Shown here: piece after piece, positions 1-64,000 of the stretch
Position numbering within the stretch: position 1 is the first letter of the stretch
How the letters are laid out: every line of letters begins with the position of its first letter
NCBI GenBank assembly: GCA_015499995.1
Contig: JADNRV010000069.1
Location: 202,263 to 266,262 of the forward strand
Length of the DNA stretch: 64,000 nucleotides
Reading direction: 5' to 3'
Source: Flammula alnicola
Lineage: Eukaryota; Basidiomycota; Agaricomycetes; Agaricales; Strophariaceae
Notes under the pieces: model-generated
Databases searched by the model: none
Seen by the model: only the letters and a program-made list of their open reading frames with translations
What the model was told of the DNA's origin: nothing
Made by a program: the position numbers and the translations under genes

Positions 1-81
1 AGTTCACAGCAAACGAGTGCATGTCTTGTATTTTTTCCCTTTTCTTCATGGATCCATGATTGTTTTGCTGTCGAGTTGTCC

Positions 82-3000
82 ATGACGATGAAGAGTTATA
101 CGTTAAATAATTGGGACGGCAAGTTCGCGAAACCAGTGGAAAACACAGCTCAAACGACACAAACACACCCCAACGGTTCAACCAGACTCGATTTGGATGC
201 TCAGCCAGAGACAAGCTCAAACTACGATAAAAATCCGCTAATCGACGCGCAAGGTACCGGAAGGAACGTTTCTAAAGAGATTATTCATGGATGGAGAGAA
301 AATCTTACTGTATGTCCAGTATTCTCTTCGCTCAGCTTCTCTTGTTTATAAGCATTGGTGGTACATGTTAGGACGACACATTGAACGAAGTACGCCCTTT
401 GATAGACCCTGAAAACGACAGAAGAACAATTACTCCGGCGAAAGAACCTCTTTTATTGACTGTGATTATTATTTTGCTTTCGTCCCCGTCATACCGACAA
501 TTTCTTCTACATAGGCTGGAAAGAAGGCTGGTCAAGTTATGGGGTCTGGATGGCCGGAAATTTGGAATGTATGCATCGTATTCACTTTGCTTAGTTTCTC
601 TCACTTATGAATGTCGACAGCACGACGCGTCAAAAGAAGTACAGCATATGATCTCACCCGACGTAAACGGAAGCATGGCTACCCTAGACGTGACCGTGCC
701 ACAAAATGCTGGAAAGGAGGTTGGGCAAGAGATTATGGGTGGATTAATGGGAAATCTTGTTGTATGTGGTACATTTCTTCCATCCATTATTTCTTGCTCA
801 TTTTGAGCGTTGGCCGTGGATGACAGAGAGATGCGTCAATCGAACGATATCCTATAATTGTACCTGAAGTCAACGGAAGGCTGCCTGTCCCAGAGAACTT
901 AGCATCTCCACTGACTGTGATTATTATTTAACTCTTTTTTTCGCCTTCATACCAATACTTTCTGTTAGATAAAAGCCACCGCTCATCCAAATTCAGACGT
1001 TGTTGTTGACGCGTCCAGTCACTTACAGCACATGATGCCTAAATTCATGCCACTTGCCGATTCGCCTTTGCACGCCAACACGCGACCTGACGCGTCAGTA
1101 AATCGGATCAGTCCCACACTATCAAGAATCTTGCGGAATGACGTTCCAACTGGTTGTTCTCAAATTTCCGACCGCAGTTTGGACGCGATATCCCTGCACA
1201 CAGCTGATGCCGAAGGCGATGATGAAGACGAGGACGTTATTATTGTTGAAAAACTATTCGTAAGCCGTCATCCAGAGCGAGTAATTAGTCTCTGAATATC
1301 TCTCCGCAGTCGTCCCAATCCCCTATAAAATCGCGAGACTCTGTGTACGCGGTAAGTCTCGAATTCTTCATGAATTCATTGCAAAGGCTCAAATGTTTCG
1401 ATGTAGAGCGAAATCCAGCATGAATCCCTTTTCACTCCTCCCCCTTCAGCGGACGAGCACATCCCCGTCGAACACCTATTCTCGCCGCCACCCATCCGAC
1501 GGAAAGCCAACCAGACATTTAAAATGTCTCACGTCCAAGTGCCTCCTCTTCAGCGACCTCGGTCCGACTACAAGAAGTTATTTCGGCCTCCTAGCAAGAA
1601 ACAACGACTTAATCCGCCTGTCCAAATGCATAATAGTTTACAAAGTGCTATGCAGGCTTCGTGGGACAACAATGACGGCTTAGGGATTTTACCCATTCAT
1701 CATGGGAAGACGAAGAAAATCCGATCCCACAAGGATACCAATGCCGTGGCTGGTCCTTCCAAGCTGCCACCAGAGTCGGTGTCTGTGGGCAAGAGGAATT
1801 CAAATCAGAAACGCCGTCGAAAAGATGATGAAGATCGAGAGTGGACTTCCAAAGCACCGAAACGGTCGCGTATCACCATCGACTTGACGGTTTCAGACGA
1901 CGAAAACATCAAACCTGTACTCCCTCGCCCCAAGCCCACACCTGCCCGTACGAGATACGACGCTGAAAATGACCTCTTGCGCTTGTTCCTTGGTGTCATC
2001 CGACCGATTCCGCACCGCATGCTAGCGTTCAACACTCGCTTCGTGCGGAGGATCACTAACAAGGAGGGGCCCATCGCTGGATTTGGTGTCGATGACTGGC
2101 AAAACGCTATCAAGAGCCGTGAAGCTACCTCAGTCGCAAAGTCATCATGGCCTCACTTGCAAGCCACGTTTATCGCCAAGCAGGAGCGGCATGAGATATC
2201 ACTTGGAGGCTCTTTGTCGTGGGACGAGGGTTCTGGTCAGATCGTAGAGGATGACGTTGTCATCGTTGACTTCGTTCCACGAACGAAGAAAGTCCTTCCT
2301 CAGCCTTTATTACCGCCACGACCACCGCCCCCAAAGATCGACCTGGCGGCGCAGTTAAAGAAGCGAATGCGGAAAGAGCATGCCCCTCGTGCCCCTCGTT
2401 CTCGTTCTTCTAAGGAGCCGTCTCAGCCTGTCAATAGTGCTGCCACGTCATTGTTCTCGTCGCCAGGTCAGACTTCCGACATACAACAGGAGAGATACTT
2501 GACGGCCGACGAGCAGCTTAATGGCAGCGAGACTGCCGTCAGGACGATACCATCTGCGAAGGCACTCGGCAAGCGTAAAGCTATTAGCCCAGAACCCGCA
2601 CCCCATCCTCCTTTTCATCCTTCTTCCCCTCGTCACGAGCAGCCTTCCTCCATTTATACTAACAAAGTTCAGGGTTCGAATGGAAACCTGGACATCTTCA
2701 TTCACGACTATGGGTCCTCTCCCATTCGGCCTTCCGCATCAGCATCTTCAACAACTATCGCATACTCACACATAGAGACCTTCTCGGTCCTTTATCCACA
2801 TTCTAGCTTCGGCGACATACATAACGACTCTATTCTTGGAGACGAGCCTGCTACATCACACTTTTACCAGACCGACCTTGCCTCTCAGCAGGAGGGGAGG
2901 CTTCCCTCGGAAACTGTTCTTGACAGCCTCGACGGTCAGCAGCATGACCACTCCGATCCATGGTCGACGCTTGCGGACGACAACGAGCATCAGTTTGATT

Positions 3001-4388
3001 ACATGACCATCGACCCAATTTTGCTTGGAGGCGACTCTCTCGAGTCCGTTTTTCCAGAACTTGAACCCGAAACCGAACCAGAGGTAGGAATCCAGCTGGA
3101 CCTTCACTATGATTCGCCTAAAATTCCTTCATCTTCATCTTCTTCCTCTTCCTCCTCTTCAAGCGCCTCGGAGAAAGGCTATGAGCCATCTACGGCGACC
3201 ACCACTGAACCAGCACCCGAAACTGAACCAGCACCCGAGTATGTCCAGCCCACGGATGCACCGGCCGACAAAATTACCCATAACCTGCCCCGGCGCAAAC
3301 ACTCACAACGTCGTATGCCCGATATGGTCGCTACTGAGGAGCTTGATATTCCTTCGAACCCTTCGTCGGGATACTTTTCGTCCTCATCCTCGTCCTCGTC
3401 GTCATCCTACGCGAGTTCAGAAAGCGAGGCAGTCGTTGTTGTGAAGAAGCACATGGCCATGACTTCCCCTAAACCTCAAGTTCATAAACCCGCTAGCCAG
3501 CCACTCTCCGGTGAAAACTATATTAGTCGTGACCAGCGAGCTTGGCCTACCTCCAAAATACTCGAATACTGTCATCAATGCCGCAACAAGACATTGATTC
3601 TCAAGATGTCATGTTTCTGTGGTAAACTATATTGTGCGCGGTGTCTTGCTAATCGGTATGTTCTCTTACACAGAGTCTCGTCAATACTGATTTCCCTCTT
3701 TCTTAGCTACCCCGACAAGAGTTTCGAAATTAAGGCAAAGCAGGCAAATTGTCCATATTGTCGAGGTTACTGCAACTGTACTATTTGTTGCCAGAAACGA
3801 GGTGTCACATATGTATCCTCTCGTGGCAAAGGCAAGCCTGGGCCTGGGAGAAGCACAACTATGCGACCACTCTCCGAGCGTGTCAGTCTTGGTGGAAAGA
3901 CCAATCTTCCTCCTCCTCTGGTAATTCCACCGGAATCTGTACAATATTGGGGCACAATATATTCCCTCAGCGGGCAGAAAATAGGCACTACCTTTGCCAC
4001 CCCCAGCGGAGACGCCCTCCCTCCTGTTGTTTTTGCTCCGGCAGCTACGCAACCGCGCCCTCCAAAGAAGCCAAGGCGGATCTTTGTGGGTGCAGTCCAA
4101 CCATCCTGGGGCTTGGGCAGGCATCCACCGAAGGAATTTAAGCCTGCGCCTCGTCTGAAGATTTCTAAGAAATCTAGCAAACACGGTAGCACACGCTGGA
4201 TCATCGGAAACCCTGCATTTCTCCGATATCGCCTCACGCAACCCTACTATGGCGTCCGAGAGGAGGATCTTTTGGCCGGTTTGTCTCCTCTTTCTTCCCT
4301 CGACGAGTCGGACGAACCTGAGGGGGTTGAACCACCAGAAGGTACGAATCAGATCAGCCTCTTACCACTTCCGCTCCTCGCAAACTAA
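82..4388 (+). CDS. Zinc-finger (4CXXC_R1 / MAO-A repressor R1 type) nuclear protein, 9 exons
   Basis: Likely a chromatin or transcription-associated nuclear protein. The C-terminal third has a cysteine cluster of the zf-4CXXC_R1 family: CHQC, CFCGKLYCARC, then CPYCRGYCNCTICC after the last intron (3656-3706). The middle is low-complexity, acidic and serine-rich with basic patches such as KRSR, fitting a disordered nuclear protein. The long open frame starts at ATG 1524, but that ATG is internal. Exons 82-309, 372-461, 515-568, 621-761, 827-916, 969-1259, 1310-1351 and 1407-3655 join in frame, with seven consecutive phase-0 introns, giving about 1,288 residues. The 5' exons carry a degenerate repeated module (see findings). 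Family call is firm; the exact 5' exon chain is my reconstruction. No catalytic function is visible. Confidence 0.75.
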
Positions 4389-5198
4389 GTTTGCGGCTAC
4401 ATAATAGAGGTCTTTACACCGGGAAGCCTCGGAGAACACGATGTTGCCCGCGCCATCGCTGCTAGTTATCAAGTACTCGGTATCCAAGCTGTTGTCGAAC
4501 AAACTTAGCCCTAACAAATTCTTGTTGGAAGGTCATTCTTAATTCTCACTGTACCGTACTATCTGTCCTATACATCTCTATACATATCCATGCGCCACCG
4601 TACATATATCAAGCTGAAGCCTGATCCTTTCATCTCGAGGTCGAGGTTGTCTGTAAATAGTGTATCTATAGGTCCTATTGCTTGCCTATTGCTCGTCGTA
4701 CTATATTTCTTCAGCGTAATCAATCAGTAATCTTGTCTCATGAAGAGATCAACCTGGGATCGTTTCTAAATCATTTCCGAACCTTTTGGCAATGTTAGCA
4801 GGTCTCTGATTATCGATTGTCTGCGACGATGGGAAGCAAAACCGAAACTTGACCGAAACCGTCAAGCTACAACTGGTATAATTAGAGCGGAGATGCAAGC
4901 AGGTACAGGTGTTGGGATGTTCGGCATTTAGAAATGTTTGAATCTCTGGGCAACCACGACAATGTTTAACAGGTGAGCAGTATTTTATTCTCCAGGAGCC
5001 CAGTGAAGCTTTTGTTCAAATTTTCCATGGCCTAGTCCTCCCTATCGTTCAGCCTGGTTAGCGTCATCTCCTATCTTTGCACAGAATCGTTGATCACGAT
5101 GAGGTCATGCGCTGAGAGTGTGGACCGTGATATTCGAGGACCTGCTTTATAATATTCCCTCGCAGCGACACCCTAAGAATTCAGCCTTACTGTCAATT
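4389..5198. other. Intergenic region between zinc-finger and HAD genes
   Basis: This stretch holds the 3' end of the zinc-finger transcript and the promoter of the dehalogenase gene. I see no coding signal or repeat. Confidence 0.5.
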
Positions 5199-6356
5199 AT
5201 GGACAATGTCAAAGCCTTGATTTTCGACGTGTTCGGGACTGTCGTGGACTGGCGATCCAGCGTGGTCGCAGAGCTTGAGGTACTAGGCAAGCAACACGGG
5301 GTAGCATCAGGTGTGTCTCATACTTGCTTTCAGACTCGGAATTTCAGATGGAGTTGATTGGTTTCTAGACACCGATTGGAACAAGTTTGCTCAACAATGG
5401 CGCAGCGGTTATATCAAGAACACGTCCGTACTCGACCTCCTCCACGCTTCTCGATACTGTGCTGACTCGACCTGTGGTGAAATCCAGACGACGCATTGCA
5501 GCTGGCGCTTCAGGCCCCCTCAATGTAGACGCCATGCACAGAGAGGTCAGCTATTCTCATCTTTGTCGCATGGCATTCATTAATCCAAGTTGTCCTCACT
5601 AGATCCTTGAAGACCTCCTAAGCTCTTCGGAATGGTCCCATATCGGTCCTCTGTGGGATGAAAAGACACGCCAGCACTTGAATCTCGTCTGGCATCGTCT
5701 GAACGGTCAGGACTCCCTTCCGAATTTCATCGAATCAGATTGAGCCAGCAGCTAACCGCGCGACTCATTGAAGGCTGGCCGGATGCTGTCGAAGGTTTAC
5801 ACGCGCTTAAAAAGCAAGCCATCATTGCGACCTTGTCAAACGGCAATGTTCGCCTGTTGATCGACATGGTGATCGCCAGCTCCTTCTCTTCTTCTGGCTA
5901 AGAAGCTTAAATCATATGTCATGTTTAGGCAAAGCACGCCGGCCTGCCTTGGGACATGGTATTCTCCACGGAGCTCTTCAACACTTTCAAACCGTCAGTT
6001 TTATCCTTATCCCATCCTTATTTTACATTCATCATCATCATGCCCCTTTCTAAACAAAAACTGATCCGTTTAATCCCATCAGGAGCCCCAAAGCCTATCT
6101 TGAAGCCATGCGTCACCTATCCCTGCCCCCAGAGAACTGCGCCATGGTGGCGGCACACATCTACGACCTGAGGGCTGCGGGGAGCCTGGGAATGACCACG
6201 ATATATGTGCGCCGGCCACACGAGGACGGCGACGCCATACAGCTGGATCTGGACGTCAAGAGCAAGGAGGACGGCGGAGAGGTGGACTGTGTCGTCGATT
6301 CGTTCACGGAATTGGCCGAGATTCTCGCTCGTGCTGCTCCGGCTGGAGAGAATTGA
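5199..6356 (+). CDS. Haloacid dehalogenase-like hydrolase, type II (L-2-haloacid dehalogenase family)
   Basis: HAD-superfamily hydrolase, probably cytosolic. Type II members remove halide from 2-haloacids, though many fungal ones have unknown substrates. The N-terminus has motif I DVFGTVVDW with the nucleophilic Asp. Later exons give WRSGYIKN, then ASGPLNVDAMHRE, LSNGN (motif II Ser), the PSPKAYLEA lysine region (motif III) and MVAAHIYDLRAAGSLG (motif IV), in the usual order. Several short introns split the gene; the first is 5311-5368, and a phase-1 join gives the DTDWNKFAQQWR segment. Start ATG 5199 is the first Met before motif I, and the stop ends at 6356. Length is about 250 residues, normal for the family. 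Family assignment is strong; true substrate unknown. Confidence 0.85.
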
Positions 6357-7336
6357 GATTGTAGCCTGAAGTGAAGCGGACGGGGTGAGTCAATGTTTGT
6401 ATGTATGTATGAAATATGAAAATAGATTCATGTAGTATCATCCCAAATGAATGGACGAGTTCTCTCCTTCATCTTGGGTAAAGTAATATGCACGCACAAT
6501 CAGTAAGTGGAGTTATCGCAAGCTCCTGGCCATTGGCCATTGGACGAAGCTGTTAGTCAGGGGAAGGAACTGTTCTATAAATATCGACCATGCGTACCCC
6601 GCACTCCAGACAGCGGCAAGAAGTTAGAATGCACAGAGAACGCTGCCTCCAGAACGAATGTATTACAGCCTCGTGCCCCTCCCTGTACTCATAGTCCGGA
6701 AGCTCACGGACTCTTCTCACCTGTCCGTTCTTATCTCACCCCAATTCCATCCTCCATTCGAAGGGGTGTCTATATCTTCTCAGGAGTCAGTGTTCAAATC
6801 TTCGAAGGTTCTTCATGGCCTGTTGCAAAAAGAAACTGCACACATATTATAAATTGTTTTTACAATGCCCTGTATTACACCCAATCCTATATAAAAAAAC
6901 CAAAGCCGTAAACGACAGTAAGTAAATACAGTAAATAGAAAGCGTATAACGTAGATAAGTGTACGAGGCTCAGTCGTTAACTTCATAAAGCGGGGCTACG
7001 TTAATGACATGTACATGGCGAAAAGCATTGGAAGCGATCCCCTTGACCTGTGCGGATAGGTGGTTGCATGTATGATACAGAGAAGACCGAGGTGTGGATG
7101 GTGGTACAGTTCGTGTGCGTGCTCGTCATAGAAGTACACAACGGTCAACGTCTTGAGGGAGGCGCCCATTACAATTGAGTCTACGGGGGTTGGGCGGTTT
7201 CAGCCGCTGGCATCGGGGTTTGCGTGTTCGTATCAAGATGGGGGGTGGTTTCACAGGAATGGAGTATAACGGATTGTATGGAATGATGCCGGCATCTGAA
7301 GGAAGGGGGTAGCCATGATAGATCGAGCAACCAAAA
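6357..7336. other. Intergenic region between convergent HAD and LPMO genes
   Basis: 3' flanks of two convergent genes. Contains a short GTAT microsatellite near 6,400 and a TATA-like stretch near 6,575. The open frames here have no recognisable family features. No gene supported. Confidence 0.4.
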
Positions 7337-8389
7337 TTAATGGATGCTCTGCTCGAAGGCGAGTCTCCGCATGATGCGGCTGAAGTGGCGCGGGCGGACG
7401 ACGAGGAGGTCGGTCCCGTTCGTCGCAGCGCGCTTCTTGATCTTGCAGGTCTTGCCCGACGACGTGGTGGACGACGCGGCAGGTGGGCTCGACGCGGTGG
7501 GCGATGATGTGCTGTTTCCTCCGGCGGTTGTAGGTGTGCCAGAGCCACCGCCAGAGATGAAGCTGGCGATGGGAGGCCCAGGGAAAACGTACGGTGCATT
7601 GGGGTCGAACACGTTGGGGTCGAAGATGCCGGGGTCGTTGTCGCTGTAGGCGCCAGGAAGGCTGACGAGCTCGCTGGCCTGTGGAGCGCCCGTTTGGCTG
7701 CCGCCAACAGTGATCTGGGCGCAGGCGGGGTAGAACTCGGCGCCTCCGAGCGACGTAGCAAGATGCAGAGCGATGATCTCGTGACGTAGGAGGTAGTTTC
7801 CTGGTGCCAGATTCGAGGGAAGGGTAGCAGTAGCCACACCGCCGGTCACTGGAGATGGTTAAAAAAAGCAAAACATAGAGAGAAAATAAAACATACTGAG
7901 ATCAGCCTGAGCCCAGACAGAGTTGTCTCCACTCTTCTTTCCGACCTGTTGGATCTTGAACCACTTGGCGTTGGAGGCATCGAATTTATCGCAGGTGGTT
8001 GAGCCACAGGAGGCCATGTAGGTCAACATGGGTCCAGTGTTATGAGGCCACTATAAATAAAAACGTCGATCCAAGAACGAGAAGGACGATCGAGAAGAAC
8101 GTACGTTGCTCAGATCTTCACCCTTCCAGCTGAAAGTGAGCGCATCTCCGGGATTTGCATTGGCAACCAACGATCCAGCGGTTGCGTTGGGCCCGCAGGT
8201 CAAAGCGACGTTGTCTGCTCCCTTGTTGGGGTCCGGAGTGCTGATCTGTCGGATGATGCTCGGGGAAGTGCTGCCAGCTGGGATATTTCCAGTGAATGCC
8301 TGGCCATTAATGGTGACGGTGCGCAAGAAACCGTGGGCGGATACATAGGCCGCTGTGAAGAGTGGGAAGAAAAGAGATGTAGTTTTCAT
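7337..8389 (-). CDS. AA9 lytic polysaccharide monooxygenase (formerly GH61), secreted
   Basis: Copper-dependent oxidase that cleaves cellulose or other beta-glucans outside the cell. Exons (minus strand) are 8389-8105, 8050-7897 and 7848-7337, with introns of 54 and 48 nt, giving about 316 residues. The first 18 residues form a signal peptide ending YVSA. Cleavage leaves His19 (HGFLRTVTING) at the mature N-terminus, the first histidine of the copper brace. The second histidine is in LLRHEIIALH, and the axial-site tyrosine is in the EFYPACAQI strand. After the catalytic domain comes a Pro/Ser/Thr/Gly-rich tail with a basic end (KTCKIKKR). No CBM1 is present. Very high confidence for the family; regioselectivity cannot be read from sequence alone. 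Confidence 0.95.
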
Positions 8390-8570
8390 TGTAATGGGTG
8401 GAGAAAAGAATATGGGAATCGTTCAAGGACTGGGTTATGAGAGGGGGTGAGGCCAATAGGGATCGCACTGCGAGAACTAGAGAGCAAAAGAATCGTAATA
8501 AATGAGTGGCGTGGATAGAGAATACAGGCAAGCTGTGGTGGACTTAAAACTAACCTGGCGATTCCCTGGC

Positions 8571-8577
8571 TTTTATA
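8571..8577 (-). promoter_or_regulatory. Putative TATA box of the AA9 gene
   Basis: TATAAAA on the minus strand, about 180 nt upstream of the LPMO ATG. Its position allows a 5' leader of roughly 150 nt. Confidence 0.45.
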
Positions 8578-8599
8578 CAGTTCTCGACGCTTGGAGTGG

Positions 8600-10324
8600 G
8601 TCTTCATTGTGCTAGGCCCCTTTTATTGTCCCCAGGGCGGTTACAATGTGTTTTTTGTTCCCCATCAGTCCATCGTGCCCGGTGCAGCCCAAATGCGGCT
8701 CCGTGCCCACAATGGGCGTTTATTTGTAATTATTTGGCGTCCTTCGGTTACAAACAATTGCCTTGCTGGACAACGCCATTGTGCACCCAATTTATTGGAC
8801 AAAAGAATTTTAATTTTGGCATGACCACAGAACAGGTACAGCAACCATTACTTCGACGACGACCACTCCTGTGACTGCGACAAAGTTCAGGAAAATTCTG
8901 AACGTATGGCCACTTCGAGCACTTTACTTGATGGAATTGCCAGCAAACATCGCACCCAGGCTTGGGCCGTGGAAATACTGCTCGCAGCCCCACAGTGAAA
9001 CTGCTTCTTTTGCACAAGTATGTTGCCTATGTTCTCGAATGTGCCAGTTGATTCTGAGTCTGTTGCAGGCGGCTCGCGGCCAGGGCTCCAGAACAATTTA
9101 AATGTTAGAAGATCTGTCAACACGTTCCAAATGCCCAACATACCAAAGTTCATCTCACTTTGAGAGAACACTGGGACTTGCCCGGAATTTGGATCACCTC
9201 CGCAGCCGCCTCGTGTTGTTCGCTCATGATAGCGATTCGTTTACATAAATTCAGCCCATGGACGTGTCCACGAATCCCGACGCTTTCCACGTTCCATCCC
9301 TTCTCCTCGAGGCTCGCAGGTTTGCCTCGAGGCGTTTAAATGTTCGTACCTCCCATTCACCACATGCACTCGGTCTCAACTATGAACCCAGGATTTTTTA
9401 ACGAACTAGTTGCCTCCGCTCTCATATCTCAGTACCCTCAAATCAAAGATATACTTAGATCGTGCGCTATTCATGGTTATCCAGCAGACTCAACTAGGCC
9501 TCCATTCAGTTCACTCTTGCTCGAGACTCACTCCTACTCGAGAAAGAAGCTTCTCTAGAACGTTCGGATGGATGGTCGGCTGGCGGGATATTCATATCGA
9601 TGTACCTTCATTCTCGAAGATCCATCGCAAAACATGCTTATCCAGCTTATCGCAACCTTGCAAGCATAATGTTACATCATGAAGGGACCGAGACCGATCA
9701 GAGCATGTATGTCATAATCTCGTCTTGTCTGTGGAATGCGTCACTTGGGTGATGCAAACGCAGTCCAAGTTCAGCAGGGCTGGAAGGCGGAGGTTTGGTG
9801 ACGGTGACGAGGATACTTGCGCACGCATCATACATGCTTCAAGATGCGCGCCGCCCGGGAATCACGGAGAGGACGTAAACCCCTCTGGACTGTGGAACGC
9901 GTCGCTATACTGATACCAGCGTAGTCCAAGCCATTAAAGCTCGACGGCATACGTTGGTGATCACCTCATACCGGGGATGTACTACAGTATACATGTATAT
10001 GCAAGTTAATTAACGAAACACCTCTCAGGCTTGAAATCATCTTGTCCAGTGGATCGACAAATCTTGATTAAGTACGCATATGCTGATAGAATAGTTTCGA
10101 GTCCAAACGTAGGACTTATATACGTGAAACGAAAGCATTTACGAAAAAAAATGTGACGTAGGATTACTGAAGAACAAGAAATTAACTAATAAGGTATCAA
10201 AAAGGATCGGATCAGCTAACGCACGGTATAACGGAGAGAACATAGAAGAAACCCCGATGAAAGCAAAATATAAAGAGAGAGAACAACAAAAAGATCATGC
10301 ATATGGCGTTAAGGAAGGAACACG
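8600..10324. other. Long region without a supported gene
   Basis: Upstream of the LPMO and downstream of the MYND gene. A minus-strand ATG near 9,225 opens a frame of about 23 codons followed by GTGAG, so a small spliced gene around 8,890-9,225 is possible, but no family features appear. The rest is AT-rich and featureless to me. Confidence 0.35.
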
Positions 10325-11945
10325 TTAACAATCGATGTCTTGGTTCCAGAAGGGTTGTTCCTTCAACAGCCTTGCCTCTCTGATAACTTCAGAGGGCCAT
10401 CGCGCGAGGCGATCTATGTATTCCGCTGAGACAAGCAGAGAATAAGCGAGTTATCGATAGCGGAATCACGAAATAAACCATACCTTTTGGTCCTCGACCA
10501 CCCGGCGAGCTTAGCAGGGTAATGATCTCATCATAATTGTCATACCCAGGAAGTAACACATTCCCCTCAGGCCTAGGATCCTCGCGCCCCTCCTTGATCA
10601 AGTTATCCCAGTCGTACACCATCTGGAAATCATCTTGGTTTACACCGGCTTGTTCCCACTTTTTCAAAATCTGCTCAATAGTGGCTTCTGCTTGCTTCGT
10701 TGGACATTCACGGCAGCGGAAAAGAGGGCCGATCCACCACCACGGTCCATCAGGGATCGAACAATCGTGCATACACGTTGATGCGGGTAAGTATCATCCA
10801 TCCATGCCCTAGCTTCACACTCACGCCCGCAGAATGGCATAGTACGACAACGCGTACTAGGCTGGAGATTCTTCCCGACGCCTGGAATGATGGAGTTACG
10901 ACATCCGTACGCAGAACAGAGGTCTTGCGCATAAAATGCTAAATCTTCATATGTGTCCTCCTGCGTCGGATTGTTGTTTAAACCGAGATTGGGCATGTTG
11001 GGATCGGAAGATAGATAGAATGGAGAAAAGCTGTACTATCTTTGTCTCGAAACCTCTAAGTAGTTCCTCCTGATAATTCGGCAGTTAGAGCCTGACACAA
11101 TGGAAGTAACGATAGAAATATAAGGCGCCGTAACTAACAGAATCTTCGTGCAGCACCTCCGCGTACCGCTTTTTCATCTGAGCGAATGTCAACCAAGGTA
11201 AGGTCAACAAGCCGTCTTGTTGAGTTGACTATTGTGTCGAGGAACCTGTACTTCACCAGACTTGGGATGATGAAGGATTTGCTGAGACGCAAAACTTCAG
11301 CCGTGACTTGACATATGACGGTGTCCGGTACGAAGCGATACCACTGCAACATAGTCTGGACGAACCTGTCAGCTCCATGTGGCATGAGGTCGGTAAAGCG
11401 AGACGGCCAAGGTTTTGTCAACCCCTTCGTGACTGACGTGAGGCCTTTAGGCCCTATGAAGAGGCCGAGGACACAGAATAGGTTCACGATTAAAGCACAC
11501 CGTCCCAAGGAAAACATAGCTTTGTCGCGCCCGGTGCCAGCTTCTTGCGTATACATATGCGCTCTCGACATCGATTGTTCGGCCTGTTTCAATCCTTTCA
11601 TATGATACCCTATAATGTGCGGGTTTACAACTTGACATGAGCATGTCGACAGAAGGATCAACAGCCTGTCCAGTTGTTCATCCGTGCGTGGCAATAATAA
11701 AAACCTGACAACGGCACCCCAGAGCTCTGGGCGTTGATTTACTGCAGGAGACTTCCTGAGAGCACCCTGATTTAAGGGCACGCCTCTCTCTGTCACCATG
11801 CACTCGAGAAGGCCCCATTAATACATATGCCGCAGTGTGTCGGGTTGTGGGGGTCACGGACCGAGGAAAGAAAGAAGTCGAGTGGTGCAAATGGTAATTC
11901 TGTTGTACGACCTTTTGCCGTTGACGTCGTTTTAGGCTGTGACAT
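10325..11945 (-). pseudogene. MYND-finger protein gene, reading frame broken at three homopolymers
   Basis: Zinc-binding MYND-type protein of a kind expanded in agaric fungi. Reading the minus strand from ATG 11945: about 45 residues ending CGICING, then the frame moves at a G run (11813-11816), continues from LLECMVTERG, moves again at an A run (11170-11174), reaches VLHEDS, and crosses a 103-nt intron (11036-11138) to FYLSSDPNMPNLGLNNNP. The MYND cysteines follow (CSAYGC, FCGREC, HQRVC). A third move at a T run (10720-10723) restores FRCRECPTKQAEA. A last intron (10426-10493) leads to WPSEVIREARLL and stop at 10325. Either the gene is dead or the assembly has three single-base indels. Partner and role unknown. 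Confidence 0.7.
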
Positions 11946-12267
11946 GATAGAGGAACGAGCAATGGGATACAGAGACAAAGTGAACTTCGGCGTGGGGGTA
12001 TTGAGTGAACAGAAGTAAGTTGGAACGTTATGTAAAGTTTCGTACCAAGTTGCTGGCACGACTACGTACGTACAAATTTCGTAATTCATAATTCGACTCC
12101 GACAATCTTCGCAATGGGCGCCGTACTTAGGCAAAACAAATGTATACGCACCGCCACTGCAGTGAACCTTCAAACTCCTGGAACTTTTCAAACTCCTGGA
12201 TTTGGATAGTAAGCATTGGCCTCGCTGATCACAACGCGAATGAGTGGTTTAAGTACTTGTGACTTGA
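11946..12267. other. Upstream region of the MYND gene
   Basis: Leader and proximal promoter of the minus-strand MYND gene. No further feature seen. Confidence 0.35.
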
Positions 12268-12408
12268 TTTGAACAACGGGCGCCTAACAAAACTTTCTGC
12301 CGCAGTGGGACTCGAGCTATAAATACCCCGCGGCAGGGATCCGCGTACCTATTCCGACACCTTGCAGTGTACACGACCCCAGAGGGAGTTCTGGAGGCGG
12401 GCGCTTCT
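12268..12408. promoter_or_regulatory. Upstream element copy 1 (shared with 14,384-14,500)
   Basis: About 140 bp clearly related to the element at 14,384-14,500. Shared blocks in order are AACGGGCGCCTAACA, a plus-strand TATAAATA (12318-12325), GGATCCGCGTA, CCTTGCA, and GAGGGAGTT followed by GGAGG. It lies about 375 bp upstream of the MYND ATG. It may be a duplicated promoter module of the two minus-strand genes, or a plus-strand promoter of a non-coding RNA. Confidence 0.6.
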
Positions 12409-12608
12409 CCCTGCTTACCAAGCTGAACTGTTTAACGGCCCTCAGGTGAAAATCAGGAGCTAACCCTACTCACAAACGAACGACCTAAAAAGGCTAGAAG
12501 GATTTCTTTGCAATCAATGTACATTCGTAGCTGAAATTCAATATCTGCCTCCAAAAGTTCCAATATCCTCCATTCCCCTCAGGCTTAGGCCTATATATCA
12601 CTGCAGCT

Positions 12609-14049
12609 TTAGAGCTTCGACCTCGTTGCAGCACGCCGATGCTGCTCCCAATTCTGACATGCATACTCATATGCATCTCTCCACCCGCTGCCCACCTTGT
12701 CCAATATCAATCCCTCCCCCCACACCTTCTCCATAACTGAAGTACACCCTTCTAGCAGCAACCCATGGGCGGACGGGGCATCAATGTAGTGCTGCCCACT
12801 GCGTGTGCGGTCAAGGAAGAAGTCAGCTATGGATGAGTCAATGAACTGGACGGGAGTTCGATTGCCATTATCTTCCTTGTTGTCTTCCAATTTGGGTAGG
12901 AAGATCAAAGGATGAGCTGGCAGAAGTATCCATTTCACATATTGTGCGTCCTCTAGTCCCAATAGCGCCGCAATCATCATGAGGGAAAGAGGGGAGAATG
13001 AAAACAGAAGTGCCTTTAAAATGCACTTGAACGAGCGGAGGTTACCCGTTGGTGGCAGTGGATAACTCGATAGCACATTGAAGATGACTTCGTCAGTTGG
13101 GATTTCATTAGTGGATGAAGTGGTGATACCGCTTTGAATGGCGTGTCGCGGCTGTTTTTCCACTTCCTCGTCTGATTCCTCCTGCTTGGAAAGGCGATCG
13201 ATGAGAGAGTCGAGGCATTCGGTCTCAAGGGACGAGCCTGACATGCTATTATTTCGGCCTCCTTCCCCTGCTTCTTCCTCGTGTGCCATTCCGCCTTCAC
13301 GGTCACCCAACCAACATCTTGTATCACATGAGAGGTCATCTCCGTTCTCGCTTCCCTGCGTCTGACAGTTTAGCTGCTCTCCAACGTTCGCGGGAATCAT
13401 AACTTGATTGGAGACGTGTTGGTACTGCCATAAGTGTGTGATACTTGTTGAATTGTCATGACTGGCATCTATTAAATAATGTTATTAACTGTCATGAAGA
13501 CCACGGTAACAAAGGGAAAATCTCACCGATGCTCATGCTCCCTGCTGCGTTGTAGAACTCCCCACCGCTAATACAGACTTCGCGAGCTTGCTCGAACATG
13601 CATGCCGATGGTGCGAGCGAGGTGGCGATGCGTTGTTCGGGTGTGTCTTCGATGTCAGAACTCGGCAGTGGTGGAGGTGTGGCCACGGAAAGCGAGGGGG
13701 GTGGTTGGCCGTATGTTCCGCCTGAAAGAGAATAAAAAGACGGAGAATCGTCGCATGGCGAGGAGATACCTCCCTCTGGAGCACCAGAGGGAATTTCGGC
13801 AGCCCAGGCAGAGATACCTGTGGAATCATTGGTCCACTGTGAGTGATGTGGTGTGGGCGTCGCATTGTCCTCCTCTTCTTGATAATAATATGGGGGCTGG
13901 ATTGAGGGACCGGCGAGATCCTGGCAGTGTGGAGAGCAATATGGGCTGGAACCTTGCTAAAAGGCAATGAATACAGGAAACATAGAGGAAAGAAGAGGAC
14001 ATACAATACGCTTTGAACAAGTCAAGCACCAGTCCACGTCGATGTCCAT
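12609..14049 (-). CDS. Ecl1-like zinc-cluster N-terminus fused to a STAND/NACHT-protein remnant
   Basis: Three exons (14049-14005, 13956-13527, 13468-12609) join in frame to about 444 residues. Exon 1 plus the start of exon 2 give a small zinc cluster, CLTC then PYCSPHC, at residues 8-25, resembling fungal Ecl1 family proteins (chronological lifespan and stress factors). A Pro/Ser-rich linker follows. Exon 2 ends with FEQAREVCISGGEFYNAAG, a motif I associate with N-termini of agaric STAND/NACHT proteins. Exon 3 has an acidic linker, then ALLFSFSPLSLMMIAALLGL, PVQFIDSSIADFFLDRTR and YIDAPSAHGLLLEGC, which resemble the helical region C-terminal to the NACHT in such proteins. No Walker A/B is present, so the NTPase itself is missing. 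Function unknown; two adjacent genes are an alternative, but no stop separates the parts. Confidence 0.65.
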
Positions 14050-14383
14050 GGTTAGTAGAAAGGGCGGCATGTGCTTTCGACCCGTCTTATAAAAAGCGCT
14101 AGGACCCATATTAGGTTTATGATCTTGCTTCTTTTATTTGCATAAAGCTGTTCACACCGCCATTGGCTAGATCACGTAGAATTCAAGCGCCGTTAAATAC
14201 GCGTATGCCGCATGTACACTGCATGTACTTCAAAACCTTTTTTTTTTTGACTTCGGCGCCATTTTATCTATGAAGATTCTATACTAACTTTGGCCATTCT
14301 CCCTGCATTACCATCTCAGGTGAAGTAATTTATCGAAATATTTTCTTTACCCCTATTTAGAGTCAGTGGAAATAAGTGTTTTA

Positions 14384-14500
14384 TGTTGAGCAATAACGGG
14401 CGCCTAACAGATTCCCAGGCGAGATATAAATAGTCTACTAGGATCCGCGTATTCTGTCAGCTGACGCCTTGCAACTGCTCCTGAGGGAGTTCGGGAGGTA
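14384..14500. promoter_or_regulatory. Upstream element copy 2 (shared with 12,268-12,408)
   Basis: Second copy of the element described at 12,268-12,408, with its plus-strand TATAAATA at 14425-14432. It lies about 376 bp upstream of the fusion gene ATG (14049), almost the same spacing as copy 1. Sequence just outside it is also weakly similar between the copies. Confidence 0.6.
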
Positions 14501-14952
14501 TGTAGACTACCTTCTCTCCTATTGACAGCCATTCTACACCCCCCTTACATTCGGCCAGAAAATCTTGCATCAAACGAAGGTACGCCAAAGGCTAGTACAT
14601 TGCTTCAAATCTATGTGATCTTCGACAGGAGCTTTCGAGACCTCTCGAGCTCATTAAAAAAGATGCTCCGGAAATACAATCAATCAAGTCTTGTGTTGTA
14701 AATTAAAATGAGATTCATTCGTACGGATACAAGTGAGACCTATCTAAGATCTAGATATCTAAATGCTATATGACATGCAGGTATGAATTAATTGCGAAGA
14801 ACTAGAAAAAGGAAAGCATAGCATAGAGTTAAAAGAAAAGACAGAAAAAGAGAACGACTAGTAATCTGCATGGTCTACCTGGAATAATTGTGGTCTGTGA
14901 TCGATGTTCGGTATGTCCATCCTTCTAGATCCGTAACGTCATCTACAAATTT
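14501..14952. other. AT-rich spacer downstream of the MFS gene
   Basis: 3' flank of the MFS transporter and far upstream flank of the fusion gene. No coding signal. Confidence 0.4.
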
Positions 14953-17230
14953 TCAACGAGCAGCAACAGGTTTGTCGGGAGGGAAGTCGAATTTCTCCCT
15001 CTCGTTCTCCCTCTTGGCTTCCTCATCGGTGAGCCTCCTACCCTGCGAGGCCCTCGAGCTTCTCGCCCTGATTTTCTCTCCATACTTGAAGAAGAAAAAT
15101 GGGATAGGCGTGATGACGAACCCGATGAGGCCGAGCAATAGCCCCGCATATTGGAAGTGCATGTGATGGAACATCTGGTTCACGAACAGCGGGACCATAG
15201 CGCCGACCTCGGACCGCAGGAGCGTCTTGGCAGCCATGGCACTGGCTGCGAAGGCGCTATAGGAGTCAATGATGTAGGAGTTGGCGGAGACGTAGATCAG
15301 GATCATGGCGAAGCCGAAGAGGAATCCGGAGATGCACACGGCTGGGTGGGAAATCGTAAGGATGGTGAAGAAAGGTAAAAGAATACAGACAAACTCACCA
15401 ATCCAATGCACATGGGCGTAGGCACCTGTGAAGGCGAAGATCATCAGCGCGCTAGGGAGGATACTACAATGCGACTTATATCAATATCATACCAGAATAA
15501 AAGGTAAACGTGGACGTACAAGCATCCGACCATCATGGGATACAGCCGCGCTTCAGGGTATGAGCCATTTCGTGTAGCGTTGGCGTAGATGCGCTCCTGC
15601 AGGGGCACGAAGAATCCGGCGAAGAAAATTCCCAACTGAAAGACGTCGTTAGTCACTAGGTAACGCTGGCGAAGTAAATAGCAACATACCATAATGCTAA
15701 CGAAAGTGAGGCCGGTGATACCGGCGCTAAAGCCACGAATTTCGCTGAAGGCGATGGGGAAGGCGAAGAAAAGCAAATCTGTTCGGACGGTCGTCAGTTC
15801 TGTTTACTCGTAATTCGCTAGATTCGAATAACTCACATAGGAGACTGTAAACGAATGACAAATCTGCGAGCGAATAACGTTAAGATGGAAAAGCTACGAA
15901 GGAGACTCGAAAAAGCTTACAACAACTCATGAAGATGACAATTGGCTCTTGCACAAGCATCAAAAATGGCCGGATAAGGGCGGCCTTGAGGATTTCTTTG
16001 AACGGGCGCTTCTCAAGTTCTTCGAGGGTACGATACCGGTCATCTCCTGTTGTTTTCCGGAGATTTGCGGCTTTGCGACGGAGGAGAATAGGGGCGAGGG
16101 TTTCGGGAATGAACAAAGTGAGTCCGAAGCTGACACCGAGGAAGATGAAGAGGACCCAGTCTAAATAATGACGTATAAGATTCCAAGGGGTGAAGATGAA
16201 ATAAGTTATCAAACGTACAAATCCACCGCCAGCCGGCAAGTTGACCGATCCATCCACCGACCATAGGTCCTATACAGGGACCAGCACTGTGATATTCCGA
16301 TCAGATATATTCTCCCGAAGCGTAAGCAAGAAGAAAATACCCACAAGAGAGTTGCAGAAAAGACAGCCATGGGGGCTCCTCGATTTTCGACGGCCCAGAC
16401 ATCAGCGATACTAAACGCAGATATAAGTGTTGAGCCACGAGCGTCTACAAGAATACTCACCTTCCACCAATGTTACACATCGGAGCACTTGCAGACAGTC
16501 CTGCAAGCATTCGCCCAACGACAAGTGTCGCAGAATTATGCGCCAGTGCGCTTGGTAGAGTGAAGATGAAATACAAAAACATGCTAAGCATGTAGACAGG
16601 TCGACGGCCAAAGACTTCTGAAAGAGGAGCCATAAATAGCGGACTGTAGTGATAGCGCAAGTTAGCAGATAGAAAAAAAGTACGGATGATTCGATGACTT
16701 ACCCAATACCGAAACCCATGACGAAACAAGTGACAGTTAGGTTGGTGATTTCTTGTTGAATCTTCAACTCTTTTGTTGGCCCAACCATGCTGAACAAAAA
16801 TGTAAATCATACGATGAAGGAGACAGAACTGTGACACATACTCTCCAGTGATAATCGAACTTCCAATGGCAACTGCCAAGCATAGTGTGGCTGTTGTAAT
16901 GGTAATATACCTATAAGGGAGGCGACTTGCATGAGCGATGTTCGACCGATGGAATAAGAAAAGAAAGACGCACCATTTTTTGCCATTGCTCCATTCTCTT
17001 GGATCTTCACCCTTTCCTTTCTCGAATCCAACTATGTGATAGCCCTCCTTCGTTCGAGTTAACTCAAGTTCATGGATAGTGTGTACACGACGGGGAACAT
17101 GTGTGGTGGCATCGATGTTCGTAAATTCTGGGGAAAGGTTCTCGACATCAAGTTCCCTGAAGTCTTCCTCCTGCTCTGCAGAGAGCACCGGAGGGAAGGC
17201 AAACTCGGCTTCGATGGGTTCAGACGGCAT
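14953..17230 (-). CDS. Major facilitator superfamily transporter (DHA1-like multidrug:H+ antiporter type)
   Basis: Twelve-helix plasma-membrane transporter, probably a proton-coupled drug or metabolite exporter. Start ATG 17230. The first ~80 residues are a cytosolic acidic tail ending DPREWSNGKKW, typical of fungal DHA1 members. Helices follow across about eight short introns: TLCLAVAIGSSI, then PLSEVFGRRPVYMLS (motif A), GRMLAGLSASAPMCNIGG, IADVW...RGAPMAVFS, GPMVGGWI (motif C-like), a charged central loop (LRRKAANLRK), and helices 7-12 ending FFFFKYGEKIRARSS. The C-terminal tail is charged and the stop is at 14953. All parts of a complete transporter are present. Substrate unknown. Confidence 0.88.
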
Positions 17231-18780
17231 CGAGGAAGGGGGGGAAGGAGGAGGGGGAGGAGGGGTGAACTGGAAAAAATAGCTCTCATAGTTTTGCGAG
17301 CGGGTGGGGGGGTCTTATAGGCCAGTGGTATCCCGCACGTCGTCCGATGTACGACGCGAGCGGATGCCTTGCTTACGCGCTACGACCATGTCAAACCGCA
17401 AAATGCTTAAAGGAGCGCAAGTGATGGGATATCCTTTTTCCATACATGCCGGATTTGGCATCCCAGATATTCCGAGTCCCAATATGGACCATTTACGCAA
17501 GTGTGTGACCCCGCGCTGATTGTCATGTCGTGATGAAATTTCAGAAAACTCAGTGAAAATCTGTACAAATCCGACGGGGAATGTTTCAAATTAAGATATC
17601 TAACAGCAGAGCTGTGAAAAATGGATTTTTACGGACCCTTGACGGACCCCCGACGGATTTACTTGATTTTTGGCCAAATTATCACGCTTTGCTTATATAA
17701 CTAAATGGTACCAAAGCAGAAGTAGTGGGTCCATTAGCGTCTTTAAAAAATGTGTGTTCTAAGCATCTGTGCCTATATGCCTATGAGAGTATCGTACATC
17801 TTTTTTAAGCAATACGGGGCCACCAGTCGTAGACGATGTAGAAAAGAGATTTGCAGATGCAGATGAATGAAACAAAGTTGACCAGACCACACCTGAGACG
17901 GGCCTGTTTCACCGCCACAATCGGACATAAGTTTGCCACGATGTGCCAAGTAAGCCAAGTCCGTGAGTCAATTGGCGGGTTCAAATCTTGCTCACTAAAT
18001 TTTCAAGCAGTAAATCGATAAAGAACACCCAAGCCATATATGTATGTTCACCGGACTCGCCAATTAGTGAATACCCTTGAATACCCTTTCGCTGAATCAA
18101 GCTAATTGAATGTGATGCCAGGTTCAAAGATCCCCAGCTTCAGATCTTGTCAGATCGACCAAGGACACTCGCTTCAAGGTTGTAGCACCGCATTACAGTA
18201 TAACAGCTTTTACCAGTGGACGATTTGCATTCAGCGTCATCGATCTAATCCCCACTTACTGGTGCTTCACAAACTCAGCGCCTCTGACAGAAATCCAGCG
18301 CAAGTGACGAGAGAGCCTCAGAAGGTAGCAGGCCTCGACCGGAATGTTCCGATTGCCGAATCAGTGTCTCAGCTGGAAATTCCTGGAATCATCTTGACTG
18401 CGGTCGGCTCACACATGTGCTATACACCACAAAGGAATCCCGGATGGATTATTGCGACATGCGATGCTTTTGTTTGAAGGTGAGTCGGATACCCATTTGG
18501 ACTACGAGGGCGACGAAGGGCGACGGCCAGGTTGGCCAACGATGAACCGTACAGGTCTAACAGGGTCTAACGCATTGTCGGTTGCGAAGGCCGTGCGATA
18601 GAGGAAGATCAGCAGTTCCGTGATTCGTCCAGCCAATCATTCGTTCTCGCACGTTGGAACTTGTCTCGGGAGCCGAAGCCAAAACATTTCTGTATCGAAA
18701 GTGCAAGTAAGTTCACAATATTATTATGTAGCTTCTCTCAATCCAATCTCACTGCCTTATCTCCAAGAAGAAACACTTCT
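17231..18780. other. Region without a supported gene
   Basis: MFS upstream region and beyond. Includes a short GACGGA-rich tandem patch near 17,620-17,670. A tRNA-like T-arm at about 17,970-17,990 has no cloverleaf around it. The plus-strand frame at 18,106-18,477 has no recognisable features. Confidence 0.35.
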
Positions 18781-19967
18781 GAAATCGAGGCTACGAACCG
18801 ATCACCGGTTTACGCAAAGCACGTTCGAGACTTGAACACAATCAAAACATGGGCGCTCACCTGCAAATCTGTTCTACCCTCTTGTCGGACCCACATTTTC
18901 GCCACAGTTTAACTCGTTCCGGACCACTCGACCCATTCATACTGGACTGAGGCCTCGCTGGCCTCTCGCGATTTATCAGCCTGCTCGAGTCCAACCCAGT
19001 TCTCGCAGTCTATGTTCGAAATCTCCATTATTTCGTTCGTCCCATCGACTGTGATGACCCCCCGCCTCCCTCTCATATTCCAGCGCCTCTCTCGTGTGCG
19101 AAAATTCCTTCTCATTGCAGGCATCCTGAGGAAGATCCCTGGAGCGTCGTCTCATCACGCGGCCTGGGAAAAGCTCTCGACCCGTCATTCAATCTCCTTC
19201 ACTCACTGAACTCCGGTTATGTCCCATTTCCGATTTCCCTATCAACATCTTGGCTGCTTGTAAGACTCGACTCTCAGCCTCGTCATCCACGAGTCTGCCA
19301 TTAGCATTAGTGATGACGAGAAGGTATTACATTACCCGGGACTCCGCATCTACGTTCCCTGACGCTATCAACGCTATCGGCTCCTGGAATTCGCACACTG
19401 ATGCGTGCCAAACGCGGAGATCGACCGATGATAGACTTGATGAAAGCTTATCAGATTGGATGTCCCATATGCTCATGTCCAAGAACTAGACGTTGGCCGC
19501 TGAAATATTGGAGCAAGCACCCTGCATAGAATCAGCATCGCCTCGGGGTAAGTACCCTGCATCTCCCACGTCTTCTTTTCTGATATTCACCCGTCATCCC
19601 TGTCCTCTCCACGGCCCATACCCTGAAGACAATGAAAGCGTTCAGCATCGCAATTCACATCGGTCCTCACCGTCAATCACTCCTTACGCTATGCGATGGT
19701 CAGGAATCAACGTCCTAGAACGGATAGAACTCCAGGTCGGACCAAGCTGACTGTCCGTGGGCGCAGCTCGCGGCTTATCTTGCTGCCCGTGATCGATATC
19801 CTGCCTTGCGTCACTTCTCGCTTCGCATTGCCCTTATGGATTCATCTGAGGCTGAAACTGTCAAGAAGGGCATCGAGGCGCAGCAGGACAAAAACTTCAA
19901 AGCATTGATTGACAACGAGAGAATTGAATTCAGCTTCACAGTCCAAGTCAATAAGCTTCCTGTATAG
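18781..19967 (+). pseudogene. Decayed F-box protein gene
   Basis: Fragments typical of agaric F-box/LRR proteins appear in order but in different plus-strand frames. An N-terminal piece (WALTCKSVLPSCRTHIFATV, 18850-18909) is followed by FISLLESNPVLAVYVRNLHY near 18,975, then DPWSVVSSR and PFPISLSTSWLL. The end near 19,765-19,967 reads AQLAAYLAARDRYPALRHFS and continues to a stop at 19965-19967. Several frame changes and in-frame stops are not explained by good splice sites. The parts fit one family, so I call a degraded gene. Confidence is moderate because the middle (19,250-19,700) is not recognisable. Confidence 0.5.
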
Positions 19968-20049
19968 GAAAGTGACCACTTTCTTGCTGATTCCGAATCT
20001 CCATCTCTGTCGATGATTGGTATTTAGAGAGCGATTAATAGCACCTGGA

Positions 20050-21092
20050 TTAGCTAGGTATATCCGCAGGACCTCTATGTAGAGTCCTTCGATACCTCAT
20101 TTCCAGTTCGTTGAAAACTTCTACTCGTTTTGTAACTTGGAACCCAAGTTTCTCAAACAATCGAATGCTCGCGACGTTGGTATCCGAGATCCTGGTGAGC
20201 AGGCACTGTGGGGGTATTTTCATAGGTGAGTCTTCGAAAGTGTGTCGGTGAGGCAACGAGGTCAACGGAGGGTCGTTGCTTGTGGGCTGCGTGACAGAAA
20301 ATGCATGAGGTTGTCCTGTAGCGTATCCGAGCATGAGTTGAAGGGCTTCGATGGCGAGACCTTTCCGGCGAAAGGATGGCTCTGGTATGGAATAGTTAGG
20401 GTTTCTCTGAAGGAAACTGAGATGGTGCAAAACTCATACCTGCGATCATAATCTCGACTTCGGCATAGAAATCATCTTCGTCTTCTGTATTGGTCTCGTC
20501 TGGCGATGTAGGTGCAATGGATGGCGCATCTCCTTGACGAAGGTGAAGGGGTACACCGCTCAAAAAGATGTTTACATCTCCGATCATAGGTAACTTTGTG
20601 AGCTGCTCATCGGTAGGCAACAATCTCCCTAACTCGGAAATTTCTATAGGCAATCCAGGGCCGTTTTCCGGATCGGTGTTGACAGGTTGACGAGAAAGAA
20701 TGATGAAAGTCAACTTGTCCTCATCGAATTGCCATTTACCTGTACAGTACGTTTCCGTCAACTCGAGAGGCGAGTCCGAATACACATACATACCTTGCAT
20801 CTCGTATTCCTCTTCCAAAGTCAGAGGTTCGCTAGCCGTAAGTGCGCGTAGCTCTTCGTCAAGCATCCATTCGTGATACCTCTATTGGAATTGGAGTCAT
20901 AATCGCGTCGAAACGTCATCAAGCAAGCGGTTGAGAAAGATCGATGACATGGATAATTAGACAAGCAGGTGGTGAGTTGGGGGGTTTCGAGATAGATCCT
21001 ACTATACGTCCACGCACAGGAACATGCTCGGACCTGTATGGAACGAGAATGACTCTTGATCCCACAATTACTGTGTCGATATTGGCTTTCAT
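20050..21092 (-). CDS. GNAT N-acetyltransferase, NAT9 family
   Basis: Predicted acetyl-CoA-dependent N-acetyltransferase related to NAT9. Start ATG 21092 opens [20 protein letters not shown], the conserved NAT9 N-terminus. A 136-nt intron (20882-21017) leads to [20 protein letters not shown] and EEEYEMQ. An in-frame 57-nt intron with GTATGT/ACAG then removes a non-family segment before [13 protein letters not shown]. The next part includes an acidic insert and EVEIMIA. The last exon has the acetyl-CoA loop [16 protein letters not shown] (R-x-x-G-x-A) and [16 protein letters not shown], and ends at 20050. All family landmarks are present. Length is about 255 residues. Confidence 0.9.
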
Positions 21093-21561
21093 GCAGTGCT
21101 GATGGATGGAATTGAATTGGAAGATAGAAATGATCTATGAGGATAGCGGCTAAAAATGGCCGGCCAGAGCGGCCCGGACTACGACACTAACGCTCTTCAA
21201 AGGAAGGAGAGCCCTCTTCTAGACACACTGCCTGGAGAACTAAAGCATTCAATGTAATATCGACATACACATTGTCCGGTTTGTATAAAGAAAAATTCTT
21301 TTGCAGGTGTGTAGGGGAATATTTGATTGCGTTGGGAATGGGAATATTTATGTTCAAGTTCAAACTTCAAATGGATGAGTCCAGGAGCGGGGGGAAAAAG
21401 GAATCGAAATATTGGACTCCGAGTAAAACAGCTCAGGAAAAAGAATCTGGTTTCCTCTACTGCGGTTTGGCTTCCGTCAGATAATCTCATACCAGAGCGA
21501 TGTAACGTAGAACTTACTCTCTGAGGGGTCACCTATTCGACGTATTGCTGATGGAGACAAT

Positions 21562-22257
21562 TTACTCCTGGTACCTGGAAGGGCGCAACTTCCACGGGTT
21601 GTCCTTGTAGATGTTCAAGTGGGTGTACGCGTCGGTTTTGAAGCCGATTTTGCCTTTGACGCCGAGTGTTCGCAACGCCTTCCTCAACGAGTCGACCTCC
21701 TCGCGATCGGTATAATCATCCACGTACACGCATATAACGTGTCTCTCGCCTTCCTTCCACGTAGAGACCTTCGCCAGGCCCTTTTGGCGCTCGACGCACA
21801 CGTGATGAAGAATCTTCCCCCAAAGCATGTCGATCTTCGAAGACTCTTCGAATACCATCCATTTGCCGACTAGAACGTTGTTGGTCTTGGATATCTGATC
21901 AAGCGTGTCAACCGTGACATTGTCTCCGGAGAGAAGAGACTGAAAGTCTGCCGCAAGCCCGGCGAGGTTAGGCGCGGCACTGGTTGTCTTTCTGCCTCCC
22001 CTGTCGCCGACTATCCAAGGTCCATACGTCGATGGTGTGCGACTAGGCGGCCAACGAGCAAGAAACTGGACAAGCTTTTCTTGTGTCGAATTCTCGCCGG
22101 TCCAAGTACTCTCTAAATCACTAGGAGATGCTGGAGGAGAGACCCAGACCGGTTTTGGTGCCGCGAATAGCTGAAACTGAGGTTTGGGAGCAGGGGTTTG
22201 TCCAGACGCAGAGTCGGCCACATCCATCATCACGACATCCTGTGATTCTGAGCTCAT
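21562..22257 (-). CDS. BLES03 / DUF1917 (eIF4E-like fold) protein
   Basis: Single-exon gene of the Bles03 (C11orf68, UPF0696) family, which has an eIF4E-like fold. Biochemical role is not established. Recognisable blocks are VLVGKWMVFEESSKIDMLWG, GLAKVSTW, VICVYVDDYTDREEVDSLRK and IGFKTDAYTHLNIYKDNPWK near the C-terminus, the usual order for the family. The N-terminal 80 residues are Pro/Ser-rich. I take Met at 22257 (MSSESQDVV) as start. The frame stays open upstream to 22347, adding 30 residues with a basic/Ser-rich, mitochondrial-presequence-like look. It is divergent from the F-box gene at 22,892. Confidence 0.8.
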   Translation of the reverse strand: MSSESQDVVMMDVADSASGQTPAPKPQFQLFAAPKPVWVSPPASPSDLESTWTGENSTQEKLVQFLARWPPSRTPSTYGPWIVGDRGGRKTTSAAPNLAGLAADFQSLLSGDNVTVDTLDQISKTNNVLVGKWMVFEESSKIDMLWGKILHHVCVERQKGLAKVSTWKEGERHVICVYVDDYTDREEVDSLRKALRTLGVKGKIGFKTDAYTHLNIYKDNPWKLRPSRYQE

Positions 22258-22891
22258 CGTAAATAAAGGACGCCTAGCGGAGCTTTCAAAAGGTGCACTA
22301 TGGGTGGTTGAAAAGAACGCCACTGTGCATCTCATCGAAATCAGCAAATCGGGATCTTCCTATAATAGAAATTTCCCTCGGCTCATGCATAATCGGGGGT
22401 TCATAGACCAACGTTCCGTAAAAGCTATGTAAAGCACTTAAGCGCCCAAATCAAGAGTATTTTTGCAATATTCGTGCGTTAATATGGCCTATAGTTTGTA
22501 GGACTTGAGCGCCTAAATTTTGAGAGATTCCCGAATGGGGAATCTTTCCCAGGATTTGCATACCTTCCGCTATCAAATGGCACGTGCTCAGCCAGCCAAT
22601 TACCTACCCCGCATTATAATTTATAGCCTTGGCTCTTCATACCACCACGATGGTGGTGCGTGTCTGTGAATATAGTATTAACAGTTCAACGTGGACGAGA
22701 AAGTATATTCGTATCTATTCTGTTTAACAATCCCTCTGATTCCGCCATAAATTTTCAGATTGAATTTTCATTTGAAACTAAATTGAAACGATACCGGCGG
22801 ATGACAATGGTGTGGGTGCAACCATCTGAACCATAGGAATGCTCGTTCTGATCACCTCAGTTCCGTAGATCAGAAGCATATACCACTGGTG

Positions 22892-24507
22892 ATGCATTCA
22901 GCAGTATCAATTCCGGCTACCCAGACCCCACACGCACATTTACCCCTCTCTCTGCGCCGTTGCTCCATTCATCATTCATACCAGCTCCAGAAGACGAGAG
23001 CACCATCCGGGAGACAATAAAAGAGGTCCATCGCACTCTCACTTCGGTTGATGACGAGATTCATCGACTACGTTCAGCTTTGGCGGGGCTCGAGGAGTAC
23101 CGAAGTCACCTGCACACGACCTTGAAGCACCGACAAGCCGTGATATCCCCGATTCGAAGACTGCCGCCTGAAATCCTGGGAGAGATATTCCTATTCGCTG
23201 CTGAGGGATGCAGTATGATCTGGCCCCGCCGACATTTCAATGCGGACGACGATGCGATGCCGTGGCTGCTGGGGAAGATTTGTTCCTATTGGAGGACGGT
23301 CGCACTTTCCTTGCCCAAGTTGTGGTCCGAGATACATCTCGATCTCAATTTCTCTGTCGCAGACCGAGAGTTGGACGACCAGAGCGAGAAGGCAAATGCA
23401 GCACAGGAGTTTCTCCAAGCTTGTCTCTTGCGTTCGGGAAACGAGCTACTGACTTTCACCGTCGACGCCAAAGGGCTGCGAAGCGTCATCAAGCCCATCC
23501 TTTCATCGTTGGTGACACACTCCGACCGGTGGAAGGAGGCCTCTCTCGACATCGATCTCTTCTCTGCATATCATGTGGATCTTGCACCTGCCAAAAACAA
23601 GGTCCACAACCTACGAAAACTGCACATCGGAACCTCGGCAATGGAGGACATCCCCTCGTTTACGCCTCTGGACGCCTTCGAGGACACGCCCAAGCTAAGA
23701 GAGGTCTCAATTACCGGAATCGTTCAGCCTTTCCACGTCCTTCGCATTCCATGGTCGCAGGTTATGCACCTAACCTCGAAAGGCAGCACTTTCCGCGAGG
23801 GAGAATTCACGCAGATCATGCGGCACACCACGAACCTGGTCTCCTTCTCCACCGAAGGCGAGCGTATCCTCGAGGTCGCCTCGTCCCAGCCCGTCCTCCT
23901 CTCTCATCTCCAAAAGCTCGACGTCATCAACAAAGGGAGCTACATCTCGAAGACGTTCCAGTTCCTGACTGCGCCGAACCTGCAGGAGCTGTCCATCCAT
24001 GCGATCACGCCGTTCGTGGCCGATCAAACCGTGGCCATGCTGACCCGGTCGCAGTGCAAGCCCACGCACCTCACCTTCCGCTCCTCGCTGGACGTCAACG
24101 CGCTGTGGGAAGAGAACCTCGGGATCGTGTGGATGCTCCGCGAGCTCTCGTCGGTGGCGCATCTCCGCCTGACCGTCCTGCGATCGGCAGACAACATTAT
24201 CCCGCGGCTCGTGAACCGCCATCAGGCCGCCGGCGTCCCGCCTTTGCTCCCGAACCTGCAGACCTTCGCGTTGGAGGATCGGTTCTGTCTTTCGGCGGCG
24301 GAGGTGACGGATGCGCTATCGTTGCGCATCAAGGGCTTATATACCGATGCCGGCTTCTATGGAGCGTTCACCGATGATCAGCCTGCGGGCCTGCGCTCCA
24401 TCAACCTCCAGCTTTCGCGCCCTGCCGCTCCAAAGTTCCCCGAGCTTGACTTGTTGAAGAAGGTTGCAGAGAACCATGGGGTAGAAATCACGATCCAGTT
24501 GGGCTGA
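22892..24507 (+). CDS. F-box protein with N-terminal coiled coil
   Basis: Probable substrate-recognition subunit of an SCF ubiquitin ligase, of the large agaric family. A coiled coil (TIRETIKEVHRTLTSVDDEI and following heptads) leads into the F-box, ISPIRRLPPEILGEIFLFA. A leucine-rich region follows to the stop at 24507. The long frame begins at 22960 without an ATG. The only good start is ATG 22892 (MHSAVSIPATQTP), which is out of frame by two bases at a CT repeat near 22,946-22,953. Removing one CT would join both parts in a family-typical way (PLSAPLLHSSF). Coding sequence is otherwise intact. Target substrates unknown. Confidence 0.8.
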
Positions 24508-24980
24508 GAGGCTCATTAATGTTGACTTGATTGATAGCGCAAATGACATTGGATACAGAAAAGAGTCAAAAGTGAAACACTGAGTTTTGCTATCGAACGT
24601 TGAATCTTAGATTGGAGCCACCAATTGTGAACGCCAACACCGACACACCAATCACAACGAGACCAAAAGTAGTTCCCATCCCATGTATGTAAACGCCCGC
24701 AGAAAGATCCGATATGCTATGGAATCTACTACGGTCTATAAAAAGGATACTAATTGCAAAACAATGGTATCTCTGGAAATATGAAATCGAAGAGAAAGCT
24801 GTACATTACACTGAAATTGATCGCTGCCGCTGGCCACTAGTAGTAACTGTAGCCAAAAGTCTTGACTTTGAAATGAAATTCAAGTGTCCTGCTTAAGACG
24901 AACTTAGTAGCCTGTGCTTTAAATGAGTCTTCGGAGGCATCTCGCACCCCTCCATAACAAGAAGAGGGGACTCCTGCCCT
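24508..24980. other. Spacer between convergent genes
   Basis: 3' flanks of the F-box gene and the PD-(D/E)XK-like gene. No coding signal. Confidence 0.4.
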
Positions 24981-26229
24981 CTACTCCAACGCAAACAGAC
25001 CAATCGCAGTGGGCCTCAGCTAAAGAAATTGACGCCATACATTAGAAACAGATATGCGCACTGATAGAAAGGCTTACCCATTCACAAAGGAGCTGCACAA
25101 TCTCGCGTAACGGCATGTCGGAGTTCTCCACAACTTCTCTGCTCAGACGGCGCGTCGCCGATTCATAGTATGTCAGTTTCCCGTTTTCCGACTTCAAGAC
25201 AAAGAAAATCCATGTCTGCCCATTAGATAGACAGAAACGGACCTCCGGAAGGCTGGAAGGCAATGCTCAGATGAAGAAGTAAAACAGGCAGTGCTGACGT
25301 ACTTTGCGGACTTCAGCAATGCGATCGCCTGACTAACGGCTTCAGGGATATAGGAGACGAAAGTTTGTTCGAGACTCTGGCATTTGGCTTCAACTACTAG
25401 GAACAGGCGACCCTTTGCAATATCGAATGCATCATCTCTGGATCCACCAGGGCCGAGCAAACGGTCTGAGAAGGCCATTAAGCAATTCGCGGAGCGAAGA
25501 TGTATGGTAATCTGACTCACCCTTGTAGTCGCTCACATCTTCGTACTCAATAACAGCATAATCGACATGGCCACTCAACCACAATTCATGTCCCGAAACG
25601 GGGTGAGCGATTTGGACCCCATCTCCTTGAGCAATCCTCAACTCCGGAAGAATAGCAACACCCCTATGTTCAGCTGAGGCAATCTCCGCCAACGCGAGCA
25701 GTATTGCATCAAGAATCATTCGTGAACCTGGTTCATACTACGAGCAAGTATTCATTTAGACCGCTGAACACAAAGGCGATTAACGAAAGACACACATCCA
25801 TGTTAACGCGTGCATAGATCTTCTTGATTCGGGAGTAGAGATCTGCAATTTCAGCCTCTGCGTTCGTTGTCAGCCCCTTCGCTAACTCGGTTACTTTCGC
25901 GTGCTCAAAAATGAGACGCTTCCTCATGACGCCAGCCTTCTTGAGGTCTTCTGATGCAACGGTCGAGAAAGTCGCTCTCTGGAGCATTACATATTAATAA
26001 CAACACATAATGCGAGGAATATGAAACATACCGGTTTCTTGGCACCCTTTAGAATGTTCTCCAGTGCAAGGACATGGTCCAAGATGGTGCGCAATTCTTC
26101 CTCCGTTTCTTCAATCCCATCCAACTCCTCCGTGAGGGCTTCGAGACGATTCAGCGCCATCCTCATCTTTGAAAGGTCGACAGGTGAGTCCTGGAGACTG
26201 CGTTTGCGCTTGTGACCGCGTTGCGACAT
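24981..26229 (-). CDS. Fungal protein with PD-(D/E)XK nuclease-like signature
   Basis: I know this only as an uncharacterised protein type of agaric fungi. Start ATG 26229 gives a basic N-terminus (GHKRKRS) and a coiled coil (LEALTEELDGIEETEEELRT). Later exons give helical segments, then HELWLSGHVDYAVIEYEDV, GSRDDAFDIAKGRLFLVVEA followed by KCQ, SYIPEAVSQAIALLKSAK, a beta-rich stretch (RFCLSNGQTWIFFVLKSENG) and a final exon reached by GTAAG/TTTAG, with stop at 24981. The Asp in VDYAV followed about 40-50 residues later by E-x-K in VEAK matches the PD-(D/E)XK layout, so a nuclease-like fold is my inference. About 330 residues, several short introns. Confidence 0.65.
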
Positions 26230-26562
26230 GCATAGGATGGTGACTGAGAGAGAATACGAAGTATACTAGGTCGCCGGGGCTCGAAATGATGTCTGACCAC
26301 GGATGGCCCAACCCAATCGCACGACTATCTCAAACACATTTGACCAACCTCAAACCAACATCGTCTACGTTTTGCGGTGTACGCACTATACCGATATTGA
26401 AGCGGGTCCTGTCCACAGGGCTTATTAGTGCAAGGAAGAAGGAATGGCGGAGTAATTCCCACGGTCGACCTTGACCAAATTTTGCTCCCCGCATAATTTC
26501 TTGCATAGAAAACCGTCATTGAAGCTTCAGTATTGCGTTACACACCAACATTTTATAGCTCT
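26230..26562. promoter_or_regulatory. Bidirectional promoter region
   Basis: 333 bp between divergent start codons of the PD-(D/E)XK-like gene and UTP7. No clear TATA box seen. Confidence 0.4.
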
Positions 26563-28774
26563 ATGGACGCGCTAATAGCAAGAGCAGACTCGATTCAACC
26601 ATTACACAAAAAGCGAAAATTTTCGCATGTGCCTTCGACAGGTGGACCCTCAAAACCTCAGAAATCCGACCAAACGTCAAACTCGGTCGCGAAACACGCA
26701 TCGATCCCAAAATCTCTGCAGGATAGACGTGCATTGCCTGAAGATGTGCCAAGTTACAAGCATATAGCGAACAAGAAACTTCGGACACAGTTGCATCGCC
26801 AGTCTGCACAGGGCGCGAGGGCGCAGGCGTTGCTGGAAGATGCGGAGATGCTATTGATGGACGACGCGGGTGGATTGGAGGTGGAAGGGGAGATGGACAG
26901 GACATGGAGGGTTGGGCAGAGCGACATTGTGCAGTCAGCCGGACAAGAGGCAGCGAAGGGTCGACGGGAATATAAATTGGATGGTGGCCCGTATCGGTCA
27001 AGATACACAAGAAATGGACGGTGAGGCTTCCTTTTGCTAGCAAAGGGCACCATGCGTTACCTACCTGCCTCCAACACTAATGCTTGATTTTTGAACAGGC
27101 ATCTCGCCATAGCTGGACGGACAGGGCATGTCGCAACCTTTGACTGGCAAACGGGCACAATGCACGCCGAATTGCAGCTACAAGAAACATGTCGAGACAT
27201 CACGTTCGTGTTTTGAGATTATTTTCCTTATCTTTTATCGCATGCTCATTTATTATCAAGGTTTCTACAAGACCATGCATATTTTGCTGTTGCTCAGAAG
27301 AAATATGTTTTTATCTACGACCGGGATGGCGTTGAGCTGCATTGTTTGAAAGGTCACGTTGAGCCGACGCGGTTAGAATTCTTGCCATACCACTGGCTAT
27401 TGGCGACTGTGGTAAGCAGATCTATATTATTTCGTCTCCTTGACCGTTGCAATAACACTCTTTACCTTTCCTCCCGTTCAATAGGGAAATCCAGGTTACC
27501 TAAAATACCAAGACACATCCACGGGTCAGCTCATTGTCGAGCATCGAACCAAACTGGGCGCATGCTCTGCCATGACCCAAAATCTACACAACGCCGTTAT
27601 ACACCTCGGGCACCAAAATGGTTGCGTAACGCTATGGACGCCTAACCTTCCTCACCCGGCAGTGCAACTGCTAGCACACATGGGCCCTGTAGTCAGTGTG
27701 TCCGTCGACCCGAGTCAAGGTGGCAGATACATGGCGACCGCTGGCAGAGACGGGACGGTGAAGGTCTGGGATTGTCGGAATTGGAAAGGAGCTGTCAGAG
27801 ATTGGACGGTCAGAGGTGGCGGAGATCCTGAGCTGGAGTGGAGCGCCCGGGGTTATCTAGCTGTGGCGAGCGGTGGAACCGTCAACGTACGTCTAATTTT
27901 TTAAAATTATTATTTCAAGCGTTTCCTAAACAACAATAACATTCGTAGGTATACAATCCCCCTTCAATACATGCTCCTTTCAATGCCAGGACACCACCGC
28001 CATTATACATGACCCATCCCATCCCACACCGTCCTCTCTCATCTGTACGATTTGCCCCCTTCCAAGATATCCTCACAGTTGGTCACTCTGCAGGATTGTC
28101 GAGCGCACTCGTTCCTGGCAGCGGAGAGCCCAACTTCGACAGCCGAGAGGCCGATCCATTCGAAAAAAAGAAAGCGAGAAGTGAGAGGGAGGTTAAAGCG
28201 CTGTTGGACAAGGTCTGTTGTCATTTTATTCTGTCTAAATTTCTTTTTAACCAGCGATGACAATAGATCCAACCTGATCTGATCTCCCTCGACCCGGAAA
28301 TGGTCGGCAATCTCGCTCCTCCTTCAAAATTGACGACGACAACATTCGACGGAAAACCTGCTGTGGAAGTTCCCTACGCCCGGCTACCGCGTATAGAGCG
28401 ACTACGAGTGTCTGGTAAAATCGATGAGACGGAAGAAAATAGCGGAGAAGAGGAAGGCGAGGATGAGGAGAGCAAGAAACATTCGAAAGAGGAGCGAGAG
28501 AAGAGGAAGATGAGAGGAAAGGGCAAGAGTCTGAAGAGGTATCTCCGGAAACAGAGGAAGAATGTTATCGACCCTGCTGCTGTGCGCTCCTCTTTTTCTT
28601 TCCTACAAAAGGCGTCGTAGCTAACCCACGATTTTTTGCTTACAGCTCGCCATTCGTGCCAAGCTAGAGAAACAAAAAGAGGAAAAGAAAAGAGCGGCTG
28701 TGGCTGCTGCGGCTGGTGACAGTGGCGAAAAGAAGAAACCATCCGCCCTGGATCGTTTCAAACGTTCAAAGTAG
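26563..28774 (+). CDS. UTP7: UTP7 / WDR46: WD40 subunit of the small-subunit processome
   Basis: Nucleolar U3 snoRNP-associated WD40 protein needed for 18S rRNA maturation. The N-terminus has a basic segment (LHKKRKFS) and [20 protein letters not shown]. Exons then read [105 protein letters not shown] and [20 protein letters not shown], the order seen in UTP7. The C-terminal BING4CT-like region ([12 protein letters not shown], with an acidic/basic tail) ends [13 protein letters not shown] with stop at 28774. Start ATG 26563 ([10 protein letters not shown]) is the first good Met. It has about six introns and all blades seem present. Strong call. Confidence 0.92.
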
Positions 28775-29192
28775 ACCACTCTCTGTCCCAACTCTGTCCC
28801 ACTTGGGAGTTCATGAGCAACCACACTACATGGAAGGAGCGATCAAGCCATTCACGATTATCTTTAACTTCGAAACCGGGTATCTTGTTTCGATGCATGA
28901 AACCCCTGGTATCTAAATTTTGAAGATTTAAATTAGAGGATATAGACCCGAACAGAGGGTAAAATTTCAGACACGAGAACGACGATTGGAAGTCTTGAAA
29001 CAGGTTGAAATGGTTAAATTTAATGTAGGGCGACGGCCCCACGTTGATACATCCCTGTCACGTGCGATCTTGTCACCAGCGTGACAAAAAGTTCTGAAGA
29101 GGAGGAATAAAATAGAGAAATACTATTCTCATCTTGCTCTCGTTTGAAGAACCTCCGAACGTTCAACCTGGCCATCTAAACAAGGCTTCAAT
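28775..29192. promoter_or_regulatory. Spacer with PUF6 promoter
   Basis: 3' flank of UTP7 and promoter of PUF6. Contains a near-palindromic GTCACGTGCGATCTTGTCAC stretch near 29,055-29,075, a possible E-box-like site. Confidence 0.35.
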
Positions 29193-31559
29193 ATGGCCGC
29201 TTCGCAGAAGTCGAACAAGAAACGCTCAGCGCCCTCCCAGGCTGGCCCGAAGGCCAAAAAAGCTCACCTTGAGAGCACGAAAACAGATAAGAAGCGAAGT
29301 CGGCCCATTACACAACCTTTGGTTGTTGAAGACGCTGGTTCGGATTCTGAAAGTGGGACTGATAATATTGGAGACGAAGTGGAATTTGAGGATGATGACG
29401 CAGAGGATGCTGAACAAGCCATGGAGGTCGATTCAACGCCGGACCAAAGGCCGAAAGATCCAAATGGTACGCCTTTGCTATTCAAAGAAAAAATATAAGA
29501 CTGATTCAAGGCTTCGAAAACAGCTGCTCGTGAATCACATAAAGCCCAAAAAGTGCTGCAAGACCAACGACGTGCTGCAAAACCACATTCAACACTTCTT
29601 GTAGACGCCAAAAAAGTGTGGTCCCTCGCACGACAGAAAAATATTCCATCGGCGGAACGGCAGAAACATGTCAAGGATCTGATGAATGTCATTCGCGGCA
29701 AAGTCACCGACATTGTGTTTAAGCACGACGCCAGTCGTATCGTTCAGACGGCAGTGAAATACGGAGGTCAGAAGGAAAGGGACGAGATCGCAGCCGAACT
29801 CAAGGGGAAGTATAAGGAATTGGCGCAAAATAAATATTCAAAAGTGAGCTTCCTCTTGTCCATCTCCTTGCAGAGTATCTCATCTGTCTGTTTCTTAGTT
29901 CCTTGTAACAAAACTCATCAGACTTTGCCCTACACACCGCCCCTCCATACTCCTCGAATTCCAATCATACGTTCTCCGATTGCTCCTTCATCGTGAAGCA
30001 TCCTCCGTCCTCGCCGATGCCTTTGAGCTGTACGCCAATGCCTACGAACGGACTATACTGCTACGAGAATTTTATGGCAAAGAGGCTGCCTTGTTCAGCC
30101 TTACGAGCGGCAGCGAGGGAGAGAAGGAACGCGCCAAGAAAGGACTCAACGGCGTTCTGGAAGGCTCTGATATCGAGCGAAAGCGAAGGATTCTCGGAGC
30201 CGTCAAGGAAAATCTCATTACAATGTACGCTTATCACCCACCATTCGTGCTAAAACTGACACTGCCGCCCATAGCTTCAATAATTCCGACAAAGGCGCTG
30301 TTACACACGGAGTAGTCCATCGTGCTCTCTGGGAGTATTTGACTGCAGTCACCACCCTGCCCGAAGAGGCTGAACAGGAAAAGCTCAGACGCGAAATGTT
30401 TGACAGGTAAGATAACTTCGACTTCGTGTCTAGAGTCTAGCTCACCGATTTACAGTTGTCAAGAAGTGCTTGCTGAGATGGTGCACACAAAAGACGGAAG
30501 TCGAGTTGTCCGCGAGTTCCTTGCGCAAGGAACTGCTAAAGTACGTTCTCCTCGACCAGCTCCATTCTCGCACGTCTAAATTTTATTTCGTTTCTCTAGG
30601 ACCGGAAACAAATCTTGAAAGTTCTGAAACCTCATATCGAGCGAATGTGTCTCGATGATGAGGCGCAACTTGTCCTCTTCACTGCAATCGATGTCATAGA
30701 GTCGGTCTTTTTTCCGTTCAGATTCTCTAATTCGTGCTTACAAAATTTTAGTGATACCAAACTTCTCTCAAAGAGTCTGATCTCCCTCATCACAGCGTCT
30801 GCCACAAAACTATATACCAGCACGCAAGGCCGTCGCAGCTTGCTATATCTTCTAGTTCCTCGCACTAGACGCCATTTCACCCCTGCCCAGGTTGCTTCCT
30901 TGTCAGAAACCGACGAAGTTCGATCACGAACAAGCAAGAAAAACGCAACGAGTAGGGAGGAGGAAGTTCGGCGAGCGGCGAGCGAAGATCTCATCCATTG
31001 GGTTGAGCAATCAGGAGAAGAATTGATCCGAGAGCCAACTGGATGCTTGATCATTGCCGAGATTATGCTTTATGGTGAAGGAGGTACGTTTGAGCCTCCT
31101 CTAGGCCTTTGACATTGTTGAACTTACGTCGCTTCTTCAGATAAATCCGGCGCAATACAGATGCTCCTCAAAACCCTCGCCTCACCATCAATACCAGATC
31201 CCCACCCCATCGACCTACCCCCTACATCTCGTCTATACAAATCCCTTCTCCAAGGCGGCCACTACAATCACACCACCAACACCATCGAGCGGGTACCTAC
31301 GACGTCATGGGACTCGTCTGCGTTCGCAGATCAGTTTGTGAGGGTTGTTGGACGCGAGCCATCCGTCGCTATGTGTGTCGGAAATGGGAATGGTGCATTC
31401 CTGGTCGCCGAACTTTGTGAAGCTCTCATCCGAGGAGAGTCGAATTATGGACGACAGAAGGTGAAGGAGTGGTTTGGATCACCAGATGTTGTCAAGCAGA
31501 TTGAAGCAAGTGAGGTGAAGGGCAAGAAAGTTCTACTAGAGAAGTTGGAATTACTTTAG
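29193..31559 (+). CDS. PUF6: PUF6-like Pumilio-domain protein (CPL domain)
   Basis: Nucleolar PUF-family RNA-binding protein, homologous to yeast Puf6/human PUM3, acting in 60S ribosome biogenesis and RNA control. The N-terminus is basic then acidic (KSNKKRSAPS; EFEDDDAEDAEQAMEVD). Next come KVWSLARQKNIPSAERQKHV, a PUF repeat DIVFKHDASRIVQTAVKYGG, FLVTKLIRLC, VLADAFELYANAYERTILLR, HTKDGSRVVREFLAQGTAKD, and the CPL region (LYTSTQGRRSLLYLLVPRTR, REPTGCLIIAEIMLYG), ending LLEKLELL at 31559. Start 29193 is the first Met of the basic tail. About eight short introns. It follows UTP7 on the same strand, 420 bp apart. Confidence 0.92.
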
Positions 31560-31762
31560 ATTTTCTTGATGTACTACAACCTACCTATGGTTTTCCTGGT
31601 GTCTTATCTTCACCAGACCTATGAACTTTGCGGTCATTTGCAAACGTGGTAACCAGGTCCTTGAACGTTTGAACTTTGTTGCAGTACAACGGACGGGCCG
31701 GCCCGTTGCAGCCGAGGTCTATTTGTTTTTATTTGAAATGAAAGACGATAACCTCCAAGTTG

Positions 31763-32657
31763 ATGGCCTCTGACGTCGGACGCGATGTCGACAACGATTG
31801 CGAACAGTCTGCTGCTTCTACTAGGCGCGTCTTTCCAAAGAAATGTTAGGCACCTCTCTACTTGCACCACGTTTGCTGAGAATTATATTGACAGTTCTCT
31901 TGTAGGCCTCCCAAAGGCGGTTTCAAGAAGAAACCTCCTTCCGACGGTACATCGACGCCATTGACACCGGTGAGCACAAAACATTTGTGCTCCGTCAGAG
32001 CAAAGGAACTGAATTTTAGGACTACAAGTCTTTGGCTGTACAACTGTCATATCTCCATCAACCTCGACCCTTCAAGAACCCCCACTATACCAAAAACATT
32101 AATCGCAGGGCTAAGAACCTTAAAACAGTACTCGCCCAGGAACGAGAACGAGAGAGGGTAGAGAGGGAGACGAGAAAGTCTGTAAGAGATGAACCAGAAG
32201 TAACTGCCCCACAAAGGATGGTTGATGCTCCTGAGGAAGTTCCGACCTGTGAGTGTCTGAATAACGTGTTATGTCTTCTCCGCATGTTGATTTTATACTT
32301 CCAAGACATAACGATAGAGGCACCACCCTCTGTTATACCCCATACACATCTTTGCGATATCACAGGACTAGAGGTCTGATTTTTCCGAGTCTTGGCTAAA
32401 AGGATAAATACTTACCAAGTGTGACAGGCGCCTTACACAGATCCTACCACAGGGCTTCGGTACCACGATAAGAATGTCTATGAGATTATCAAAGGACTGG
32501 TATGCTTTTTGTTTCGCTCCATGTACTGTTTCTCATGCAGCGGGCTAGAGTGCAAGCATCGCAAAGGACTATTTGTCAGGTACGTGATGTTATTCGTATA
32601 GCTTGTCCCTTGCTCATCGGGCTTGCAGCTCGGGGCGTCAATTCTATCGTCAAGTAA
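31763..32657 (+). CDS. IES6: IES6 / INO80C: INO80 chromatin-remodelling complex subunit (YL1_C domain)
   Basis: Small nuclear subunit of the INO80 nucleosome remodeller. Firm exons begin with a basic segment (PPKGGFKKKPP) near 31,910 and DYKSLAVQLSYLHQPRPFKN, then NINRRAKNLKTVLAQERERE, a charged linker, PSVIPHTHLCDITGLE, APYTDPTTGLRYHDKNVYEI (YL1_C domain) and YLSARGVNSIVK with stop at 32657. Four or five introns. ATG 31763 (MASDVGRD) is the likely start, but joining it to the next exon in frame needs a weak splice site, so the first exon is uncertain. Family call is strong. Confidence 0.82.
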
Positions 32658-32823
32658 CTTGCTGTATTTTATGATTGACGCCGCCGCTGACGGCAATGTA
32701 TTTCAAATTTCATGTATTGATATAATAATGCTAATTGGGACCACTGTTATCTGTGCATATTTTAGCTTACCTGAAAGCGACGAACAGACGTAACGCAGCT
32801 GTGCTAACGTCTATTATATATTC

Positions 32824-35800
32824 TCACTCGATCGCCGAAGAGACCTCGGCCAGCAAAGCAGCTTTTTGAGCTGAGCGTGGCTTGAGTCTCAACGAGAATG
32901 GTTCCGGAAAGCTGGTCAAGCCACAGATGCGATGAGATTCAAAATTCGCGAACTCAAGAAATTCACCTACGTGATCGTTCCAGGAGTGTATTCGGACGTG
33001 GGCATCACCTCCTTCCCATTCTCGTCAAGCCCAGGGAGGATATCGCACGTCGCAAGTGTCGTTGCGATGATGGCAAACAACGTTCCCTGTGCAAAATACT
33101 GTCCAGGACACACTCGCCTACCAAACCCAAACAGGAGATCTGTGACTTTGGCCATCTCGGAATCGCTGCCGTTAAAGCGCTCGGGATAAAATTCCTCGGG
33201 ATTTGGGAATACTTCTGGGTCATGAAGCATGTGCCTTGACGTTAATCAGGATGTGGGCGCGATTTCTTCTCTCCAAAAGATACGTACCACACATTGGGCA
33301 AGATCAAGGCACCTTTAGGAAGGTGGAACCCCTCGTAAATGTCGTCTTGAGTAAGAGCATGAGGTATACCTGGTCCAGTAAATCAGAAAGGACGAGTGCA
33401 GCGGACGAAGAAACAAACCAAGAGGGAGGGGAGGTCCACACCGGAAAACCTCCATCATGATGCTTCGAATATAAGGCAAGTTCGGTTTGTCATTGATAGC
33501 AGGTAACCGATCCTTGCTTATGGCAGCGTCGAGTTCTGCTTGAGCTTTCGCCTGAATTCTGGGATACAGTATCATTGCCCTCAGAAATGTCAGCGTAGAC
33601 GAAATGGTCTTGGTACCATTTTATCGGTCACTAGTGCACTGAATATGAAAATCGAGGAGAAAGACTCACAGTTTCCGATCCACCTGCCATGACAGTTATT
33701 GCAGTCCACACCAGACTGTGCTCTTCGTCCTTCGAGAGTTTCCCTCCCGCTTCTTGGATGATTCCTCCACAAAGATTTGGCATCAGACTTTTCCCGGTTT
33801 CCTGACGGGAAATTCAAAGCCATCAGGTTTCATTATGTAAATTCAATGTCACCTCACTTACAAGGTTCTTCTTGCAGCACTCGTAAGGACTCCAGGCTGC
33901 GTCACATATAACCTGACGCCATTCCTCCGCCGCCTTTAGGAAACCAGAGCCTGGCATCCATCGTGGTAAGTACTTAACTAGAGCGTGGATTAATCATTAT
34001 GAGAACTGAGAGCCTGAGGATTTCTCCGAAAGAGCAGACCTACGGGCAGGGACAAAATCGACGAGGAACTTGCCAGGCGTCGATGTCTTGCTAAAAATGG
34101 CGACTGCAGCTAGCGGAGTTGCAAGAATGGGGTCATCTGCAGAGTGCACATAGTATCCATATGTAATTCGGGTAATTATCGTCCCTATCCTCCTGTTTAT
34201 TTTCAAGCCTCAACGTCAGTGAGGCTCGTGCGAATCACCTTCAATTGAAAAACGTACAGCTGAATCTCAGAAACCAGCGACGCTGAGTCCTCGAGCAAGT
34301 TCGAGACGAGAACTGCAGCTTCCTTTTCCTGCAAAGGATAGTATCCTGGGATCATGCTTGGACTGAAGCCTTGAGCGATTATGCGACCATCAGGAAAAAA
34401 CGTCCGGGCCGTAGTTAACTGCCAAGCTTTGTTGTTCGGCATAGGCTTCGGCGGCCGACATTTACACGGCATGCGGTTATGTTGATCTCCGTTGCCTATT
34501 TAGCGTTCCGGGAGCTGTGGCTGATGACACGGTTGTGCATTGTTGCCAGGACATGCAGCTACGTTGTTCGGAATAGCCTTCTCTACGAAAATAGAGACTA
34601 TGATCACTATGAAGGCTACGTATAAATTACTTGCTTAAATCTCCAAGTCAGCAGGTTTTATTATACAGATGAACATATCAGTTATTGCTAGCTTATTACA
34701 TTGCTGTAGGCTACAAGGATTCGAAATGTCGACTCTGATTTTGTGCCGGAGTCAGCCTGAGGCTCGCCGCTCTGCTCTGAGTCTTTTAAATTGGAAGTTC
34801 ATTCTCAATCGAGGACTGCAGCTGATATTGTCCCCTTTGCGAACGTTGGAATCCAGGTTGCTCGAATTCTGTTCAAGTTAGATCAAACTCCGACACACGT
34901 GACTTCGTTGATTGAAGCACAACTTGAACCCGTCGCCAAGTCAACTTGAACCTCCTGTTCTTCCACCTCCACCACCACCGCTATGCGCCTGCACGCCAAC
35001 GGCATACACAACCTTTCACCACCGTGACACATTGCTCTCTTTAGTAGGCCTGGCGTCAACTATGCAACACAACACCTACAAATTATCAAAACAGCAAGCC
35101 TGGCATTGCCGAACAACTGTGAATGCGTGACCGCTATGGTAAGTGGTATGTACTGGAACGGACTCTACACATCTTCACTAACACTCTTTATCCATTGCGC
35201 AGGAACAACGGAATATTTGGCGACCTTGAGAAGTAGCAGGGCCACGGAAATTTTAAGGGTGTATATGGTTGGATCCTGCCAGCCCGGTAAGTTCCAGAGT
35301 CCCTCGAGCGTGAAGTATTGCTGATGCGTCTCTTCAAAGATGTCGGCTGACTCCCAAGCTTATCTGAGTAGAGACCCAATGTATGCCCAACCATCGTTTC
35401 CAACCTTGCTTTGACTGGGCCCCCTCACTTGCTCCTTTGACAGGCTATTTTCTGACAGTGGCCGAGATTTGTTCGCTGCATTGCTTGACAATGCCACGAA
35501 CAATTATCCATCTGCCACTGCCATTTGTGATCAACTGTTGCCTCGTCACATCCCGTCCACCTTGTATGCTTTCGACAGTGCTATCCGGGAATCAGCATGG
35601 AAGTCATAGTAATGAGCGTAATTAGTTTTTCCATAATCTACCTTTTCATTAATTTATTTCATTATCTATTTCCCAATGAGACGTGATCTGTAATTCCTGC
35701 CCTGCACTATCAGGATTCTTAGTAAAAATCCTACCTAGTCTATAGATCAACACATAGACTACGTTAACAATTGTGCTACAATGCTACAGGAACAACGTAG

Positions 35801-36490
35801 ATAAATATAGCAGCACTACGGAGCTACATCGCCCTATATTTTAGGGGGATGTCGACGGGTCTATAAGTGCTATGTATGCTACATTTTACAATGTATACTT
35901 AGGGTTTTTTCCTGATGACGTTGCTTGCGACAATGGTCATCATATGGTTGCAGTACGAAGGACTGGTTTGCACCGACGCTGAACATTTGACTTGAGACCC
36001 AACACTAGCAGTAAAATAGGCCAGTTCACATACAGCTCTCCTGCCATAACCTAAGCACAGTTATGACCATTTAACTTCGGAATTCATAAAACTAGCAGCA
36101 ATGGAGATTGACTCACCATTTGTGGTCGATCGGAATATATGGACGATCTCTTATCCAGTAAATCCTTGGCTATCTTTTCCGAATTTACAACAACCAAGGA
36201 CCGCCCAAACACATTGAGGTGGATAATGTCGCCTAGGGGGGGGGGGAAAGAAGACCTTTAATAAGGCAATACTTCACTCTGAGTCCGATAAATATACCAT
36301 AAGTTTTCTTCCACTCGGATAAGACCAACCAAGGGCGCTCTGTCGGTATTTGATGAGCATTTCCAACGACTGGCAGGCATCGCGGTCCAGGAGGCAGTCG
36401 TTTGTGTTCGGACGATATGTTATAGTAGTATAGGAACAAGCCTCCCAAAACAGCGACCGAGATGAGAGCATTAGATAGCAAGGCGTCCAT
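32824..36490 (-). pseudogene. Cytochrome P450 gene interrupted by inserted DNA
   Basis: Heme monooxygenase gene of the OrdA-like agaric type. Start ATG 36490 gives a membrane anchor (SVAVLGGLFLYYY), LPPGPRCLPVVGNAHQIP and, after an intron ending in a C run, GDIIHLNVFGRSLVVVNSEK and SSIYSDRPQM (36.1 kb). P450 coding resumes only near 34.38 kb with IIAQGFSPSMIPGYYPLQEK. It continues through VWTAITVMAGGSET (I helix), PYIRSIMMEVFR (K helix ExxR), FYPERFNG, the heme loop FGFGRRVCPGQYFAQG, and a last exon SLRLKPRSAQKAA with stop at 32824. The C-helix part (W-R region) is missing, replaced by about 1.6 kb of other sequence. Probably non-functional. Confidence 0.75.
34388..35917. mobile_element. Candidate inserted element inside the P450 gene
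   Basis: Non-P450 DNA between the two halves of the gene. It is bounded by a perfect 13-bp inverted pair, CATCAGGAAAAAA at 34388 and TTTTTTCCTGATG ending 35917. No transposase and no clear target duplication seen, so boundaries are tentative. The sequence near 35,750-35,917 resembles that near 53,370-53,570. Confidence 0.4.
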
Positions 36491-36995
36491 TGAACTGAAA
36501 GGTGGAATAGGACTCGTGAGCAATCCTATCAATAAGTGGCTTGACAGGTTCCTTTCGTGCCGTTGCTATTAATCGGTACCCACGAAGAAGGTTTTGCTGG
36601 GCAATTAAATTGAGTCGAAAATCATACAGTTGTCTTCAATAATATTACATCTGAAAATTCCATATTTCTGGGTCGAACGCGCTGGCACTTAATGCAATGT
36701 AGAGGTCCAAGCAGGTAGAAGTCGAATACAGAGTACATACAAAGTACATACTTACAAAAAGTCCGGAATTACGGCGATCACCGAAGAGCGGCAATTTTCG
36801 CCTTGTTCTCCAGATCATGAATTCCATGCAAATTCCATGCCATTCAACATCTTTTACAGGAACTTTGCGAGTGCGAGCCTCTCTCTATAAAATTATGCTG
36901 TTGCATATCGATGGAGGTCCGCCGGTCATAAACGCCATCCTTTTTGCGTTTAACGTTGCAGGACGTTCAGTAGAATTTCCCACTACCCATGTGAC
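36491..36995. other. Spacer between P450 start and foldback element
   Basis: P450 promoter side, about 500 bp. No gene seen. Confidence 0.4.
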
Positions 36996-37050
36996 ACCTT
37001 GTGTGACTAAGGTGCCATCACTGATGGCATAGCCTCACGAGCTCGTGGTG
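36996..37050 (+). repeat. Left terminal inverted repeat of the foldback element
   Basis: Pairs with 44110-44163 in inverse orientation with a few mismatches and a small gap. Contains two internal palindromes. Confidence 0.7.
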
Positions 37051-37375
37051 GCTATTTTTACCCATTAACAATGGACGAGCTCGTGTTAATTAAGGAATGG
37101 GCAAGCTTGAGGTAGATCAATGGATGAGCTGGCCATCAGGGCCAATGGCGGAGCTGTTTGCCCTTGGATGCATGGACGAGCTCTTGTTCCATTGATGGAT
37201 GAGCTCGTCAAATTGGTGTTTTTGGGCTGGGGGGGGGGAGGATTTTGTCGATATATTATATAGATTCTGCATTACCTCTTGCTCAGTAATATATTGAATT
37301 GCTATGCCGGAGCCATTTTGCATCAGAATTTGCATTGAACGCCAAATCCAGTGATTTCTCAGGGAAACCCTCTGA

Positions 37376-37615
37376 CAAGTGTGTCTGATCTCTAGGGAAA
37401 TATATCTGACTTCCGGAAAAGTGCATTTAACTTCCGGGGAGGTGTGTCTGATCTCCAGGAAAGTGCAGCTGACTTCCAGAAAAGTGTGTCTGACTTCCCG
37501 GGAAATGTGTCTGCCTTCTAGGAAAGTGCATCTAATCTCCGGGGAAGTGCATCTGATCTCTGGGGAAGTGCATCTGACTTCCAGGAAAGTGCATTTGACT
37601 TCCAGGGAAACACAG
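37376..37615 (+). repeat. 21-bp satellite, about 11-12 copies
   Basis: Tandem units of about 21 bp built on AGTGCATCTGACTTCCAGGA. They are diverged but in register, so the frame reads as a 7-residue repeat. Present in the left arm only. Confidence 0.8.
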
Positions 37616-37619
37616 TGAG

Positions 37620-39510
37620 TCTCCTGGAATGTATGCAGAGCTCTGGAGATGCATACAGTCCGCCGGAATGCATGTGGAGCTCTGGAGATGCATGCAGGTC
37701 CCCCGGAATGTATACAGAGAGCTGGAGAGGCTTACATGTCTGCCTAAATTAATACGGAGTCCGGATTTGCTTGTGAATCCGCCAGAATGCACACGGAGCT
37801 CTGGAGATGCTTACATGTCCACCTAAATTAATACGGAGTCTGGATTTGCTTGTAAGTCCGCCGGAATGCACACGGAGCTCCGGAGATGCATGCAGCTCCG
37901 CCGGAATGCACACAGAGGTCCGGAGATGCATGCAGCTCCGCCGGAATGCACACAGAGGTCCGGAGATGCATGCAGCTTCGCCGGAATGCACGCAGAGCTC
38001 TGGAGATGCATTTAGGTCCAGAAAAATTTATGCATAGTGCCAGAGAGGCTTACATGTCTGCCTAAATTAAACTGGAGTCCGGATGTGCTTGTGAGTCTGC
38101 CAGAATGCATGCGGAGCTCCTGAGATGCATGCAGGTCCTCCGGAATGCACGCGGAGCTCTGGAGAGGCTTACATGTCCACCTAAATTAATACAGAGTCCG
38201 GATTTGCTTGCAAGTGCGCCGGAATGCATGCAAAGCTCCGGAGATGCATGCAGGTCCACCGGAATGCACACAGAGCGTTGGAGAGGCTCATATGTCCGCA
38301 TAAATTAATACGGAGTCCGGATTTGCTTGTGAGTCCGCCAGAATGCATGCGGAGCTCTGGAGATGCATACAGGTATGCCGGAATGCACATAGAGGTCCGG
38401 AGATACATATAGGTCAGCCTAAATTAATACAGAGTCCGGATTGCTTGTGAGTCCACCGGAATGCACGAGGAGCTCCGGAGATGCATACAGGTCCACCTAA
38501 ATTTATGCGGAGCTCTGGAGAGGCTTACATGTCTGCCTAAATTAATATGGTGTCCGGATTTGCTTGTGAGTCCGCCAGAATGCGTGCGAAGGTCTGGAGA
38601 TGCATGCAGGTCCGCCGGAATGCACGCAGAGCTCCGGAGAGGCGTACATGTCCACCTAAATTAATACAGATTCCGGATTTGCTTGTGAGTCCGCCGGAAT
38701 GTGTGCGGAGGTCCGGAGATGCATACATGTCCGCCTAAATTAATACAGAGTCCAGATTTGCTTGTGAGTCCGCCGGAATGCATGCAGAGCTCCAGAGATG
38801 CATGCAGGTCCGCCGGAATGCATGCAGAGCTCCAGAGATGCATGCAGGTCCGCCGAAATGCATGCAGAGCTCCAGAGATGCATGCAGGTCCGCCGGAATG
38901 CACACGGAGCTCTGGAAAGGCTTACATGTCCGCCTAAATTAATACGGAGTCCAGATTTGCTTGTGAGTCCGCCGGAATGCACATGGAGCTCCGGAAATGC
39001 ATACAGGTCCACCTAAATTTATGCGGAGCTCCAGAGAGCCTTATAGGTCTGCCGGAATGCACGCAGAGCTCTGGAGAGGCTTCCATGTCCACCTAAATTA
39101 ATACAGATTCCGGATTTGCTTGTGAATCCGCCGGAATGTGCGCGGAGGTCCGGAGATGCATACAGGTCCACCAGAATGCACATAGAGCTCCGGAAATGCA
39201 TATAGGTCCACCTAAATTTATGCGGAGCTCTGGAGAGGCTTATAGGTCTGCCTAAATTAACACAGAGTCCGGATTTGCTTGTGACTCTGCCAGAATGCAT
39301 GCGGAGGTCCGGAGATGCATACAGGTCTGCCGGAATGCACATGGCCCTCCGGAGATGCATACAGATCCACCTCAATTTATGCAGAGCTCCGGAGAGGCTT
39401 ATAGGTCCACCTAAACTTACATAGAGCTCTGGAGAGGCTTAGATGTCTGCCTAAATTAACACGGAGTCCGGATTTGCTTGTGACTCTGCCAGAATGTATA
39501 TGGACCTTGG
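37620..39510 (+). repeat. ~40-bp satellite, left arm
   Basis: Three variants of a ~40-bp monomer alternate. One is marked by CCGGAATGCACRCGGAGCTC, one by CCTAAATTAATACGGAGTCC with GGATTTGCTTGTGAG, one by CACCTAAATTTATGCGGAGC. Together they form higher-order blocks of about 120-160 bp. Confidence 0.85.
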
Positions 39511-40808
39511 GTCTCTAGATTAAAGAACAGACATCTAGGCACACAACAGGCCGGGTCACGTGAAATTGCCAAAGGCACCGAGGACGTGGAGCAGTGGGGT
39601 AAAAGCAGACGCCCATAGATGTGCCTGTAGCAATGCCGATCAAAGCTCAGATCAAAGGGATACCTATTTGGAAATATATACCATATCGGGTATGTCTGGC
39701 TACAGTAAGATGTCCAGGGTGCATAACACGACATACCGAGATCCCAGATGCACACTGAGGGTACTAGGTTACAGGGTACAGTCTTAAGTGCTTAAGTTAG
39801 CTGAACCGAAGGTGATCTGAGCTCCTGATGCATCCAAAAATGCACAATCAAGTGAAAGCACATGGAAACTGTACTCCACAGTCTTCCACCCATGCACAAA
39901 TGCTTATGAATTCTCTATAATCTCGTCATTGTGTCTATGTAATAATATTTAATCTCAGTAGTATACAAGTAGCCCTGTAACACTGTAGAAGACAAGCAAT
40001 TTACCACCCATGAGTTTTGAGCGCTTAAGATCTCATCTAAGGGTTCCGCCTCTAAGGTATTTCAAAAGCAAGTGTCCCAATATAATAAAAAACCAGTAAA
40101 CATTCTAAATAAACTGTCTAAGATAAGATGGCATGCCTAAGTGGTTTACCAAGTTAAAGAAAAGAGAGTTATAAACTGAGGGACTTGTCTAAGTGACTTG
40201 TTCAAAACCACCTATTGTCAAAGGACATCTGGGGACCTGGACTGTAGTGCCAGTAGATGAAAGTGTCTACGTGCCTCTGGCCATCATAGTGTCAGTAGAT
40301 GAAAGTGTCTACGTGCCTCTGGCCATCGTAGTGTCAGCAGATAAGACATCTGTGTGCCTCTTTCCACAAGCATAGTTTTGAGATAAGTTAAAGGGCGTAG
40401 AGCTATCTTCTCAATTGGAGAACAAGTTAAGACAACAAGTTAAGACAAGATCAGATAGCAGTTTGTGCATAGAGCACTTCAGAACACCAGTTATGAATAT
40501 ACACAAGTCTATTGGACTTAAAATGACCTATTGACTATTAGGCACTTGAGACCTTGTCCAAGCCATTATATAGTTAAGAACCTTCTTTTATAGCAAGTCT
40601 ACTATCAGGTATTGATATTATAAAACTATTATCCTCCCCTTGGATGAACTAAGTCAACTAAATATTAATTTGGGTGTTTGAAGTGTAGACTACTAGTATT
40701 AGAAGTGAAGCAAGTTAGATTTGATAGTGATCCTGTTAGTAGACATTACAAAGTCTATTAAATGTGACTACTTTATTATCTAGTAGTTCGCACACACCTG
40801 GTACTAAG
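39511..40808. other. Loop of the foldback element
   Basis: AT-rich, non-satellite DNA between the arms. Holds a 42-bp tandem repeat (about 2.6 copies, 40246-40360). No coding frame of note. Confidence 0.5.
40246..40360 (+). repeat. 42-bp tandem repeat, about 2.6 copies
   Basis: Units begin AGTRYCAGTAGATGAAAGTG and contain GTGCCTCTGGCCATC. The last copy is diverged. Confidence 0.7.
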
Positions 40809-43760
40809 CATGTTTAACAGAGTCTGGATTTGCTTGCGGGTCCACTGAAATTTAAGTGGAGCTCCAGAGATGCTTACAGGTCTGCCTAAATTAACACAGC
40901 GGTCCAGAAATCCTGTTGCAAGCATCTCCAGAGCTCCGCATAAATTTAGGTGGACCTGTATGCATCGCTGGAGGTCCCTGTGCATCCTGGCAGACCTGTA
41001 TGCATCCTCTGCATGCATTCCGGCAGAGTCACAAGCAAATCCGGACTCTGTGTTAATTTAGGCAGACCTATAAACCTCTCCAGAGCTCCGCATAAATTTA
41101 GGTGGACCTATATGCATCTCCGGAGCTCTATGTGCATTCTGGTGGACCTGTATGCATCTCCGGACCTCCGCGCACATTCCGGCGGATTCACAAGCAAATC
41201 CGGAATCTGTATTAATTTAGGTGGACATGTAAGCCTCTCCAGAGCTCTGCGTGCATTCCGGCAGACCTATAAGGCTCTCTGGAGCTCCGCATAAATTTAG
41301 GTGACCTGTATGCATCTCCGGAGCTCCACGTGCATTCCGGCGGACTCACAAGCATATCCGGACTCCGTATTAATTTAGGCGGACATGTAAGCCTTTCCAG
41401 AGCTCCATGTGCATTCCGGCGGACCTGCATGCATCTCTGGAGCTCCGCATGCATTCCGGCGGACTCACAAGCAAATCTGGACTCTGTATTAATTTAGGCG
41501 GACATGTATGCATCTCCGGACCTCCGCACACATTCCGGCGGACTCACAAGCAAATCCGGAATCTGTATTAATTTAGGTGGACATATAAGCCTCTCCAGAG
41601 CTCTGCGTGCATGCCAGTGGACCTGCATGCATCTCCGGAGCTCTGCATGCATTCCGGCGGACTCACAAGCAAATCCGGACTCTGTATTAATTTAGGTGGA
41701 CATGTAAGCATCTCCGGAGCTCCGCGTGCATTCCGGCGGATTCACAAGGAAATCCGGACTCCGTATTAATTTAGGCAGACATGTAAGCCTCTCCAGAGCT
41801 CCGCGTGCATTCCGGAGGACCTGCATGCATCTCAGGAGCTCCGCACGCATTCTGGCGGACTCACAAGCAAATCCGGACACCGTATTAATTTAGGCAGACA
41901 TGTAAGCCTCTCCAGAGCTCTGCATGCATTCCGGCGGACCTGCATGCAAATCCGGAGCTCCACATGCATTCCGGCAGACTCACAAGCAAATTCGGACTCT
42001 GTATTAATTTATGTGGATATGCAAGCCTCTCTGGAGCTCTGCATCCATTCCGATGGACCTACATTCATCTCCGGAGCTCCGTGCACATTCCGGCAGACTC
42101 ACAAGCAAATCTGGACTCTGTATTGATTTAGGCGGACATGTAAGCCTCTCCAGAGCTCCGCATAAATTTAGGTGGACCTGTATGCATCTCCGGAGCTCCA
42201 TGTGCATTCCGGCGGATTCACAAGCAAATTCGGACTCTGTATTAATTTAGGCGGACATGTAAGCTTCTCTGGAGCTCTGCGTACATTCCGGCGGACTCAC
42301 AAGCCAATCTGGCCTCTGTGTTAATTTAGGTGGACATGTATGCATCTCCAGAGCTCCGTGTGCATTCCGGCGGACCTGCATGCATCTCCGGACTTTCTAT
42401 GTACATTCCGGCGGACTTACAAGCAAATCCAGACTCCGTATTAATTTAGGCAGACATGTAAGCCTCTGTGGAGCTCTGCGTGCATTCCAGCAGACCTGCA
42501 TGCAAATCCAGAGCTCCACGTGCATTCCGGCGGACTCACAAGCAATTTCGGACTTCATCTTAATTTAGGTGGACATGTAGGCCTCTCCGGAGCTCCGCGT
42601 ACATTCCGGCAGACCTGCAAGCCTCTCTGGAGCTCTGCGTTCATTCCGGCGGACCTCCATGCATCTCCAGAGCTCCGTGTGCATTCCGGCGGACTCACAA
42701 GCAATTCCGGACTCCATATTAATTCATGTGGACATGCAAGCATCTCATGGAGCTCTGTGTGCATTCCGGTGGACCTGTATGCATCTCCAGAGCTCCACGT
42801 GCATTCCAGCGGACTCACAAGCAATTCCGGACTCCATATTAATTTATGTCGACATGCAAGCCTCTCTGGAGCTCTGCGCCCATTCCGGCGGACCTGCATG
42901 CATCTCCAGAGCTCTACGTCCATTCCGGCAGACTCACAAGACAATCTGGCCTCTGTGTTAATTTAGGTGGAGCTCTACGCCTCTCCAGAGCTCCGCATAA
43001 ATTTAGGTTGCCCTGTATGCATCTCTGGAGCTCCACATGCATTCCTGTGGACTCACAAGCACATCCGGACTCTGGTTTAATTCAGGTGGACCTCTAAGCC
43101 TCTCTGGCACTCTGCATAAATTTACCTGGACCTGTATGCATCTCCGGAGCTCCACGTACATTCCAGTAGACCTGTATGCATCTCCAGAGCTCCATATACA
43201 TTCCAGCAGACTCGCAAGCAAATCCGGAATCTGTGTTAATTTAGGTGGACCTGTAGACATCTCCGGCGCTCCATGTAAATTTATGTGAACCTCTAAGCCT
43301 GTCCAGAGCTCTGGATAAATTTAGGCAGACCCATTAGCATCTCCGGAGCTCCCTGTACATTCCGGCAGACTCACAAGACATTCCGGCAGACTCACAAGAC
43401 ATTCCGGCCTCAGTGTTAATTTAGGTGGAGCTCTAAGCCTCTCCGGAGCTCCATGTAAATTTAGGCAGACCTATAAGCCTCTCCGGAGCTCTGTGTAAGT
43501 ATATGCAGATCTGTAATTGTCTCCGGAGCTGTGCTTAAATTTAGGTGGACCTGTAAGCACATTCGGATCTCTTCTGTTATTTTACGTGGACTCACAAGCA
43601 TCTCTGGACTCCATGTTAATTTAGGCACTGCAGAGCTCTATGTTAATTCAGGTGGACTTGTAAGCAATGAGCATCTCCAGTGCTTGGTGTTCATTTAGAT
43701 AAAATTGCAAGCAACTCCAGAGCTCTGGAATAATTTAGGCAGACCTATCCGGTCTGCCTA
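40809..43760 (-). repeat. ~40-bp satellite, right arm (inverted)
   Basis: Same monomers as 37620-39510 but reverse complemented (GAGCTCCGYGTGCATTCCGG and so on). The first ~110 bp (40809-40920) are still in left-arm orientation, so the switch point is near 40,920. Units decay toward 43,760. Confidence 0.85.
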
Positions 43761-44109
43761 ATTTGACAGACAGGTCTGGAGGTGTTTGCATCTTGAGACT
43801 GAGATGCAGCATGGATTGCAGGTGAAGACCTGATAAATTGACATCCTGGATCAGAAATCTTCCAGACCTTACTCAAATTGAAGTCATCATTCCAGGTTTG
43901 GAGAAGAAAAAAGGTGACGGGCTTGTGAAGAGCTTTGAATAATGAGATGTATTAATAGTATAAATGTTATGATGACTGCCTACAGTACATAAGGAATCCA
44001 CCTAGCAAGCTATTCCAGCATGACAGGCAAGCTTGGCCTTGCTGGCTGGACCTACACGAGCTCGCTTGGCCTCTCACGAGCTCGTCCATCCTGGATGGGT
44101 ATTTTTGGC

Positions 44110-44163
44110 AGCACGAGCTCGTGAGGCTAGGCCATCACTGATGGTACTTATGTCACACAAGGT
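44110..44163 (-). repeat. Right terminal inverted repeat of the foldback element
   Basis: Inverse copy of 36996-37050, ending CACACAAGGT. Confidence 0.7.
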
Positions 44164-44435
44164 AATACACTATATATGGTAATTAGCTACAGAACTTTCT
44201 GAACGTTGATTATATTGCGCAAAAAAAATCGGCAACCCCGAACGCTCGTCGATCCGCTTCCATGATCCAGTGGATACAGAGGATAGCCTTGACAAAATCT
44301 TGCATGAAGAGCAGTATGGTGGAAATATTGAGGAAAGGGTTGTTATGCTCCAAAGCTGATTCATCAGGATGAACATTAGCGATCACTGAAAACATGTGTT
44401 TAGGTGTTTACCTGACATATCACTCCATAGGATCA

Positions 44436-46150
44436 TTACGCAGTTTGTAGAGGCAGAGGCAGCGTCGCTTTCTCAGCGGCTTCAATGGCAGCTTCAATGT
44501 TGTGGACTTCCGAGCCGGAGAGATGACTTTCATCTATTGAGACCGGATTGAAGCGAATGCTTTCGAGCACTCTTGGGGTACGCCCATTCCGATGGGTCAC
44601 TGCTCGATCACCCACCGCTTCAATTGAAGGCATGACGGTGGTGGCAGCTCTTCCTTGAGCGACTTTAGCGATAATAAGATATGGTGATATGACCTAAATA
44701 ATGATAAGCCATTGATAGAACTAGCACCAAAAAAATAATGGAAGCTTACGCATATGTGTGGAAGGATCATGAGTGGGATTTCTAGTGTTGCCAAAGTTCA
44801 GTTCAGTTCAGTTCACAGCCCTTTTGGCCGAACTGCGAACTGAACTTTTTACAGTGTGGACTGGACTGAACTGAACTGTTTAGAACTGGTTCGAACCTGT
44901 TCGAACAGGAGAACAGGTAGAAATTTTTGTTTTGCAATTTTTTAGTCTAATACACAAAAAAAAGGTCCCAACCTACTTTTTGACCTCAAAAAAAATAGAC
45001 CATCACTGCTCTAGTCTATCATAAAATTTTCCTTAGAAGGGTCATAAAGGGTTGTTACAATAAGTATTAACATATTTCAATCTATTTTCATCCAAAAAAA
45101 GTGAATTTTACATGGTTTATTTAGGATTTTATACCTATGTTATTTAACAGTTCAGTTCAGTTCTGACAGTCCGAACTGCAGTTCGGACAGAATTTCCAGG
45201 TTGGCTGAACTGAACAGAACTGAACAGAACTGTCAGTTCAGTTCAGTCAGTTCAGGTTCACTGAGTCTGTTCAGAACTGAACTTTGGCAACACTAGGGAT
45301 TTCCGAGCCATTGGCTTGCTCAAAGAAAAGAACTCCATAAATCCCAGTGAATATCACAATCAGAGCGCAGGATTCGATGCACATAGCCATAATTTGTGCA
45401 TATCCCGAGCCATGTGCAACTCCGAGCAGCTTTCTAAGACGCCTTTGATGGTACGCGAGTCGCAACATGATCAGCAGAGCAAGAATTAGGTTGACTAACG
45501 CCGTCAATGCTGCGAGAGGAAAGGCTTCCAAGATGGGCACTATAAAGAATAATATCGCATTTGCTTATGCGCAATAGAGGTTTCGAGTTAGCTGATATTG
45601 TTATAGCTGATAGGAAAGACTCACCCAAAGACGTAAGTAAGATGAGAGAAAGACAGGTAAAGACGAATATTTGAAGCCGCCGCGATGCTCCTTGGTATAA
45701 GACCAGACAGCGCCAGAGCTATCATCATAGACGTAAAGAAGTTAGCAATCTGTTAGAGACAGTCGTACATTAACCTACCATGAATACATCTGCACCTAAA
45801 ATAGTGAATGGGAGAAATAGGGTACCATTTTGGAAAAAGAATTCGATGATGGCCTGAAAGTCGGACAAGCTAAATATTGCGAAGTCGTCCGGCGCACTCC
45901 TAAATATAACCAGCGTCATACCGACAGTTTCTTGAATCCAGGCCAATGTGCTGAGCAAGAACATGACGGTGATGTAGAAAAAGTTAAAGCCCCTCATCCG
46001 TTTGGAGTATATGTATGGCGTCTTCAGGAGGAGCCGAAAGCAATGGACAAACACCATAATGACAGTGCCGTATGCAACCGATGCAAAAATTGTCCCAATG
46101 AGCAGCAGCTCCCGTTGAATATCCGGACCAGGAACGAGCTGGGCTGACAT
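44436..46150 (-). pseudogene. Fungal seven-helix membrane protein gene broken by a MITE
   Basis: Uncharacterised multi-pass membrane protein of the type common in agarics, with a short outer N-terminus and seven predicted helices. Start ATG 46150 gives MSAQLVPGPDIQRE, then helices such as LLIGTIFASVAYGTVIMVFV, FNFFYITVMFLLSTLAW, TLFLPFTILGADVFM, then IWRCLVLYQ, ALTALVNLILALLIMLRLAY and CALIVIFTGIYGVLFF. The exon is interrupted after GSEIP by the element at 44783-45295. Beyond it the frame resumes as PLMILPHIC before a GTAAGC donor, and a cytosolic tail ends at 44436. The insertion adds stop codons and shifts frame (521 bp net). Ligand or role unknown. Confidence 0.75.
44783..45295. mobile_element. 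hAT-type MITE, 513 bp
   Basis: Perfect 8-bp target duplication GGGATTTC at 44775-44782 and 45296-45303. Terminal inverted repeats start TAGTGTTGCCAAAGTTCAGT, and subterminal GTTCA repeats occur on both sides. TIR form and 8-bp duplication fit the hAT superfamily. No transposase, so non-autonomous. Confidence 0.92.
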
Positions 46151-46985
46151 GTTGTAAACGGCAGTGAACCAATAAGATGTGAGAAGGGGAATCGATGCTT
46201 TGCGACAGGTAAGTTGGGAGCGGCTCGCGTCTTTAAAGCAGAAATTTGAGATCATAGAAGACTGACGGGGGCAGTGACTCACAACCTTGCGTTTCGACTG
46301 GAGTGCTAATCGATGCATCAGGCAACCAGAACGAGGTATTTTGGCCAGCTCCGAGAGATGATGATGACCCTTAGTTCCGACCAACTCATAATTAATTCGG
46401 ATCAACGTCAACTCGGCCACGGATGGCCGCACCCCGGCAGCCTTTTCTTGGTAAATATTTCCTTTTCAAGTTTATCGGCAAGTCGGTAATGACCGTCTGG
46501 ATGCGAAGGTAGGCTGTGGCAACAACTTTCTAAGTTCCTAACACCCACTAATTAGCATTCTTTGAAAAATTGGGAACCAGCCATTTAATCAACAATTAAT
46601 CTTGCCTTATCTTGCCCTTATCACAAGTGCCGAGCAAAATTAAGGTAGCTCTAGCTATTTGATCGTTGCTTCACAGCCTCACCCTATATCTACCCTTGCA
46701 TACTCGATTCGTTGACGCCATCCAGATTTGCAAGCTGCATAGGTAAGTCCTTCTCCCGTCATGCGCGGCGATTCTTTACTTACATCTAAATTTTCCATCG
46801 GGAATCTGGTCATGAATTCCGCAAATTTATTCACAAGAAAGGCATGATCGACTGAAAGGCTGCTTAAAGATACAAAGGCAGTGCATCATAGCGGAAAGAA
46901 TTGAGGACAAAGGTATGTAGCTGAGAAAATGAAGAGTCTGTGCGTTTCGACGCCTCCAGGCAACCAAGGATCGCGCGGAGTTAAT
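46151..46985. other. Spacer between membrane protein and amine oxidase genes
   Basis: Promoter side of the membrane protein gene and 3' side of the oxidase. The open frame extends upstream of ATG 46150 but lacks family features. No gene supported. Confidence 0.4.
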
Positions 46986-48995
46986 TTACAGGAATCTCGC
47001 AAGTGCGAGCTCGCTGAGAGCATGCAGATGAACCTCGTTCTCCTCATCAGGAATCCCCCACTTCTTGATCAACTGTTCCTGAAGCTCAGGTTGACCGATG
47101 AGGGAGTTATACACCGCCCTCCAAGCCGAGTTGAGGCTTCCGAGGACCCAGGCGTGGTGCACAGATGTCGCCTCGCCGGCAATGTGGAACTTGCCATGCG
47201 CGGCAGGCGCTTTAATGCTCGCGAACATACTAAACTGGTCATTAGGATGGCCGAATTGACCTGGGCCGAATAGTGCAAACGCGCCGCGCGCAAGGGGGTC
47301 GGCGTAGAAGCTGTGTGCGTAGTGATCAAGCACTGGACCGAATTTCTCCTGAGGGATGCCATGCATTTTCGAGAGACTTTTCAGAGTGAGTTCGAGGAGG
47401 ACGTTGGTTTCCAATTTCGAAGGCGTTACGGGCGCGTTATCGACGATGGAACCAAAACGCAGTGCATCTTGCGCCCACGTATAGCTTGCAAGTAAGATGC
47501 CTGGCGCTTCCTTGCAGTCAAGGCCGTAAGATGGGTAGACACAAGTGCGAGGAGATATATCAGTGCTGGATTGACCGCCGTGAATAGTTGCGTTGCCCAT
47601 GACGCTAGGGTCCTGCCACCAACGGTTCTGGAACTTGATGCCGACTTTGGTTGATGCGTCATATCTGAGGGCGCGTACTGCCTGCTTCTGACTGTAGAGG
47701 AGATCGCAGCCATCAACGTCAATCCCTGCAAGGCAGCCTAACGGAACCGTGCATATCACTTGAGAATATTGGCGTGGTGTAAGCTCGCCAGAAACAGTGA
47801 CTTCCATGCCAAGGTCGTTTTCGGAAATCTTCGTTACTCTGTGCTTTAATTTTGGCTGATTGTTGAGTCGCTTAGCCATTTCGCGGGCGATGTGATCGGA
47901 ACCACCGTCGATGCAAAACCAAGGTGTTTCCTTTTGCGGGCCAGGAGTTACATGGGGATACGGCCAGTCGAAATCGAGCGAGTCCTGTTTATGTTCATGT
48001 TAAGCATATTGTAAGACGACTAGAAGCGTAACACGTACCATCACACTCTCGACGAAGGCAGAATCGTATAGACCTGTAGCGCTATCGAACATCTCGAGCC
48101 ATTCGATGACAGGCCCGGGATATGGAGGAACTCCGTAGAGGCCGGCGCGCATGAAGCTACGTGTCGTATGATAGTCTTGACTAACCAACTCCTTCCACGC
48201 CCGCGCGAATATTTCACGGCGTTTCTCGTCAGGGAGATTAGGCGTATCGAGCTCCGCAAAAAGTGCCTTGAATCGATCATAAATCCTTCCGGTCCAGTAG
48301 CTGACAGATTCCTTCACAAAGTCGTCGGGCACCGTTCCCCCCTTGCTCACCGAAACGCGGAAATAGTCGTCGGCAGCCTGGATATCGGACTGTGTCGAGT
48401 TCAAGGGAGGTACAGTGTTGTAATACTGGAGGTTATTGTTTGCGGACAGTTTATAGTCGACCAACAACTTTTTAATTCCGATGTTATCGAACAAGTCGAA
48501 GACCCGCGTCATAAATGGCATATCAGGAAAGCGCATGGCCCCAACGTCGAAGTAATCGTAACGGGCTGGGGTGCCAACGGGAGCGTCCAAACCATCCGAG
48601 CCGTTGAAGCGGTGAGTGAACAGTCGTCCACCAAAGCGGTCGTTCGCCTCCAAGATTTCGTATTCGATGCCTAGGCTCTGCAGTATCATGGCGGTGTACA
48701 ATCCTGCAGCCCCGGCACCAATGATACAGACGGTCCCCAAAGTCGCTTTTGTAGCACCGAGTGACTTGGCAGGATCGACTGGTAGAACGGGAGGGAAGCG
48801 GGGAGATCCTTCGACGGGTCCAGGAAGATCATGAGGCGATGTTCCTCCGGAGTTCTTCGCCAACTCGATTCCTACCTTGATGGCTTGATCGACGACAATA
48901 TGTGCAGCAAAGTCGCGGATGGAGGCTTCATGGTTGCGAAAGTGCTTTCCATCGGCAATCGGCGCAAAAATGACGTTGTCTAAGGTCGTGTTCAT
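46986..48995 (-). CDS. Flavin amine oxidase (L-amino-acid oxidase / MAO-like)
   Basis: FAD-dependent oxidase expected to oxidise an amine or L-amino acid to imine with release of H2O2. Two exons, 48995-48039 and 47984-46986, give 651 residues and stop at 46986. The dinucleotide-binding motif is in TVCIIGAGAAGLYTAMILQS followed by YEILEANDRFGGRL. The substrate/FAD region has DVGAMRFPDMPFMTRVFDL. The C-terminal FAD clamp includes GKFHIAGEATSVHHAWVLGS with NSAWRAV. Length and layout fit fungal L-amino-acid oxidase-like enzymes. No signal peptide. Start ATG 48995 is the first Met of the frame (MNTTLDNVIF). Exact substrate unknown. Confidence 0.9.
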
Positions 48996-51141
48996 TGTGA
49001 AGTATCTGTGATAACCTTGGGTTACCACGGCGAGAAGACTACCTAGGATATACGGCGACTTACCTTATGAATGGGAGTAGCTGTCCTGAGGATATCCGGC
49101 TACGAGCAAGCAACTATACTTATAGGCAGGTAGAGCATATAATTGACCTTCCGAGCTTCGACAAGGGTTAAACATAGTCTAGCCTCGAGGGTCACCAGGT
49201 TGATACGCGTTTGAGCCTCGTTTAAGCATCGTCGAGCCTTGAAGCCACGCCGCAATGCAGAAGCGGACGTCAGGTGAACAACAGTGGTAGAATGTGACCA
49301 TATTCAAGCAAGGAACCGCGTCAGTGTCCTTCCAGAAAATTGCGATTAACGCCGCAGTGGAAGTTCTCCGTATTCCACCTGTCACTGGAGGAAACGTCGA
49401 TTGTGGTTCTCGTAATAGATAATGTCCCACATCGATAAGAAACGCAAGTTCATAGCATTCCTCTTGTCGAAAACCGGGACTTCAAAAGTCCGGTGTGATT
49501 TGGTGCAGTACATCAGGAAAAAGTCAATTTGGTCATAGTTTCCCGGTTAGCTCTGTTCACCGATATTGCATTGATTGTTCATCATAGACTCGGCCGATGG
49601 AAATATAGTTGCCTAGAGACCACGGCCAGACCTATGTTGGAAATATTGAAATATAGAGTGCCCTGGAAATGATCGAGAGCACTTGATTGTTTGCGAGGTT
49701 AGCTCTATTGGCTATATGTGCAATGAGATACTATGAGTTACTATATATTACTTGGTTGTGCGGGCCGTGGCTGCGCCCGGCATTACGAGTCCTTTAAGGA
49801 GTCCTTTAAGGAGTATATACTAAAGTGGTGGAAGTGGAAGTGGCCAGTGGAAGTCGATGTGGAACTCGGAAATTCCCGAGTTCCACTGGTGCTGTCCTCG
49901 CGCGTCCTGATGCGCCTCCGTCCCGACGTCCCACCACAGAATTGTCCTCTATGATGGGCCGCCATATTCATTTCGAGTTTGTAGCACCAAATGAAAGTAT
50001 AAAATGCACTCTGAATCCTGAAGCAAGGTACAAGCAGAAAAGGCTGGCCAATCAGACATTTGGCATCTCATATCTTCCTATTCCAACGTCTCAGAATGCC
50101 CTTGCTGAACTGATTCCAAGGTGCTCGATCCAAATTTGGATCTTACATATTTAATATGGCACCAATATAACTTTCTAGACATAGATTTATCGAGCTACAA
50201 GTAATTGAATCGTTTACAAGCCTCACTATTATTAAATGAATCGACGCAAATATCATTTTCTACCTCTACAACGTTGTCGAAGCCGAATAGGCGTGGCTCA
50301 TTTTCTTGTTACCTCACATGACCAGGTAACGAGTAAATGAGCCACGTCGACCCAGCAGGATCGCGAGGTATGCCTCCCAGAGATGCACAAATACACAAGG
50401 AGCGGTGGCATTGGCGCTGTTCGGGAAGCGAGGGGTGCGGGAATGGCGGGAAGAGGTGCGTGTGCCGCGAAACTCAAGAGTGGAGGTGGAACCGGCAGCC
50501 TGGTGGAAGTCATGTTCCGAGTTTCATTCATGTTCACAGGTTTGTAGTGCGGGTGCAGAGTTGCTGCTGCTGCTGCCGGCCTTCCTTGGCATATCGAAAC
50601 AACGGCGGCAGTTCGCTGGTTGCTGGTCCTCCTCGTCATATCAAGAGAGCAGCGGCGGTTTCTGACAGACAGTCAAAGGCAGACAGGGCTGCTGGCGGTA
50701 GGTTGACGGTCGCGGGTGGCTGTCAATCATCTGTGCTCGCAGTTGTCCGTGCTCGGGGTGTCCATGCTTACGGTCGTCCATCATCCCTGCTTGTGTTCAC
50801 CCGTTCGCCATCGCTATTAGCGATCGCCGTTTGTGGTCGCTGTCCGCGCTGTGCTCACAGATGCTGCTCGAGCTCAAAGGATGCATCCAATATTGCGAGC
50901 TGGGCTGAGATGCAAGAGACAGATCGTGTGAATTTACTTTCCGCGAGTGACATGGCGCTGAGTCCAGACCGGACAATGATGTGATGCCATCGATATTATA
51001 TTATAAATACAAAGATGCCATCAACAAAGATGCCATCACTCCAAAATAGGAAGGTTGTTCCTGCGGTATTCCAAGCGTAACGCTTTTTTCTGCGGAGGGT
51101 TCGGTAAAAAGGACGATTCCTATAAATAGGACTCGTAACTA
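48996..51141. other. Gene-poor region left of the Helitron
   Basis: Oxidase promoter, then about 2 kb without a supported gene. A duplicated GGAGTCCTTTAA stretch lies at 49,790-49,812. The 50,337-50,984 frame is GC-rich but has no family features. Confidence 0.4.
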
Positions 51142-51706
51142 CTAGCCTGTGACCCGTGCTTCGCACGGCATGAATCTTTTTGTCCAATTGAACCAAGATT
51201 GAATTTATTGGAAAAATAAATTCCAATAGTCGCCCTTCCCCTTCAAAGCGCCGCCGCGCGTAGGCGCGGCATCGCCTTGAGCGGCTCATGGCTTCAAGTT
51301 CCTTGGGGACCTGGTATCCAGAACCATGTAACTCTACTTTGTCAGTCTCAGTGTTGTCCATCATCCAACACCCTTCTTCAGATGCCAGTGTAGCCTTCCA
51401 GAGTAAGTACAAATACCACTGATCAAATAGGATCCTTGTAGATATGCTAATACGGTACAGCCTCGAGCACACCCTGTGGCATCCACTGAGAGTTGCCACG
51501 CACGACATTCTGATTGTCAACCAAGCCTGGTTGAAGCCTGGCCAGTGGCAGTGTCGATTGAGTCGCAATTGAGCGGCGTGCGCGTGAGGTCTGGAGTCTG
51601 GCCAGCCAATGTTAGAGTTTGCACCGCCATTGGTGGTTTGTCTCAACCAATCGGAAGACATATTTGTCCCCCCGTGAGAAATACCGTTGTCATATTATAA
51701 TATAGA
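51142..51706 (-). mobile_element. Short non-autonomous Helitron
   Basis: On the minus strand the 5' end is TCTATATTATAA at 51706. The 3' end has a perfect hairpin CCGTGC-GAA-GCACGG, 8 nt, then CTAG at 51145-51142. Flanking bases are A (51707) and T (51141), so the insertion lies between A and T, as expected for Helitrons. Only 565 bp, no Rep/helicase. Confidence 0.8.
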
Positions 51707-52693
51707 TGAGGCTTGAAGTCTGGACAGCAATGACAAGAGGCTGATTATGTTTAATTTTATTTCAAAGTTCAGTGCACAAGTACATAAATGAAGAGTAAGT
51801 AACCTGAAGATGCACCAGCATTGGGAGGCATTGGGAAGCATCCGGCAGAGACGCAATTGTGCTCCAGGTCTCCCAGAAATTGGAAAATATTCAAAGTCGC
51901 CAGAACTGAACGCGGCACATCACGTGATGGTTGATGTCCCAAAGTGGTAATTGTTGGACCCGCCACTTTTCGTTGCTTGCCTCCTGCTCTCATCTCCCAT
52001 CTTGTCCACCACCAAACTTTCACCAATGCTGGCCACACTGGTTAGTTGGCAATACAGTACGGTGTCTTGTGATTCCTAATCTCTGGCTTCGCTCCCTATT
52101 CTGCAGATGGTGTGCAAGCCAAGATAAGAGAACCGTCATTCACGCCATGAGCAGCGCCGTAAGCACAGCTGACCGTCTTCACGTTCTTTTCTGTTCTTAA
52201 TTGTTTCTGCATGCTACCATCATGGATTCCCCCACAGTGCCCATCCTCTTGCGAATCTATGATGGCTTCCACAGTTTGCATAGAGCGGTATGTTTCAATT
52301 TCTCTATTGTAGTGCCAGTATTGATACGTTGTGTGGTTAGGTTAATATCTCCTGTGCTGCGATGGCAGTGGAACATTGCGATGACCATGATTGTTGGAAT
52401 GGAAGCCATCGTTGTCTGGGATCCCCAGACAACATAGGCTGTAGGTGGCAGTATGTCGGAAGACCTCGGAAGGGAGATATCAATGATTGGAGAGCGAACC
52501 TCATTCAACTTCGGAAGGTGGAGTTTTTTTTTCATATTCTATGGCTCTGCTGATGCTTTTTCTTTCAATGCAGGATCTCGTCGACTATCTCCACGGATGA
52601 TCCTATGTTATCTTTTGCTGCTGCCACCCCTCTGCGCTGCCATAGGCATTCGAATTTCATCCACTGTGTGCCTTTTCTAGTCCCCTTGCTACC
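51707..52693. other. Region between Helitron and truncated P450
   Basis: Short spliced-looking frames (52,025-52,110; 52,222-52,290) have splice-like borders but no recognisable product. No gene supported. Confidence 0.35.
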
Positions 52694-53165
52694 ATGACTA
52701 GCACTTCCGCTTGGGCCGCGCTCACCAGCCTTCTCGTCACCCTTTTCCTGTGGTTTCGAAAGCCTAAAGCTTCCTCGGCACCTCTTCCCCCAGGCCTGAA
52801 GCCCGTCCCGCTATTGGGCAATGTCAGGTATCTCACATTGAAGGAGCTGTGGTTGCCCGCGTCCAAGTGGGCGAAGCAGTACGGTTAGTCTTTTGACCTT
52901 CAGCATATGCGCGCGAGTGGCTGACGGTCTTCCCCTTGCCCCCTGTTCAGGCGATGTCGTGTACTTGAACCTTCTTGGGATTGGCCTCGTCTTTGTCAAC
53001 AGCCCCGAGGCTGCCTCTGAGCTGCTGGACAAGCGTGGGTCCATCTATTCTGATAAGTCATCCATGGTCATGCCAGGCGAGCTGTGCGTATTCCTTTCAC
53101 CCGTGCCACTGTTAGTTCTCTAAACTTGTGTGCTTCTTCCCGACAGATGCGGGTGTAAAAACATG
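52694..53165 (+). pseudogene. Truncated cytochrome P450, N-terminal exons only
   Basis: Start ATG 52694 gives a membrane anchor (WAALTSLLVTLFLWF) and PLPPGLKPVPLLGN. After an intron comes GDVVYLNLLGIGLVFVNSPE and GSIYSDKSSMVMPGEL, then a short third exon LCGCKNM ending at a GTGAG donor (53166). Nothing after it resembles P450: C helix, I helix, ExxR and heme loop are all absent. It is homologous to the first exons of the two other P450s here and breaks near the same point as the one at 32.8-36.5 kb. Confidence 0.85.
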
Positions 53166-54272
53166 GTGAGATTCCCTTCCTGTCCGATCCATTTCACTTC
53201 AATCCTATTCCCCCGGGTCGAACCAAGATCGCCACAGCGAACTGAGTAACGTCATTAGACTGGCGAGGATTTAGATTAGTACTAATTCATGTATTCATCC
53301 CCCCTGAAAAATATACAATTGCCATTTTGCTTTCCTTAACAAATCTCTTGAGCACTGTCGAGGTCTATAGCTAACAATAAAGACAATGATACAATGAGTT
53401 TACATGTATGCCATAGAGCCTATGGCCAACTCTATAGTTGTCCATAGCACTTCATTGCAAACGTGACAAACTATGGATCACAATATAACAAGGGGCTTGC
53501 AACGGAGCTATGGGCGCTATGTAGGCTATGTTGGTCTCAATATACTTCTGACTTTTTCCTGATGTACTGTACCCTGAAGGATATCGATATCAGTGATAAA
53601 CATTAGCACATTGACAAAAGCCTTTTAAAGCTTACAATTGCTGATACGTTAGGACCTGCTGCTCCGAAACGAATGGATTGAGTACCTCCATGTCAGCAGA
53701 GGCGAGTCAAATTAACTTACTTTTCCTTGAACAAGCAGAAATAAACCCCGGCCATCTTTCTCTCAAAGAGCGAGATGTCATTAATGTTCCAATCTTGGAC
53801 TTCAACTAGGTCAATCTCCTGGTTAACGCTTCTGGTTTATGGAATCTGTCAAGAGAATAAAGCACATGAGGATGCGCTGTGGGAGGTGTACCGTTGACCC
53901 TGACAGGTGCAAAGCCATGCAAACACTGACGTAAATAGTGGACAATCACAATGACATCCAGGCACTACCCAATGACCAACAACGGTGAAACTTCTCAACT
54001 GGAACAGTGGAACCTGCCAAACTTCTATCTTCTGACGAACATGACCACCTCATTTCTCGAGAAACCAGCTGACTGCCGTCATACGTTTACGTTGACAGCT
54101 TCAAATTTAACCCCACGCGAGGAGTATAAATATTGCAGCTTCGCGCATCGATATCTATCGATATTAGCACAGCCAGCGCTGTGAAGTTTTATTGAACAAA
54201 AGCAAAAGTTAGTCTCTTATCAACGTGTTCTAGAATTTATCGTGATGCTGATGAAGTTAACTCGTTTCAGCC
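53166..54272. other. AT-rich repeat-like region after the truncated P450
   Basis: Sequence at 53,370-53,570 rich in CTATGG/CTATAG motifs and ending TTTTTCCTGATG resembles 35,750-35,917. Probably remnant mobile DNA plus the promoter of the FAD oxidase. Confidence 0.4.
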
Positions 54273-55836
54273 ATGTCTGAAGCACTATTCGAAGAATATT
54301 CTATTGATACATTCGATGTCGTCGTCATTGGCGGTGGGCCCATGGGGTATGCACACTTATTTCCCCGTAATGTCCAGTTTTTTACATCATCGCTTCGTTT
54401 AGCCTGGCAACAGCTTATGAATGCGCAAAGGCCGGCAAAAAGGTCGTGGTTTACGAGAAATCGTTGTTTTTCAACCAAGCCGGGAGCTCTGGTGTACGTC
54501 GTCTCAATACTGTCGTCTATCTCGTGGCAGCCATTAATTTTCTTGAAATTAGGACCTTGTCAGAATGTTTAGAACGGCGTATACAGAAGAATTTATGGCG
54601 GATCTCGCTGTCAACGCCATGGGTCTCTGGGACGAACTCGAAATCCAAGTTGGAAAGCTCCGTCACATGTCCGGTCTGCTCAACTTTGGAGATCCAAACT
54701 ATGGTGCGGGCGGTCCCGAAGGCACGCTTACAGGCCCAATTCCCAATCTAATCAAGCATAATATGAGTTTCAAGAAGCTGAGCCGCGACGAGATTCAGGC
54801 GGAGAACCCTTTCCAGAATTTACCGGACAACTATGAAGCCTTGGACATCGTCGACAACGGGGTCATCAATGTTCCGCTTCTTACTTCCTCCTTGTATGGC
54901 CTGTGCGTAAAGTACGGTGTGCAGCTCAAGCAGTATGCCGAGGTGAAAAGGATCCAGGTCAAGGATAGCTATATGGTCGACGATTGGCGCGTATACGTCG
55001 AAATGGGCAGCGACAAGGGAAGCAGCGTCGTCCCCACACTGCAAAGGACGGACGCTAAGAAGATCGCCATCACATGTGGCGCATTCGTCAATCACATTCT
55101 TGCCCCTTCCTTCAATTTTACGTTGGATCTCGATATCTGGGAGATGGTGAGCGTAATCATTGCTCCTGCTCTTTGAACTCGATGCTCAGCGTACATGGAT
55201 TGTCCACTTTAGGCTTCTATGTATTTTCAAATGGACATGAATGTCCAATTCCCAAAGATGTGGTTCCAGTTCTCTGAAGATACCCCTTCTATTAGTGGTC
55301 CTATCTCGAATCTCTTCTATGGCTTCCCTGCTGTACCATGGGGCCCACCGAACGCCGCTCGCATTGCCGTCGACGCTCCAGGGCGCGTTATCAAGGACCC
55401 GAACGAACGCAACCCTACCGTCATCCCACCCGAGAACTTGGAGAATGTTCGTCAGTGGGTCAGCAACCACGTTGTCGGCGTTGGCAAACATCCAGTTCCA
55501 GTCTTCACATCGGAGTGCCTCCAGACAAACGTCTACGACAATATGTTTGTCTTGGACTGTATCCCCGACCACTTGCTTCCGAAGGAGGCACTTCCTCGCC
55601 GATCGAAGAGTATCGCTGTTTTTACTGCTGGCTGGGGAATGAAGTTTGTCCCACTCATCGGAAGGGTTTTGAAGGAGCTTTTAGTAGATGGGGAGACGAC
55701 ATTTGACATCTCGCAGTTTAAACTAGACAGAAGTGACGAAAATGGTCACACTGTCAATATCGGTCCCCAGATCGCTACAAGTATCCTCAACGCTGCAAAA
55801 GCGCCCGGCTATTCTGGTTCTTCTCGTCATCGGTAA
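54273..55836 (+). CDS. FAD-dependent oxidoreductase, DAO / sarcosine oxidase-like
   Basis: Flavin oxidase of the D-amino-acid oxidase/sarcosine oxidase superfamily, expected to oxidise an N-methyl or amino group. ATG 54273 opens FDVVVIGGGPMG, the Rossmann loop, which continues across the first intron as LATAYECAKAGKKVVVYEKS. QAGSSG is followed, after a second intron, by DLVRMFRTAYTEEFM, matching the family's SS-G-x-x-R-x-x-R-x-x-Y signature. Later parts include NGVINVPLLTSSLYGLCVKY, KKIAITCGAFVNHIL, WGPPNAARIAVDAPGRV and VFTAGWGMKFVPLIGRVLKE before the stop at 55836. Four exons, about 460 residues. Appears intact; substrate unknown. Confidence 0.85.
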
Positions 55837-56243
55837 TTCACAAGAATGGCATCAAACACTTGCCGTTGCGAATATAATTTCTTTCCGTTCTCCTAACGTT
55901 ATCTTCAAGACTTATGTAGATAGCGACCAAAAAAGTCTGTATTAACATCTTCGCGCGGTGGAAGGTAGACCGCAATCCATTCTTCATTGCTCGCTCAACT
56001 TTGTGCTCGTATCTTTTTGAATTAGAGGCATAGGCGCCCATCGCTAAACAACATCCAGAAGGCTTGGGTCGTTGCACGTCAAAAGAGGCAAGAAAACACG
56101 TTGGATCATTGACGAATCACAGGAACGATCCATAGGGCTAATAGTAAGAGGTCAGGAAATGCAAGTCACTTATGTAAAGTACATCCAAGAATGCGGTGTA
56201 ACGTGACACCCAGATTGCAAGCGTTTATGATACAAGATTGTGT
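55837..56243. other. Spacer between convergent FAD oxidase and P450 genes
   Basis: 3' flanks only. Confidence 0.4.
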
Positions 56244-58593
56244 TCAAGAATTATACTCGGTTTGTTCAATCAACGATCGAGCCGCATCACTCCTTGGCTT
56301 CATCGAGAACTTGAATGGCAAAGGATGACTAAAATCAAAATAAGTATCACATCCTGTTTTGAGATGTTTCTTCTGTACTCACCAAATCATTCCTTTCGAT
56401 GAAAATGCTGGTTCGACGATAATTGGGCTTCCCATCTCATCGAGTTCCGGACTGATATGGAAGACACTCGAGATGCACGCGATGGACAGCCAGACCTGTG
56501 CTTCTCCCACAAAGCGTCCGGGACAGAACCTGCGACCGTAGCCGAACGCTGCAGAAAGTGGATCCGAAGGCGAAAGATGCTGCCTTTCGCCCTTGTCGCC
56601 TTCGCCCATGAATCTATCTGGGTTAAAAAGATGAGGCTCAGGATAGGCCTTTGGATCGTGCAGGATCCTCCTTCATTGAGGAAACTTCAATGAGTGACTA
56701 AAACGGCAATGAAGCAGACAGAACTTGTACAAACCAGGAATTGCCAACTATGATGGTTCCAGCCGGGATAAAATAACCATTGAATTCATCGTCTCGGGTT
56801 GCCATGTGCGGAAGCCCTGGACACACATTAATATTATCGCATACGTAGCGCTCGAGAATGTCTTGACGAACCAAGAGGTGCAACAGGATTCCAGCTGAAA
56901 AACGACCAGCCGGTCAGCCGAAAAGCCTCAACTAGAAAGGCCAGAGATACTAACCGCAAAACTTCTTTGACAATCGCGTTGATGTAAGGAAGAGACGACC
57001 GGTCGCTGAATTCTGGGAGACGGTCTTGTCCGACCACGCGATCGAGTTCTTCCTGGGCCTTTACTTGAACCTCTGGATGGGTGACAACTGCGAGGACGAA
57101 GGAAGCCAAAGTAGACACGGTCTACGATCCAATATTAGAAGCTCATTGAATGAGGGAAGAGGCCACAGACGCACGCTTTCCGCACCAGCTATTAAGGTTT
57201 TGGTCAGATAGGCAATTTATGTGCTCTGTTGCACAACTCACCAGCATAAGTTAGTCCGGAGCAATTCTTGATGGTTTCAACTTCGTCTTCGACATTCTCC
57301 TTCATCTCAAGCTCGTTAAGGAGAGTGGAAGCGAATGAAGGAGGAGCGACCCCTTTTTTCTGACGATGCAGTACGTTGGTGGACAATACTCGTAAATGCT
57401 GGGCAGGAATTCTCACCATCTCATCAACGACAGTCGCAAATGGAGCGCTTCTCATTTGCATTACGGCACTACGCCATTCACGCGCTTTGCGCTTGAAAGA
57501 CGCGCCAGGAACCCATTCACTATCCTCAAAAGAGTAAGAAAAGCGTAAACCATTGAAGAACGACGATGGCCATGACGCACGGGACGTGTTTGACTGGTGC
57601 GAGCGCTGATATTAGAGGACTACTCCAGGAAATAAACTCAAACAACTCACGAGAAGGAATTAAATCAACCAGGAAAGCGCCTGGACTGGCTGCTTGGCCC
57701 ATGCCTTCCAAAGCTTTCTCCGCTATTGTTATATAGCGATCTTGCGTAGCAGCTATCTTGATCCCGTAGGTAACACCCATAATTACAGCGGCGGCATTGC
57801 TAGATATGGCCATATTTATAACCAATATCCGATGAGGAAGGCAAGTCGGCATTCTAACTCACTGTCGCAAATGGTAGTCTAAATTCTCGGGAGAATCCAA
57901 AAGTCGGCGAAGCAGGGCATGCGCTTCTCTCCTTTGGATGGGCCAATATGTGGGAGCTACAGACTGTTGGAACTGACTATGAAATATGCGACGATGTTTC
58001 TTCCAACGGTCACCTGTAAGACAAGTTGATCGTCAGAAACCAATTTCGCGTAGACAGTAGAAGATATCACCATAGCGCATATGTCCAAAGCTAAAATCCC
58101 ATCCCATCCTTCAAAGGAAGTATAAGCCAAAAATCAAGATAGTACGAGGCGGAGACATACAAATCGTGGCTCATGGTCGATTCACTGCGATCCGAATAAT
58201 TTGCAGAACGGTTATCAAACAACTCGTTCGCAATCTCCAACGAGTTCAGGAAAAGGAGGTTCTTCCCAAATGCGCTCAAAAATACCAAGTCACCTATTTA
58301 AGATTATTAGCACATATGATGTCCTCAAGAAACAATCATTGCAAGAGGAAGCCCGCACCATACTTATCTGCAAGACGCTGGTACGCTGCTGATTCATTGT
58401 TGGTTGCGATGTCGAGCATGTTGCCTATGATTGGGAGAGGTTTAGGTCCAGGTGGATACGGGAGACCTCGAGGGTTCGCGAGCCTTTCTACTCGTCGCCT
58501 CCGAAGAGCTAGATAAACATATAGAATGACAGCGAAGAAAGCAGCGGCCTGGTAAGACGAGAAGTTTGCTGACAGCGGAATAATCGATGCCAT
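56244..58593 (-). CDS. Cytochrome P450 monooxygenase (OrdA-like agaric type), complete
   Basis: Membrane-anchored heme-thiolate monooxygenase. Start ATG 58593 ([11 protein letters not shown]) gives a helix ([15 protein letters not shown]), [47 protein letters not shown], the C-helix [31 protein letters not shown], the I-helix ending in [21 protein letters not shown] (ExxR), [31 protein letters not shown] and the heme loop [20 protein letters not shown]. The last exon is [20 protein letters not shown] and the stop is at 56244. About nine short introns. All P450 signatures are present, so this is the only complete P450 of the three. Substrate unknown. Confidence 0.9.
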
Positions 58594-60581
58594 GATAGAG
58601 ATGAATGGCGTTATCTGAAAGCGTTTGCGCAAGGTGCCAAGTCTTATACGCCTTCAATTATTCGCGAATTGATCGTAAAAATTTGCGCACCTGTGCGGCG
58701 CAGAAAATAGTAATTCCGTGTATAACATTCTCCGATATCCAAGGTCCTCGGTGCAATAGCATGTCGTGAAGAAATGAGGTAAGACAACCTGGTTGAGTGA
58801 CTATTATTCGGTTCAGCATCTGACCAGGTCCAGAAATACCCTCTTCTGTGCATGTTGTTGTGCATCCTGAATGCACTTCGCTTTGGTTAACGAGTCGTTA
58901 GGAGCCTCCGTACGGATTATGAAGGCATTCAGAATAAAGTCCGTGTGCGATCTGATCTCTATCATCCAATGCCGCTGGGCACGCAACCAAAATTAAGTGA
59001 AGAGAATGGGGCTTAAAGAGAATGCAAATATATTTAAGTCTGTCGAATCACAATTGATGGGTGTTCCTTTGTGGGATGGTTCTGTTACTGGACGACAGAG
59101 TCCTCTGAAGATACCACAAGTCCTTAAGGATACAGAAGCTTCAGTTGTCAATACACTTAGTTAATGATGTACGTACTTGCTCGAAGAACCAACGCTTTCC
59201 AACACATTAGAGGCCCAAATGGAATTTTCCGGCGGCCATCAAGCTTTATCCGCCACATGGGATAGCGTACACTAGACCAGCCAAGCAATGGTTGAGACTG
59301 TTTGGATTCCAGAGCGAGAGAACACTGCATCCGTTTTGAACCTTGACAACGGTGCCTCCAAGAGACGAGACGAAGCTCTTGCAACACCACTCAAGGGCAC
59401 TGGTTGCTACCATAAACTTTTTTCTATTCTCCGAGTCCAGGAATTCCGAACAAACGTCAACTTTCAGGTTCTAGCCAGCGGGTTTTCAGTCAAGCGAGTA
59501 TTTTGACCTTCATCTTGATGCTAAAGGAAGGTATCAAATATTCTGTGAATATGCGATGCCCAATGCAAGGTGGAAATGGTTGAAAAAGTTTGGATCAAAG
59601 AGGGAAAACTTGAAGAACCTCCGTTGCAAGCCGCTACCACGCCACAAATGCGTGACTAGTGACTACTTAAGTGACCAGTGACTCCAGAGGTCGTGATCCG
59701 ACGCGCTGAGTCCCGGAGTGTGTACCTAATTCAAGTTCTACAACTTCAAGCCATGTATGTATGTTGCATAAAAAAAGAGCGTTTTGAATTTGTCTGTGTA
59801 ATTTAAAGCCAAAAGGCGCCTTTGAGAGCTAAAATCCATCCTGCCGACCAACTACAACACAGAAGCGTTCCGAACTGGCAAGAGGGCGGCGAACGCCAAT
59901 ACTTACGCAAGTTGTTTATGATGAAGTTGGGATACTTAGAATACAAAACAAACGTCGAAAAATTCCGGCATTCTGCTATTTTCTAGCTTTCGATCCATTA
60001 ACCAACTGACCACATGCGACGTCCTATCTCGTCCTATAGAGTACTTACTCGCTAGAGATATGCGCCTCACAATTTGGCGCACATCTGGCAGAGCCCTGAA
60101 GGCTTAAACGTTTCTTACTATATGATATGCCCCAAAGCTTCGCAGAAACGCCGATGTAATGTACGAAAATCATACCACCTCCGAGCTCGGTACTTTAATT
60201 ATAAACCCGAGTACTTATGTCATGTCTCCCAGCCTCGTTAAGCTTCGCCCCAGCACCACCGCACGAAAGCCCACCAGCTCGGCGCGAAATCTCATTCGAG
60301 GGAGATACGAGGGTATGAGGGGGTGGCATCGGCCAGGATTTCACAGAGTGAGGTCAGGAGGGCAACAATGTACAGTCTCTCGAAATACCCTCGGAGAAAC
60401 GATTACAAGAAGAAATAAACTTTTACAAATGGTAAGCGATCGAGTACAGAAAAATAAAACACAGAAGCCGTAGGTACAAACATCTTGCCAATAAATCAAG
60501 AAGAAATAAAGAAGAAAAATAAAATCACACGACACAGCACTTCAGTCGGTGCGATAGGAAAAGCTTTACAAGGAAACAAGC
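58594..60581. other. Long gene-poor region
   Basis: P450 promoter and about 1.9 kb with no recognisable gene. Open frames at 58.64-58.88 kb and 59.16-59.5 kb lack family features and compositional support. Confidence 0.4.
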
Positions 60582-61994
60582 TCAAATCAACGAGAACCCG
60601 CCAAAATCCAAGAACGCCTCGCCAAGGGACATCTTGCGCACAACCAGCGCCTCTACGATCAACCTCGGCTGCTCCTTCTCTCCATTTCCAGTTGCGCCGA
60701 GGGCGCCTACAATACCAATGACCGCTGCGTCAACATCCAGATGCGACTCCCCAGTCGACTCCGCAGAAAACGTCGGGAACGAGGGCAAGGCGGTCGGGGG
60801 TGCAAATACATCGTCATCGTCGCCATCATCGCCAAAGTCAGCTATGCTCGCCATGTCGAGGGTGGCAGAGTCAGCGATGGCAGCCATCAGGGCTGGTTCC
60901 TCCACAAGGCCGACGTGCAGTGCGTCTAGGCCGGTGATGAGCTTGTCGGTTTCTGCCTCGGCAGAAGCTGGAGGGGCTTTGATAGTCTCCTGTCGAGACA
61001 GCTCTGGGTCGCCGTCAACCGTCTGCGTGGCGCGAGCCTCCAACGCCTTTTTCTTTTCCTCCCTTCGTCTATCCCGGCCCTGCCGCCGAAGGTGGCTTTT
61101 CGTGGTCTCGTTCGTCGGCTCTGCGACTGCATCGTCGTGCTGCAGCTGTGCGTGGCCGGGCGACGAAGCCAGCATACTAAGATGCTTGTGCTTCTTCACC
61201 CTTTTATTCTTCCCGCCGGTGGAGTGTGCGTAATGCGGGTGGTTGTGCATACGCATACGCATAGGACGGGGCTTGAAGACCGAAGAGATCTCGAGGTCGA
61301 TCGAGAACCGTGTCTGCAAGTTTGGTCGTTCGTCGTCCGCCGCAGAGTCCTCGTCCATAGAGAAAATGCCTGAGGAGTCAATGGTGGTGCGACTCTGCTC
61401 AAACACCACCGTCACAGAAAGGTCCTCCACGTCAGTCTCCGAGAAAGAATCAAGGTCCGTCTCCGTCTCTGTTGTCACCGTCGAATAGCCACCCTCCAGC
61501 GAGGACGGCATCCCATCGTGCTTCAACGCCCGTCTCCCACCCCCGCCTGCCCATTCGCCACTGCGCTTCGCCAGAGTGGCCATCACGGCCGGCACCTCGA
61601 TCTCTTTGACGACAATGACGCTGGCACCTATCTCGCCAGCCATCATCTCGAGCGTCTCCAAGCTCTGCTCGAGCTCCTCCCTCGGCAGCCCGATGAGGTC
61701 ACCCGAATCTGCGACACCGAGTTCGTAGTACGCCTGGCCACCTCCCTCGAGAAGACGCCACTTCATCTGAGTGACTAAACGGGCAAAGCGCGCTGGAGAT
61801 GGGTTGAGCAGCTGTAGTTTGTACTCGACATTCCCATCGTCCGCCTCTGGAACGAGCCTTGGGATAAGTTCGGCAGCGAGAGGACTAGGAGTGTGCGTCC
61901 GTGTCTGTCCTGGAATAGGAGACGGTGGAGTAGAAATGAGTGAATCCCAAGGGCTGGGAACTCGAGGGCTCTCGGATTCGGATTCTCCGAACAT
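60582..61994 (-). CDS. GTPBP1/2 N-terminal-domain protein lacking the GTPase domain
   Basis: Single-exon, 470-residue protein. Residues about 55-140 hold VEYKLQLLNPSPARFARLVT, QMKWRLLEGGGQAYYELGVA and a DLIGLPREELEQSLETLE-MMAGEIGASVIVVKE block. I recognise this as the N-terminal domain of fungal GTPBP1/GTPBP2-type translational GTPases. The P-loop (GxxxxGKS) and other G motifs are absent. The rest is acidic or basic low complexity with a conserved-looking end (LIVEALVVRKMSLGEAFLDF). It may be a stand-alone regulator or adaptor. Start ATG 61994 opens MFGESESESPRVPSPW. Function not known. Confidence 0.75.
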   Translation of the reverse strand: MFGESESESPRVPSPWDSLISTPPSPIPGQTRTHTPSPLAAELIPRLVPEADDGNVEYKLQLLNPSPARFARLVTQMKWRLLEGGGQAYYELGVADSGDLIGLPREELEQSLETLEMMAGEIGASVIVVKEIEVPAVMATLAKRSGEWAGGGGRRALKHDGMPSSLEGGYSTVTTETETDLDSFSETDVEDLSVTVVFEQSRTTIDSSGIFSMDEDSAADDERPNLQTRFSIDLEISSVFKPRPMRMRMHNHPHYAHSTGGKNKRVKKHKHLSMLASSPGHAQLQHDDAVAEPTNETTKSHLRRQGRDRRREEKKKALEARATQTVDGDPELSRQETIKAPPASAEAETDKLITGLDALHVGLVEEPALMAAIADSATLDMASIADFGDDGDDDDVFAPPTALPSFPTFSAESTGESHLDVDAAVIGIVGALGATGNGEKEQPRLIVEALVVRKMSLGEAFLDFGGFSLI

Positions 61995-62491
61995 CTAGAA
62001 GTGTTGTGCGTCTATGTGTGTATTAGAAATATTGCTGCTTTTTGTCTTGAGTGAGTTCTGAATATTCGAGTAATCATTTTTTGGGATTGGGCTGCAACTC
62101 CGGATCTGCTGAGAGTTATAAGCTTAGTGAATAAACAGACCGAGTCACTTCTCACCTTTCAAGCGGTGCAAATTATAGACATGACTCGAAGGCGATGGTT
62201 GTGGTGAGAGAGAAAGTTGTGGACGGGTTTGTGCGAGTCAGAAACGTTTGTTGACCGTTGCCAAACAAAACTCCGAGTCTGGAGGGCTCGAACGTTTCTC
62301 AGCGGTCGACTTAACTGGAACGTGTCTACGGTTTGATTGGCTTTGAGAAATCGAGGCGAGGTGAACTACAGTTTATTTGAATACAAGTACTGATCGTAGT
62401 CAAATTCGTTACCACTAAATGCTGCCTTCAAATGACCGATGCACCTATCTAAATACCTAATACCTACTAATGATACAAATAAATACAATAT
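61995..62491. other. Spacer between GTPBP-like and OPT genes
   Basis: Promoter of the GTPBP-like gene and 3' flank of the OPT gene. No gene seen. Confidence 0.4.
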
Positions 62492-64000
62492 CTACCATTT
62501 TTTGGCGCTATACCGCTCTTCGTCAGCTAGGAACTCGATTTGAAAGAGTGAGGTATCATACCCAAAGGTCCCTCCATTGGTCAACTTCCGAAGGGAGGTC
62601 ATATTCCAATCGAGAGTGTTCTTATAGACCGTATTTCCCCACCTGTGGAATGACACGATGAGGTAAACATTGCTTAGAAAAGAGCGTCGGCAGAAAGAAG
62701 AACAGACGCACCATTGCTGGATATTAGACCTCCCAATGCTTCCGTCCAGGGGATATTGTAGACTTTCCAGGACATTAGCGGTGTTAAAGAGGCAGAAGAG
62801 AAAAAGGGTTCGCTGACCAGAAAAATACCAAAATCAGCCCAACCGCGGTCCCAGCATCAAGCGCAGCAGACAGAACATCTACACGCATGCAGACATGTAA
62901 GCAAACAGAGTTTAATAACACCCAGGCTTCCCACTCCACTCACAATTGTACTTGGCCCAGTACGAGAAATGCTTTCGTCTGACCACGTATTGGAAGATGA
63001 AGCCGATAATAGCCCATGGTACGTAGTTGACTGCGGTTGCTGGTGGTATTTGACCCACACCGGAAAAAATAAGACTGGTTGCAGCCTGAGTCAAGCCTCC
63101 GCCGAGAAGATAGCGAAAGTCAAAAATACTCACGGGAAACTGGGGTCAAGATGCGGACGATCAGCCTGGGAAATGGCAACAAGAGAAGCGAGGACATACT
63201 TAAGATAATTTAAAGTGGTATTGGGGTATCGTCGGGTAAACATCCAGAGCAGGACGGGGCATGCGGCGCCGATGAGAAAGAAGAAACTTAAACCTGAACT
63301 TGCTTCGTCAAGGAATGTTTTCATGGAATATGACATGAACACACCGCTATAGTAAGAGTCAGGATTCTATTCTGGAACGTAGAGATAAGGACTCACTAGT
63401 AAATTTGGCCCTTTGTAAACTGCTGGCCGGGGCCGATCACGCCCCACTAGAGTCCGCAGTCAGCATCGCCAAGCCACGTGCACGGAGTAAAGCAATTTAC
63501 AATGATAGATGCTGTTCCGAAGACCTGCGTCGAAGCACAAGTGAAGCTGAAACGAGTACAACAAGTATTCAGATTAAATGCGAAGAGAAAAAGCCTATTA
63601 TCACGCACTTGTTCTTTTGGTCAGAATGACAGACATTCCTAGTTGACATTTTATAAATAGAGAACACCTAGAAGTTAAATATATGCGCACATAATATTAG
63701 TAAACATCCTGCAAAATAGTGGGTCAGAAGGTGCAGGTTATCATACAGAATGCGACACACCAAGACTGGACACCGAGCTGAACAGTTCCAGCAACAACAG
63801 TAGCAACAATCTGACACCAGAACATCGGTCGTGGAGGTATCTGAAAGCAGACAGTATTGACGAGCAGTCAAATAACGCAAATTAGTGACGCTACCTTCAT
63901 GTAACTGCAAAGAAGAACGAATCAGTCTCATATTCCAACACAAAACGGTCAAGACTGACTGTCCGAGTTTGAAGTCAGCTGTAAATTGCAAAGCTATTTG
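62492..64000 (-). CDS. OPT-family oligopeptide transporter, 3' part (continues past right edge)
   Basis: Plasma-membrane proton-coupled transporter of tetra/pentapeptides or related compounds. The 5' part lies beyond 64000. Reading minus strand: QFTADFKLGHYMKIPPRPMF, ATVVAGTVQLGVQSW, TCASTQVFGTASII, WGVIGPGQQFTKGQIY, then ACPVLLWMFTRRYPNTTLNY, PATAVNYVPWAIIGFIFQYV, VLSAALDAGTAVGLILVFF, and a final exon WGNTVYKNTLDWNMTSLRKL with GGTFG and stop at 62492. These are hallmark OPT segments in the expected order, separated by short introns. The exon after QSW departs from the usual cysteine-rich loop and needs care. Confidence 0.85.

Follow-up and report, generated by a model that had tools for sequence, protein, structure and literature searches.

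Inverted satellite arms between KDZ-type ends: a foldback-shaped and probably non-autonomous Kyakuja-like transposon derivative in Flammula alnicola

What kind of mobile element, if any, carries two long satellite arrays in opposite orientation around a loop? Such a structure lies in the window, by which we mean the whole 64,000-nucleotide stretch of Flammula alnicola DNA that was analysed, and the earlier note, made from the letters alone, had proposed it as a basidiomycete foldback family. For one protein encoded in the window, the best named relatives are Agaricales, with Cyclocybe at 44% across 24% of the query and Pholiota and Agrocybe at 29%. By the borders common to its copies, the element occupies 36959..44201 (7243 bp) and is flanked by a 7-bp target site duplication, AACGTTG, at 36952..36958 and 44202..44208, which is single at the empty site on contig C290. 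Comparison of the ends gives an imperfect terminal inverted repeat of 15 bp, 12/15 identical (36959..36973 on the forward strand, 44187..44201 on the reverse), and the termini of the window element and of the complete copies read CAG...CTG. The limits had been set at 36996 and 44163, with inverted repeats of about 50 bp as termini. These repeats are real (36996..37085, forward, against 44075..44163, reverse, 81%) but subterminal: conservation among copies continues 37-38 bp further out, up to the target duplications, which excludes them as the element termini and shifts the limits outwards.

Inside these ends the foldback architecture, long inverted tandem-repeat arms plus a loop, is present. 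As detected by TRF, arrays of one ~40-bp monomer family flank a non-satellite centre in opposite orientation, the left arm at 37627..39508 (forward strand, about 47 monomer lengths) and the right arm at 40912..43760 (reverse strand, about 72 monomer lengths). The best inverted self-alignment joins 37615-39400 to 40920-42698 at 82.7% over 1795 columns. Of the left-arm 12-mers, 73% are found in the right arm once it is reverse-complemented; without this step the share is 0.3%, and 5 shuffles gave no more than 0.05%. In a predicted RNA fold of the loop together with the innermost 800 bases of both arms, 81% of left-arm bases pair with right-arm bases; with the right arm left uninverted, the share is 6%. 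The inverted arms seen in the first reading are thereby confirmed; the stems of 2-3 kb suggested for them shrink to a collinear stem of about 1.8 kb at about 83% in the self-alignment. The arms stop 668 bp (left) and 441 bp (right) short of the termini and so are not terminal inverted repeats; the left non-arm sequence includes a 21-bp tandem array (37377..37610, forward strand, TRF), which is found on this side only and not in the long copies described below. As for the supposed 1.3-kb loop, the non-satellite centre is an LTR-like fragment (39509..40817), and behind it comes a 94-bp stub of left-arm repeat (40818..40911, forward strand) that represents the original arm junction. The loop is of repeated origin, with 78-80% identity to 28 other places in the genome, and on sequence grounds it is an LTR-like fragment inserted in one arm.

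Has this structure moved? A search with the ends gave at least 26 left-end and at least 19 right-end matches in the genome, so that the expectation of further copies held. In ten independent short copies both arms are present, the flanks are unique and the 7-bp duplications match; the duplications are perfect, and distinct from copy to copy, in 10/10 complete short copies. Outside the arms the ten differ by 0.25-1.4% (mean 0.82%); their arms measure 1246-2038 bp on the left and 2255-3395 bp on the right. An empty site was found as well: on C290, a largely collinear contig (93-98%) that is probably the other haplotype of the window contig, two tandem paralogues each hold the exact empty site with one AACGTTG. 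The window element is multi-copy and recently mobile. Extra copies, target duplications and the empty site together make it a basidiomycete transposable element with a foldback layout. The assembler had trouble with the family, many of its copies being placed at or close to contig ends.

Do the two arms exchange sequence? The loop has the same orientation in 11 of the 12 loop-bearing copies and is inverted in one (C434, L021), where the inner arm ends are exchanged too (9/9 comparisons); this flip is either a crossing-over between the arms or a flip in the assembly. In another copy (C139, L020) the left arm holds a 200-300 bp tract of right-arm sequence. The copy on C36 (L030) was considered as a second flipped loop and rejected: its loop is a related repeat (~79%) put directly into the arm, and the sequence after it also adjoins that repeat in C516. 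No general homogenisation of the arms within a copy was seen (own-copy arms 0.378, other-copy arms 0.388, p 0.88). Two arms of the same copy resemble each other no more than arms from different copies do, which speaks against frequent exchange and excludes general homogenisation, leaving the single events in C434 and C139.

To which superfamily does the element belong? Three complete long copies (C281, C257 and C314), 14.8-16.6 kb, share its ends and not its satellites, so a candidate partner family resides in the same genome. The shared ends cover 393-414 bp on the left and 217-333 bp on the right at 81-92% identity; in the window these are 36959..37372 (forward strand, 88-90% in the alignment with the long copies), which includes two ACGAGCTCGT palindromes, and 43985..44201 (reverse strand; 217 bp at 92% to C281, 333 bp at 81% to C257). 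All three long copies contain a PF18758 KDZ domain and a PF12851 Tet_JBP domain above its cut-off; the window element has no Tet_JBP domain, and as it is non-coding, its KDZ membership is assigned through its ends. Among the C281 ORFs, PF18803 CxC2 (E 1.2e-21) and PF12851 (E 3.5e-15) were found, CxC2 being demonstrated in this copy alone. Thus the window element very probably derives from a TET-bearing KDZ cut-and-paste transposon and is a non-autonomous form of it with foldback shape, and duplication length and termini suggest that this transposon is Kyakuja-like rather than of Zisupton or Dileera type. Kyakuja transposons are described with 7-bp duplications and 5'-CA..TG-3' termini (PMC12730594), both of which are present here together with the KDZ domain and TET/JBP gene of the long copies. 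Some observations sit less well with this reading. The Kyakuja families, two of them, are described in that account as having no TIRs (PMC12730594), which the 12/15 TIR and the 81% subterminal repeat do not match. The 7-bp duplications are found in 2/3 complete long copies, the 7-bp flanks of C281 being unlike. Short and long copies also diverge by about 8-19% at their ends, so that none of the sequenced long copies is a close source. Still, since these are the ends of a KDZ family of 15-16.6 kb in the same genome, 'foldback' denotes a shape and not a superfamily: what had been proposed as a foldback family is a mobile element with that layout, but not a self-standing family.

Could the element nevertheless be a member of a classical foldback superfamily, Mutator/FB or P/Galileo, which resembles KDZ copies at its ends alone? 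Its layout would fit, and Galileo, a P-superfamily foldback, is likewise reported with 7-bp duplications (PMC3573991), so that duplication length by itself is indecisive. However, the homology to KDZ- and TET/JBP-bearing copies extends over hundreds of base pairs at both ends, and, of the 21 C281 ORFs of at least 150 aa, the 7 scanned against Pfam gave Tet_JBP and CxC2 and nothing else; we regard a classical membership as very unlikely. Just as little credence is given to the idea that mis-assembly of repeats produced the opposed arms, or at any rate the loop flip in C434. The crowding of copies at contig ends is in its favour, and inverted arms of 1.2-3 kb could be mis-oriented, but it would have to account for ten independent copies with unique flanks and matching duplications and for 11 of 12 loops lying the same way round, though the C434 flip alone may still be such an artefact.

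There is a further question, where the satellite came from and what keeps it. Two 40-bp units compared with the interior of the three long copies gave no score above 10 shuffles. A 39-bp unit exceeded its shuffles by 1-2 points in 2/3 copies, and the 21-bp unit reached 26-31 in 3/3, where its shuffles peaked at 22-24 (2-9 points), both too weak to use. That the long copies offer no clear source for the monomer would suit a host satellite that existed beforehand and was captured, rather than made, by the transposon. Against this, all matches of a 429-bp arm piece among those listed (of 176) lie on 14 copy-bearing contigs, with 27/27 candidates scored, and no free array outside the elements appears among them; capture is therefore judged improbable. 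It is also unlikely, if a little less so, that selection keeps the arms as multiplied transposase binding sites, as has been proposed for Galileo, whose arms are reported to hold extra THAP sites (PMC3688188). The arm slices contain GAGCTC 65 times and the remaining 56.8 kb of the window 12 times, and this hexamer also forms the middle of the ACGAGCTCGT palindromes at the element ends; both observations would agree with such a role. But this sharing is possibly due to chance, the units containing 90/2080 hexamers; CGAGCTCG was not found in the arms, and AGCTCG and ACGAGC, the two commonest terminal hexamers, are missing from the monomer units. By the same observations, the idea that the arms were copied from the terminal palindromes is mostly excluded.

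Foldback shape is already known from other superfamilies. The repeat sequence of the Drosophila FB elements differs from that of the window element. According to PMC4079207, foldback elements are mostly assigned to Mutator, with exceptions such as Galileo. The Drosophila FB4/FB elements as presented in PMC4022104, whose main text does not mention Zisupton, share variable-length long inverted repeats and a loop that varies from copy to copy, and differ in superfamily and termini. Galileo of Drosophila, as portrayed in PMC3573991 and PMC3688188, shares long inverted arms, variable-number internal tandem repeats, 7-bp duplications and chimeric copies with unlike flanks; besides its superfamily it differs in that its arms, 0.5-1.2 kb long, run up to the ends as true TIRs, of which tandem repeats form a part (~210-bp units, F group), whereas the window arms consist almost wholly of 40-bp units. 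Tetris of Drosophila virilis is, in the account of PMC4079207, likewise non-autonomous with arm-internal tandem repeats and satellite-like growth, but has 220-bp units and 8-10 bp duplications, probably belongs to Mutator, has no autonomous partner found, and has repeats that also form free satellite arrays, in contrast to the window monomer among the matches listed. Within the KDZ superfamily, KDZ1-3 of Cryptococcus neoformans are also mobile in a basidiomycete, but they are given as coding elements of ~9-11 kb with 139-241 bp TIRs, a CxC1 domain and 4-8 bp duplications, and no foldback form of them figures in the available text (PMC12810828). Closest are the TET-positive Kyakuja of Agaricomycetes, e.g. 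Kyakuja-1_LB (Kojima 2025, PMC12730594), described with the same duplications and termini and with a KDZ transposase plus a TET/JBP oxygenase, as in the long relatives; the window element is instead non-autonomous, its TIR is short and imperfect, and it has satellite arms in opposite orientation. The main text of that paper uses neither 'foldback' nor 'tandem repeat', and the open-licence papers that were searched yielded no report of foldback shape in KDZ elements or in fungi.

How might such an element have arisen? In the reading as a KDZ derivative, it would have retained the ends of a ~15-16.6 kb transposon while inverted 40-bp satellite arrays replaced the coding interior. The arms would have been created by tandem growth and inverted duplication in a founding copy, prior to its spread; an LTR would subsequently have inserted near their centre, and the short copies may be moved in trans by the candidate transposase of the long family. 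The arms may then recombine with each other, change length and now and then flip the loop. A bolder idea, which we think quite improbable, is that a TET/JBP-encoding KDZ lineage yields a foldback passenger as a silencing decoy: the CpG-bearing arms, as transcribed or extruded hairpins, would feed host silencing, the partner oxygenase would reverse methylation, and the arms would act as a built-in inversion switch. The data suggest that a Kyakuja-like KDZ family may be able to produce hairpin-shaped passengers. In contrast to Tetris, this one has a candidate partner family in the same genome; its ends are fixed to single-base precision. Its copies are less than 1.5% divergent outside the arms yet unlike in arm length, and loop orientation and an arm-to-arm tract vary in one case each. 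The set thus forms a natural series on how a transposon interior may be turned into an inverted satellite, and it also suits asking if a KDZ transposase moves a palindromic load.

How far does the element reach, and has it moved as a unit? The genome was searched for both ends (assembly G000, 74.4 Mb, 861 contigs; 40/45 candidates scored per end), which gave at least 26 left-end and at least 19 right-end matches at 87-100%, while the remaining rows of each search were the opposite end at 78-82%. The termini thus recur, as the earlier note had expected, but the ends it gave were too short: conservation among copies extends 37-38 bp further out and then ceases. At these borders all of the 10 complete short copies (window-type elements with satellite arms) carry perfect 7-bp duplications, every one different. 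In the window, the element spans 36959-44201, with the target duplication AACGTTG at 36952-36958 and 44202-44208, and bears an imperfect TIR of 15 bp (12/15 identical). The empty site was also found. Contig C290 aligns to the window on either side of the element, and the matching pieces overlap by exactly 7 bp. The empty site occurs there in two tandemly duplicated segments, with a single AACGTTG; when the window flanks are fused with one AACGTTG, they align across one site at 92% and across the other at 90%, the small gaps lying outside the site itself. C290 is probably the other haplotype, because it is collinear with the tested parts of window 27000-60000 at 93-98%, or 90% for the short pieces from its second segment, save where the window carries additional insertions. 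If its allelic status is as the alignments suggest, the insertion would be polymorphic. The duplicated segment (L044, C290:330100-332800) is single at the window locus.

Some neighbouring stretches also differ from C290. A 1.5-kb insertion at 34388-35917 is absent from C290 and has 100% matches at two other places (C612 and C122); its termini, CATCA..TGATG, and 2-bp AC duplication are as described for PlavakaB transposons (PMC12730594). About 0.5 kb at 44783-45296 is missing in C290, where the matches on its two sides share 8 bp, and it therefore looks like another small transposon insertion beside the element. At 49512-53563 about 4 kb is missing and the flanking matches overlap by 4 bp; the stretch is composed of pieces present at many other places, and is therefore taken as nested insertions.

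From left to right, the element consists of the shared end, a 21-bp array, the left arm, an LTR-like fragment, a 94-bp stub of left-arm repeat, the right arm and the shared end, and the arms lie 668 bp (left) and 441 bp (right) from the ends. That the arms are inverted arrays of one repeat family of about 40 bp, as the earlier note read them, is upheld by several analyses. TRF finds two arrays in opposite orientation; the strongest inverted self-alignment joins 37615-39400 to 40920-42698 (82.7% over 1795 columns); and the reverse complement of the right arm shares 73% of left-arm 12-mers, against 0.3% in the same orientation and at most 0.05% in 5 shuffles. When the loop and the 800 innermost bases of each arm are folded as RNA in silico, 81% of left-arm bases are predicted to pair across the loop, compared with 6% in a control whose right arm is not inverted. 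Collinear pairing is possible over about 1.8 kb, less than the 2-3 kb stem proposed earlier.

Among the arm-piece matches listed, all fall on 14 copy-bearing contigs; of these, C40 is without the outermost left end, C102 is without the left end, C48 stops at the contig end and C36 is interrupted. C30 retains only the left end with some of the 21-bp array. When the best 40 of 260 candidates were scored, the loop matched at 95-100% in 12 places (the window element plus 11 further copies) and at 78-80% in at least 28 more. In two of the latter, C516 and C36, the loop-like sequence is part of a repeat of about 1.8 kb adjoining more shared sequence; in C516 (L045, 3527-7822) this repeat occurs twice, inverted, at 99.8% over 1777 bp with a 742-bp spacer. 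The loop is LTR-like, putatively from a Ty3-like retrotransposon, as judged from a purine tract and a Gag-like stretch as read rather than from a database match. The arms probably adjoined at first, the loop being inserted later and then passed on to the copies.

What kind of transposon supplied the ends? The first 393-414 bp (88-90%) and last 217-333 bp (81-92%) are common to the window element and three complete long copies, C281 (14,876 bp), C257 (16,578 bp) and C314 (14,791 bp), none of which contains the satellite. In the genome search, the KDZ transposase domain (PF18758) lies inside all three, as does Tet_JBP (PF12851) above its cut-off. C281 has 21 ORFs of at least 150 aa; among 7 scanned against Pfam, one matched Tet_JBP (E 3.5e-15), another CxC2 (PF18803, E 1.2e-21), and 5 had no match. 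The 7-bp duplications are perfect in C257 and C314 but not in C281 (L009/L010), whose 7-bp flanks are unlike. The right flanks of C281 and C257 (L011/L012) start with 14 identical bases, though ungapped they agree at only 139 of 291 bases; C281 is possibly a recombinant or an assembly chimera, like chimeric Galileo copies. Judged by its ends, the element belongs to the KDZ superfamily. According to Kojima (PMC12730594), TET-positive Kyakuja transposons of Agaricomycetes make 7-bp duplications, end in 5'-CA..TG-3' and lack TIRs; the window element agrees well with this description apart from having a TIR. We call the ends Kyakuja-like, a wording based on these features rather than on a KDZ tree. 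The Flammula genome is rich in TET-bearing KDZ transposons, since it gives 119 KDZ domain matches and 32 Tet_JBP matches (26 above cut-off).

The ends contain ACGAGCTCGT palindromes, 4 in the window copy and 4 in each long copy, with none in the long-copy interiors, the arms or the remaining window, and these are candidate transposase sites. In the model for Galileo, arms supply extra binding sites (PMC3688188). Such a role for the arms here is possible but weak, because they share with the palindromes only the inner GAGCTC.

Outside the arms, the 10 complete copies diverge by 0.25-1.4% (mean 0.82%, 2337 gap-free columns), and CpG transitions make up 34/81 changes, a share consistent with cytosine methylation but no proof of it. 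With the stub counted, left arms range over 1246-2038 bp and right arms over 2255-3395 bp, the longest arm, in C368, including extra sequence. Left and right lengths are correlated (r 0.74, n=10), which shared descent could explain. Do the two arms of an element exchange sequence? The loop and stub are inverted in 1/12 loop-bearing copies, C434, and in each of its arms the innermost 200 bp resemble the opposite arm in 9/9 comparisons, against 1/9 for the other nine copies, presumably the one with C434 itself. A crossover that joins the two arms within a single element produces this pattern; the alternative is a flip made by the assembler. C139 has a right-arm tract of 200-300 bp within its left arm. 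Frequent exchange is disfavoured, since similarity between arms is no higher within a copy than between copies (0.38 vs 0.39, p 0.88).

The end homology, the duplications and the empty site argue for an origin in which, most likely, a KDZ element was internally deleted with both ends retained, and for recent spread of the founder by KDZ transposase in trans. In between, as the anatomy suggests, a 40-bp sequence would have expanded in tandem and undergone inverted duplication, and an LTR would have inserted near the centre. Our searches of open-licence papers turned up no report of the foldback shape, whether for KDZ elements or for fungi; the shape has been suggested to arise independently in different lineages (PMC4079207). 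In the way it works it resembles a foldback element, even with arms that stop short of its ends.
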